Source: Proteromonas lacertae
Lineage: Eukaryota; Sar; Bigyra; Opalinata; Proteromonadidae
Direction: 5' to 3'
Assembly: GCA_002245135.1 (NCBI GenBank)
Contig: NGBS01000295.1
Span: 124,001-188,000 of the forward strand
Length of the DNA stretch: 64,000 nt
The notes under the pieces are model-generated. The model did not search any database. It was not told where the DNA came from and saw nothing but the letters and a program-made list of their open reading frames with translations. Made by a program: the position numbers and the translations under genes. This document shows positions 1 to 64,000 of this stretch, one piece after another (within the stretch, counting starts at the first letter, position 1; every line of letters begins with the position of its first letter).

Positions 1-72
1 TACTAATTATCAACAATATACAAATCTTTTATAATTGAAGTATTATATTTTGTGAATATTCCTTCTATAACA

Positions 73-2337
73 TTACGCTTTGTATAAATAGTATTTTAAA
101 TTCTCTGTTGATATTATTTTCACTAATTCTGTGAGTTTAGGATTCAAAGTATCAAACACATCTTTTAATACATTTGATGAGGAAATTACTTTAATGTATT
201 CAGTACTAATGAGTTATATATTCATTATATACGCTAAAGTCTTCAAATCTTCTAATATCTTTTTCTTCTTACTAATCATATTCTATAAGGCTATTATATA
301 ATCTATAATACATTGCATGTATTGATATATTTAGACATTGGATCTTTCTTTATATCTAGACTTTTCAATTCATTCAATTTACTTTCATATTCTGATCTTT
401 CTTTAGGATATACAGTAATAGATAATTCACTATTACAAATAAAAAATATATATATAATTGACTATACCATAATTGCATTGCTAAATGTAATCTTGATTCT
501 TTCTTTTCTTCCCATTTCTTATAGAAATCATTCTGAAATTCTTTTACTGCATGTAATATTCTTAAACCTTTATCATTGTGCAATTGTTCAATCACTTTGT
601 TTAACTCTTCATTCTCTTTTTCTACGAATTTTTTATCTTGTATTAATTCTAAATCGTGTTGAAGATTATATATTGCACTTTCCATATCATTCCTTGCTTT
701 ATCTGCTTCTTGAAGATGAGTATCATAATCAATTCCATCAATTGATTGTTCTATTGAATCAATGCAGATAGTTGATGTTATTAATTCCATTTCACCTTTA
801 AAATATTCATATCAATAACTTTCTTTCTTTATTGTCAATTGTTAAATCACTATATCCACATAAAAATTGAGATAAGTGATTATTCATTTCAATAATTGTC
901 TTCTTGGTATTTTCACTGTAATTTGACAGTAATAATTCATTTTCATCTTCGTCTATTACTTCATAATTCCATAAACCATTTAATATCAAACCATAATAAC
1001 TACAACCGATATGATATATGTTCATCCATATTTATTGACTTATTCAATCCACAATTCTTTTTCATTTTATCATTCAAATATGTTTGAAGTATATTCTGAA
1101 TAAATGGAATTCTACATGTTCCTCCTGCTATCACTATTCCAGAAACTTCATCCACTTTTATTTTACACTTTTTTACACATTCATCTAGCAATGATTCAAT
1201 CTTTTTACCATATTCACCCTTTTTTAATATAGATTCAAATATTTCTTTACTAAATGTAGATTCAAAGTCTTCAGCATCATACAAATCAGAAACGGTTAAA
1301 TTTATCTATTTTTATATAACACACAACAGAAATATACAGTACTAGCACCTTCAGCTGATAATTTTTCTTTCACAGAAATCATTGATTGTAATATTTTCAT
1401 TCCACATCTATTATCATTCTTAATCTTTTCAAAATCCTTTTTAAATTCTTTACTCTTTTGTATTTCTAATTTTGCATACTTCACTAACAATTTGTCAGTA
1501 TTTCTTCCACAAATATCTAAACTATATACATTTCCTAATATTGTACATTTGTTCTAAAAATACAATAAATAGTAAAAAAACAATACATTCTCATATTTTA
1601 CACCTGTTATACTAGCACATGTATAACCAATATCAACTAAAAACAATATTTCTGATTTATCTGAATATCTACTATCGTTTTCATATCCATAACACAAAGC
1701 ATAAGCTATTTTTTCATTCAGAATATCTTTGCATGTTATTGTGTTATTTTCATACTTAAAATTACACAGCATTTTTAATTCTTGCTTTTGTTCTTTAGTA
1801 TAATATGGAGGATAACTAACAATCCAACTTTGATCTGATATATTTTCATCTTCAGATTTTTTATATATAACAATATCTTCAATCGAATTGAAATATGTGT
1901 AATATATATCTCTATATCCAAATTTCATTTTATCTTTTATATAATCTGCCTGTAATATATATATTATTCAATATATACTTCAAAATAAGGTTGGTTATTC
2001 TTATCTTTTAATAATTTATACGGATAATAATCTAATTGGCAGCTTTTTAAACTTCTCCACATCATATACCATAGCGAAGAAGTCTTTTCCATTGACTACT
2101 GCATTATTTAGATCTTTAGCTGCCTAATTTAATGAAAAGAATTCTATACTAAAGTTTTTCCATTAGGATATCTTTTATTTTTCGCAAATGCAAAAAATGT
2201 ACTATTCATTATATTTTACATTAATACGGTGATAATCTTTTGTCAAGTTTATTTGATAAAACCTCCACAGTCGCATTTGTTTTATATTTTGATACTAAAA
2301 AGTAATATGATCCTAAATCTATTCCAATAATTGACAT
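73..2337 (-). CDS. Hsp110/Sse1-like Hsp70-family chaperone (nucleotide exchange factor)
   Basis: The start reads MSIIGIDLGS, the typical Hsp110 opening with phosphate loop 1. Other landmarks are a VSYPPYYT stretch (the family has VSVPCFYT), LVDIGYT (phosphate 2 region), IVIAGGTCRIP (the adenosine motif, family VGGATRIP) and a coiled, Lys/Glu-rich C-terminal helical half. Hsp110 proteins exchange nucleotide on cytosolic Hsp70 and hold unfolded clients. About seven short introns can be placed, and the last exon ends at a TAA at 73-75. The product would be about 650-700 residues, short for Hsp110, so the acidic loop of the substrate domain is reduced. Three junctions (near 2085, 1015 and 820) need one base skipped to keep the family sequence in frame, so the gene is either mis-sequenced or damaged. 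Ordinary Hsp70 is less likely because the substrate domain is divergent. Confidence 0.7.
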
Positions 2338-2442
2338 TTATAACTTTACAGTTGAATGGATCAAAACGACTAGATTTATTGAAACATACAATGACATGTA
2401 AATTGACATATATTGACCTAAACTGTTTTTTCAATTTATCTC

Positions 2443-5400
2443 ATGTCCTTGTTAGCATCAGTAGCTAAAAAGGGTATATAGCAATGATATTTAAATAATA
2501 GATGATATAAATAGTTTTATGAAATCAATAGCTGAAGATAATGATCAACCTCAACAACAAGACTTGTGTTGGTATGATAAAATAGCTCAATTAGATGGCT
2601 TTATCTGATTTATTTTACTGGAAGCAGAGTGAAAGTGGTTTCAAAGAATCCAAGGATATAATGAAGAGTTGGGGTGATGAATCAAAATGGTTAATATGGC
2701 TAAAAAGTACAGAAACGCATCTTCAAGAGAAAAAAGAATTAAGTGTATTATTTCTGTAAAAATATACTTTGCTATAGAAATTGAAAGAAGATTGTTTATA
2801 TTCTCAGCAATTAGTAGATGAAGATGAATATTTATCCGATTTAATCAATTCAAATTATGATCCAGTAGAAAGAGAAAGAACAAAACACGAATTTAGTAAA
2901 ACAAAAGAAAAAATCTTTTCAACAGCTGTTTGTGAATATTCAGATATATGTAAAGAAGAAAGAGAAGAAACAGCTAAAAGATTAATCAGTTGGACTAATG
3001 TAGAATCTGAATTTGAATTTGGAAATAAAATATTGAATGATTTGAATGGTTTATTTGAATGTAATATAGAGAACATAATGAAATATCCACCATCATTATC
3101 AACAGAAAAACAAACAATGACATTATCATTAGATAATATCTCCTAGCTAATTTATCACTCAATCATGGAAACTATATGGTAATGTATATTCCACCAGAAT
3201 CACAATGTGATAATAATAATAATAATAATAATGAATGGGAAGTTGTGTATGGAACAAATGAAATAACGCCAATCAATCGATGTGATTGTCCATTTGGATA
3301 TGAAATGATATTAACAGCTAAATCTGCATTGTTAGACATAAATGATGATATTCAGATGATATATGAAATTATATCTCATTTGATAGATGGAATTCATCCA
3401 TCTGGTCGTTCTTTATATGAGATGATAATGGATAAACCAGAAGAATCCTCAAATTTATTAAAAGAAAGATTGAGTAGTTTGGGTTATATTGGAATTTATG
3501 AATTTGAATTGGGAAAATATGAGTATAGAAGAAAGTGAAACAAAATGTATTATATATATTATCTTTTACTATTGTTTTATGCATAGACTACAAGCTTAGT
3601 AAATACTATCGAATTTAGAGTAAGAAAGTATGGCAGATATTACTTTGAAATACATCCAGGTGTAACTGAAACAAATGATTGGATGGTAGGATTGACATGG
3701 AAAAAAGATGAAGTATGTAATTATTAATTATTTATTTTATTAACATAGACATGTCTATTTCCAGGATGTAATGAATATTCAATTGGATTATCATCAATGG
3801 GTAAAATATGGTTTAATAATACTAATAAAGTATAATTTTTCTGTATTTATTATTATGTATTAAATAGTATTATTGTCCAGTTTTAAGAAATGTAATGGTT
3901 GTTGGAATGTTGGTTGATCTTAATTTAGGATATATTTCATTTATTATTGATGGACATGATTATGTATAATAATAATAATAATAAATTATGTGATTATATT
4001 TATTTAGGGTTCTAGTATTGGATGGGGAAGTGAAACATTTTCAATTAAAGAAAGAGACATTCATATTGAAGCGTTAAGAGGTAAAAGTGTTTATCCAGTA
4101 TTTGCATTGAAAGGAGAAGTTAATTCAAGACTCAATACACCACAAACTCCAATGAGAGGTAGTGATGAAATTAATAAGAAAAATAGATATGGAAATCCAG
4201 AGTTTATAACTGAAGCAAGGTATTTCTATTATTATTATTATTATTATTGTAATGTTAATCTAGAACTGCTATGGATGAAAGTAAATTTCCAAGACTTTCA
4301 ATAAATTTTGGACTTTTTGATTTTATCTATTCTCCTACTGATGCTTATAGTTTTGATTATTATTTAGAGTTAAAGAAAGATATTGTATAAGATATATGTT
4401 TTATTTATTTGATGATAGGATAATCATGAAATAGTGAATAACCACATAACCAATTACATCCAAGAAATTGATGATAAATATAATACAAAACCAAAAGAGG
4501 ATAGTTTATATCGTTTTAAAACTTTAGTCAGTAAAATGCATTACACTAAGGAATCATTTTCTCATTTCCCATCAGAATCAGTTTTATTCTTCAATGCAGT
4601 TTATCTAATGAAAAGAGCAATGCAAAAGTTCAAACTCAGGAAAATAAAGAATTCAAAATATAAAATAAATAATATGGCTGCTATCAAAATTCAAAGATAT
4701 TATAAAAGAAATCATCAGAATGCTGTTCGTCATTATAATTATTATTCTACAAAGATTCAAAAGATATGGAAAGGATATAATGTTAGGTTGCATACTCACT
4801 TGTTATTGAAATATAGGATAACTGAAGAGAAATTAACAAAATTTGTGATAATTATGCAAAAGTATATATTGTATTTAAAGTAATTTATAATGTATAATAT
4901 AATAGAATTATTCGTGGGTTTTTGAGTAGAAGGTATTATAAGAGACAAATGAAAATATTGACTGAAGTTACAGCTTATATTCTTAAAGCAGTTATTAGAA
5001 TTCAAAGAAACTATAGAATGTACAAGAATAAGAAAAGAATTATTAACAATTATAGAATATATAGAAATATAATAAAGATACAGAGTATATGGAGGATGTA
5101 TAAACTGTCAAAAGAATTTAAAAGAAACAAATGAGAAAGAATATGAAAAACTAAAGAAACTAGGAAAAGATATTGTTAGAATTTCAAAATGGTCAAAGTA
5201 TTTAATTTATTTTGTTTATATATTATTATTAATAGATGTGCTGTTCAGATTCAAAGAATATGGAGAGGATATGATGATCGAACATTTGCTAGATTAAAAC
5301 GCAAACATTATATTAGAGCATCAAAGATTATATGGAAAGCATGGAGAACTCATAAATTATATAAATATGTTAATGGTCATTATGATTATGATAGTTCTCG

Positions 5401-5458
5401 TATAGTTATTAAAGCATATGTTTGTATGAAGTATATATTCAATTGGAGAAAGTATTAG
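2443..5458 (+). CDS. SPRY-domain protein with C-terminal IQ-motif array
   Basis: The N-terminal part (2443-3540) is not recognised. Exons from about 3590 to 4100 form a SPRY/B30.2 fold: VGLTWKKDE, then CNEYSIGLSSMGKIWFN, then MLVDLNLGYISFIIDG, the usual self-strand and 'G-x-x-x-D' pattern. From about 4670 to 5440 at least six IQ-like segments follow (IKIQRYYKR, TKIQKIWKGY, VIRIQRNYR, IKIQSIWRMY, VQIQRIWRGY), expected to bind calmodulin or myosin-type light chains. Introns are clear at 3715-3756, 3829-3868, 3964-4007, 4220-4264, 4387-4420, 4862-4905 and 5198-5236. The reading frame breaks near 2590, 3143 and 5120; the first and third need one base skipped. A scaffold that combines protein recognition with calcium sensing is an inference. 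No family name is recognised. Confidence 0.6.
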
Positions 5459-5545
5459 GTGTTAAAATTATCTCTTAATTAATTTATTTAAAGTATATTG
5501 TTTGTGTTTGAATGAGATTGAAGTATAAAATTTGAGTTTTATAAA

Positions 5546-5558
5546 TTAAGCTTGAATG
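5546..5558 (+). promoter_or_regulatory. AAGCTTGA motif before the RCC1/ankyrin gene
   Basis: The core AAGCTTGA lies about 50 nt before the ATG at 5606. It resembles the GCTTG/CAAGC cores seen near several other start codons in this window. Its function is inferred from position only. Confidence 0.25.
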
Positions 5559-5605
5559 TCGATTTGAGAAACGAATATATTTTCAATAACACATTTTTGC
5601 GATTT

Positions 5606-7393
5606 ATGAATGAAGGAGAAGTTTATTCAATACTTGGTATAGGAAATAATTTTTATTATCAATTATGTTCCCCTGATACGCAAGTTAAACAACCATATGA
5701 AATACCTTTTTTTAAAGATTTTCAAAAGTATCACAAAGAGAGTGTATATTTTGTTAATATAAGTTTAATCAGATAATATATTTGGGAGCTGGACTTCATT
5801 ACTCATTAATTGAAACTTCTGACTTTGATATTTATATTTGGGGAACATTGCATGAAAGAATATACAAATCACCATCAATTCTTGCTTTTTCTTCATCTGT
5901 TCATATCAAAATTGTATTTCATATAGATTTTAATCAAATAGATATCTTGTGGTGAAAGGCATATATGTTGTATTGATGATAAGAATAATATATATTCTTT
6001 GGGATATGGTAAATATGGAAGACTAGGACATGGTAATGAAGATAACTATGAAAACCCAAAAAGAATAGAAATATTTGATAAACTCTTACAAAATGGTGAA
6101 TTTGTTGTTAATATAAGCGGCTGGAGGTGAGCATACAGTGTGTTATACAAATTATAATACAATATTTAGTTGGGGTCAAAATAAACATAAACAGTGTGGT
6201 TTAGATGATCCATTAAAACTATTGAGTATAAAAATATGGAAATTTAATATTTAAATAATATAGATCCAACAAAACTACCCTATATTATTTCACCAATAAA
6301 GCAAATATCGTGTGGTAGAAATCATACTGTAATACTGACACTTGATAATGAAATATATACATTTGGATATAATAAATATGGATGTTTAGGTATTATAGGA
6401 TCAACAAAATATGATTTATCAAATCCAACAAAAATGAAAAGTCTAAAATGTGAAAGTATATATTATATATTATTATTGTTATTGTTATATAGTTAATAGT
6501 GTAATAAGTAGTAGTAATTATAATTTTGCTATATCCAATGATAATAAAGTATATTCATGGGGTTATAATGAAGATGGTGAATTGGGATTGAGTAATACAA
6601 CAAACTGTTATTATCCAAAAGAAATACAAGAATTGAGAGGTAAAAACATAGAAAAAGTATTATATTATAATATAATATAATGTATTAATTATTTTAATAG
6701 ATTTTAAGTTGTAATTATCATTCAATTGCATTATCAAATAATCATTATGATTGCTATGTTTGGGGATATAATTTCAGTATAAACATTATATGATTTAATA
6801 TATATAATATATATTCTAATAGATAATGAAATGGGTATAAAATCTCAAACAATTCCTTGTGATTCTTTAGAGAATGGTAATTTAATTGTTATTCCAAAAA
6901 TTCTTCCGTTTTTCTATAAGATGATTGTATATAATATTGCATGTGGAGGAAATCATTTATTATTTTTAACCACTCCATATACACCATTGAATTATGATGA
7001 AATAAAGATATATAAAAGTGAGGATGTAGATATGATGAATGATAATAATTATGTTGCAGATTTGGATGTTTTTTATATTAATGAGACTATTAGAGCTATT
7101 AAACATGATGATTTTACTACTGTATATATATTATATATTATATATCTAATTATATTGTAATTAGTTTGTTAATATGCTATTTAAAGGAGTTGATGTAAAT
7201 AGTATTGATGATTTATGGTAATACATTATTAATAATTGCATGTCAATGTAATAAACCAGCAAATTGTGAGATATTTGATAAATAAAGGTGCAAATTTGTC
7301 GCTTAGAAATTTTAATGGATTAAATGCTCTTGACTGTAGTAAGTTGTATAAATTCAATGAAATTACTGATATTTTAACTAGTTATATGTTTTA
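5606..7393 (+). CDS. RCC1-repeat (beta-propeller) protein with C-terminal ankyrin repeats
   Basis: The start MNEGEVYSILGIG opens directly into RCC1-type blades. About six blades carry the signature of a G-x-H/N-x-H element followed by W/LG-x-N-x-x-GQLG, for example ISCGERHICC...LGYGKYGRLGHG, AGGEHTVCY...WGQNKHKQCGL, ISCGRNHTVIL...FGYNKYGCLG and YSWGYNEDGELGL. After the propeller, exons at about 7180-7390 encode two ankyrin units (GNTLLIIACQCNKPA, then IVRYLINKGANLSLRN). Propellers of this kind act as guanine-exchange or protein-binding platforms, but no exchange activity can be assigned here. At least six short introns were placed. The frame needs one base skipped near 6118, 7215 and 7268. 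In each case the repeat consensus puts the extra base before the next stop codon. Confidence 0.7.
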
Positions 7394-7448
7394 ATGATTG
7401 TGGTATAGGTTTATGTAATTTTTTAAGAATTATTCGCAAACTCTGTTC

Positions 7449-7460
7449 TCAAGCTTTTTT
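7449..7460 (+). promoter_or_regulatory. TCAAGC motif before the RING gene
   Basis: TCAAGCTTTTTT lies about 37 nt before the ATG at 7497 and belongs to the recurrent CAAGC-type upstream motif. Position is the only support. Confidence 0.3.
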
Positions 7461-7496
7461 TCGTTTTTCCTTCTTTGTTCAATTTGTATAGATTAA

Positions 7497-8173
7497 ATGT
7501 CAGAAAATCAAACGAATTCTGGTAGTATGGAGTGTTGCATATGTTATGACAAAGTATTTTTAAATTTAAGAATGATTTAGGTGAAAGAACCTATGGTCAC
7601 TCCATGTGGGCATTTATTTTGGTATATTTTAATCAATATTTTTTTAATATAGTTATGATTGTATAGAACAAGTATAATTAGTTACAATATACGAAATAGT
7701 GGCTAGAAGATGGTCATAGCCAATGTCCAATATGTAAATCATTTGTATCAACAAATAATTTAATACCTCTTTACATAAATTCAGATAATGATAAAGATCC
7801 AAGGTATTTTAGTATTTTGCCACTTATAATAGAACATTGCATCATAGAAGACCTCCACAATACAATCAACAACAAAGACAACAATCTTCTCAACCACAAC
7901 AGAATGAAAGACAAAATTATGAACAACCACAACAACCAGGGTTTTTTGTATAATAAGTAATAGTTAATTGTGTATAGAACAGTATAATAAACAAAATAAA
8001 TAGAGATTTTGAGAATCTTGGTTTAGTATTGTTTGATTTTTATATAATAGGCGTTTTCTTTCCAAGGTATTACATCAGACGCTGGAAGAAGGCAGCAACA
8101 GATATCACAAGCACTTATCATAATTCCAATTGTATTTGTAGCACTTATACTAATAAATTCGATCTATTCATAA
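7497..8173 (+). CDS. RNF5/RNF185-like membrane-anchored RING E3 ligase
   Basis: After splicing, the N-terminus carries a C3HC4 RING: CCICYD, VTPCGHLFCYDC and CPICKSFV, followed by the RNF5 hallmark IPLY and a DPR stretch. A Gln-rich linker then leads to a C-terminal hydrophobic helix (IIIPIVFVALILI), matching the RNF5 plan of RING, linker and tail anchor. Such ligases act at the ER membrane in protein quality control with UBC-class E2 enzymes. Five introns were inferred (about 7554-7580, 7622-7652, 7671-7700, 7805-7830 and 7950-7977), plus one before the last exon whose acceptor is less certain. The start is the first in-frame ATG. The product would be about 150 residues, close to the family length. 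Confidence 0.75.
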
Positions 8174-8290
8174 TTTTTAGAGCATTTTATTTGTATATTT
8201 GTATTGAATGAAGCACCAATTTGAAAAATAACAACTTTGTATAACTCTACAAACCCCTGTTATGCAGAAAAATGAATAATGAGAATTTTC

Positions 8291-8306
8291 TCAAACAGGT
8301 TTGTGA
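8291..8306 (+). promoter_or_regulatory. Inverted repeat CAAAC-AG-GTTTG before rpiA
   Basis: TCAAACAGGTTTGTGA contains perfect 5-nt arms CAAAC and GTTTG around two bases. It ends about 16 nt before the ATG at 8322. The same arms recur before the gene at 55524. It could be a dimeric transcription-factor site; this is an inference. Confidence 0.3.
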
Positions 8307-8321
8307 GTTTTTTTATTGAAA

Positions 8322-9008
8322 ATGCCATCTGTTGATGAATTAAAGAAAATGGCTGCTGATAAATCAGTAAGCTATCTTAAGAGCGGAATGTGTGTTGGTT
8401 TAGGAACAGGTAGCACTGTATTCCATGTGGTTAACAAAATAGCTGAGTTAGTGAAATCAGGTGAACTTAAAGATATGAAATTTGCTTCAACATCAATTGC
8501 TACAACCAAACAAGCAAATTCTCTTGGTTTAAAAATTGATACTCTTGATGAATGTAAAGAATTTGATATTGCCATTGATGGTGCAGATGAAGTTGATCCA
8601 GACCTTCAATTAGTGAAAGGTTTTGGTGGTGCTTTAACAAGAGAGAAATTAGTTGAATTATGTGCAAAAGAATTCATTGTTGTTGTAGATGATAGTAAAC
8701 TTTCTCCAATTTTAGGAAAAAGAAGTGTTCCTGTAGAAATTGTTCCATTTGGATATACAATCACAATTAGTAGATTAGAAGCATTAAACTGTGAGCCAAA
8801 ACTTCGTATGGATGGAGATAAGCCATATGTGACTGATAATGGTAATTATATTGTTCATTTGACATTTAAAGATGGTATTTCAGATGTAAATAGTATGGCT
8901 GATAAGATAAAAGCTGTTCATGGTGTTGTAGAACATGGATTGTTTGTAAATATGGCAAAGAAAGTAATTGTTGCTAAACCTGATGGAATTGAAATAAAAG
9001 AAAAATAA
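8322..9008 (+). CDS. rpiA: Ribose-5-phosphate isomerase A
   Basis: The enzyme interconverts ribose 5-phosphate and ribulose 5-phosphate in the non-oxidative pentose phosphate pathway in the cytosol. The 228-residue product has all RpiA landmarks: GLGTGSTV (phosphate loop, about residues 28-35), DGADEVDP (about residues 86-93, with the catalytic Asp), KGFGGALTREK (substrate Lys and the GGA loop) and VPVEIVPFG. The ATG of MPSVDE is chosen because a TTG two codons upstream is an unlikely eukaryotic start. The gene has no intron and looks somewhat richer in G and C than its neighbours. The compact 'bacterial/plant' form of the enzyme, rather than the longer yeast form, is encoded. The palindrome at 8291-8306 sits just upstream. 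Confidence 0.95.
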   Translation: MPSVDELKKMAADKSVSYLKSGMCVGLGTGSTVFHVVNKIAELVKSGELKDMKFASTSIATTKQANSLGLKIDTLDECKEFDIAIDGADEVDPDLQLVKGFGGALTREKLVELCAKEFIVVVDDSKLSPILGKRSVPVEIVPFGYTITISRLEALNCEPKLRMDGDKPYVTDNGNYIVHLTFKDGISDVNSMADKIKAVHGVVEHGLFVNMAKKVIVAKPDGIEIKEK

Positions 9009-9239
9009 AATATTCACTTTCTTTTTAATACATTTCTTTTTGTTATAATGAAACATTTAAAATATCAATAGAATATAAAAATAATAATATGATTAATTAT
9101 TCAATATTAAAGAATTGTTTTGCAAAGTATTTATTTTCTTCTATTAACAGATCATAGTATAGAAAATTGTTGATTCATATATAAATGATTAATTATAAGC
9201 AATATAATGAAATTAATATAAGTAAATTAATTCATTAAG

Positions 9240-9651
9240 TTACTGGTGCATACACCTCTCTGGATATTCTTCATATGGAGGTCTTGAGTATGAATAATTG
9301 ACATATACATTAGAACTTTCTCTTTGTTTCTCTAATTCTCTGATCTTATTGTTCTTTTCGTTCAGTTGATTGTTCAGTTTTTCAATAGCTTTATTCATTG
9401 TTTCTATGTTATTTTTAAGACTGCTAATCACATTATTCTTTTCATCTAATTCATTTCTTGTAGTAAGTAGTTTTCTTCCTGTTCTTTTGTTGCAAATATA
9501 CTGTTGATTAAGCTCTTCTTGTGCTATTCTTAATTTTTCTTTTTCTTCTTCTAATTTTAAATATAATTCTTCAATTGACTTCTAAATCAATAAAAATTGT
9601 TGTTTATACGTTAGTAGCATTTGAAGATGAAGGTAAATAGAATTTTGTCAT
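9240..9651 (-). CDS. Small coiled-coil protein, function unknown
   Basis: The predicted start MTKFYLPSSS (ATG complement at 9649-9651) is followed by a 28-nt intron (about 9583-9610) and then a long charged heptad-rich region (KLEEEKEKLRIAQEELNQQ). A short Tyr/Pro-rich tail ends at a TAA at 9240-9242. The product would be about 110-120 residues, mostly one coiled coil. An in-frame 18-nt stretch near 9485-9502 begins GTATAT and ends AAAAG, so it might be a very short intron; both readings stay open. No family is recognised and the neighbours give no clue to function. Confidence 0.55.
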
Positions 9652-9782
9652 TTATGTAAATTTGTTTTTTATGTAAAAACAATTCACTATTTCTCACTAA
9701 CATCATATAAGTTCAAAAATTATAAATAAATAACAAAATTTTATTTCACAATCATTTTAAGAGTTTCACTCATATATTGAGG

Positions 9783-11495
9783 TTAATTAGTTAAATACAT
9801 ATTATTATCAGCATCTCTATAAACAATTCTATTTCTCAACCTTAATATATCAGTATCTTCAACAATTGATGACATGTCACTCAACTCATTTGAATCATTT
9901 AAATCATCATTTATAGCTTTGTGAGTTACATCATCCTTATTTCTACATTTGCGATATAAACTCCACATACATAAACCTCCAGTTATGAATAACAATGCAA
10001 TGTATTGTTTTTCTGTAAGATTAAATAAAAAATTTTGTATTATACTTTTCCAGTTTTCTTCTTCATCATCTTCTTCATATTTCAATTCAGGAACCCATGA
10101 CGTAACTAACTCTACTGGAGGAGGATCAATAACCCTTTCAGATTCTATCATTATATTTTCATGCTGATTCTCTTGATTAACTTGTTCATTTTGATTATCT
10201 TGCTGTTGATCATTATTCTTTTGTTGACTTTCATGTGGATTTTCATGTTGTTGATTATTCACATCTCCATTCTGTTCATTCTCTTTTTGATTTTCTTCAT
10301 TTTGTTGGTTATTCTTTTCTCCAATCTCTTCTTCAGTATTTTTCTCATTATCTTCCTCATTATTGCTTTGTTGATTATTATCTTGACCTTCTAGTTCATT
10401 CTCATTTTCATTCTCATTTTCTTCTATTTTTTGTTGTTTTTCTTGTTGATTATAATCTTCTCCATCATTCTGTTTCTGAATTACTTCTTCATTATCTTGC
10501 TGTTTATCATTATCCTCTTGTTGATTTAGGTTATTATCCATCTGTTGATTGTCTTCTTCATTTTGTTGGTTCTCTTGTTGATTATTTTCTTCTTTACTAT
10601 CTTCCTTATTATCTTGTTGATTATTGTTTTGTGGATTATTCACTTCATTCTCTTGTTGTTGATTATCATTCTGTTGATTATTATTATTTTGAAGATTATT
10701 ATCTTCAGTATGATGATTATTTTCTTGTTGATTATTATCTTCATTATCTTGTAGGTGATTCATTTCCTTATTATCATTTTGATCCTTATTTTCTTCTACA
10801 TTTTGTTGTTTTTCTTGTTGGTTATTATTCTCTTGCTGATTGTCCATTTCCTCATTCTCTTTTTCATTTTGTTCATTCTCATTTTTTTCATTTTTATCAT
10901 CTATTTTCACTGGATTTTCTTTATTCTCTTCATCATTGATTATCTCTGGAGGTAAATCAATTATTATTCTAGTTACATTTTCATTCCCTTTATTCATATC
11001 CTGTATTAATGTGTTATTCTCTGTTAGATTCATATATGATTCTGGTATTCCATAATAATACTTCAATACTTCATCATCATTTAGATTAATAATAGTATCA
11101 TTATTTATCATCATACTAGAGTTATTATTCAGTTTATTATTCTTATTAATATCATTTTTCTGTGTAAAAACTGTTGGTTTATTGTTATAATTGTTATATA
11201 AATAATACCCACTTGCTATCAACATCAAACCTAATAACAAACCTAATAAAAGCTTTATTATTAGCTTAATATAGCTAAATGACTGTTTTTCTTCAATGTT
11301 TCTATTGTTATCATCTTCATTTTTATCAATATCATTATTCTCTTTGTTATTGCTATTATTGTTATTATTATCATAATCATAATACTCAGAACCATCAGAT
11401 AATTCATCATTCAAAGATTCATTATTTGTAGTATTAATTAAGTTTTTATCATCATCATCATCCAGAATAACTAATTCCATCTTCATTCTTATCAA
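9783..11495 (-). CDS. Asn/Gln/Glu-rich protein with two membrane helices (probably the 3' part of the locus upstream)
   Basis: The ORF opens with an acidic DDDDDK and Asn-rich segment and then a membrane helix (LIIKLLLGLLLGLMLIASGYYLY, about 11205-11270). A very long low-complexity region of QQEN, NNQQ and ENE units follows (about 10150-10920). A second hydrophobic helix (ALLFITGGLCMWSLY, about 9955-10000) precedes a short charged tail. It overlaps the end of the upstream ORF by 38 nt on the same strand in another frame. One base too many in the GAT-repeat stretch at 11455-11470 would explain this and would fuse the two into one protein. No family is recognised. The repeat tract itself is typical of AT-rich protists. 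Confidence 0.55.
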   Translation of the reverse strand: MIRMKMELVILDDDDDKNLINTTNNESLNDELSDGSEYYDYDNNNNNSNNKENNDIDKNEDDNNRNIEEKQSFSYIKLIIKLLLGLLLGLMLIASGYYLYNNYNNKPTVFTQKNDINKNNKLNNNSSMMINNDTIINLNDDEVLKYYYGIPESYMNLTENNTLIQDMNKGNENVTRIIIDLPPEIINDEENKENPVKIDDKNEKNENEQNEKENEEMDNQQENNNQQEKQQNVEENKDQNDNKEMNHLQDNEDNNQQENNHHTEDNNLQNNNNQQNDNQQQENEVNNPQNNNQQDNKEDSKEENNQQENQQNEEDNQQMDNNLNQQEDNDKQQDNEEVIQKQNDGEDYNQQEKQQKIEENENENENELEGQDNNQQSNNEEDNEKNTEEEIGEKNNQQNEENQKENEQNGDVNNQQHENPHESQQKNNDQQQDNQNEQVNQENQHENIMIESERVIDPPPVELVTSWVPELKYEEDDEEENWKSIIQNFLFNLTEKQYIALLFITGGLCMWSLYRKCRNKDDVTHKAINDDLNDSNELSDMSSIVEDTDILRLRNRIVYRDADNNMYLTN

Positions 11496-13389
11496 ATGTA
11501 AATCTTTTCTTCACTTTACTAAAATCATTATCATCTTCTCCTTTTCTTCTTCTTTCTTGTTCTCTTAATAGTTTCTCATTTACAGTATGATATGAAATCT
11601 GTTGTAATAATGACCTATGTTTTGGAGATTCAGAATAAAAGTCCTTACGCCCAACATGTGATTTAGCTCTAAAACTGAATTCTATTGATTCTGTATATTT
11701 TTCTCTTTTTTCTCTAGATGGTAATAGTATTTGCTCTATTTCTAATAATGTCCTATTTAGTAATTCTTTATCTTGAAATGATGTAAAACTAATACAATCT
11801 CGAAACATATCGATTATATCTTCCATGTAGAATAATAAATATCGTTCCATTGTTTCATCAAATAATTCATTCAGTTTTGTTATTAATTGAAATAAGCATG
11901 TTTTCTGTAGGTCAATTTCTTGTGATATTTTATATAAGAAAAAATGAGATATCTTTTTCAACGTTTTTTTTATAAATTTCTGTAAATTTTCTTTTGTTTC
12001 GATTTTTAATATATAATTGAATATTATATGTTTAAAATGAGTTGAAAATGTAGGTAAATCTCTACAAGGATAGACTAATAATTCATTTATTTCATTATCA
12101 TTAATCAGCTTATACCAATTATCGATTTTGTTATACCATTTCTCACCAAAACTCTTTATACAATATCTTTCCAATTTCTTTGTCATTTCTTTCATTTTAT
12201 CATCTGTTTTTTCTTCATCTGGAAGTGATTTAAATTCGTTATATTCTTTTATTATATCACTATATATTCTATCAGCCTTTTTTATTATTGGAATTTCTAC
12301 TTTCTTAATCTCATTATAAATTATTTCATACTTTTCATCTATTCTTTTTCTTATCTCTTCTATTATTTCATCTTTTAAAGGATCAACTATTATTTTAGTA
12401 CTATTTTTTGTTGGTGTAGAAAATGATACTTGGTATTCATCAGTATTCTCTCTCTTTATCTTTACATCACCAATATTTTTAACTGGAATTACCATTGGAC
12501 TTTGTATATTATTATTATTTCTATTATTATTATTATTATTGTAATAATAATAATTCTCATTGTCTGATTCATAAGGTGTTGATGCTGCACTACTGCTTGC
12601 ACTAGTCGTATTAGAAGGAGGCGTCATTGATGGAAACTTTGTTTTATAAAAGTTATCTAATATTCTTCTATATTCTTTTCTTGTTTTTACTTCTTTATCT
12701 AATAATGACATGTGGAATAGTTTGTATAATTTATCGATTCTACTCAGTGTTTCATTGTTATAATCATCAAGATTTGTAGAAGGTTCTTTACAACTGTTTA
12801 TATCCATTCTTGTGGGTGACATTATTAACTCTTCTAATACTGAATTATGTTTATCATAACTATAATTCAGATTTAAAAATATCTCTGGATGGGATTTTAC
12901 CATCGACATTATATCTACAGATAAATCCAATTGTTTTATCTCTTTTTGAAGGTATTTTTCAAGAATTACACAGAAATAGTACATGAATGATCTAGAGTTA
13001 CTTCCTGATCCAATTGGAAGAAATACTGCTCTACCTATTAGCTTGGATCGAGCTAAATCTTTCCAACAATCGATATTGGACATCCAATCCTTATCATATA
13101 GATATTCACATCGTTGGATTAATGCTTTTGCTAATATATGACCCATTTGTTTGTTTCTATTTTTTGAGGGTATTAACATGTATTGAGCTGTTAGTGAATT
13201 GAAATCAAAGGCAGATATTGGTGTTATAAATTTTAATTCTTCTCCAGATGTATTCTTATATTCTACAACAAAATCTTCTTCCTAAAAAAAGATGATCTAC
13301 ATAGATTTTATACTTCTGATATAATTGAGGTGATTATTGAGTTATTACTATAGAATTCATCCTTGGTTATTTGTGAATCATCAGCCATT
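11458..13389 (-). CDS. Conserved-looking helical protein of unknown function
   Basis: Exon 1 starts MADDSQITKDEF (ATG complement at 13387-13389). A 32-nt intron (about 13281-13312) is followed by a single exon of about 600 codons. The protein is soluble-looking, rich in helices and charged residues, with an Asn/Ser/Thr linker near 12480-12620. The N-terminal 150 residues (LIPSKNRNKQMGHILAKALIQ, FLPIGSGSNSRSF) look globular. I do not recognise a family. It ends at a TGA inside a GAT repeat, where the next ORF begins in the +1 frame, so the two may form one gene of about 1,170 codons with C-terminal membrane helices. Confidence 0.6.
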
Positions 13390-13453
13390 AATCAAAAAGA
13401 TTGATTTATAAAAGAATAAACAATTAAAAAAATTCAAATTTGAAATTCAAAAA

Positions 13454-13461
13454 TCAAGCTT
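13454..13461 (-). promoter_or_regulatory. TCAAGCTT motif before the unknown minus-strand gene
   Basis: TCAAGCTT lies about 65 nt before the start codon at 13389 (minus strand). It is one of the recurrent CAAGC-type sites. Confidence 0.25.
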
Positions 13462-13593
13462 AATTCTTTTTTTATCTCTTCCTATAATGAATATATGGAG
13501 ATAAAACTGGCATATTATTCATTACTGATCTACATTTCATCATATTCATATAAAAAACAAAAGAATAAACAAATATATATATTGATTTATTAT

Positions 13594-16500
13594 TTATAAA
13601 GGAGAATCAGCAAATTTCACAGTCTGATTCAATGGTTGTGTAATTTGTTGCACCATCATCGTCAATCTTCTCTTTTCTTCAGGTGGTAATAAAGGAGCAG
13701 TTAATTCAAACACATCTTCATCATTGAATGTATATTCATTCAAATCTTGATCTAATTTATCAAATGCATTATCTAAATTAACTAATCTATAACACTTTGG
13801 TAATTTACATTTTTTCTCAAATTCTTCTTCTAAATGTTCAATCTTCTTCTGTTCTTCAGTAACAACATCACTATATACTGAAAATGGTCTATAATTCTCA
13901 CTTTCACTCTCTTTGCAACATAATATACAACATTTACAATTAGTACAGGAATTGTGGCACATATGCCCACAATTGTATAGTTTTATATCTAATGTTGGAT
14001 TCTCTCTATCATATACCATTGTTTTACCACATATTATACATACTTGACTTATAGGTCTAAATGGCATTATTTCATGGAAAATATTATTTGATGTTTTAAA
14101 CGCATCTTTTTCAATAATAGATTTAGCCACACCTACTATTCTAATATCATTGCTATTACCTTCCATTATTTCACTCACTATTGAACGGAATGGACCTAGA
14201 TTATCTTTACCATGTCTTCGTAATATATAATCCATAATATCTTTAATTAAAACATATTTTCTCATACACGTTAAGATTTTACCAATCACATTAATCAATA
14301 TATTATTGAATTGTGTTAATATTTCGTTATTCTTTATTCCTTTTATTATATTTTCTCTATTTTTATCTAATAAGTCTAACAGACTATACCAATATTCAGA
14401 ACTATCGTTCTTTTTATTGTTATTACTATCTTCATTATATAGACTTAATACATCTACTGCAGAATCGACACTATTTTCTAGTGATTTTATATTATTGGAA
14501 TTATCTAAATCAACATTCTCTTTATTCAATTCGTTGGATAATTCATCAATAACTACCATTATTTCTTGTTTTATCAATTCAAATGCTTCAATATATTGTG
14601 CTTTTTGCATCATTAAATAGATAACACATTTCTGTAGTTTATATTCTTTACATAAATCCATTACTTTATCAGCATCATATGTATGATGTTCTTTTAAATA
14701 ATTAGGAATTTTACTTTGATCATATTTACATAATAACTCAATATAATTATATTCCATTTCTTGACTGATTTGAAAATGCGTAGATTCTTTCAAATTAGTT
14801 AATCTCTTTCTCTGATCTTCATTATCACCATTTCCAACTATATAATTCAGCAGTTTACATTGTTCTTCACCATTCTGTAGTGAATCTAAAATAATATCTA
14901 TCTCTGAAGGTATTAATTGTAATAATAAAATGGTACTTTGGTACATATCTAATTCTAATAATTGTGACATATATTTCTTCAATATTCCTAACATCTTATC
15001 TCTAAACTGTTCATTACTTTCATTTACTTCAGACATTATAAATCCAAATACTTGTTTCTTCATTTCCATATCATTATTATTCAAATAACTCAATAATCCT
15101 TGAGTTATATCGCCTGTTTTTCTATGTAATAATGCTGTTACTGGTGATAAAGATAAGTTATTGGCTATTTCTATAATATGTTCTATATCATAATCATTGA
15201 TATTCCATTGTCTTATTAAGGTCAATAATATATTTTGTTTCTCTTGTAATTCATCTGTTGGATATGCATCAATTTTATAAAATAAACATTCCAAGATTAA
15301 CGTATAATATTTAGTAGATATATCTATTTCTCCACTAGCGATAGTCAAACCTAAGAAATGAATTACTTTTGCTTTATTATCAATAGATTCTTCTTGTTTA
15401 TCCAATATTTCAGAACATAATGATTCAAATATATCTTGTTGAGAAGGACAGAAGAAATGAAGTGGAGTTTTATTAGGATATTGAGTAATAATACCAAACT
15501 TATTAGGATCATTAAACACAGTAGATAATACTTTCAATGTATCAGTCAAAGAATAATTTATTAATAAATGTAATGCAGGATATAGTGTATTCTCTAACTT
15601 CCTTTTATTACATAAAAATCCAGTTATTTCAGCAATTAAACATGGTAATAACTGTGAATCAACATTTCCATCCGGATAACATTTACCATCATATAATAAG
15701 AATAAATAATCGAATAATATCTTAGCAATATCATCTCTATGAGTAACTTCATAGTTGTTAAGTAATAAAATGATTGGAGGAAAGAATTTCTTTAATTGTC
15801 TATTGAATATATATAACACGGCGTGATATAAATGGAAAGTGGAACAAATGTTGATCACTTCATCAATCTTTAACTTTGTTAAATCCATTTTAATAATGGT
15901 ATTTTCTAGTTCATTCTGTCTATCCATTGCTATCATATATTGTATAAATTTAATCAACATTTCATTGGGTAGATAGGTTATAGTTTGAGATTTTAAACCA
16001 TTTAATAAATATTTAAAAAATGTATGATATTGTTTTGTTGAATAAAATAATGGATATAATTTCTCATATAATTCATTCACACAATTTATATTGCTACAAA
16101 CACTAAAACAAGTGTTTACTACATTATCTAAATTCTCATCAATATGTATATTATTTGTATTATATAGTTTATTTATTCCAAAAGCACATTCTATATATTC
16201 TATCAACAAATTCACTATTTTTTGTTGTAATAGTTTGGCTTGAGTACTATATTCATCTCTTATTGTGGTTTCATAGTATGATGTATATAAAGCTAAACCA
16301 TTTACATAATTACCTTCTGTTATTTGTTCTTCTACTCTTTCTGTTACTGTTTTAATACTTCCACAATATAATATTTTTGGTTCTAACATATATACTTTAC
16401 CTTCTTTTCCATAGAATGATAAGTGATATGATACAGGAGTTGAACCATACAACATTTGATTAGAAACTGGAATTGATATAGGATTTATTGCTGTTAAATC

Positions 16501-17670
16501 AACAGTTTCAATTATATTTAAATAAGATAGATCAAATATTGATAATTGACCTTCTTGATCTAAAAACACAGTTTTTTGAGCCTCAAGCCAACTCAAGCAT
16601 AAAATAGTAGAGTTTGTTAATTGATCGAATATGGAAATCCAACGATCAATTGGACCATCTGCACAGTAAAACTCTAAGTGTCTATCCCATCCTCTTGCTA
16701 ATAATGGAACTGGATCTCTTGTACCTTGAATTATACCAAATGACCAGGCTAGACAGGGTATAGCAGATTGGTTAATATCAGCTGGTCTTGCCCATAGTGT
16801 TGTCTTACTTCTTCTCTGTATATTTGTTGATGTGTACAATATTGTGTTAGATAAAGAATTTTGAGCTACCAATGTAGTTTCATTTGGTAATGTTAAAGCA
16901 GCACATATACCAACACCATCGCTAATAGTTGGAAATTTTGTAGAAGTAACAGAAATAATCCACATCCTTTTCTGGATTTCAGTTACATATGTGACACCAC
17001 TAATATCTACCGACAATAGCAACATAGGATTTTGGTTAATAAATGATAAACTTGTAACAGAGAATGTATGAATATCACTGATCTCTTTAACTACTTTTCC
17101 TTTGGTTATATCCCATATTGTTATTTTACCACGTTGATTACTACTTACTAATAATTCATATGTCTCACAATATGCTAATGATGTTACTGGATCTGTATCT
17201 GGTGGTGTTAATAATTGAATTAATTCCTCTGTTAAGTCAAAGACATAAATACAACCTCTTTGAGTGCCAATCATGGTGTATTTTTTGAAATTTGAAAATA
17301 CTGATGCATCACCTTTATCACAGGACTGTAGTTTGGCTGATATACCTTCCATTAGAGATGTTGATAAACCAGCTTTTGTTGACATTTTAGCTTTTTCTAA
17401 TGTTGGAGGATCTACCATTTTTGTGGTTAAATCATGATCTTCTTTATCATCTCCAGCATTTAAGAAGGTATTTTCTTCTGTAGCTGATATTGGATCTTTT
17501 ATTGGTGGTTCACTCGGTTTGGGTGATGCTGGTGGAGGTGAAGTAACTTGAACCTCATGCACTGGTTCTGGAGCAGAATCAATAACTAAAGGAGCAGCAT
17601 CGAAAGACTGAAATGGATCAGGTACTTGAGGCTGATTTAAATCTGTATTGAAGCTAGCAAAAGGATCCAT
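13594..17670 (-). CDS. VPS8: VPS8, CORVET tethering complex subunit
   Basis: A single intron-free ORF of 1,358 residues starts MDPFASF after a Pro/Asp-rich N-terminus. Residues about 130-480 form WD40-like blades (YTMIGTQRGCIYVFDL, YELLVSSNQRGKITIWDI), followed by an alpha-solenoid (MDLTKLKIDEVINIC, YHAVLYIFNRQLKKFF). Near residues 1205-1255 is a C-terminal RING-like zinc site: CIICGKTM, YNCGHMCHNSC, CKCCILCC. Order, length and local sequence match VPS8. This subunit of the CORVET complex tethers early endosomes through Rab5. The related VPS41 is also a propeller-solenoid-RING protein, but the solenoid sequence fits VPS8 better. This is the longest unbroken ORF but one in the window, so sequence quality is good here. 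It is divergent from EMC10 with 78 nt between start codons. Confidence 0.85.
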   Translation of the reverse strand: MDPFASFNTDLNQPQVPDPFQSFDAAPLVIDSAPEPVHEVQVTSPPPASPKPSEPPIKDPISATEENTFLNAGDDKEDHDLTTKMVDPPTLEKAKMSTKAGLSTSLMEGISAKLQSCDKGDASVFSNFKKYTMIGTQRGCIYVFDLTEELIQLLTPPDTDPVTSLAYCETYELLVSSNQRGKITIWDITKGKVVKEISDIHTFSVTSLSFINQNPMLLLSVDISGVTYVTEIQKRMWIISVTSTKFPTISDGVGICAALTLPNETTLVAQNSLSNTILYTSTNIQRRSKTTLWARPADINQSAIPCLAWSFGIIQGTRDPVPLLARGWDRHLEFYCADGPIDRWISIFDQLTNSTILCLSWLEAQKTVFLDQEGQLSIFDLSYLNIIETVDLTAINPISIPVSNQMLYGSTPVSYHLSFYGKEGKVYMLEPKILYCGSIKTVTERVEEQITEGNYVNGLALYTSYYETTIRDEYSTQAKLLQQKIVNLLIEYIECAFGINKLYNTNNIHIDENLDNVVNTCFSVCSNINCVNELYEKLYPLFYSTKQYHTFFKYLLNGLKSQTITYLPNEMLIKFIQYMIAMDRQNELENTIIKMDLTKLKIDEVINICSTFHLYHAVLYIFNRQLKKFFPPIILLLNNYEVTHRDDIAKILFDYLFLLYDGKCYPDGNVDSQLLPCLIAEITGFLCNKRKLENTLYPALHLLINYSLTDTLKVLSTVFNDPNKFGIITQYPNKTPLHFFCPSQQDIFESLCSEILDKQEESIDNKAKVIHFLGLTIASGEIDISTKYYTLILECLFYKIDAYPTDELQEKQNILLTLIRQWNINDYDIEHIIEIANNLSLSPVTALLHRKTGDITQGLLSYLNNNDMEMKKQVFGFIMSEVNESNEQFRDKMLGILKKYMSQLLELDMYQSTILLLQLIPSEIDIILDSLQNGEEQCKLLNYIVGNGDNEDQRKRLTNLKESTHFQISQEMEYNYIELLCKYDQSKIPNYLKEHHTYDADKVMDLCKEYKLQKCVIYLMMQKAQYIEAFELIKQEIMVVIDELSNELNKENVDLDNSNNIKSLENSVDSAVDVLSLYNEDSNNNKKNDSSEYWYSLLDLLDKNRENIIKGIKNNEILTQFNNILINVIGKILTCMRKYVLIKDIMDYILRRHGKDNLGPFRSIVSEIMEGNSNDIRIVGVAKSIIEKDAFKTSNNIFHEIMPFRPISQVCIICGKTMVYDRENPTLDIKLYNCGHMCHNSCTNCKCCILCCKESESENYRPFSVYSDVVTEEQKKIEHLEEEFEKKCKLPKCYRLVNLDNAFDKLDQDLNEYTFNDEDVFELTAPLLPPEEKRRLTMMVQQITQPLNQTVKFADSPL

Positions 17671-17720
17671 GAACTATTAATGGAGATAATAGAGAATATA
17701 AATCTTTCTTTTATCAAATC

Positions 17721-17730
17721 CAAGCCAAAA
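17721..17730. promoter_or_regulatory. CAAGCC motif between VPS8 and EMC10
   Basis: CAAGCCAAAA sits 51 nt from the VPS8 start and 19-28 nt before the EMC10 ATG, inside a 78-nt divergent intergenic space. It could serve both genes; this is an inference. Confidence 0.35.
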
Positions 17731-17748
17731 GTTTGTTTCAATTCTAAA

Positions 17749-18573
17749 ATGACATTTTTTATAATTTTGTTTTTCTCATTCATATTAGCACAAGCTGCAT
17801 CTACAGAAAGACCAGGGTATATTTATGCTGTCATATATTTAATAGGCATAAGGCTGTAACGAAAGTCTCATTCCAAATCCAACATTCAATAGGAAATAGT
17901 GTATGAATGAATAATTTATTATATTTTTATAGCAATTTACAAATTGTGGTCAAATTGAGTTAGTAATTTCACAGATATCAAATAGAAAAGACTTATCATA
18001 CTCAAATCTATGTAAATTAACTCAGTCAGATCAAGAAAGAATTAATGTATAATGTAGTTTATAATAGAATGTAGGAATTAGCAGAAAAGAATGATTATGT
18101 TTATATAAGAATATTACCAGATGAATACCCAAGTCCATTACAAGCATTTATTCCTGCATCTCGATTAGTTCAGTCAAACAATACTTTATCAATTCAATTC
18201 CATTTTTCAACAAAAGATAAATTAGTAGGGTTTGATTTGACACCATTATATGAATTACCAAAAGGTAAAAAAATCCCAGATAATACATTGAAATTAATAC
18301 CTAAACTTGTTACACCACAAGAGACAATATCGTATATTTTCTCATTTATATGTTATAATAGATTGACTGCACATTTAGATATGTTAGAAAGAGAAGAATT
18401 GAAAAAGAAGGTAGTTGATAACAGATCATTTTTCCAGAAATATGTATAATTTATGTAATATCATGGTTAATCATATATAGTGGTATTTAATAGTCATTTT
18501 CTTATTTATTGTAATGAGTGGAAGTGGTGGAGAAGAAAATCCTGAAGGACAACAAGCTCAAGCACAACATTAA
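17749..18573 (+). CDS. EMC10: EMC10, ER membrane protein complex subunit 10
   Basis: The N-terminus is a signal peptide (MTFFIILFFSFILAQA). The luminal domain has the EMC10 pattern: VSFQIQHS near the start, NLCKLTQSDQERI, FIPASRLVQS (family FVPACSLVES) and a closing DNRSFFQKYW followed by a helix (YLIVIFLFIVM) and an SGSGGEE tail. These match family features FFAKYWMYI and the Gly-rich end. The protein is part of the ER insertase that helps insert tail-anchored and multipass membrane proteins. Four introns fit: about 17817-17862 (acceptor CGAAAG), 17904-17932, 18046-18073 and 18447-18481. The last exon supplies the membrane helix, and the gene ends TAA at 18571-18573. Confidence 0.8.
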
Positions 18574-18670
18574 ACAAATAAATATCAAATTAATACTTAA
18601 GCAGATATAAACTAAATATATTTTACCTAATTATATATATATATATATATAATATACATATATATTTACG

Positions 18671-20016
18671 CTATTCACAGAATTCATTTACAAAACATTT
18701 ACACTTTCTTCTTTTCTTCTTCTTACTTGGCTTTACATTACAAGCTCGTATATGTTTGATTAATAGAACTGGTTTTATATATATTTCTCCACATTTAGGA
18801 CAGGAGAATCTAGGTGGATTTGTATCATCAAATCTATTAATGTCATCTTCTGCTCTTTTACTCTGCAATAACCTCTTTAAACATCCTATACTAATCTCTA
18901 AATCAATACCTTTAGTCAATCCCCTCCAAAACCTAGCAAATCTACCTTTAATTGTAGAATCAGTAGAAACTATAAATAATAATAATAATAATAATTAATA
19001 CGACTTTCTTGCCAATATAAAATACCATTTAGTGTGATTTTTTCACTTGATAAAGGATCTAAAGTTTCGATATCATCATTGGCTTCTTTCTCTGTAAGCG
19101 GTGCATTTAATAAATTAATAAACAACGAATAAGTCTCTTTTCTTGTTAAATAATTCTTATCACTATGATCACATATACTAAAGAAGAATGTAAGTATTTC
19201 TTTCACTTCATTACACTATATAATATATAAAATAATAATAATAATATATATATACACCCGAGTAAAATCTATGTAACACATAAGACATGTATCTATTCGC
19301 AAATTTAATGTATTTTGTATTAAATAATTCAGTTTGTTCATGTGACAAATGGAATAATGTCAAACAAGAATCACCATATTTTGATTTAAATACTGCATAT
19401 CGTAATTCTTGTCTGTGCTTTTCCTCTAATTTGTAATGATGTAATATTAACCACATTCTTATAACAGATTGGATTTTTTGAATCACAATTAGTTTTATAC
19501 AATTACCTTCTTTGTGTTTTGTTAAAAGATCTACTTCTGCATTTGATTGCTGAAGTTTGTAGTATTTTAATATGTTGAAAAACAAAGATCTATAGGGATA
19601 TACTTTTTTAAATGCATTTAAGCATTCTACACTGTGGTATGTATTAACACACGTTAATGTACTAGCATTTATGCAAAATAACTGATGTAAATCATCAGAA
19701 AATGTTTTTGAAGAAGATTTAGTGAATTGAAGACCATTTATTATATGAGACCTCGATTTCTTAATTTCTCTACCTCCCATACTCATAACAAAAGGATCTT
19801 TATCTTTGGGGTTGAAATTTATATTGCCTGATGAAAAATGTGGCTATACCAAAATAATCATATTTATAATACTTTATAATCTTCAAAATGGTGATTGATT
19901 CTATTATGTCTACTCATTTTTCTTTTGAGGATTGAAGTAGTTGAAGGATTTTTATCTCCACCCTGAAGATACTGAGTAAAAGCTTTATCTTTCTGAGGTA
20001 ATACCTTTGCAGACAT
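18671..20016 (-). CDS. EF-hand-like protein with C-terminal CCHC zinc finger (copy A)
   Basis: The start MSAKVLPQKDK (ATG complement at 20014-20016) is followed by a basic N-terminus. An IQ-like helix (LIVIQKIQSVIRMW) and a long helical segment come next, then an EF-hand-like loop (CDHSDKNYLTRKE; Asp/Ser/Asn ligands, Glu at the last position imperfect) and a second helical pair. The C-terminus holds FSCPKCG with LIKHIRAC, a likely C2HC zinc site, and a Lys/Cys-rich tail. Introns fit at about 19846-19874, 19212-19251 and 18968-19000. The same order of parts, with similar sequence, is found at 56359-57661, so the two genes are paralogues. The EF-hand/NPP.FSCP.C plan is not one I can name. A flagellar or cytoskeletal calcium-sensor role is only a guess. 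Confidence 0.55.
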
Positions 20017-20184
20017 CCTACATATAAGATAATTTCAAAAACGAAAGTTCTAATTAAAAAAATATTCGTTTCATTTCACAATAAAATCTTAAAACAACAC
20101 ACATACATACATACATTAAATTACACATAAAAAGTAATAAATTAACTATTATACAACTATTTTCAATCTAACATTGATGAAGGT

Positions 20185-20913
20185 TCATACAAAACATCTA
20201 TTCTTACTTAAAAGAGAATATATACTTAATATCTCTTTGAGTACTTCTCTATTTGTATTAGATAAGTCAGTAGATTCTAATAATGTTTTTGACACTTTTT
20301 CAATATGAATAAGAGTATCTAAATATCTAATCATTTTTATGAAATAACTAGATATACAGATCTCTTTCAAATATTGTATTATGCACTTCATCTACAAGAT
20401 CATTTAATTCACATAGTCTTGATTGAATACTACTACATAGTTTAGAGTATAATTCATCAAATCTCTATAATCATTAGTTATAATATATATATATATACGA
20501 TTTCATTATCTGCAGTCTGATTACTACTCAATTCCGAGTGGTCTGTTTCTACTGAGGCTATTACATTAAACAAGCTTATTAATTCGCTTTTATCTCCTTT
20601 AGTTAACAGATCCATATTATAATCACAATATACACCATTTGGTTCTAAATGACTAAATGCTAATTCAAAATTCTTTTTATAATCTGCTAAATTTGTCGAA
20701 TTGACTATAATTTGTGATATATCGACCTATTATTAAAAATATTATCATTATTATAAATACATCACCAAATATAATTTCAGTCAATAAGCAACATGCTATT
20801 CCATCTCTCAATTGAGCTACATCTTGATAATTATCTATAGTTTTTGTATTCACCCATTCTATTAGTTCCAATCTATAAAAATATTATATCAATTTAAATA
20901 TTTACTCATCCAT
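20185..20913 (-). CDS. EB1-like microtubule plus-end binding protein
   Basis: The start is MDELELIEWVN, with an intron inside the third codon. The first 115 residues follow the EB1 calponin-homology domain: LIEWVNT, QLRDGIACCLLTEIIFGD (family QLCSGAAYCQFMDMLFP), a link of VDISQIIVNSTNLADYKKNF (family KLEHEYIQNFKILQ) and a DLLTKGDKSELISLF stretch. EB1 proteins track growing microtubule plus ends and recruit partners. A Ser/Asp-rich linker then leads to a helical tail (FDELYSKLCSSIQSRLCEL) where the dimerising EBH domain would be. The tail needs one base skipped near 20390 to continue into the last 60 residues. Introns are at about 20714-20747, 20467-20500 and 20879-20905. The tail is divergent, so binding to classical EBH partners is uncertain. 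Confidence 0.6.
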
Positions 20914-20975
20914 TAATGAAAGATTGAATGATTTTATTTTGATATTTGAAAATATTATCGTTTCAGGTTATAGAA

Positions 20976-21506
20976 ATGAATTTTTGTTTTTTCTTGGTAT
21001 TTGTTGCAGTTATAGTGTTTGCCGAAGTAAATAAATAATATTTTGATAATAAATTATGTAATAGGAAGATAAAAAATCCCTAATTGAGTCAATTTTAAAA
21101 GGAGCTGATAAAGAGTGTAAAGTCAAATTATATAATTCAATTACAAATAAAAAGAATGTTATTGATCCAGATTGTCTGAAGCAAATTGAACCTGTATAAC
21201 TCATTCAACTTACTTCTAGGAGTTGGAATTACATCAATATTCTTGGAATGACTTTACAAAGTTAGTGAAAATATACATAAAAGAAAGTAAAGTATTTTGA
21301 ATTTTTGTCCATTATGTTTAGGATGAAGCTATGATGAAAGAAGTTTTGCACAGAACACTTATAATAATAGGCCTGTTTCTTGTGACTATTGTTGGATTCT
21401 TCATGTATTTGTGATAATATATAAAAATTATAGTTATATGAAATATGATTATTCAAAAGAAGACAAGATTAAAGCCGAAAAAGAGCAAAGTAAGAAAGAA
21501 AAATAA
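20976..21506 (+). CDS. Small type I membrane protein with dilysine ER-retrieval tail
   Basis: Five short exons give about 135 residues: a signal peptide (MNFCFFLVFVAVIVFAE), a small luminal segment with two Cys (ADKECKV, DPDCLK), a membrane helix (TLIIIGLFLVTIVGFFMYF) and a Lys/Glu tail ending KKEK. Lysines at positions -3 and -4 form a KKXX signal, which keeps type I proteins cycling to the ER through COPI. Introns fit at about 21028-21063, 21195-21219, 21289-21320 and 21411-21433. No family is recognised. It is divergent from the EB1-like gene with 62 nt between starts. Confidence 0.6.
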
Positions 21507-21882
21507 CAATTCTCTGGTGTAAAATCAAAGTTTTATTTTTCTTTTCTCATGTTATTTATTATTTGATGTACTAATGTTATTCATTTTTGTTTGAAAAATG
21601 TTTTGATTATGATAAATTGCAGTTCATATGTAAATTCCAACAAACATAAATACATATAATACATTCAATACATGTATTGAAATAATCAACCAATAGAAAA
21701 GCAGGATCTCAATCTCTATTATTTCTTATTTTTTCTATATATATAGCCTGTATTTGTTATTTATATAAGCTTATCCTTTATTAATAATTGTTATAAAGAA
21801 CACATCCCCCATCAGATACAGATAATATTCACATTTGTTTTTGCATCTTATTATTCTGTATGTTTTACCTAATATAAATCTT
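21507..21882. other. Intergenic stretch without recognised gene
   Basis: 376 nt of AT-rich sequence. An AAGCTTAT element at about 21769 lies 110 nt before the GATA gene and may be a weak relative of the recurrent upstream motif. No ORF with codon-like sequence and no RNA gene was seen. Confidence 0.5.
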
Positions 21883-22372
21883 ATGTCAATAGATTATCAT
21901 CTATTGATGGCTCCTGCAACAAAAAAGTGTCGAAGAAAGAGCATTCCTAAAAGGTATTAACACTTTATCCTATTTAGTAGGAGTATTATGCCTGATACTG
22001 TTATGAAAAAGAAAGTTACAAAATATATATTGAATACTGTGAATACAAATGAGGTATTTTTGGTTAATGGTTCAAAAGGAGAAGAAGAGTTGTTGGACCA
22101 AGACTTACAGCCTAAAGTATATCAATACATTGCTATTATATAGGTGTGCTTATCCTGTGGAGCTATGAAAACTCCAAGATGGCACAGAATGGCTATGTAT
22201 CAACCAGGAGTATGATTTGTATTATATATTCATTTAGGCAATAGTTTGTAATGCTTGTGCAATAAGACTTAAGAAATACAAAAGAAAATGTTCAAGTTGT
22301 AACTACATAGTTAAAAAAGACATCAGCGTCTGTCCTAAGTGTTTTAGCTCAGCACTAGTACATGTCAAATAG
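21883..22372 (+). CDS. GATA-type zinc-finger protein with second zinc ribbon
   Basis: After splicing, the protein has CLSCGAMKTPRWHR and CNACAIRLKKYKRKC, the C-x2-C...C-x2-C GATA finger with the characteristic TPRWHR. Directly behind it is a small ribbon (CSSCNYIVKK...CPKC). GATA fingers bind (A/T)GATA(A/G) sites and regulate transcription. Introns fit at about 21956-21979, 22117-22143 and 22211-22238; the third splits the finger itself. Two ATG codons (21883 and about 21907) are possible; the first is chosen as the longer reading. The product is about 135 residues with a basic N-terminus (KKCRRKSIPK). The fused second ribbon is unusual for animal or fungal GATA factors. Confidence 0.75.
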
Positions 22373-22576
22373 CTTTTGAATTAAAGTTGTTAATATTATA
22401 AGTCAGTTATTAAAGATATTTAGTATTATAATATTGATGTGGGAAAATATTTACATAAATTTAAATCAAGTCATCTTATTATCGCTTGTTATGAATGATA
22501 ATAAACTAAAATGTTTAAAGTATATGTTTAATTCATTTCTAAGAGTTTCAAAATTATACTCGTTTTATAAATATGA

Positions 22577-22588
22577 TTTGGCTTGAGA
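22577..22588 (+). promoter_or_regulatory. GGCTTGAG motif before TPGS2
   Basis: TTTGGCTTGAGA lies about 30 nt before the ATG at 22618 and matches the recurrent GGCTTG/CAAGCC core. Confidence 0.35.
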
Positions 22589-22617
22589 TTTGAATTTTCA
22601 TTTTTCAAAATACAATT

Positions 22618-23325
22618 ATGAGTGATACAATAGCTCCAATATTTCAAGATATATCACAGAATATTATTAGGTATAATTATGATATTATGTACTATAGATT
22701 TTTAAATAATCATGAAGGTATTAAAAATGTACAATTTATTCAAAAGTTACCAATACCATTAATGAAAATTATTGATTGGGAGAATTTAAATGCTCCTTAC
22801 ACACTTCCAGAAGAATTGAAAGCTTTTTATTCAATTTCAAACGGATTCACTCTAAGGTGGCAAGTTTCATTTGGTCAAAAAGACTATAACTTAGGTAATA
22901 TGCATGTTGAATCATTAGAAGGATTAATACCAATTGAAATTGTCTCTCCATTCCCAAATTATGTTGGTGTATATGAAAATGAACATATAAGTCTAAAATC
23001 ACATCCAAAAGAAGTGAAGATATTTCAGTTAGATTCTTCATGTAATTGGGGTACTGTAGGATTAGTTTATATTGATACAACAACAGATCCACAAATATGG
23101 TTCCAAGACCTATCTCAAGAGTGGCATTATATAGCACCTAACTTTACAGATTATTTTAGGCTACTTGTAATACATTTGGGCATTCCTAGATGGCAATATG
23201 CATATACTCCTATTGGATTGGATCCTACCATCATACAGTGGTTTAGATTTATTAATCCAGAAAGACTTAATATTATTATGAATTATTGGAAATCAAAGAG
23301 AGATATTGATGATAATATGACGTAA
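22618..23325 (+). CDS. TPGS2: TPGS2-like tubulin polyglutamylase complex subunit (SMI1/KNR4 fold)
   Basis: The intron-free ORF encodes 235 residues with an SMI1/KNR4-type core: LPEELKAFYSISNGFTLRW (family LPEDLKNFYLMTDGF), an IFQLD...GTVGLVY strand pair, IWFQDLSQEWHYI, and the strongly diagnostic LLVIHLGIPRWQYAYTPIGLDP. The last matches the HLGLPQWQYAFT...GISP region of TPGS2. In animals this subunit belongs to the TTLL1 polyglutamylase complex that adds glutamates to tubulin in cilia and centrioles. Its presence suggests ciliated or centriolar microtubules in this organism. The start is the first ATG, 30 nt after the GGCTTG motif. The long disordered C-terminus of the human protein is missing. 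Confidence 0.8.
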   Translation: MSDTIAPIFQDISQNIIRYNYDIMYYRFLNNHEGIKNVQFIQKLPIPLMKIIDWENLNAPYTLPEELKAFYSISNGFTLRWQVSFGQKDYNLGNMHVESLEGLIPIEIVSPFPNYVGVYENEHISLKSHPKEVKIFQLDSSCNWGTVGLVYIDTTTDPQIWFQDLSQEWHYIAPNFTDYFRLLVIHLGIPRWQYAYTPIGLDPTIIQWFRFINPERLNIIMNYWKSKRDIDDNMT

Positions 23326-23469
23326 TTTAGTAAAATAAATAAAGATTAATATACAAAATATAGGTTATAGAATAAATAGTTTGTCTTTTTTAAGTTTCTT
23401 TATTGTTTAGTTTATCTAATATAATTTTAGTCTAATTAATATATTTTTTTCTCTATCATTTATTGTATT

Positions 23470-25028
23470 TTATTTTTCATTTACTTTGTACAATGTAGAA
23501 AACCATAAAATCTTTGTAAAATGAGCTAAACATTCAGATTTGGCTAAATTTCTTGGAGAATTAGTTGCTTTGAAATAGGCTATGCAATTATCCCATATAG
23601 TTTGCAAATCAGAATAAATATCACCAACAGAAGTATATATTTGTGATGAAAACTTATAAATAACATCTTCATAAAATACTGGTTCATTTATTAGTTGATA
23701 ATACTCATCATTATCAGGTGATTCTCTGTGTAATATTTGAAAATCACAAAGTGTAAATAATAAAAATATAATATCTTTACATGCTTCAAACAAAGGCGAA
23801 ACGTAATGATTCTGTAATTTTCTCAACATAAATGGGGGGTTTGAAAACATTTTCACACAATTTGGACATACCCATTTTCTATCAACATCATCATTATTCC
23901 TTAAGCAATTTTCATGATAAGACAAAGGACATGTGTCACATAGGAGTAGTCTACCACCATCAGTGCAAACAATACACTTAGAAATATGTTGATCAGATGC
24001 TAATGCTTCATACTCTCCGTTGGTAACATCATATCCATGAATTAATGCACTTTTACTAATTGGCATTCTTTTGAATCTATAGTGTCTGTTTCTTATTAAA
24101 TAATATATTCTATCATTGTTACTGGTTATATTATTATTATTAGCTGTTTCTATTAACTCCAAGTCTTCACTATTATTATTATTATTATTATTATCAGATG
24201 ATGATAATTCCATTTCATTATTCATTGATTTTATAGATTCATTTACTTTTGGTTTCTTTCTTGGATTTGCATTGTTCTTTATCTTTATTTCTAATACTTC
24301 ATTATCTTCATCATTATCATCATCATCAGAAGATGATGATGATGATGAATGTTTTATTATTGTATCTTCAGATAGTTTTCTTACTGATAAATGTCTAGGT
24401 TGAGATTTTGCTATACGATCTATTTAAATTATATATATATATATATATTATACAATGAGCTTTTCCTTCTTCTAATTTTGAATATTCTCCTGTAACAACT
24501 GTTTCCTCTGAATCTGACATTGGAGTAGTTATAGATGATAATAAACGAGGATCATTTGGGTTTAATGAACAATAATTACATTGACAAATATGCAAGCATG
24601 ATGGACATTTCTATATAATAATAATAATGTTTAAGTGTATATAGAAATACAGCAATATGAGGTAGATGAGATGTATTTTGAGGAATGTATTGTTTAAAAT
24701 GATTCAAACAGTATTGATGACTTGGTCTATAGAAAGGACAACATGAATAAACCTAAGGATGATATAAATATATTTATACTTCTCCTAATTTTTGACAAAC
24801 ATGACAACTAGATCTACAAATTCTCCTTATAGAAACATATGGTATTGAATTATATATTTGTCTATGTTTAGTTTGTTGGCAAAGAGAGGACTGATCAGTT
24901 ATACATTCCTCATCTTCATAAATGTTAGTACCCTATTTCTATTATCTCATATAGTCGCATACTATTCTCTCATAATTAAGGTTACCATCAATTGGGTTTG
25001 ATAAATCTGTCAGATCAATTACATCCAT
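23470..25028 (-). CDS. Chromatin reader: CDCA7-type zinc finger, PHD finger and bromodomain
   Basis: The start is MDVIDLTDLSNP (ATG complement 25026-25028). Exons 2-5 hold a four-CXXC zinc region (CHVCQK, CCPFY, CPSCLHICQCNYC), the zf-4CXXC_R1 type of CDCA7 proteins. An acidic linker with Ser/Asp runs follows. A PHD finger comes next (CIVC...GGRLLLCDTCPLSYHENCL...WVCPNC), then a helical segment of about 110 residues ending NCIAYFKATNSPRNLAKSE, which fits the ZA-to-C part of a bromodomain. The protein probably reads histone tails. The bromodomain Asn is seen in NCIAYF. Introns fit at about 24927-24961, 24754-24780, 24614-24654 and 24416-24450. The gene is divergent from a YEATS4-like gene with 57 nt between starts. 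Confidence 0.7.
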
Positions 25029-25046
25029 TGAAAAAACAAAAACAAT

Positions 25047-25060
25047 AAGCTTGGCTTGAC
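25047..25060. promoter_or_regulatory. AAGCTTGGCTTGAC motif in a 57-nt divergent promoter
   Basis: AAGCTTGGCTTGAC contains two overlapping GCTTG cores. It lies 19 nt from the minus-strand start (25028) and 26 nt from the plus-strand start (25086), in the only space available for both promoters. Confidence 0.4.
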
Positions 25061-25085
25061 TCCTTTTTTGAATTTTATTTTTTTC

Positions 25086-25849
25086 ATGGAAAGTACAACA
25101 CATAATAATCCAAATCCATCACCTACGTCTTTTACAAGACGTAAGGTTGGTGTTCCACCAGTATATTAATGTATTAATTTGCAGATCGTAAAACCCTTTA
25201 TATATGGTTCAATATCACAATATTTGAATAAAAGAGCAACAGATTCTAATACACATGAATGGACTGGTATTTTTTACTGTATTATATGTATTTTTTAGCT
25301 TATGTAAGAGGTGTTGATGGAGAAGATTTATCTTATTTCATTAAGCAAGTCCATTTCATTCTTCACAGTTCATTTGCAAACAATGATAGAGTAGTTGCAC
25401 AACATCCTTTCGAATTAAGTGCAACAGGATGGGGAGAATTTGAAATGAAGATACGAGTTGTATTTAGAGATCCAACAGAAAGGCCAGTGGAGTTTTCTCA
25501 TTTCTTAAGACTTTATCCTCCAGGTCCATTAAAAGCATTATCAGATCAGCCAGTTGTATCTGAATTTTATGATGAATTTATTTTTAATGAACCTACTGAA
25601 GGTTTTTATGAAATATTGACAAAGTCAAATGTTCAATATCCACCAATTTTATCACCATATGTCAAATTTTACACAAAGTTTTCCGAAGAAGCTCAATTGA
25701 ATCAATTAATGTCAATCAATAACTATGTTGAAGAACAAATTAAGTGTATATATGACTATCACCTATTATTTATAGTATTAAGAACAAAATTGTTGGAGGT
25801 GGATGAGCGAGAGAAAAGGATAAATGAAAATCATAATATTATTAAATAA
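25086..25849 (+). CDS. YEATS4/GAS41-like YEATS-domain protein
   Basis: After splicing, the protein reads RRKVGVPP then IVKPFIYGS, HEWT, AYVRGVDGEDLSYFIKQVHF, LHSSFANNDRVV, ELSATGWGEFEMKIRVVF, VVSEFYDEFIF. All are landmarks of the YEATS4 family (IVKPIVYGN, HQWTVYVKP, TETGWGEFEI, VVSEFYDEMIF). YEATS domains bind acylated lysines on histone H3; YEATS4 sits in the NuA4/SRCAP (SWR1) complexes. A C-terminal coiled coil (LLRTKLLEVDEREKRI) is as in the family. Introns fit at about 25162-25185, 25264-25297 and 25746-25777. Its divergent neighbour is another chromatin reader. Confidence 0.85.
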
Positions 25850-26071
25850 ATATATTATATATATTATTTTGTTGTTATGTGGAATAATTATCTTGATTCT
25901 TCTTATACAGTAAATTATGAGTATTATTAAACACTATTTCATTATTTATATAAAATAATGTAAGAATTATTCTACAATTAACATAACAAAAAAGCAAAAT
26001 TGCGAAATACAAAAAAATGTATAGTAGTATATATATATAAATACTATATAGTTAAACTATAAATCTATTTA

Positions 26072-29000
26072 CTAAAAATTACTATTAACTGTACTACTTG
26101 TCTTAGTAGGCTCTAATTTAAAAGTCTCAATTGGATCTAAGTGTGGAGGAGTTCTAGCTTCACACATATTATTGGCTGTTGTTGTATTTTTTCTATATTT
26201 TGTATAACTGGAAGAAACAGTTCTAGCAGAATCGTGAGGAGAATTTGCTCTTGAATACTTCGATGTTTGACTTGTATTGAAAATGTTTAGATGAGAATCC
26301 ATTCTTGTTGGAGATGTATTATTAGGGTTAAATGGATTAATACGACGAGATGAATGGGGAGTTTTTGATGTTACTACATAATTCACATCATTCTTTGATG
26401 ATTTAATGTCTTTATAACTCAACACTTTCATTGGTGAACTAGATGGAGCAAATTGATAAGTTGGTGTTGGAGAAGTTACTTTGCTTGATGCTGTTGCTGA
26501 TAACATATGAGCAAATGCACTTCCTATAATTTGTGTATTCTGCATAACAATTGTATCATGCGTTTCACAGTCATTTCCTTTTTCAAAATGATCTTGTGTT
26601 GGCATTGTATCTGATGAAGATCCTTCTCCTGATCCATTATTCTCGTAGAAATCGTAGAATTTTGGCACATATATAATTAAGGATTCTATTAATACACCAC
26701 CCAATATCACTATTTAATTATAAAATAAAAATGCATATGTAATACTTAACATCCTGAACCATACAACACCTCCAATACTATCTTTAAATAACGCAAAATC
26801 AAATGGTATTGTAACTGCTCCAATAAATAGAATTGTTCCAATTGATAAAGATAACATTATTGATTGATTGAATTCCTTTTGTATATCTCTTGATTCCCAC
26901 GATATTATAATCCCATATAATAGCATTATTACTATTATACTAATATCAACAATTCTATTCAAAAATATAACAAATCACAATAATATACTCAAATACCACA
27001 TTCGATTCACATTGGTATAAGTTTTTGTGTAATGTTAAATCTGGTGTTGTTGTATCTGTTATAACCACTTTTGTTGGAGCTGATATTTCCCAAATTATGT
27101 TGAATATGATATGCAAACCAACAATAACTAAAATAATTTGTGATAAAAATCTATTTGTTATGGTTCTCTATTCATGATAATTTATATATATATATATATA
27201 TATACCTTTTTCAATGCAGGATTTCTGAATAATGCTTTCAACCTCCAACACTTTGTAATTAACACTGCATATAGCAACACTATGCCATTTCCTATTCCCC
27301 ATACTCTAAATCTACATACCCATGCATTCTTTGGTACTGCTGTTATTGCAAATGTTGAAGCAATAATAATCCACAATGCAATCATAGCTACTATTAAGAA
27401 ATTTAATGAGGATCTTCTAACTGTTGGCTTATTTCTATTCATTACTAAAACTACAGCTACAATAATCAACATCAATGTCTCTATAATAGCAATAATAAGT
27501 GTTGTGGCTTTAAGAGATACAGAATTCTCATATATTTCATAATATGGACCGAAATTACACTCACCTCCAAAATCATATGGTTCTAAAAATGATACGTTTG
27601 ATGATGTAGGGAAAATCAACTGAGATTCTCCTGAATCTGACATTCTGTAGAGATATGTTGATCTTGCCATATAATTGTTTGATCTTAATATAGCTCTTCC
27701 TGATGGCAACATTACTGTTTTATTTTGTATTGTCATTAGTATATGTCTAATAGTATATCTACCTTTTTCTAAATATCTGTCACTTTGATACTGCATGACT
27801 GATATTGCTAATAGCATTGCAGAATAAACCAATTCTATTCCTTCATTTAAATTCTTTTTACCTATCAATTTATCAACATCTGGTTGAAATCCCATTGTAT
27901 CTGTCGATGATATATCAGACATAAAAGAACTTACAAGATAAACATTATCCAATGAAGTAATAGTTTCTTTATCTGTTGCATATACATCGACATTATAATA
28001 AATCTGTCTGAATTTGTAGGTGTTATATCCTTTTTTCCTAAATAAAGGATAGAAAAATTTCAATTCGTATGAAGATAAAGTGTTTATTATAAGCAATTGC
28101 TTCTGTATATAGTTATCTAAATAATCAGTCATATTCTTTACTGAAAATGATATATTATACTCATCATACATCAATGTAAAAATTGGTATTTTAACCTTAT
28201 AATCATTATGAATTACATTCATTACTATTTCTTTCTCAGCAATACCATAACTTGATTTTGAATGGATTAGCACATAGTAATCAAAATCACTTTCTTTAAA
28301 ATAACTCAACAGTATTTTAGTCTTTTGATATGTTGTGCTTGATAATGTTATTAACTGTTCGTTACATCTATTATCATTACTTTCACCAGTATAAAACAAT
28401 AATTTCTTCCATTTATCTAAATACACTAATACAGCATCTCTACATTTAGTTGAACTACAACCGATAAAACAAAATAAACCTTCATCAGTTTCTATACTTC
28501 TTTGAATATCATAATTTTTAAGATCTTCTAACCTATATATTGGATTAACAATATAATATTCTGGTAAGGTATATCTATAGTTAAATCTTTGGAAATACAA
28601 CTCAGTATACAATGTCAATAACCTTGGAGAAGATTCAGTTCTATTATCTGAACTATATATCAAAGGCATAGTAACAAAACCTCTTGAACCACCATCTGTC
28701 ACATCACATACATTATTTTGTACATCTGAATTAAGTGAATTGCTATGATGATCTGGTATTGAAATATCAGGAGAAACCATATCAGCTATAAATGTAGCCA
28801 TCATGATCAACTCTCACCATATACAAGTATCTTTCTAAATACAAATCAATATCTATCTTTATATATCCTCCATGTGTATATAGTGATATTCCACTTTCTT
28901 CTTTGAAGAAAAAATACTGTGATATAGAATTGTCAGAATACTGATATGCATATGATAATAATTGGACTATTATATAAGCTGTATCAACAACTGCACTTAG

Positions 29001-32000
29001 TGATAGAAAATCACCAAATAAATTATCCACTATTTTTGATATTACTTCAGTTTTTGAAGTTAGATGACTATACATATTTGATTTTAATTCAGTAAATGAC
29101 GGTGTAATTGTATATATTGGACTTTTTCCATAGTATTGATTCAATTTTGTTGTTGTTTCATCTAAATAATTTGCATATATAGTAATGTTTTCATTATCCA
29201 AATAATGATTCACATCTAAATCTTTTAGTACACTTTCCACACAATTCAAAAATGCAAAATAAATAATACATTTAGTATTTGCACATAACGACAAAACAGT
29301 TCGAAAATATCTTAAAATTTGACTTTCCACATCTACAATTTTTGTGCATGTTGGCAATTGGATAATTCTTTCCACTTTGTATCCATAAGATACTAATGAT
29401 GTTATCATATAATTAGTTAACTCAATAGAAAATTCTGCTTCATTATTTATTATAAATACCAATCCTTCAAAAGCAGCTGTGTGTAGAATAAACATCTGTT
29501 TCAATTGGTTAAATGATGGTCCAACTGATATAACATTTTCACTACAAATAAAACCAGATGATAATGATAGAAAGTAGAATATTACATCTGTTCTATTCGT
29601 TTCAGAAACTAAAGAAATGAAAATATTCTTTTCTTCCAATCTCAAACCACCAACAAATATTTTTATTTCATTCTCTTGTAGTAGTCTTCTTATCGTGTCA
29701 GTATATATTTGATCATTTGAATCAGTATTATATAACATTAATTGAAAGAAAGGAAAAGAAGGATCATTATCTTCATAATGATGTAGTAATCCAGACATTA
29801 TTTCAAAGATCATTCTTCCTTTTGCACCTCTTTTACCAGTGAATGGAAGAACTAAAGCAATTGGTATTGTTGGAGAATGGAACAATACATCTCCATTTTC
29901 TTTATCAACTGACCAATCACAAAAAACATTGTCATATTCATAATTAACTCCAGGATAATATGGACTTGGAGATAAATTATGCATTGCATTAATAATCATG
30001 TGATATTTCCCATCTTTGTTATAATACAAGAATAAATCATGTGTCATATGATGATTTGTATTGAAATGAATTCCTTCTTCTGTTTCAATTCGATCATTTG
30101 GGTAAAAAACAGTTTTATATATGGCATTTCTTAAATCATCAAAATTATAATCTGTTAGTGTCAACAATGCTCTCATATAAATATTTACGGAATAATACAA
30201 ATATAGCATATCAGCATTTACGAAAATAGAATATGGAATTCTATTCTCTACTTTTTCTGAAAATATTTTAAAATTAACTGAAGATGAATTGTAGCTTCTT
30301 ACAAATGAAAATTCTTTAAAATGAGTTTTTGACATATCATTTGTATTATCAACTCTCATATCAAAATAATATAAGAGAAACTTCTTTTTAATCTTATCAA
30401 ATGCATCGTAATATTCTTCTAAATCGTCAAAATGTAAATCAACTAATATATTCACAACAGAATAGCTTTTATATTCTTCAGCATCATTTTCAGCATATTT
30501 TGTATAATTCTCGCCTCTATGACATGCTATAAGCTTGATATTAAAAAATCTCTTCTTTAACACTCTATAGAATGCTTGTACTTCAGGTCCATTTGTTTGA
30601 GTGTATAGTATATAATAAGAATCTTTCAGAGGATTATGATTAAGATTAAATGTCGATGTAAACATTCGATAAGCCATATGAGAATAAATACCAGCATAAA
30701 AAACATTATGATGACATGCTTCACCTGATGATGGTGAAACAAAAAATATTAATTTCTCTTTCTTTTCACATAATTCTAATATTTTAAATCTTTGATCATA
30801 TAATGAAACATAATCACCTGCAAAGAATACAGCAAATGTATTCTCAACATCCATTGCATCCTCTATCTCTTTTGAACTGTTTAATGCAAAGAAGTTAAAC
30901 TCTCTTGTTCCTATTTTATAAGTCGATTTTGGAAAGACTATTGAAATAAATAAATAATATATATATATATATATACATTCTTCATTTAGTTCATTAACTG
31001 TCATATCCAATATATCTATAATATTTGGTGTATTATTATAAATCAACAAAACATTAAGTAATATATATTCATGTTTTTCTACACTTTTCCCATCGAAATA
31101 ACACATATAACCAGGTTCATGATACATATTAAATATTTCAGGCATAATATATTCATTATAATTAGTTACAATTTCAAAATTATACTGAGATTTCATATAA
31201 GCCATTTGGAATATCCAAGTGGGAGAATTCTGTTTTGTATATTTCAATCCATCCATCACTTTAATATCGTCTTTCATTGTTCTATTATACAACTGTTTTG
31301 GAGTAGCTATTTTATTGGTTTCTTTATATATCATTTGTATTTGATATAAAAACAAAGTAATTGTACCATAGGCTATAATTTCTCTCAGCGAAAGTCTATC
31401 AATAGCTCCATATTGAGCTAACATTTTGTATAGTGAAAATGTCTTATCATCAGTCATAACAGAATGACCTAGAAAGTAAAACTTTGAGGCAGAAACTAAT
31501 ATTTTCTTTGCATCATCAAAAAATGGAGAAAAAATAGGATAAGTATCAAAATTCCAATTCTTTTCATCCAACATATTCAATATTTGAACAAATAAATCAT
31601 TTGGACATAAGAATATCAATACTCTACGTTTTTTATTTGAATTGAAATACTTCTCCAAATAAACATAATCCACTGAAGTTTTTAAACTAGATACATTATA
31701 TATATAATTACTTTCTAAGATTGAAACTAACACATTCTTATAAGATACATATGGTTCAAATGTATTATAAAAGATATGATAATCTATATAACCTTTATTT
31801 AAGAAAAAGTTTATGGGAGTAGAAAATAATTGATTTGGCAAACCTCCTCCTATAACAACATTATCAAAACAACTACTTCCAACAAAATGACCTTCATAAT
31901 ATAGACATCTTATCATGACCAATTAATTCTACTATTCTATTTAGTTCTAAAGTAGAATTTCCTGCGAATATATAATCACAATGATAGTTATATAATGCAG

Positions 32001-35000
32001 TATCAATACAATATTCATAATTAGATTTACAGTCATATCACATGATACAATATTCTGATATTAGAATTTGAATTCTCATTAAAATAATCAAACAGTGACA
32101 TTTCAGCAACTCCTACATAATAATCATGTGATGCTCCAACACTTGAAAATGAATGTAATAATAATACTTCTACAATTTCAACATCTAAATTCCATATAGC
32201 CTGTGTTTCATAAGAGATTGTCATTGTAAATGGTTGAATTGATTTATATAACAAATGTAATGACATGTCCTTAGAAAGAGAACCACAATAAAGAATATAT
32301 ATATTTTGTGTCATAAAGTTATTTCTATCTATTGACTGTAATCCTGTAGCTGTCTCAACCTTTAAGCTTTTTATAGTACTTACTATATCAGATTTAACAA
32401 ATGAATTGGCTTTCTTTAAACCTTCAACAAAGAATAACGCAGAATTATAAATATTAATTGAATATTGAAATAACTGATTATTTGTGGTATTAAAATACTG
32501 TTTCATATTATTCGACAGCATTTTAAAAACTGAAGTATTTAAATTCGAATGTGATACTGTAAAAAAGAATAGATTGCCAGTGAAATGAATTTCTTCATCT
32601 GTTTCAATAATATGCTCATCGTAATGTCCAAAATGTATAATATTCCAATTTCGATAATTTAATTTCTTCAGACTTCTTAAATAATTATATAAATATTCAT
32701 CATTTAACAGCGAAATTACTGTACCATTAAAATACACAAAATGATTTAACATTATTCGATTAACATTATCCAAATCACTATCTTTTTTTATTCTAAAAAT
32801 CTGATATACAATATATCCATATTCTTTAAGTTGATCCATAAACATTAAAGCTGTTTCTTTAACATATGGCTGATCACCAATCAATATATAAACAGGAGAA
32901 TAACAATTATGAATAATCCATCTACAACAGAACGGAATTAAAGCTTTCATATAAACATCAAATGTAAATTGATTATCCAAATCAACACTACTTTCATACA
33001 CTGTTCCAATATTCATCGCAATAACATCTTCAAATTGAGGTAATCTTGCTGAATTACATGTATAGCCGAATATGAAATGAAGTCCCTTTTCTTTTATTGA
33101 TCTTTTCTATCTTCTCCCATTCATTCTTGAGTTTCTTCTTCAGATATTGGGAATAGAATTGTATCAAGGTATGTATTATTCACCAATATTCCTCTATTAT
33201 ATTCTTGAATTGGTAATAAAAACATAGAAATTAGTAGTGATTGATAAGTACCAATCGTTTTTGAACAATAAATATATCCAATTTCATATATCCTTTCTTC
33301 TTTTTCTTTTATTTCTTCTTCTTCACCATCATCATCAATACCAGAACATCCAGTATAATATCCATGTGCAATTAAATTACTTGCATTATATGGACCTTTC
33401 AATTCAACTTTAGTTACTGTATTACCATCATTTTCTAATTTCAATAAATAATTTCTATAAGATAACAATCTCTGTCTCAACAAAATACTTTCACCATGAG
33501 GTAATTGAAAAGTATGCTTATCATCAAATAATGGTAATATACTGGAAGGTAGATATGAAAATACCTGTTTTGTAGTAAGATCTAATATCCTTATTGCTAC
33601 AAATAACAGTTCATGTCTTGCTAGATCAAAATCACCTTCTCCTAGCATTCCTTCTATCCACATCATAAAATTTCTATTTTCATAACTATTAGCTGCTTGA
33701 GAATAATGAGTTGTAGCATAAACATTTGGTAAAGATTTTATGTTTTTCAAAGTATTAACATCTGTTAAAAGGAATATATGTTTCTCTAACGCAGTCATTA
33801 CCTCTCTTCCAACATTAAACAGTTTTACCTCATCTGAATTCAATGAGATTAACACCAATCCTCCATTTGGCATATTTGTCAAAACATGATTTAATAATGC
33901 ATATGTATAAGTCTCCTCAGATAAAAGAACATTTCTCATATCTAAAAAACTCTTCACTGATACACCAATAAATTGTAAATTTCTCACACAATAGTCTTTA
34001 ATTGAAACACTAAATCGATTATCACTATTATAAACAACTATTAAATCATTCATATTTTGAGTATTCCAATAACTAATACTTGGATCTACTATCTGATATA
34101 TATTTGGACCAACTGTTACTCTAACAAAAATATAAAAATACATTTAAAAATACATATTTGAAAAACATTGTTTTTCATCATGGTTGAGTCTTATATTCCA
34201 CAACAACATATCATTTTTCATTAACTTGTTATTAAACTCTTTCTTTAAATCCAAATTGATAATCAAATGCAAATATATGAGTGACATTAGATTCTATCAT
34301 ATCATCAATGAGTGATTCTAAGTTGACATTTCCATCAAATACATATTCTGCGATAACTTCATTTTCACCTAAAATATCATAGCTCTTATAATATAACATT
34401 ACTGCTGTTTCATAGAACAACAGAAAGTTATGTGATGGATATGGTTCTGTATATTTCTGAACTGCAATCTTATGTTTTCTTACAGCTGCTAGTATATTTT
34501 CTTCAGTACAATCACATCTGACTTCAGCAAATGGAATTTTTACTTGTGGAAATGGTAATGGCTCAGAAATAACATTAACTACTTCTCTTCCATTATATTT
34601 ACTAATGAACCAATTCTTTGAGATGAAATTATTCTTTCCTATATATGAAATGCCATCAATGAATGATCGAAATGTTGTTGAATACAAAACACTATACATT
34701 TGTTCATTATCTAAAGTAGAAAGTTGAGACAGAGTAACTCTCTTAAATACAATAGAGTTAAAGAAATTTGTCAATGTTGATACTTCTGAATAAGTTAGAC
34801 GATTATAATATATTCCCATTTCTCTTATAAAAGTGGTAAAATCAGATACTGGTTTAACATTATCAAAATATGGATATGTTCCCATAAACACTGCATTTTT
34901 ATACAACAATGGATCTAATGACATATTATCAAAACGATAGTCATTCAATGTTGTTACAGAATAACCATTCAAATTCTTTGATCTAATCAATTTTAATATA

Positions 35001-38000
35001 CTTCTAAATTCATCAGCATTGAAAAATGTATAAATCAAACCTCCATTTGGCATTTTTTCATGAATATAATCAACTACATCTTCAAGTGTATGACTATTAC
35101 AACATTCAATTTCTCTATCTTCAATATGTTCTTCTTTAAAACTTCTTTTTAATTCCTTTACATTCTCAGCAGCACTATTCCAAAAATCATTTCCTTCTTG
35201 AAGTATAATAAACACATCTCCAAATATTAACATATTCTTCATATAAGCTATTGGTCCATATGTTGATTTATAATTACCAAAATAAAAGACTAAATTCGAA
35301 CATACAGCAGTATGTGTATCAAAACCAACATAAATTGGAATATTGTAATAATCTGCTATTGGAATTAAAAGATTCAATTGATCAACACTATAATAACAAA
35401 TACATAAACATATAAATAATATAAATAAATACTCTTCTGATGAATATATTGTTATTACATGATGCTTAACTATAAAATCTTCAACATCATCAACTAATTC
35501 ATCATGTTTATTAGTATAATCCTTACCTAAAACATATGGTATAAACAGGCATTCATTAACTCCGTGATATATTGATATGTAGTTTATCATTGCTGTTAGA
35601 TATTCCAGTGTATCTTTATACTTAATTTCATCCAATACAATTAAATTGAAACATATACTCATCACAACCATTTCTGTTGATTCTATTTAAACATATAAAT
35701 AAATGAAATAATGTAAATACCTATATCATCAACAAAAGTAAACTGATATCCAGCTTCAAAGAATGCATAAAATGGTGGATTCATTACTACATATTTACCA
35801 CCATAAACTACACTATCATCATCATTTGCAGCTAACTGTAATATATTTATATTTGACATTAGATAATTATCACTATTGTACATTATAGTTCCTGCTATTC
35901 CTTCAATAGTTTTATGTTTTAATAACACAGATAAAGCTGTAATGTTACTTACACCAATTGATTGAATTACATTACCAATTAATTTTGTAATATAATAAGG
36001 AAATACAAATACATTATTGACTGTAATTGAATTATAGTATCTATCATTCTGTTTATCTTCAAAATCAAAATCTGTATATTTTGTTGCTTTACTAAAGTAA
36101 TAACCAAATATAAAAAGTCCATCATACATCTGAGGGGTTAAATATTCCTTTACAATCATTTCATCCAACGTTGTACTAAAAACTACAAACTTATGTTGTT
36201 GATTAATTGGATATAAACATTTCAAAAACCGAATTGAATTTTGTCTTGTCATAACCAATAAGATATTACCACCTTGTTGTGAGTATTCACTTAATAAACC
36301 CTGTACAGTTTCTTCAGTTATAGAGTCAAGGTAGTAGTAACCTTTAAATGGAAAATCATAATTCTTTCTATATATTAAAGTATTCAATATTGACTCATTG
36401 GCATAAAGCGAACCATCATATATAATAAAAGGATTATATAACAGTCTCTGATATTGTAAACTATCCAAAATAGCGAATATTGTATATCCAGCATTAAAAA
36501 GATATGAATAACTAGATGCACCTTCTTGTGGTGCAATATGAATAGACAATACTTTCTTATTCTTCAACTCCTTAATCAATATATTTTTGTAATCACTATT
36601 ATCATTAAAAAATATCATATCACAATGATATAGATTGACCAATTTCTCCAAACATTCTTTAAATTCAATTTCATTAGTATATGTCAATGAATAATAGAAT
36701 AATCTCAATTTCCTACCCTTGTCGTAGAGATTAACATTTGTTCTAAATATAGAATATTGAATTGCTTCTCTTGTCACAATTGTCATTTTTCCTGTATAAC
36801 AGTTAATATTGAATATCAAACCAACTTTTATTACATTCGCTACATTTATAGTCTTTTGACTTGTATAAGAAACATCATACAACTGTGTAGCTAAATGATA
36901 ATCAGTTGGTTGAAGTGTAGGATCAATTGTTTGAAACTTATCAAATATTGTTTCATTGGTTACTTTATTGAGAGTAGTAATAGCCAATGATTTGTATATA
37001 TATTGTGAATCTAATAACTTATATCTACCATACTTTGTTGATTCAGTTAATGTTGTGATTATATCCTTCAATATTGATAATTTATATACGTACAATGTTT
37101 TATATTGTTCATATACACTGTCTAGTATGTAATGCATATAATATCTATTCAATATAATATAATATATAAATATATAAATACACTGACATTGAAACATCAT
37201 CTATTATTTGATCTGGTAATTGATTTTTAATTTCATTCACCATTAGATCACTGTTAATCATTGTAGAGACACAATAAATGTGATTACTATCAGGATTATT
37301 TAGATAATATAAATCTCTAGTGTCGCAATTACCCATATTATATAAATTCCAGTTGTTCAAGTTTCCTTTCATCTATAATATCGTTTAGTAACTGAATATT
37401 TCTTTCTGTAAATGGTAATAAATTGATTATCAAATTGGGAGTTCTAAATACTGATGAAAATGATGAAATAGGTGTATTTTGTATTATTTGCTGATATTCA
37501 GATGTTAATAATTTACTTGAATTATATACTTCATATTCTACATTATATTGCGTTAATTGTGGTTCAATGAAAAGCTTATATATATTTACAGTGCTATCAT
37601 CGATCCATATGTGTATTTTTTTGTATACTAAGCATAATGGTGCAATACCTATTAAAATATATCATAGAATAGCAAATACTAGTCATGTAGACTGAATTAG
37701 GTTGTGACATGAAATACAAACTAGATGAAAAAGATAATGTCCTTCTAGAAAATGCAAAAAAATGTATATTGAGTGATTTGATCATAGAAACTACTTCATT
37801 TTGAACAACTTCATAGGCAAAGATTATAGCAACATTGACATGCACATTACCTGTTAAATACTTTTCCAAAGCAGTTGTATTATCTTTTCCATCATACACA
37901 AAGGGAGTAAGAATACTATAGTTTAAATTATTAGGATGACCTAAATCCATAAATACATCATGCACTATTCCACGTCTTATATACATATATTTATCAAAAT

Positions 38001-38094
38001 CACCATTGTCGGATAATATGTCTATCTCACCAACATTTATAATATCTCCCAAACAATAAATAATAATGAAAATATATATTACAAATATCCTCAT
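26072..38094 (-). CDS. Giant class C GPCR with about nine tandem periplasmic-binding-like modules
   Basis: The start MRIFVIYIFIIIYCLG is a signal peptide. From about 38,050 to 27,560 the protein is a chain of bilobed-looking modules of about 370-400 residues. Several carry the amide/urea-binding (UrtA/AmiC-like) pattern, e.g. FIFGYTCNSARLP, CLYYEGHFVG, NVVIGGGLPNQ, NVFYAGIYSHMAYR and IALVLPFTGKRG. The seven-helix domain runs from about 27,520 (SLKATTLIIAIIETLMLIIVAVV) through CRFRVWGIGNG and KCWRLKALF (GABA-B-like) to YVPKFYDFY at about 26,645. No Cys-rich linker is seen. The cytosolic tail is Ser/Thr-rich. Class C receptors sense small molecules and couple to G proteins. Introns are few and short. 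The frame needs one base skipped at about 37350, 34235, 33118, 33090, 32035, 31905 and 28790. A pseudogene is unlikely because no nonsense change needs to be assumed besides these. Confidence 0.7.
27560..38000 (-). repeat. Nine diverged ligand-binding modules in tandem
   Basis: Approximate module limits (minus strand, N to C): 38050-36860, 36860-35735, 35690-34510, 34505-33340, 33340-32185, 32185-31085, 31085-29925, 29925-28710 and 28710-27560. Spacing is about 1.1-1.2 kb each. The modules share fold-level landmarks: a hydrophobic opening strand, an NWN or similar turn, a Gly-rich NV..G.....Q segment and a closing strand before the next linker. Sequence identity is low, so the duplications are old. 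Limits are good to about 60 nt. Confidence 0.55.
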
Positions 38095-38143
38095 TTCTTA
38101 CATAAATAACATGTAGCAAATGAAAAAATAAACAAAACCGAAT

Positions 38144-38156
38144 GAGCTTGGCTCGG
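38144..38156 (-). promoter_or_regulatory. GAGCTTGGCTCGG motif before the giant receptor gene
   Basis: It lies 50 nt before the receptor start at 38094 and matches the GAGCTTGGCT seen at 55231. It belongs to the recurrent upstream motif class. Confidence 0.35.
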
Positions 38157-38270
38157 TTAGATCAATATTGTTATTCAAGAATTTTTATGGAATATAGGAG
38201 ATTTTTAGTAACTTTAATGCTTATAGCAATTATCTACTCAATTATGTGTTGAAAATGTTAAGTTTTTATT

Positions 38271-38707
38271 TTATAAGTGCATTTTCACAAAAACAGAACA
38301 AGTACATTTTATCGACAAAATGAATAAATGATTTGAATATTTTTCACAATTGAAATTCTTTAAAGCTTCTATTTTATCCTTCATCCATACACAAAATATT
38401 TTATCATCTCCACTAAGTACACTTTCAATTAATGAAGGTTTAAACATATCACAATTAATATTGGAAGGGAAATACAAAACAATTTCATAATTTAATCATT
38501 CTATCATATTCTCAGCCGTACTTTGTCCTCTGACTGCAAGTTGATGAAAATAGCCTGCACATAATGAAATATCACCATATAAATACCTTAGACACACTTA
38601 TCTCAGCATTCTGTATATAATTATTATAAATCAACTTAAAACTTTCACCAAATCTTAATGTATCAACTGTTTCTTCTTCATTACATTTTGCTCGACTATA
38701 ACATACT
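38271..38707 (-). pseudogene. Kinesin motor-domain fragment with downstream remnant
   Basis: On the minus strand about 38707-38596 reads CNEEETVDTLRFGESFKLIYNN, matching the last helix of the kinesin motor (family NEEETLSTLRFGxRAKxIKN). A 32-nt intron-like piece (about 38557-38588) is followed by about 18 codons, an in-frame TGA and another open stretch (38477-38271, about 68 codons, unrecognised). The nucleotide-binding P-loop and the rest of the motor are absent from the neighbouring 2 kb. This looks like a relic or a misplaced exon rather than a working kinesin. The identification rests on one motif of about 20 residues. Confidence 0.4.
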
Positions 38708-39696
38708 GTAACTCATGTTTTTCATTAAAGTGAAACGGTTTTATTTTTTAATATATTTTGATTTTTCTTTTTGTGAAGATTAGAATGAATGAATTTGTTG
38801 TATGTTGCTAACTAAACATTTACATACAATAATATAATCATTACAGCATATTTATTTTTACAATACAAGTTTAATTTGAAACTAACCTAAGTTTAAATTC
38901 TTCATTTAAATTGAATCTAATTAGTTATAATTGTTTGAATTATTTTCTTTATTATATTTCCTTAAAGAAATAAATTGTGATTCAAACATTATTAATAAAT
39001 AAACAAACGCCAAGTTCTTTGCATCATTCCATTGCAGATAAAAGAAAAAAGGAACTCAGATTATCTCAACAATATGCTCCTCTTGATTCCTTCTCTCTAT
39101 TACTATTTAATCTTTGATTATATTTTTACATAAACAGATGATGTATATTTTACAGTTTACATCCATGCTACTCAATAAAACAGAAAAAGATAACGTTATA
39201 CCCGTAAAATGATGATGGTTGTACTTTCTTTAGTTAAACTATGTACAAACATAGTCATCGCTTATTAGGATGAAAAATTGCCAAATAATCAATACATTAA
39301 CTGATGATATTATGAATCATGTGAAAAGTATGATAGTTAACGCAAAGAATACCATCATTATAAATGTCAATAAGTAGAAACGGTGGATATATGTTAGCTG
39401 ATAATAGTAAAATAAATGTTGTGCGCCGTTGAGCGTTAAGAAGACTTTTTTCAATTCTAATATCATAAACGTAACCTCTGGCCCTTCAATATTACTAATC
39501 AACACTTTGTTTTCCAAAATAGTTACGTTGGCCTAATATCGTATAGTCGTGTTTAGGTTCCTGTGCTGGAAACACTTTTTATTTTTATATTATTTTAAAA
39601 GCTTATAACAATAGTAGACATCGGGATAAAGGTTTTAAATAGAAAAAGAATACCTACTTATTGCATTTACCTACTTAAAATTTATTTTGAAAAAAC

Positions 39697-39718
39697 AGGC
39701 TTGAATGAGGCTTGAATA
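39697..39718. promoter_or_regulatory. Doubled AGGCTTGAAT motif
   Basis: AGGCTTGAATG and AGGCTTGAATA stand head to tail 14 nt apart. They match the recurrent upstream motif, but no gene start is recognised nearby. Confidence 0.25.
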
Positions 39719-40161
39719 GATTTTTTATTTTTTCATTTTTAAGAGTCTTAACATCTAAATATGTGTGATTTAATTGCTTAAACTAATGTATTTTTAACTC
39801 TAGTAGTGATTGAAGCAAAAAAATCAAAAATAAAATTATAATTGTTTTCAATATGTTGGGATAAAGTTCAAAAATATATATATCGCAGATGTAGCTTATA
39901 TGACAAAGTAAGATTATATTTGCATATAACTCGCCATCAAACCACACACTATCGTATGTATTTAACTCCACATAAAATGCACATGCAATAATCAGATCCT
40001 TTTAATTTTAATATATTATTCCAATAACCTTTTTGTGATTAAACCCCAGTCTTTCTAGTTTATTAGAATCACGTAAAATTATTACTTCCTTTATTGCTTC
40101 AAGTGGTAAAACTATGTCCCTATAATCAAAAAAGAAAAAAAAGATTTACTCAAACCTGCAG

Positions 40162-40183
40162 CCTATAGGTAAAACCTATAGGT
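40162..40183. repeat. CCTATAGGT direct repeat
   Basis: Two copies of CCTATAGGT separated by AAAA; each contains the palindrome CCTATAGG. It lies 120 nt before the calpain start. No function is evident. Confidence 0.35.
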
Positions 40184-40304
40184 CGTGATTGATTCGTACA
40201 ACCCTGGTTTTTAATGATAATTAGCTCATTCAAATAACTCAAACTATTTGGGGTTAAATAAATAATTTTTCAAACACCTTAACTTTAAAATATTTATTAT
40301 TAAA

Positions 40305-43300
40305 ATGACAAGCTATTGGATTAGCATTATTGTTGCTGTTATAGCAATAGCTCTTATTCGTAGCTTACTTCGTTGCATATTCAAAAGAATATCTAAGGAA
40401 AAACAGACATGTGAGAATCTATATTATGAGGTATTGTTAATTGTGTTAATAAGTTTAGGCAAGATTAGCAGAGGATAATAATTCATATATGTTTAGTAAA
40501 AGTCTATATATACAGTCATTACTTTGTTTTTATTCTTTAACATATTCCTCAAGACAATCAAGTTATAATACCCATTTAAAAACTATCGAAGATATATCCA
40601 CCAAATTAAAATCTATAGAAGACTTAGCTAATTATGAATTCTATTCTGTATAACTAAAATTGAAAATCGCCTATAATATATAGAATAGATTACCAAGTGA
40701 TAATGTAACCCCATTAAATATACCAGTGAATTACTTGAAAGCTGTATTTTGTGTGGAATATTCTCAAACATTATCATCTGTTGGAAAATATAGAGAATCT
40801 CTGAGATTATTAAAACAATCAAAGAAATTATTCGAATCAGTTAATAATTTATCAATAAATGAAGAGTAATACAATGTTTATGTATATTATAATAGAAAGA
40901 ATAAAAGAGATTATTTAGAAATTATTAATTCGCTAGAAAAAGCTATTCCTTCTAATGACAATTATCAAATAAAAGAATCTAATATTATCGATAATGAAGA
41001 AGTATATATAGATATAGATATTTAATTATTTAAATATGAATAGTTTGACATATTAAAAGAATCAAGTAGAATAGAAGACATTAACATTCCATTATTCTCA
41101 AACTATTCACTTTATAATGAGCAATTCGATTCAAATGAATTATTTACAGATAGTTTTGATTATAGAAAAAATGAACTGTTTAATATAACCGGAATATGGA
41201 AAAGACCACATGAGGTTTTTAACAGAATACCTGAAGTTGCTTATAGTTTTCTATCTCCTTCAGTAAAACAACTACAAATTGGTGATTGTGTGAATATTGC
41301 TTCAATAATGGCAGTTGCAAATCATATGAGTTTATTTGGATCTTCATTTCTAAAAGATATGATATATCCACATAGCAAAGAAGGATTTCCATTATATAAT
41401 CCATATGGTAAATATATCATAAAGTTATTTATAAATGGTGAATTTCGAAGTATAACAGTGGATGATAGGATATTAATTCATTCAAATTATAATATCAATT
41501 TATTAGGTCAGTCCTTAATATCAAATGAATTATGGGTTACTCTTATTGAAAAAGCATTATTGAAAGTATATTATACTGATCATACTAGTTATTATGGATT
41601 GTCTGGTTTAACTGGTTGGTCAACTAGATTATTTGAAAATAGTGAGATAAAAGAGAATATGAAAGATATATGGAATGAAATATATGAAGATTTTAAGTAC
41701 ATATATATTATTTTATTATTATTAGTAAAGGAAATATAATTGCTACATTATCATCAAAAGAAGATGGTGTAAAAGATATGATATATAAACATCGATATGC
41801 AATACTCAGTGTATTAATGTGTTATTATTATATATTAGATGAGAGAATATAAGAAAGAGAAATGGATATTAGTTGGTAATTCACATGGAATAGAAGGTCC
41901 ATGGTTTATTAATAAGAGCAATATTTGGGATGAAAAGCACCAACATGTATAATATAATATAAATTATCTTTAAATAGTATATTGGATATAACAATGATTT
42001 AGGTGAAGTATTTAAAAGTGTGAATATGGCATGGTTTTTGTATAAGGAAATTATTGATGAAATAGCAGGAATGTATAATATTTTATCAATATTATGCATA
42101 TGATTGTATAGTGAAGTAGCTTATAGTCCTGATTTATATCCACATATCACTACCTATAGTTTTATGATGGCAAATATTGTACCAAAAGATGTTTACTTTA
42201 GAAACCAGTATTATATAGAAGTAGAACCAATAAGATGGGAAGGAGAGATATTTATTCATTTTGAAAGACATAATAGATATAAAGCTGATACAAATGTTTC
42301 TGTTATAACTGATATTGTGGATGTAAGTGATGAAAAGGTGAAAAGATTAGTGTCATATTCTTCTGTATTAATTATTATTTGTTATTATCATTTTTATCAT
42401 TATAGTTACACACAAAAACCTCAACAAAAACGTGGGGACAAAGATTGAAGATAACCAAACCATCAAAGTATATATTAGTAACTTATTTGAATCAGAATGT
42501 CATTAATCCATTAGCAATAACAATGAAAATGTATTATAAACAAGTAACCATCGCAAATCATCCAATACCACTTCAGAAATATGATAATGTTTATAAAGAA
42601 GATATAAAATGGATAAATGATTATAATATGATGGGAGAATTACATTATCTTAGACCTCAAATTAAATTCCATGTTTCTCAACCATCATCAATATTTATTC
42701 AAATATCTAGTAAGAATCATCAATTAGGAGGTAAATTATATAAAATAATGAATAAAGAGAGAGTAATATGTGATGGAGATGATGTGCTAATAACAGAATT
42801 ATCCAATGCAATATGAAATATGTGTTGGTGAATCAATTATTGAAGAAGAAGGTGATTATGTCTTTATTCCATACTTATATCTTTTTTGTTATTTATATGA
42901 ATATTTAAATGAACTTATATATTTCTTTAACTTCATTTTTCTGTAAGTTCAATGCAAATGATGATATAATTCATGTTGAAATACAATCAGAAATAAGATT
43001 ATCATTAATATTATTACCACCAATTACAGATTTTAAAGTATCAAAGTTGGAAGGAAATGTAAAAACATCCAATCAAAATATGTATTATATATATATAGAT
43101 TTTACATAATAGAATTCCTGAAATTTATCTTCAATTTCCTCAATATCAAATTAACATAAATGAAAAATCAACAATTCTGTTGAAATCTATGGATTATTGG
43201 ATTTATGACATGATATTATTTGATTCAAAAGGTAATCCAGTTATTGATTCAAATCAATACAATATTTCATCAATAAGTCATTGTATTATAGTTTTTATAT

Positions 43301-45057
43301 ATTATAAATCATAGCTATATATAGTTATGCATTCAATGTTAATGCTGGTTATTATACACTTGTTTTAATTCCATATCTTTTTAGTGTTTTGCGAAAGATT
43401 ATTGATTTCTTAATTCACTTTTTTTTACTGTTCAAAATGTGATAATGAATTCTTATAAAGTTCTTTTATGGTATAATAGTAGATTAAGTGCTGGTGTTAT
43501 TGATTTGAATAATCAACTAAATAGCTATTTAAAAATAGTAAAAGAATAATCCATAAGTTCAAAAGGAGTGGATGTAATAATTGTCCATCTGTTGATCAAT
43601 GGAAATTAGAAATATTAGACAATAATTGTATAATAAGAATTCAGATTAATGAGATTAAAGAAATGAAAGAAATACAAGTAATTAACAACAAAGGCAATAG
43701 AATATTTAGTTTTGGTGAAAATGAAATTATATATACATTTAATTTGAATAATAATTCAACATCCTCAGTGAGGTTTAATAAAGGTGTTTATACATTGTTA
43801 CCAATATTTTCGCAGTATATTACAATATATATATAATGTAAACAGAGAAAATACTAATATGACACCTGAAATGAATATAGATATAAGTGGTACAAATAAA
43901 TTTCAATTATCATTGATCAATAATTTCTTTAGTTTGAGTGTTGAAGGAAAATGGAATAACAATAACAATGATGGTCATAATCATCACACAATTACTCCCC
44001 AATATCAAGTAACATTATTAAAAACAACAACACTTTATATCCACTATACCACAACATTACCTGATAATGCAATTTGTTTAAATATTTATAATCATAATGG
44101 CAGAATATATGATTATGATGATGAATTGAAAGATGAAGATAGAATTGAAAATACTAATACCTACAAGTATTATTCATATGATACAGTTAAATCTAATTTA
44201 AAACCAGGTAATTACATATTTGAATTACTGATATACAAGAAAGCAAATGATGGTAAGTATATCTTATTAATCGAAAGTGAAGATTCATTTGAAATGAGTA
44301 GAATTAAAGAGTTAGGAGAATTTAAGAATCATTATAAATATGATGGTGGATGGTATAAACGTGATGGAACTGCAGCAGGTTGTATAAATCATAAACAATA
44401 CTATAATAATCCAATGTATAATGAGTATTTCTATTATTCAATAGAATTCCATTAGAGATAATGAACGATAATACAGATATTCAATGTGTTTTGAAACATA
44501 AATACTATGATCGTATTGGTACATCTCTTGACATATACATCGATAATCTAGTGGAATCAGGCAAAGAACAGTTAATGAAATATCCTAAAGCTATATATAA
44601 GATAAAAGATCAATACTTTTCTGGTATTTTACCAATAGTTGGAAAGACAAAAACATTATCTAAAGGTAATTATTTCATTGTTCCTTCAACATTTGATCCT
44701 TTAGAGACAGGGTATAGTGTTGATTTATATTCATCGAAAGAGATTAAATCTGATTTATTAAAATTGCAAATGCCTGATGTTTACAAAGATTTATGGGAAA
44801 TAGATGAAAAATTATTACTTAGTTCTAATTTATTGTATTATTCAAACAATCATATTGAAGATTTGGATTTAAGAACAGAATTGAGAATTAATGATGTAGA
44901 ATATCTAAAATCTTCACTTTATTCTGTATTAGCACATTCAAAGAAACAACAAGAAGTGATAAATGATCTTGAAAAGAAATTAAATATAAGTAGTGTTGAA
45001 AATGTAATAGTAAAAGAAGAAAAGAAGAATGAATATCATAAATCATTTAGGAAGTGA
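40305..45057 (+). CDS. Calpain-7-like cysteine protease with N-terminal membrane anchor
   Basis: The start MTSYWISIIVAVIAIALIRSL is a signal anchor. It is followed by an MIT-like helical region (ARLAEDNNSYMFSKSLYIQSLL), then the protease core. The likely catalytic Cys is in IGDCVNIAS (codon at 41287-41289), His in KHRYAIL (41790-41792) and Asn in ILVGNSHG (41878-41880). The PHSKEGFPLYNPYGKYIIKL stretch parallels calpain-7 (PQNKDGEPEYNPCGKYMVKL). Downstream are several beta-rich C2-like domains; one ends YDGGWYKRDGTAAGCINH...NNP, as in calpain-7 (GKWSGQSAGGC...NNP). A coiled tail closes the protein. Calpain-7/PalB works with ESCRT-III. About a dozen introns are present. The frame breaks at about 42805 (one base extra) and 44452 (one short), and two C2-region junctions are unresolved. 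Confidence 0.7.
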
Positions 45058-45134
45058 GTTCTTAATATTTATTTATATATTTCTATATATATTTTTGGGG
45101 ATTAAATAAAAATTGGAATAAGAAATACAAATTT

Positions 45135-48100
45135 TTATTCAATGTTATAAAATTCTTTCATTAACTCTATTTTTTCTTTTGCTGATATTCCACCAAGCTT
45201 TATTAATCTTACTGTAGAAAAGCAATCCAAAAATGTCTTTAATTCTGATTTATCTATATTTTCTTTCACTGTTATTGATAATTCATCTAATTTATAAAAG
45301 ATTTCTTCATTATCTATCATTAATCTTAACTCTCTTTCATTTAGCTCATTTCCTTCTATGTCAATCTTTTTTAATTGTTCATAACCTTTTAATCTTTCAA
45401 TTAATGTTTTTAATCCCTTTTCATTCATTCCCACATCTATTCAAGAAATAAATTATGTTACTTTTATATAAAATACTTGATAAATTCAACGATATTTTCT
45501 TTCCATAACAATCTACTTTTACAAAGCTGTTAAGATTATTACATATAATCTCTATTCCCTCATCTCCAATTTCATTACTACATATCGAAATATGTTCATT
45601 AAAATAATGCACTGAATGATCTTTTAATTCTTTTAATCCATTACAACTAACATTATTATTGGATAAGTTTAGGCTTTGATATCCTGTTCTTTTTATTAAT
45701 GAAATATGAGAATCATTTAAATTTAAATCTATTTCATTAGAGAAGTATAATATATACTGGAAAAATCATATTCTCCATGAAAACCAACACAATTAACACA
45801 ATAATCCAAATAATACTCCTTTTCTTCAGTAGTCCAGGATGTATTATTCATTTTTATGAATGGATTTCTGTATTTTTTTAATGATTTTTCACAAATTGAT
45901 TTTAATCCATTCATTTTTATGTTATTTCCTTTTAGATTTATTGCCACACAACTTCGAGTTTTACTAAATCCATCTGCTAACAACATAACACTTTCATCAT
46001 CTATTGAAGTATTACTCAAATCAATTTCATAATCACCATTCATTACCATACATATTCTATCTAACAATAACTTAAATCCACTATTACCGATAGGATTATC
46101 TAATATTAAATATTTCAATTAATATACTATGAAGGAACAAGAAGTCAATATCTATATTCTTCACTAAATAATCTATTCCTTCAGCATCAATATTATTGCC
46201 ACTTATATCAATCAGACCATAATTTCCACCACGTTTTTTTATAGCATCAACTAGATATTTTAATCCAATTGATGATAGTCCCAATTCTATTCAATAAATA
46301 GAAATGATTATTACTATACCAGAACAATCAATCATACCCGTCTCAATAACATAATCATAGTCTTTTAATAACATAAAATGTGGAGACAGTATTTTCATCC
46401 CTTCATCTCCTATTTCATTGCCTTTTATATGAAGTTCTTCAAGTCTTGGAAATGAAGATAAATTGTTAATCAGCACTTCAATACTTTTATATGTTAGTTT
46501 ATTATCTATAGATAAGATAAATAATTATTTTATACTTATCAAATACAGCTTTTGTATTTCCTTGAATTCATTCGATCCTTAATGAAATGAATGAGTTGAA
46601 AAAATTATCATCAACTCCAAAATTAATCATATCGATTACATAATTCATAGTTACATCTCTGTCTTCAATATATCTTACTAATTCTGGAATTTCTTTATCT
46701 ATTAACAATTCTTTACATGATTCACAATAAATATGCTGACATTTGGAGAACAATGCTTTTATTGCTGTAGAATGAATATTTTTGTTTCTTTTGACATATA
46801 TTTCTTCTAGATTTGGATATTTATCTAATTCTTCTGATAATGATATTATTGATTTATCATCTAAATTCATTTCTATTAGATTTAAGTATTTGTTTCTCAT
46901 TAATAATAAGTGCAAATATGGTAGTAATAACATCAAGCCTTTTGAACCAATTGGATTAGCTATATCAGAGTAATATATTATAAAAAAATACATGACATAT
47001 TCACATGTTTCAATTTCATGAATGGAATTGATGAAATAAATGACTTAACAAAATGGAAAGAAAGACTTAGGTTGGATAAATCTAGTTCTTGAAGATTTGA
47101 TAACTTTGAAAATAATGATCCAAATAATGCATGACACTTGAATGGTATAACCATTTCTGTGATGTTATAATTTACTGCTATAGTAATATAATCATTTGAT
47201 TTATACCGAATATAAGTTTTACTGAATTGATTAGTTTCAATATTCTAAAGAAATAATCCATCCCTTCTTCACATAAACAAACACAACTATTGTCAATTTT
47301 AATCATTTCTTTATCATGAACATCAATACCAATATTAAATACCATTCCATCTAAATGACATTGTCTAATTTCACATTCATGATGGATTTGAAGCTTCAGT
47401 TTATCTATTATTGTATAATCTTCTTTGTATAATTTCATCATCAATAATATTGATAATACTCTTTCATTTGGTTTATTATTGTAGCATTTTATCATATTAT
47501 CTCGAATATCTTCATAACAATCATTATTAACATAATACTTTGAAGGAAACACCACTGGAAGTGTATTATTATTATATAATATCTCTTTTCTTACAGCCAA
47601 CATGTCTATAATATTCTTATCATCTTTTACTATTTCATTCATCTTTGTCATTTCTTTCTTCAACTCTATTAAACTAATTCTATCTTCTATCTTCAATTTC
47701 AACATTCTATCTATCATTTTTTTCATCATGTCATTATCACATTCTACATCAAAACTGTATTTACATCTCAGAATGTTATTCAAAGTTTTATTCATATTTT
47801 CATCTTCATTAAATGGTAATTTCTTGTTTATCATTTCATACAATATACATCCAATTGACCAAATTACACTTCTCTCATCACATTCTAATCCATTCAACTC
47901 TTCTGGGCTTTTGAAATTTATGTCATATATTCCCATATTTTCAGCACCTTTTTCTCTTAATAAATTCAAGAATAAATCACATAGCTTTATTTCACTATCT
48001 TCTTCATATATTATGTTACTACTCTTCAAATTACCAACAACTATATTGTGTCCAATAAATATCATCATAATATCACAAATTGCACATGTTACATTGGTTA

Positions 48101-48476
48101 TATCACCTTGAGACAAGGATTCATTTTTAATCAACTCTTCTATATCTCTATCGTAATATTCTCTTGATATTGATATATATTCATTGTATCCATTCAATTG
48201 AAACATTTCAGATGGATAGATTGATGATTTACAGCAATCTATCATTAATAAGTTGTTTTCACACAATTTCAATATTGTTTCTTCCCTTATTCCACTTATA
48301 TTCATGATTTTAACCATACTGGTGTTATTCTGATGTAATACAATCACATCTATTTCTTTATCACTCTTCTCTACTCTTTCTTTTATCTATAAAAAATAAA
48401 TTAACTTATATACGTTAGTATTTTGTGGGAATTTTGAGGATAAAACATCATCTACAAAAGATTTTAAGCAATTCAT
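45135..48476 (-). CDS. Pseudokinase with C-terminal leucine-rich (RNI-type) repeats
   Basis: Exon 1 starts MNCLKSFVDDVL (48476); a 30-nt intron follows. The kinase-like domain (about 48370-47640) has a GNLKSSNIIY loop, LCDLFLNLL in place of DFG,  SPEELNG in place of APE and WSIGCILYEMINKKLPF, a clear protein-kinase fold. The HRD Asp is Asn and no VAIK Lys is seen, so catalysis is doubtful. From about 47140 to 45140 at least ten RNI-type leucine-rich repeats follow (LEELHIKGNEIGDEGMKIL, LILDNPIGNSGFKLL, INLKGNNIKMNGL). Introns fall inside repeats at about 47182-47210, 46966-46997, 46505-46532, 46290-46322, 46097-46124, 45738-45765 and 45436-45475. One base must be skipped near 46570. A signalling scaffold is likely; no named family is recognised. 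Confidence 0.65.
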
Positions 48477-48652
48477 CACAATCTTTTATGTAAAACTATC
48501 CGTTTTGTAATTAATGTAATTTTCATTTACATAAACATTTTACAATTACAATTTACATATATGTAATATTCACCTAAAACCAATTAAACATTTATAGAAA
48601 TATATAGAAATAAAATATCATTAATTTAATAAACAAAAACAAATGAGAATAA

Positions 48653-49777
48653 TTAAAACGGCCTTTTTACTATCATAACAGCTCTCTTTTGACTCATTGG
48701 AGGAGTTACCATCTGTCTACTCGATATAGCTGGAGAAGCACCCTGTCTTTGGCTAATCGAAGGTAAAGTCAGATTTGGTAATTTATTGTTATTGCTTCTT
48801 AATCCTAATATTTGAAGAATTAAACTAGTTAATCCATCACTCCCAGCTTTTATATTATATAAAAATATATTACCATTCTCAAGTATAAACTTAATTCTAG
48901 TATCTTCTAAATCAGGAATGCTATTGGTAGCTTGTTTGATCCTCCAAGCAGATGCTATTGTATCAGCTGTTCTTGCACTTCCTTCTATTATAATTAAAGG
49001 CATTTTAGCTTTTACTGCATTAACTGCTTCATTTACAGTTATTGAACCACCATTCACTAATATACCACACGATTTTACTGTTTGCATTAAATATTTTATT
49101 ACTCCAAACATTGTACTTGTTTCTCCACCCCATTCACTGGATTTTACTAATACAAAATGACTATGATGAGGTTCTAAATCAGTTAATTCATCAAAATTTA
49201 CTCCATTTTCATTATCATATATTTTACCAGGATATTTCACTAAATTCTGAGGACAAATTCCAATCAGTTTCATCTTTCTCATTAATTTACCTTTTCCTCT
49301 ACCAACTATCTGCATTATTCCACTGTCTGTACCCCCATCGATCATTACAGCACCACTTTCTTTACTTGCATTCATCACGCCTTGATCTATTAAACTACGC
49401 AATATTGGCATTAAAGTAGGATTTAAACCACTTGCACCACCAAAGGTACAGATTAAATAATTGATATGGCTGACTTTTATTTGGAAAGAATTTAATATTT
49501 TTTCACCTATTAAAAGATCTTCATCATCTTTCAATGGTGGTTCAGTCCATATTGCAATTGATTTTTCTCTATTATTATTAGGAAATACTATTGAAAATGG
49601 TTCATATTCTTCATTGATTCGTGGAGATTGGAAATTGACTGATCTTTTACCAATATTTCCTATATCACTGGTTGAAGATGGACTAGAAGGCCTTGCTGAA
49701 GATACAAATCCATCACTTGTAGCTACACTCAACATATACTCACTTTTCATTCTAGATATACCTGGTTCTAATAACAT
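48653..49777 (-). CDS. SLOG (TRPM-like LSDAT) domain protein or C-terminal part of the NACHT protein
   Basis: The 374-residue ORF has the SLOG/LSDAT pattern of TRPM N-termini: ICTFGGASGLNP, LIDQGVMNASKESGAVMIDGGTDSGIMQIVGRG (Rossmann-like core with GGTDSG), LIGICPQNLV, ...LEPHHSHFVLV, GILVNGGSITVNEAVNAVKAKMPLIIIEGSARTAD. SLOG domains bind nucleotide-derived ligands. No ion-channel helices follow, so it is not a TRPM channel. The ATG lies 7 nt behind the TAA of the NACHT/WD40 gene on the same strand. Skipping one base at the AAATAAA there would join both into one chain (RFK then KNSMLLEPG). Either a fused protein or an unusually close pair is encoded. Confidence 0.7.
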   Translation of the reverse strand: MLLEPGISRMKSEYMLSVATSDGFVSSARPSSPSSTSDIGNIGKRSVNFQSPRINEEYEPFSIVFPNNNREKSIAIWTEPPLKDDEDLLIGEKILNSFQIKVSHINYLICTFGGASGLNPTLMPILRSLIDQGVMNASKESGAVMIDGGTDSGIMQIVGRGKGKLMRKMKLIGICPQNLVKYPGKIYDNENGVNFDELTDLEPHHSHFVLVKSSEWGGETSTMFGVIKYLMQTVKSCGILVNGGSITVNEAVNAVKAKMPLIIIEGSARTADTIASAWRIKQATNSIPDLEDTRIKFILENGNIFLYNIKAGSDGLTSLILQILGLRSNNNKLPNLTLPSISQRQGASPAISSRQMVTPPMSQKRAVMIVKRPF

Positions 49778-49784
49778 TGAGTTT

Positions 49785-52700
49785 TTATTTGAATCTGCTT
49801 TGTTTTATTACTGGAGTGATTAATTCACTAAGTGAAGTTCTTTTCTTTATTATTGAAGATCTTCTTCTTTCATTATTACTATTGCTATTATTAATTGCAT
49901 TATTATCTTCACTTTTGTGTCTGGGAGTTACCATAGGTGATGATAATTTCAGTGGAGAAGGACGAATTGATTCACTTCCATTTCTATTATTCACACTCTT
50001 TCTATTTCCCATTTTAGATTCATTTACAGTATTTACTTTTGATTCATTTAATTTTTGTTCATTCAATGGAGGTGGAGGTGCTGATATTGGATTATTACCA
50101 TTCGCATTATTACTATTACTATCATTATTTATTCCTTTCTTCTCTGTAATTGCTGGACTTGGTGTTGGTTTACAAGATTCGTTGAAATTCTCAGCTCTAT
50201 ATTCTTCAATGATTTGAGGCTTTTTCAATTTACTCTTTTCTACAGCAGGTAATCTATTCACTTCATCACTGTCTTTGTATTTATCTAAATGTTGTACTTT
50301 AAGTATATATAATTTACCAGTTGTATCTCCACAACCAATTACACTTTCATCAGCCTTTTCTTTTTCACTATAAATATCACTACAAGAAGCATCACCAAAT
50401 GTAATAAAACTACCAATTATTGTACCTTTATTATCACCACTTATACTAATAGCATATATTGTTTTATCTGATAATGAAGAAACAACATAATCACAATTAT
50501 AACTAATACTACCACTCAATGGTTCAGCAGAAGGATTTAAATCATCAGGGAAAATTACTGGAGCTTCAATCTTATGATATCTATCATAGAATTTAACAGA
50601 TCTATCTTTAGAGATTGCTACAATTCTACTATCACTCTTCATTAACCTAATTCCCATTATTCTATCTTTACATCCACTCAATTGCATAATTAACTTCAAA
50701 TTCTTATCCCACACCTTAATAAATCCTTTTATATCAGCTGTAACTGTTCTTTGATCATTAGTACAGCGAATTGAAGAGATTTCTTCATCATGACTGAATT
50801 CTTCGTGATCTTGAATATCCATTTGTTTACCATCAGCAATACTGAACTTTCTTAATTGACCATCTTGATAACCAGCTACAATGTAATTATTATCACAACT
50901 TACTTCAATACAAGTCAAACCATATACACCATCACTTAAACCACTTAATACACCAGCAGCTCCAAAATCAGTTTCAATCATCATATAATGTTTAAACTTA
51001 TCAAAATACCACAACATGATATTACCAGCTTTATCAGCAGTCATAATAGAAGCATCATTATTAAAGAATAAAGCACCATTCACAGAATCAACATGACCAA
51101 TTAAAACTGCTAATTCTACACCATCTGGAACAGTCCATATTTTAGCAGTTAAATCTGTAGAGCCAGTAATACAATATTTACCATTATAACTAAATCTAAT
51201 AGTATTAATTGAAGAAGTATGTCTACCAACTGGACTTGCTTCTATATCATCCATTATATCTCGATTAGCTTGTCTATTTAATTTACGTCTTTGAGCTGGA
51301 GTGATTGAATCAGGTAATGCAACAATTCTTTCAACTGCAGCACTAGTTGGATGCATTAATAACAATGGTGAAAATGTAATATCCCATCTCTTTATTGTAC
51401 CATCATTAGATGATGTTAATATCTGCTTTCCCTCATTAGCAAATTGTGCGCAAGTAATAATATCACTATGACCAACAATACTGAATATCTTTTCTTTTGT
51501 TCTTGTATTCCATATATATACTTTATTATCTTTACCACAAGATGCTATTACATCATCACCTGGACTGTAAGTTAGATATGTTAATGAATCAGAATGTGCA
51601 TTGATTGTATCAGCAATAATTGGACCACTCTTTTGTAATTCATCTGTTGAAGGCAATTCCCAATATTTAATTGTTTTATCATCACTTCCACTGATCATAT
51701 TCCAACCATGATGACTGAACGCTAAAGCTTGAATAGCTTGAGAATGACCATGATATTTGACTAATTCAACCATACCTAAGCTTGGTGTTCTAACATCCCA
51801 AAATATGATATTTCCATCACTACATCCTGTTGCTAATACACTTGAATCTTCAGTAAATGCTGCAGATAATGCTGGTGAAGACATCCAATCTTTAATCCAT
51901 AATTCAACAAATTCTAATTCTTCTGTCTCAGTTAATCTCAATGAGAATAATCTCAAAGACATATCCAATGATCCACTAACAACAGTCCATTTCTTAAGTG
52001 TAGAATTTGGTGTAAATAATGCAAATGTAACGGATCGGACATGATCTGTACAAATCCCAAGTCTAGTTCCACCAATAGCATCCCATACAATTATACTATT
52101 ATCTTTACTAGCTGATAATAATTTAGCACCATCAATATCATAACTTAATGAGGTAATTTCATCACTATGTCCTCCAGCAATCATTTCACGAATCAATTCA
52201 CCTGTTATACTGTCAATTACTCTCAATGTACCATCACAACAACCAACTGTTAATGTTAAACCATCAGGATTTAAGCCAATACAAGATACTTTACTATTAA
52301 AACCAGCAAATTCAGCTACTAATTTATTTTCTGTTGGTTTGTTCAAGAAATCAATCCATGAGATTGGAGCCCAGCCATCTTGAATATATCTCAAAGCAGC
52401 AACATATGGTGCAGATGTATCTGGTTGATTCAAGGCAATTTGGAATATCTGTTCAGGATTGGCTTGTAATTTTGGCTTTTGACTGGAAATAAATATTAAA
52501 AACTCTGATAACCAACCAAATAGATGATCTTTATCTGTATGATATTGATTTAATACATCTTTCATCAATGCATAATTGGAATCTTTGAAAAATGATTGCG
52601 CATCTTGATAATCTCTCATTAAAGCTTCAATTGAAAAAACACCAAGCTTACATCGAGCTTTGATGAAATTTAAATTTCCTAATGTTTCTTGTAATCCTTG

Positions 52701-55151
52701 TAAATCATAAGATTGGAAGTAAAAATATGGTAATTCCTTTAAAGCATTACTATATTCACCATCCCATGATAAATCACCTTTTGGATCAGCTTTTAGTTTA
52801 TAATAACTCGCTAAATTACCACAAATATGAATTCTCATTTTACTACCTCTTAAATATCTATTCTTAACAGCAACAGCTAATTGTCCATGAAAGAATCCTA
52901 AAGTTCCTTCACCATCTTCACCTTGTGGTCTTAAATACAATTCCAATGATCTAAACAATCGAGCCCAAATGGCTTGAGGTAAAACATCTTTACCAGGTGG
53001 TGCTAATAGTTCTAATAATTCAGCTTCTTTCATTCCATGTCTACTACACTCAATATAACTTAGTGCATATTTTACTAATGTGCTACCTAAATATAAGGTT
53101 GGATCTGTATCACCTTCTATTTCATCCAAATTAATAAAGTTATTGTTAGTGTTATTACCACTATCAGAGGTGAAATCTTTAGCCCATGCTTCCATATCTC
53201 TTTCTACACGATCTAATACATCTGCAAATAGTTTAGGTATTGTAGAAGGCATTGCATTAATTTTATTATCAATTTCTATACCATCCATTCCATATAAACC
53301 GCAGAATCTCAATTCTTCACATGCTATAAGTAAATATAATGGTTTTGAACTATCTCTTTTATTCATTAATATTTCCATTTGACTGGGTGTTAGTTTCTTT
53401 CGATAAGTACTTAAATGTGCTCTAACGATTTCTTCTCTTTCCTCTAAACTCAATGCACTGACTATTAATTCAGGAGGATGTCTTTCTCTTGCTCTCAATG
53501 ACTTTAATACTATAATACCAGAACCTTCTTCTGTAGTGGATATAATACATCTTATATTTGGTGGAAAAACAACTGGTAACCAATCCATACCATGTGCGCC
53601 AAACGTAGAATCAAATTGATTAACACCATCCATAACGATTAACATCTTTTGATCAGAATCAACTAATACCTTTGAAAGACTTTGCAATGCTGCAAAGAAT
53701 GCATTTTTGATTGATACATAATCTCTAGCTTCAGGAATACATTCTAATTTATATTTATTAGCTATTTCTTCAATAAATCTTGATAATGTAAACCTTATAT
53801 CAGTTGATTTTGGACTTGCACCAACTACATGTGGTAATACAAACGTATTAGGATGAGAGATTAAATATCTCTGTGCAAATGCAGTAACTACTGAAGATTT
53901 ACCACTACCTGGATCACCTACTACTACTAATGGAAGAATACCACCTTCACTATTCAGTCTTCCCTTCTTTAATGATCCTTCAGCATGTAATTCTAGATTC
54001 TCTAATAGTTTTTGCCTTCCTATGAAGTTATTGTATCTATATTCTATAAAATGAGTATGGTATGATCTTTCTTCGTCTAAAGGAGTAACGATTTTGTTTT
54101 GCTTAGGGAATTCAAATGCAATTGCTTCATATAAATCATCTAATAACATTTTACTAAACTCTTCTAATTGTTTCACATGTGGTTTTCCTTCTTCATCTTT
54201 ACCACCATATACACAATTATATTCTCTTACTTGACAATAAGGCTATATATATATATATATATAATAAAATAATAATACATGATTCTTTATTTCACTAATC
54301 AATTTATCTTTCTTAGCAGCAGCTTCTGAACCTGGAAAACAATCTACAAATATATTTCTCTCATCTGGATCAGTGATTTGAGATAAAAAACTTGGATTTC
54401 TTAAATAACAGTAAGCATGAGTAGGATGAAAAGGACATCGTAAAAATCCATAATATACTTCCATTGCTGTGATTGAATTACCTGGTTCAAAGTCTTTAAC
54501 CCACTCATATTGAGGTGCATTGGATACTCGGTAATTTGGTGGAATCCAACCGTAACGATTACCTGATAACATTACAAAAAATGGCCTTGATCGATCTATC
54601 TCTATTAGACAGTGCTCCAAGGCTCCAAGACCTTCATCAGAAGTATCTTCTTTTGTCAGTCCCCAACGGAGATCTATTGGTACTACTCGAATATTTCTGT
54701 CTTTTAATCTTTGGTTTAACTCAGGAAAAACTGCACGAGTTATTATATCTCTTTCACCATGCATATCGTTAAATGTACTTGATATAAATACAGAGCATGT
54801 TCTAATAGCACCTTCACGAAGATTTCCCCACCAAAGTCCTCTCAAACTATCCCATTCTTCTCTCTAGAAAATAGATATTACAGATATTGAATAATTAAAT
54901 ACTTGCATTTGTAATCTCTCTCTTTCTTCCCTATCTCTTTCCAATTTTTCATTCCTTGCTTTATTATTTTTCTTCTTTCCTTTTTTCTGTAATGCTTTTT
55001 TCTAAACAATAAAAACAAATCAGATACATCAAACATATTCTTTTTATCTATTTAAATATAATTATATAAAAATATATACTTATATCCACTAATATTAGGC
55101 TTTTTATGAGCTGAATCCCTAATGCAATAAAGATAAAGAAAATATATACAT
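49785..55151 (-). CDS. DUF4062-like/NACHT/WD40 STAND ATPase (NWD1/TEP1-type)
   Basis: A basic N-terminus (KKKALQKKGKKKNNK) is followed by a DUF4062-like domain (VFISSTFNDMHGERDII, VPIDLRWGLT, MLSGNRYGWIP), as in NWD1, TEP1 and NPHP3. The NACHT ATPase has Walker A GDPGSGKSSV (about 53900-53930) and Walker B LIVMDGVNQFD (about 53620-53650). A helical winged segment follows, then about 14 WD40 blades (GHSDEITSLSYDIDGAKLLSASKDNSIIVWD, CSDGNIIFWD, SGSDDKTIKYWE). The tail is Ser/Asn-rich and basic. Such STAND proteins assemble on a trigger and act in stress or defence signalling. Introns: about 54210-54275, 54866-54902, 55005-55080 and 55119-55149. The last splits the ATG (AT|G), since MDSAHKK has no other in-frame start. 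An ORF of 1,463 codons is unbroken. Confidence 0.8.
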
Positions 55152-55230
55152 TAATAAACTCTACAAACAGGTTGCTATGAAAGATTAGTCTAAATCAAAA
55201 AAATATCAAAAAAAGAAAGATGAAACGAAT

Positions 55231-55249
55231 GAGCTTGGCTTGGCTTTTA
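55231..55249. promoter_or_regulatory. GAGCTTGGCTTGGCTTTTA motif
   Basis: Two overlapping GCTTGGCT units, 80 nt before the NACHT start and inside the divergent space shared with the gene at 55524. It is nearly identical over 10 nt to the site at 38144. Confidence 0.35.
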
Positions 55250-55474
55250 TATTTCTAAAACTCACCATTGAGATAAATTATATGATTTTACACTCATAAT
55301 AAGTTTGTATCGTATTACTGCAATATATAGTTTACACACAAATCACAAAAACGATCTAATAGAGGAAGTTATGTCTTGATATGCTTGAATTACTAAATCT
55401 TGGATTGAATAATTGAGTTGTTGTTTAAATATTATCATAGAATTCATAATAGCGGTTATAAAGACATTTAGTGT

Positions 55475-55490
55475 ATCAAACCTGTTTGAT
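55475..55490. promoter_or_regulatory. Inverted repeat ATCAAAC-CT-GTTTGAT
   Basis: Perfect 7-nt arms around two bases, 34 nt before the ATG at 55524. The same CAAAC-NN-GTTTG core precedes rpiA at 8291. A related CTACAAACAGGTTG lies at 55161 just before the NACHT start. Confidence 0.35.
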
Positions 55491-55523
55491 TCTTAATTTT
55501 TTTTATTACTCGCTTAGATAATC

Positions 55524-56268
55524 ATGAAGAGTATAATTTAATTTTTATATTTGTAGTATATGAAAGATATATTGCTGCTGAAGGTTACTGGGAACCTTTC
55601 GATGGTGGTATCATTTTTACTTTTACAGTGATATAGAATCATCAAAAAGTATTGAAAGACAAATGAATGGGCCTAGTCGTCATGCTGAATTTGACTATAA
55701 AGGAGAAAAGTATAGAGTGGTGTAAAATCTAATTTATAGATGGATCGTAGAAGGTGGTTATATTGAGATTGATATAATAAACAATAACTACAAACCAGTG
55801 AAATATGATAGAAATACTAACAGATTCTCATATTTCTATCAAGGACGTTGGGTAGAATATGATGCAAGTCATTCTGCTGGAATTAAATCGATTATTTGTA
55901 AACATAGAACCATATAATTTCGAAAATGGAGGAATGTATAAAGAAATTCATTTTAATATTCTAGAGTATATTCTGTGCGATATTCATTAATCTGCAAAAA
56001 GGCTGATAATAGCTTTATCACGTTAGCAAGAGCAACAGCATACTCAAGTGATGCATATAAATGGCAAACTGATGGAAATGGATATGAATTATACTTCCCA
56101 GAAACTTGTTTGAGAATGAGTAATGCTAGAAAAGATAGAATAGCTAATATAGATAATAGAACATTATATAGAAATGTTCATCCGCTTGTTATTGACATGA
56201 ACAATTTAACTCAAAGATGTAAGTCAAGTGGACATACAAGAAGAATAGAATTACATGCAACTTGTTAA
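55524..56268 (+). CDS. Small protein with WWE-like repeats
   Basis: Spliced start MKIYERYIAAEGYWEPFDG. The sequence shows aromatic 'W-x-P-F/Y-D' turns: EGYWEPFDG with IERQM behind it, GRWVEYDAS, and KWQTDGNGYELYF. The C-terminus reads LVIDMNNLTQRCKSSGHTRRIEL, resembling the end of WWE domains (Ile-Asp-Met..MTQ...tG..R.I). WWE domains bind ADP-ribose chains and occur in ubiquitin ligases and PARPs. Introns fit at about 55531-55557, 55607-55635, 55709-55737 and 55937-55965. One base must be skipped near 55905. Two to three degenerate copies are likely. Identification is tentative because the classic paired Trp spacing is not perfect. Confidence 0.45.
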
Positions 56269-56358
56269 TTAATTTCATTTGATATTATAATCATAATTAT
56301 TTTTATTTTTATACACACACAATTTAACAAAAAGAATAAAGGAAATCTAAAATTAAAC

Positions 56359-57661
56359 CTAATTTAGCTTACTATTCATACCACATTCTTTAATATGCTT
56401 AATAAGCGGTCTTACTAAAGGAAAAGGTGAATGACATATAGGACATTCAAAATTTGGAGGATTACACTTTAAATACTTCATAATTGTTATTCTTAAAAAA
56501 TGTCTTTGTATGCCATGTAACAAAATCATTCTAATAAATAAATAATTATAATAAAATATACTCTACATAATCATCATTATATGTATTTGTACATACTTTT
56601 CTTAAATAATTAAACGATCTATTAATATATCCTAAACAAGTATAACCAACTGGTCGATGAACAATAATCCACTCAGTAAACGAATTAAAATCGATTCTAT
56701 CACTACTAACAGGTGTTAGTAGTTGTAAATCTAATAATAATTTATCCTTCGATGTTGGTATTTTTAGTACGTAAATGATCAAAGTTAAAAACTGTTTGGT
56801 TGTTAAAAATCCATCATGATTTAAATCAGCAATATCAAATAACACACTTAATGTATTTCTAAAAGATGGAGAAGATGCCTATATATATATATATATATAT
56901 ATAATTAATAATAATAATAATAATTAATACATGTAACGACAAATTATTCAATAAAGGATCAATTTTTTCTTCAAATCTCTTTATGAAAAATGAACGGTTT
57001 TTGTATAATACTGTTTCAAATACGTTAATATTAGCAGTGTCAAGTGATACATCATGCTAGTAATACACTCTAAATTTTGCTATTTCAAATATAAATGTTG
57101 AATTATATACTAACCTTGTTGTTTCTTCTTTACATAGGCGTTTCATTAATAATTTCCTCCTATAATGAGCTTGTAAAGACATTATTGCTTTGATATTCAT
57201 TGTATGTCTATTTGATGGAGTAGATTCTTCAGCAATTCTATTATAGTCGACTAATGTAGGAACTGCTATTCTACACATCTTTCTTTCTCCTTCGACTTGT
57301 GGAGACATGGTTGGAGTGATTAATGTCAAATCTTTCCATATAGATGTATATTTTGTTGATGTAGCTGAACTAGTAGAACTTTTTCTTGACTTATTAGTTT
57401 TAGAATAACTATCTGGTGTACTGATATTAGCTAAACATGCAGGTAAAGAGGACCTTCGTGATTCAAGATTCTATGCATATATTCGTTCCAATATACAATT
57501 TTGGGAGTATATAAATCAGGATCATTCAAACTATGACGGTATGGTCTTGAACGAACAACCTAGAACTAAATCAATGATTCATAAATACGAGAGTTATTGG
57601 ATTACTTGATAAAGCTAGTTATTATAAATGAGAGTAATATACCAGGAAAGATTTTTGACAT
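56359..57661 (-). CDS. EF-hand-like protein with C-terminal CCHC zinc finger (copy B)
   Basis: The start MSKIFP (ATG complement 57659-57661) is followed by a Ser/Thr-rich N-terminus and a basic helical IQ-like segment (IKAIMSLQAHYRRKLLMKRL). An EF-hand loop (DLNHDGFLTTKQF; Asp, Asn, Asp in place) sits in a helical pair, ending DFNSFTEW. The C-terminus NPPNFECPICHSPFPLVRPLIKHIKECG is a C2HC zinc site matching copy A (NPPRFSCPKCGEIYIKPVLLIKHIRAC). Introns include about 57606-57633, 57537-57565, 57477-57502, 57057-57113 (acceptor ACTAG), 56880-56930 and 56524-56556. It ends TAG at 56359-56361. It is a paralogue of the gene at 18671-20016; this copy has the better EF-hand. Confidence 0.6.
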
Positions 57662-57831
57662 ACAACAAGGATAAATATAAAATGAATAACCGAAAAACAC
57701 CAAAAAAAAAATTCAAAATAAAAATAACAGAACATATCTGCTTTTATACAATTTTAAAAAGTAGAATGAATTATACTACTTCCTCTATTGTTATTACAAA
57801 AATAAAAAAAATAGAAAATAAAGAAAGATCT

Positions 57832-58397
57832 TTAAAATTTAATGGCAAATTTATTAACAGGCTTGGGTTTATCTGTAGCAGGTACAGTTGCAGGAGCTGA
57901 ACCCAGATTTATTGCAAATTTCGGTTTTGGTTTTTCTTCAATTTTTTCAACTTGTTTAACAGAATCAGCTATATTTGTAATATTAAATATATGTATACGA
58001 GAAGTCTTACCTCCAGTTCTTATAGCATCTTTCATTCTATCTCCTAATGCTGTATATAAATCTTCTGCTGTGACATAACCTGGTATATTTTCATTCCCGT
58101 TCTTTAAAATTGTTGCATTTATATTATCACCATCTTGTATACCTGTTTCACTCAAAGGTGTCTTGTCACCGTCAGCTAATTCTTTATTCAATCCAAATGT
58201 TAACTTTAATGGACTTTTAGGTGATAAACCTAATTTTGAAAACACAAGATTACGTAACTATAACATAAGATGAATAAATTAATCTCAAATACATCTTGAA
58301 CTGTATAATTTGAATAGGCTATAACTAAAAAATCTCTAGTGTCATCATTAACTGTAGGAAATGTAGCTAATAGATTCAAAAAATATTTTTCTGGCAT
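57832..58397 (-). CDS. Ubiquitin-like-fold protein with Lys/Pro-rich tail
   Basis: Start MPEKYFLNLLATFP. The first 90 residues form a beta-grasp pattern: DFLVIAYSNYTVQDLRNLVFSKLGL, LKLTFGLNKEL, KTPLSETGIQDGDNINATIL, the usual ubiquitin-like order of strand, helix, strand and 'L-x-x-x-G-I-x-D-G-D' turn. There is no C-terminal Gly-Gly, so conjugation is unlikely. A middle helical stretch (DLYTALGDRMKDAIRTGG) and an Ala/Pro/Lys tail follow. One intron fits at about 58259-58293. It shares a 138-nt divergent promoter with the DENN/PDZ gene. The exact family is not recognised. Confidence 0.6.
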
Positions 58398-58431
58398 ATG
58401 TAGGCAGTTAACAAAAAAAGAAAGAATCAAC

Positions 58432-58440
58432 TCAAGCCTG
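58432..58440. promoter_or_regulatory. TCAAGCCTG motif between Ubl and DENN genes
   Basis: TCAAGCCTG lies 35 nt from the minus-strand start (58397) and 96 nt from the plus-strand start (58536). The same CAAGCCTGATAG string recurs at 61804. Confidence 0.35.
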
Positions 58441-58535
58441 ATAGTTTGAATGCCTAAAAGATTAATCGATTTTTTCGTCGTAGTTGGGGTAGATAGAACT
58501 AGTATATATTTTAAATAAAATGCATAGATCATTCT

Positions 58536-60950
58536 ATGACACCTGCTACTGCAGAAGCTAAAGTAGTTGACAGATATCCTGAAACTGATTGGCCTGACTC
58601 TGAATTTCCTACTGAAATATCTATGGTATCGTGACTAAAATGTTATGACATAGTTTTGTGTTCCTTTAGGTGTTGATGTTTCTGATTATTCTGTAGAAGA
58701 GAGAAAACCACATATATTTTCTTTTACTATAACTGGATCGTATATATATTGTAATTATATATTTAATGAATAGTAATGGTTTAAGAAGATATGCTTATGC
58801 TTTACAATATTATGAATTATTCCAAGGAAAACCAGATGTAGTAACTATTAATGAAGATAGATCACATTCAAATCATGTCAAACTATATGCACCAATAACT
58901 CTGTGTATTATATGTGATAATCCTTTCTTTGTATTATATGAAAAGATATTAAGAGAAATATATAACTATTATATACATGATAGTGTTAATTATAAAGAGA
59001 ATGAGAGCAATTGCTATCAATTTGATGTTGTCAATAAAAATAGTAATAAAAATATAATAGATAGAAATAATAATAAAAAAATACCAATAGAAATATTATT
59101 ATCTAATTTATTCAATAATACAATGAATATACACAATAGTGTTAATTTATCTGTATATATATATTATATTATTATTAATTATAAATAGATTAATTTTAAT
59201 TCAAAACAATTTTCTCAAATAATCCCATCAACGAAAGATACATTACCATTTGTATCGGATGAATCAGTTCTGACATTATTCAACTGTTTAACCTTAGAAA
59301 ATATCATATTATTATATAAATGTGTATTACTGGAACAACACATTGTATTACACAGTAAAAAGGTAGAAAAATTAACAATGTGTTCAGAAGCCCTATTATC
59401 ATTATTATTTCCATTTAAATGGGTCAATCCTTATATATCATTACTACCTATCTCAGTAATAGAATGTTTAGAAACACCAACACCTATATTGGTAGGAATG
59501 CATAGTTTTTTCTTAGAAACTGAATTTGGTAATGAAGCTGCACATAATGGTGTGTTAGTATATTTAGATACAAATCAAATATACATTCCTGAGAAGATTA
59601 AACCGCATATTTATTCATTACCTTTATCAACAGAAACACAGCTGTTTAATGATATTAAATCGTTGACAATTACATCAAAATGTATATATATATATAATAT
59701 AAATTTGTTATTACATTTTTAATAGATAAAGTAATTGATTCATCAGAAGATAATAATTATTGTTTATATGATATATCATTTGGACCAGGCCAAATTGGTA
59801 TAAGATTTCAAACAGATTATTGTATGCTATGTGAAGATTCATATCCTGAGAATTGTTTAAAAGTGAAAATATTTGATAAATTGCCAAATGGAGAAATTAG
59901 TCCTGCTGAGAAGAATGGTCATGTAGTAATTGGCAGTCATTTAGTTGGTATAAATGGTGAATCAGTGAGAGGATGGACTTATGAGAAATTAGAGCATGAT
60001 TTAAAGACACTAGCAAGGCCAATTACATTGAGATTTCAAGTATTTATATATATATATGTATATATATATATATAGAATGGAATAAAACCAATTCAAATTA
60101 AAAGTGTTGTATCAAATTTGATAAAAACTACTTCATTGAATGATAATCCATCAAGACATACATCGTATAATATTAGTATATTATATTGTATAGATTGACA
60201 CCTCAGAGTAAGTTTTATGATGATTCATTTATAGATAAAGTAAGAGTTGCATTTTTACAATGTAATATCAACCTTTTAGGTGATTATAAAGACTATATTG
60301 TTAGAGAATCATCTGATTCAAAATATCCATTTGATAAAGAGTTTTACCTTACTTCATTGACTTATTTGAATGAAAATGATAAGAAATTTATTGAAGCTTT
60401 TGTTCAGACTCAATCTTTTTTTAATTTTATACAAGAACATGAAATAGATTCATGTAATGATGATTCATTCAATTATTTTCAGAGAGTATATGAGAATCTT
60501 AAAACAAAAGGATTGTTAATTAATTATCCTAGATGTTTTCTATCTGATCAAATCTTCTCCATGATTAATAGATCAAATTGGAAAACGGATAATGTTACAA
60601 TTCCTGATTCATTTATAGATAACATAGAAAAAGAATCTATTGTAGAGAATGATGGATTATTTCCAAGATTTAAATACACAAAATTCATTCCATTAAAACC
60701 ACCAGAAATAGAAAGAGAATCTTCACTTAAGAACAGTGTACAAGTAAAGAATAATGAAATTAATATAATATCAACATACTCTAAACCTAATCGTAGAAAG
60801 AGTGTTAAATCAATCAGATTCTTTCAAGAGAATTTGAGTTTTAAAGATTCAAGTGATTTTTGCAATATAAATGGCACAGTTCCGAAATTGACTAAAATAA
60901 AATTACCACCAACAGTTGAATCACTTCCTACATCTCCTGATGATGTATAA
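58536..60950 (+). CDS. DENN-domain Rab exchange factor with an internal PDZ domain
   Basis: Start MTPATAEAKVVDRYPETDWP. The uDENN part has WPDSEFPTEISMFCVPLGV and FSFTITGS, GLRRYAYAL. The cDENN part has APITLCIICDNPFF, LFNCLTLENIILLYKCVLLEQHIVLHSK, LFPFKWVNPYISLLP and a PTPILVGMHSFFL stretch, a textbook DENN module. A PDZ domain follows (IGIRFQTD..., GSHLVGINGESVRGWTYEKL), then a dDENN segment (SKFYDDSFIDKVRVAFLQ, YKDYIV) and a basic tail. DENN proteins activate Rab GTPases on membranes. Introns fit at about 58626-58652, 58741-58774, 59154-59189, 59682-59724, 60039-60075 and 60163-60196. No frame problem was found. A PDZ inserted between cDENN and dDENN is uncommon. Confidence 0.8.
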
Positions 60951-61075
60951 ATTAAATTAATTAAATTGTTTGTACTTTTGTCATTCTATATCAGTTGTTA
61001 TATTTTAAATAAAGTACAACAAAAAGAATTGAGATATATAATATGTAATATTACTATAATTTAAGTATATATAAT

Positions 61076-61757
61076 TTATGAGAATTCATATCTAGCAGAG
61101 GCTGGTCGCTCAGTTGGATATTCACCAGTTCTACCCATTATTGCATCGAGTCTTGTCTGTGGATCTACTCTCATCGATTCTACTTCCATACATTGTCTTT
61201 CTAATGTCTGTAATTGTTGTTGGTGGAATACTGTTGAATTAGGAGAAAATCTTTTGCCTGGACTTGCTGATTGTGCTCTCTTTGGACTTGGATATAATAA
61301 TTTACTTACATCAGCTTCTGGCAATGAAGGATTTAATTTGGTTGATGCTTTATGTTGTGTTTTAATAGGTGATATAGCAACGGTTGGCTTTTTTGCCTCT
61401 GTAACTGTAGAAGGGAATCTAGAAGCAGAATGACCAAAAGTTATTTCATCAAAATCTGGTTCATTATATTTTAGAGAATTGCCCATCCATATTCTACAAT
61501 AATATAAATTTATTATAATACGGTCCATGATATAACGGATAACGAGGATTGTGATGCATTCTATCCCATTTTCGTTGTAACTAATATATAAAAATAAGTA
61601 AAATATACTCCTGCATCATTTGCAGCTGCGTTAACTAACCACACTTCATATCTTCCACGATCATAATCTCGATGTCTAAAAATAGATATTTACAACGATA
61701 CGTGTGTTCTCTGATGTATCTCTCCTTAAACATTAAGGAGTCATCGTTATATGACAT
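61076..61757 (-). CDS. Small conserved-looking protein of unknown function
   Basis: Spliced start MSYNDDSLMFKERYIREH, then RDYDRGRYEVWLVNAAANDAG, LQRKWDRMHHNPRYPLYHGP, IWMGNSLKYNEPDFDEITFG and a Ser/Pro/Lys-rich tail. Introns fit at about 61681-61706, 61580-61610 and 61498-61524; the third leaves an isolated exon join. The product is about 200 residues, basic, with no membrane helix. The paired W/H/P-rich segments look like conserved core motifs, perhaps of an axonemal or cytoskeletal protein, but I cannot name a family. Confidence 0.5.
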
Positions 61758-61791
61758 ATTATGAAAATAAAAAACGAAAAAACAGTTAAAT

Positions 61792-61814
61792 TCGAGCCTC
61801 TTCCAAGCCTGATA
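61792..61814 (-). promoter_or_regulatory. Two CAAGCC/CGAGCC motifs before the unknown gene
   Basis: TCGAGCCT and CCAAGCCTGATAG lie 35-57 nt before the start codon at 61757 (minus strand). The second repeats the string at 58433. Confidence 0.35.
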
Positions 61815-62046
61815 GATTCTTTTGTTGTTTATAAACACTGTAGGTTATTTTAATTATGAATTATAGTATATTCATTTAATGCTTCGTTTCATTAATAGAA
61901 AATCAAAATATAACCTTATTTCAATCAAAACACTCTAGTTTTTCATATATCTATTTATTTTCCTTATATATTGATTGAAAAATATAATAATTCTTTCATT
62001 GATCATCTAACATAATTGTTATAAATTCACTAATGTCAAACATAGA

Positions 62047-62059
62047 ATCAAGCCTTTTT
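62047..62059 (+). promoter_or_regulatory. TCAAGCC motif before the four-helix membrane gene
   Basis: ATCAAGCCTTTTT ends about 9 nt before the ATG at 62068. The remaining 61815-62046 sequence is AT-rich without a gene. Confidence 0.3.
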
Positions 62060-62067
62060 CATTTTTA

Positions 62068-62681
62068 ATGTATTACGAAGCAAATAACGGTATAATAGCT
62101 CTGTAATATTCATAGAATCCAAGTTTCAACAGTTATTAAAGAAATTATTGTTTAAAAAATGCGGACAAGTGTTTAATATAGCAGCTATCCTCATTCTAGT
62201 GATTTTAAACATTTTTCTAACAGTATGGGGAATAATCAATTCAGATAAACAATATGTATATGTGTAAATCAATTATATTGCCATATAGAAATATTTAACT
62301 CCAATTATACTTGAATATATAATTAATGTTATTTTAACGTTAGTATTGATAATAAGGTTTATTATAAATGGAAGTGTATATTGTTATTTTTATTTAATAG
62401 TCCTTTTTTATGTTTGTATTGAATTATGTTGATATATTTTGTACAGCTGGAACTGTTACTACATTAATAATGTATAATAATCTTTGTTGTAATCTATATT
62501 GGAGTATAGAAGTGAAATTTTTAGATTAATTAACAATGAAGATCAGACAATAGCATTTGGAGTTCAAATATTGTGGCACATCATGAGAGTCATTAGAACA
62601 TTTGTGTTCCTTCATTGGTGGTCTATCACATTTTCAATTATTGAAGAACATCAGTCAGAATATTTAATAAGCATAAAATAA
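62068..62681 (+). CDS. Four-helix membrane protein resembling an isolated voltage-sensor domain
   Basis: Spliced start MYYEANNESKFQQLLKKL, then four hydrophobic helices: VFNIAAILILVILNIFL (S1-like), LEYIINVILTLVLIIRF (S2-like), FMFVLNYVDIFCTAGTV (S3-like with the N-x-x-D signature) and WHIMRVIRTFVFLHWW (S4-like, two Arg three apart). No pore helices follow, so it looks like the voltage-sensor-only class (Hv1, TMEM266). The S4 has fewer Arg than Hv1, so proton conduction cannot be assumed. Introns fit at about 62092-62117, 62256-62288 and 62374-62400. The last exon needs a shift near 62512. A short coiled tail follows. Confidence 0.5.
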
Positions 62682-62735
62682 TAAAAATTAAAAAAAAATT
62701 AATAACATATATAACAATAAAATAAATAAATTAAA

Positions 62736-63749
62736 TTAATTTATACTTGAATTTGAACATTCATTTCTTTTGGATGAATTTTTAACATTAGACATAATAG
62801 AAGTAGCATTTTGATTCATCCATGTTAAGAACTTGGCTTGTTGTATTGGTGACAAGATTTCCATTATCTTGACCATCTGTGAAGTCATAGATTCTAAAAT
62901 TTCTTTCACATTTTTAGCTATTGTGTCCATTGTCGTTAAAGCTTCTGCTAAATTACGTCTCTGTTGCTTAACAGCATCTCTAAACCCTATAATCTTGACT
63001 TGCTGCTCTTTTGTCAAATTGATAGTATTAACTAAAATATCCCATATACTTCCCCCGTGGGTAGCATTGTTTAAAGTTACATCATAAAACTCATCATCTT
63101 GTTGCAAAGACCATATTGTCATTTTAGTTAATTGAGCTGGTAATAATACACGTTTTAATTGATTCAAATGCCAAATAATTTGTTGATTTCTTACTTCACC
63201 GAATTCACTCCAACTCTCGTAGTATGATTTCATTATTGATTGAATTTCTTCAGTAGCAGGTTTATCTGATGATAATAATTCTTCTAATTTTGCTAATTTT
63301 TGTCTTTGTCCATCTTCTCTATTTTCTCTTACATTATTTCTTTCTAGCATAATCTTTAGCTCATTATTTTTCTGCCTTAAACATTGAAGCTCTGCTTCTA
63401 ACTCCAACTGTTTTTCTTTCTTCTTTTCTCTACATTTCCTAGCTATTTCACGATTTCTTTGTAACCTTTGTTTCTTTTTTTCCTCTTCATCATCAGGAGC
63501 GTTTAATTTTCTCTTTATTGATACTTCTGGCGATTCAGGAACTGATTCTGGAGGTGGTTCTCTTGGTTGCAAAGATTCCATCGGCATAACATCCATGCCA
63601 TTCATAACCATCCAAGAAATCATATCTATTTTTAGAATTAAAGAAAAGCTAAACATACCACTCTCCGAATTTGATAATTTAGCTTTTTTCTTTCCTGATA
63701 CGAAGGATAATATGTTATTATATTTTTCATCTGGATTTAATTCATCCAT
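62736..63749 (-). CDS. bZIP transcription factor with conserved C-terminal helical domain
   Basis: Start MDELNPDEKYNNIL. A 33-nt intron (about 63627-63659) follows. The basic region RNREIARKCREKKKEKQ (the N-x-x-x-A-x-x-C-R-x-K/R form) and a leucine zipper (LEAELQCLRQKNNELKIML) sit at about residues 95-150. The rest is helical: WHLNQLKRVLLPAQL, ILVNTINLTKEQQVKIIGFR, and a close of MEILSPIQQAKFLTWMNQN. A C-terminal LTP.Q.AKFL.W element is, from memory, a feature of bZIP proteins in several protists and should be checked by search. It probably binds DNA as a dimer in the nucleus. Confidence 0.8.
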   Translation of the reverse strand: MDELNPDEKYNNILSFVSGKKKAKLSNSESGMFSFSLILKIDMISWMVMNGMDVMPMESLQPREPPPESVPESPEVSIKRKLNAPDDEEEKKKQRLQRNREIARKCREKKKEKQLELEAELQCLRQKNNELKIMLERNNVRENREDGQRQKLAKLEELLSSDKPATEEIQSIMKSYYESWSEFGEVRNQQIIWHLNQLKRVLLPAQLTKMTIWSLQQDDEFYDVTLNNATHGGSIWDILVNTINLTKEQQVKIIGFRDAVKQQRRNLAEALTTMDTIAKNVKEILESMTSQMVKIMEILSPIQQAKFLTWMNQNATSIMSNVKNSSKRNECSNSSIN

Positions 63750-63858
63750 TGCTGTTTTATAAATATTTTGTGTTTGGACTCTGAAACGATCAAATATTTA
63801 GTTAATGTATCCCGCTTTTTAGTATAGTAATTATTCTATAAATTAATCATTCATCAGC

Positions 63859-64000
63859 ATGAGGTATTTATTTCTTGCTCTATAGCTTCTTTTTAATTAT
63901 TCTTTTTTTATTTATTTTTTTCTTACTATTCTACACACATTACTCTCCTTTTTTATATCAGAAAATGCTAATCTATTTAATAGTAAGTTAAGTGGCGATA
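63859..64000 (+). CDS. Possible start of a membrane protein running off the window
   Basis: ATG at 63859, a 22-nt intron-like GTATTTATTTCTTGCTCTATAG and then a hydrophobic reading (FFLIILFLFIFFLLFYTH). It could be a signal anchor of a new gene divergent from the bZIP gene. The sequence is too short and AT-rich to be sure. Confidence 0.25.

Follow-up and report, generated by a model that had tools for sequence, protein, structure and literature searches.

In the available texts, class C receptors have one ligand-binding region per subunit, whereas the gene described here has eight such modules and its paralogues give 6 to 9 module matches. In GABA-B (GB1/GB2), as here, a Venus flytrap (VFT) is joined to a seven-helix (7TM) domain, and the 7TM domains of three tested paralogues are closest to it among solved structures. 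Pfam also reports no cysteine-rich domain in paralogue C158 or related protein P0004, a further likeness. However, GABA-B has one flytrap per subunit and not 6 to 9 per chain, and the first 7TM exon of the gene described here is itself closer to mGlu5. Among protists, the Dictyostelium Grl receptors (family 3) belong to class C and have PBP-like N-termini, but the text of PMC10445921 describes these as ANF-like, BMP-like or without a recognised domain; its abbreviation list also includes Peripla_BP_6, and the comparison follows its text descriptions. Anaerobic gut fungi have a large set of class C GPCRs with SBP ectodomains of up to ∼1,600 aa, but in the available sections of PMC5168858 these have type II SBP or pectin-lyase folds, the ANF domain is reported absent, and a tandem type I array is not among the features described.

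The bacterial binding proteins UrtA and AmiC belong to the same two-lobe family as the modules and include the best matches in NCBIfam and the PDB, but they are single soluble modules, and most of the urea-contacting residues are absent from the chained modules. Flytraps of EvgS-type histidine kinases are of type II. Two of them stand on a single sensor chain, according to the available text of PMC5573083, but there are only two, the output is a kinase and the system is bacterial. Full-text searches for the plan reported here, in one open-access collection, turned up no receptor that has it; an earlier sequence-only reading of this DNA had likewise known of none.

Gene layout and number of modules

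The window (the whole stretch of 64,000 nucleotides that was analysed) contains on its minus strand, from 38,094 to 26,075, a gene predicting a signal-like peptide, eight tandem VFT modules of the type I periplasmic-binding fold (∼360 residues each) and, behind these, a seven-helix domain of class C with a cytosolic tail. Short GT-AG introns are present within the module frames. Counting the X placed at joints, the read-through comes to 3,915 letters, a somewhat larger figure than the ∼3,700 residues of the sequence-only reading; the spacing of 1.1–1.2 kb given there agrees. That reading also placed a signal peptide at the start, where the first hydrophobic stretch (38,047–38,094, residues 3–21) is signal-like and probably has this role. 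No Rfam families were found in the window, and there was no match to phage records.

Tandem binding modules with a class C 7TM domain, as first proposed, were borne out by Pfam and by two module profiles. When Pfam was run on eight raw stop-free pieces of the gene, Peripla_BP_5/6 was found in three, of which 32,036–33,106 falls under Pfam's own cut-off, and 7tm_3 was found with E 4e-13; the four N-terminal pieces gave no relevant match. The first profile, built from paralogues only (E computed as for 50 sequences), detected seven significant modules (E 5e-44 to 4e-13), which within the window all lie between 36,828 and 27,575 on the minus strand, and one further weak stretch (E 0.17). With this profile, shuffling the 826 frames of the window 20 times gave zero hits at E≤1. 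The wider profile, from which the window was left out but which includes its relatives (C1146 and P0001–P0007), raised the count in the read-through to eight (for one sequence, E 2.5e-53 to 2.8e-30).

Counted from the membrane, the 8th module (35,770–36,825) matches the paralogue-only and wider profiles with E 2e-26 and 1.1e-30, and the 7th (34,550–35,653), which includes an in-frame intron, with 2.7e-16 and 3.3e-33. The frame of the 6th module (33,379–34,456) is broken; it was not found in raw frames with the paralogue-only profile but matches the wider profile in the read-through (E 1.5e-33), and is seen in homologue P0001. The frames of the 5th (32,216–33,282; 3.3e-19 and 1.9e-46) and 4th (31,131–32,167; 3.9e-13 and 2e-51) modules are likewise broken. 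The 5th has a Peripla_BP_6 match of 1.4e-5, under Pfam's cut-off, and the 4th, the sixth segment from the N-terminus, carries near 31.9 kb the YYEG and GLPNQ motifs noted earlier. An in-frame intron lies inside the 3rd module (29,958–31,049; 1.3e-21 and 2.8e-30), and the frame holding it matches Peripla_BP_5 (2.1e-9). The 2nd module (28,763–29,861; 8.8e-28 and 6.9e-39) has a frame break near its end, and the membrane-proximal module (27,575–28,663) gives the best scores (5.1e-44 and 2.5e-53; Peripla_BP_5 1.5e-9).

The N-terminal segment (36,913–38,022), which includes two frame breaks, is a doubtful candidate for a ninth module. It has the right length and is matched full-length by the wider profile, but only with E=1, and hhalign gives 3.1% against 0.1–0.5% for five shuffles and 98.7% for module 2 as a control. 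Eight modules are therefore firm and one is doubtful, where about nine had been counted.

The modules are only 10–19% identical to the last module, and the array is thus not recent; a tandem-repeat search covering periods up to 500 bases, a range that excludes 1.1-kb units, found nothing. Long two-lobe matches are maintained along the chain, and the outer modules tend to fit the profile less well than the inner ones. AlphaFold models of three P0003 modules and of the last module with the first helices were poor (pLDDT 46 and 37) and of too low quality to reveal pockets or packing, and the class C receptors that Foldseek retrieved with the latter were set aside because that model is weak.

The 7tm_3 domain (26,723–27,517) is interrupted by short introns; the Pfam match above is to its first exon, and the genome search (6.1e-16, 63 bits) is above cut-off. 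The last exon (26,075–26,713), a stop-free frame with 52% identity to the end of a paralogue, predicts the last helix and a serine/threonine-rich cytosolic tail. The 7tm_3 match and the VFT modules N-terminal to the 7TM domain support prediction of a class C (family 3) GPCR, in which the modules would be extracellular. The domain had been called GABA-B-like, which holds for the best PDB matches of all three paralogues tested (C713 8e-14, C158 5e-9, C283 1e-12) but not for the first 7TM exon in the window (111 aa), best matched by mGlu5 (4.7e-6; GABA-B 0.005). When the whole C158 chain was searched, mGlu7 was the only entry listed for its 7TM domain at E≤1e-5. The NCD3G cysteine-rich domain was absent from C158 and P0004 at E≤1e-3 and from the window pieces at E≤1. 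In hydropathy profiles, C158 has seven peaks at its C-terminal end and its modules have none, C283 and P0008 have seven peaks and one within a module, C713 has five peaks and four within modules, and the window read-through has an N-terminal peak plus six. The same genome contains matches to Gα.

The receptor family and the frame breaks of the window copy

The gene belongs to a large receptor family with dozens of loci in this AT-rich eukaryote. The best PDB matches are Dictyostelium entries for its actin and plant and Tetrahymena entries for its ribosomal L3. Thirteen paralogue loci were fetched, chosen mostly for long frames, and in 12 of these a single stop-free frame of 2,590 to 3,672 aa contains the 7TM domain together with 6 to 9 module matches. 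Pfam finds in one frame of 2,599 aa five Peripla_BP_5 stretches (1.6e-153) and 7tm_3 (6e-29). Five proteins from other public assemblies share the plan, with six module matches each in P0004–P0007, nine in P0008, and 7tm_3 in all five. As it is found in 12 of 13 loci and in these five proteins, the plan is neither an artefact of reading nor unique.

Comparison of distant paralogues shows that modules at the same position are more alike, and for each of three triples none of 2,000 label shuffles scored as high; the array is therefore old. The best module matches of the window gene fall at the same position in 10 of 12 cases with C158, in 4 of 14 with C713 (69 of 2,000 shuffles as high) and in 4 of 16 with C283 (553 of 2,000); its module order thus agrees with that of C158 but hardly with those of C713 and C283.

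Eight frame breaks, none of them an intron, interrupt the window copy, which either is a pseudogene or bears assembly errors. That it is a decaying pseudogene, not an intact gene with assembly errors, is a serious possibility to which we give somewhat less than even weight. Besides the number of breaks, this is favoured by a paralogue that passes all six comparable places unbroken, by P0001, which reads through the five breaks within its span (by eye), and by the length of the longest unbroken paralogue frame. Decay fits poorly with the form of the breaks, all eight of which shift the frame in the same direction, none being a same-frame stop. Two neighbouring loci, near 11.5 kb and near 49.8 kb in the window, have joints of the same appearance (by eye), which points to a technical cause. 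Programmed frameshifting was considered, and an informal look saw no shared site at the breaks. Neither the family nor the eight breaks had been mentioned in the sequence-only reading.

Relationship to UrtA and possible roles of the chain

The earlier description of the modules as UrtA/AmiC-like is upheld for UrtA: in a PDB profile search, bacterial urea receptors UrtA are the nearest solved relatives (6.6e-8), but the AmiC match is weak (E 0.22). NCBIfam UrtA matches five stretches in C158 (433 bits) and five in P0004 (388 bits), both below the curated cut-off of 492.75. It matches the last module of the window with 0.0011 (17.9 bits), and gave nothing on the 1,046-aa frame of the window. Eight conserved urea-contacting residues are named for UrtA (PMC10392092), of which five (Trp120, Ser122, Tyr141, Gln144 and Glu146) were scored in 97 modules from 15 proteins. 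All five occur in no module, four in one, and none in 40. Urea was rejected as the ligand of most modules because these residues are mostly lost.

At the level of predicted protein, the chained modules, the 7TM domain, their one-chain order in relatives, the Gα genes and the old, position-specific character of the modules are established. A family of class C receptors with chained VFT modules on one chain is the best overall explanation and, with its inferred steps included, a likely one. Counting against it are the broken frame of the window copy, the mGlu5 match of its first 7TM exon, the poor structure models, the loss of most urea contacts, and the module order that the window gene hardly shares with C713 and C283. 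By analogy with known class C receptors, the membrane-proximal module would close on a small ligand and drive the 7TM domain. The outer modules may recognise additional ligands (small amides, amino acids or comparable cues from nutrients or prey), or may instead set reach and clustering. We regard it only tentatively as possible that all 6 to 9 modules per GPCR are functional, with a different small molecule for each position, making dozens of multiplex chemosensors in which one 7TM domain integrates many chemical cues.

An equally tentative alternative is that the chain is mainly a structural rod, in which most flytraps no longer bind ligand and either hold an active membrane-proximal module off the membrane or mediate adhesion or clustering. 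The poorer fit of the outer modules, the loss of most urea-contact residues and an N-terminal segment that is barely recognisable are consistent with a rod, but two-lobe matches and position-specific character kept across distant paralogues seem beyond what a spacer would need. For a chained receptor, up to nine flytraps in series pose the question of how the closure of a remote module is passed on to the membrane. The recruitment of bacterial nutrient-binding proteins into eukaryotic signalling and the possible integration of many ligands by one receptor are further questions that the family raises, and intact paralogue sequences are available for testing them.

Support for a single chain and a eukaryotic origin

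Separate genes or transcripts, with soluble binding proteins beside a receptor misread as one, are very unlikely. Introns and breaks do split the window gene into many frames, and C1001 and C1146, the latter with an exon plan nearly the same as that of the window gene, are also split into frames by apparent introns. This reading is largely refuted by the 12 of 13 long-frame loci and the five proteins elsewhere that predict modules and 7TM domain in one open frame, and a single chain, as originally proposed, is favoured. Hardly credible is bacterial contamination or misassembly placing urea-binding genes beside a receptor, suggested by the resemblance of the modules to bacterial UrtA, given short GT-AG introns within the module frames, dozens of loci with the 7TM domain in the same frames as the modules, and contigs from other assemblies that encode similar proteins.

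Modules and seven-helix domain of the window gene

The window corresponds to positions 124,001-188,000 of contig C1111 in a genome of 50.2 Mb (1,181 contigs), and has a GC content of 24-32% in 2-kb steps. The receptor gene lies on the minus strand (38,094-26,075) and includes eight short GT-AG introns, counted by eye, with 28-45 bases between pieces. A Pfam scan of eight stop-free pieces detected Peripla_BP_5/6 in three, one of which also carries 7tm_3, and nothing relevant in the four N-terminal pieces. Applied to the raw window frames, a profile trained on paralogues from the same genome identified seven significant type I periplasmic-binding (Venus flytrap) modules. All seven belong to this gene and to the minus strand; the full set of 826 frames, shuffled 20 times, gave none. 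A wider profile, excluding the window but including the relatives C1146 (a paralogue) and P0001-P0007 (homologous proteins), found eight modules of ~350 residues each (E 2.5e-53 to 2.8e-30) in the translation joined across introns and frame breaks. The sequence-only reading had counted about nine. Eight are retained, and the ninth is left as a candidate because the N-terminal 360 residues gave only E=1 with this profile and 3.1% in hhalign (five shuffles, 0.1-0.5%; a true module, 98.7%).

The same reading described the modules as UrtA/AmiC-like, and on sequence comparison this fold family is right. A profile of seven window modules searched against the PDB places UrtA, the bacterial urea receptor, first (6.6e-8), but the amide-binding protein AmiC matches weakly (0.22). 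In NCBIfam, five UrtA-like stretches of paralogue C158 fall under the curated cut-off, the last window module matches UrtA only at 0.0011, and the 1,046-aa window frame has no UrtA match. Five urea-contacting residues were taken from a solved UrtA (PMC10392092). Among 97 modules scored for them, all five are found in none, four in one, and none of the five in 40. Urea is not a likely ligand of most modules because these residues are mostly lost.

Canonical ANF_receptor matches occur elsewhere in the genome (G000:C992:123771-124619, 6.4e-38; C244:37744-38714, 8.6e-18), with tandem-module genes reaching 2.3e-8 at best; these two loci possibly encode ordinary single-flytrap proteins.

The best solved structure for the seven-helix domains of paralogues C713, C158 and C283 is GABA-B (8e-14, 5e-9 and 1e-12), with mGlu behind, whereas the first seven-helix exon of the window gene (111 aa) is nearest mGlu5 (4.7e-6; GABA-B, 0.005). 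Assignment to class C is therefore safe; the further description as GABA-B-like is only tentative for the window gene. Pfam reported no cysteine-rich NCD3G domain in the window pieces or in two family proteins, C158 and P0004.

One chain across the gene family

A profile search of the contigs gave 132 7tm_3 matches, which are matches rather than genes and include near-identical copies; the open frame that holds the match reaches 1,500 aa or more in 44 cases, 2,000 aa or more in 36 and 3,000 aa or more in 7. Two matches in C1171 (149811-150560, plus; 153784-154533, minus; G000) have equal scores and are inverted ~3 kb apart, and equal scores also occur on separate contigs (C18, C475, C957 and C287), which suggests recent duplication or haplotype contigs.

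Modules were counted in named loci only. Thirteen paralogue loci were fetched, selected largely because their frames are long. In 12 of these the frame that encodes the seven-helix domain also has 6-9 module matches, of which the outermost is often partial. The thirteenth, C1001, has seven module matches in a frame truncated by the start of the locus, and the remainder of the last module and the seven-helix domain in the next. In C1146, added afterwards as the nearest relative, introns divide the gene over several frames, as in the window gene. The longest single paralogue frame (3,672 aa) has nine module matches, and in one of 2,599 aa Pfam finds Peripla_BP_5 in five stretches together with a single 7tm_3. 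Four proteins from a source coded 'lgn', presumably assemblies of public reads, have the same plan with six module matches apiece (P0004-P0007), and P0008 (3,503 aa, on a 12.6-kb contig) has nine. Shared frames and the recurrence of the plan in these proteins argue strongly, at the level of sequence, against separate genes or misassembly of one genome, and support the single chain proposed earlier. P0001-P0003 are related to the window gene itself, with 49-79% identity across ~30% of the query.

Full-text searches of one open-access library, aimed at this kind of receptor or ectodomain, and passages on the receptors of protists, fungi, ciliates and relatives of choanoflagellates showed no receptor in which type I flytraps form a tandem array. 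Coverage was of open-access text, so an architecture that is drawn but unnamed could have escaped, and absence is not proven. For fungal and other eukaryotic members, N-terminal lengths of 57-1,667 residues are reported (PMC3251606).

Age and proposed working of the array

Modules of 15 proteins were numbered from the membrane. Between genes, identity is 20.5% at the same position (617 pairs) versus 14.0% at different positions (3,766 pairs). With one gene per subgroup, the same-position value was matched by 0 of 2,000 label shuffles in each of three separate triples, in which the best match was at the same position in 20/36, 17/32 and 16/32 cases. This likeness suggests that the array predates most of the family expansion. 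For the window gene, agreement is high with C158 (10/12; 5 of 2,000 shuffles as high), partial with C624 (6/14; 11 of 2,000), and not clear with C713 (4/14; 69 of 2,000) or C283 (4/16; 553 of 2,000). Modules may have been gained, lost or shifted in some paralogues, the window gene among them, or divergence may be too great to tell.

In class C receptors, flytrap closure reorients the seven-helix partners and a G protein is activated. By analogy, closure of the membrane-proximal module would reorient the partners and activate a G protein. Gα proteins are present in the same genome. Further ligands could bind to the outer modules, which could relay the change down the chain; alternatively, these modules could provide reach and clustering. 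Structure prediction was uninformative on the working of the module chain.

State of the window copy and neighbouring features

Eight further joints in the window gene (28783-37618, minus), likewise counted by eye, are frame breaks without an intron, for which assembly error, decay or something programmed are candidate causes. C1146, the closest paralogue (45-67% identity), has the exon plan of the window gene with one extra intron and is unbroken at all six breaks within its compared part; P0001 is unbroken, by eye, at all five in its span. The window copy is therefore a pseudogene or an assembly-damaged gene. That all eight shift in one direction, and that similar-looking joints occur at two nearby loci of the window (around 11.5 kb and 49.8 kb), leans towards a technical cause, while the existence elsewhere of frames that run unbroken for up to 3,672 aa leans towards decay.

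Also in the window, a SLOG/LSDAT domain (48656-49777, minus; best match a prokaryote-type model, 2.9e-44) directly adjoins a 1,463-aa WD40 frame, with a kinase frame nearby; this is possibly one fused gene. An SMI1/KNR4 (SUKH-1) protein is encoded at 22618-23322 on the plus strand (2.7e-7).
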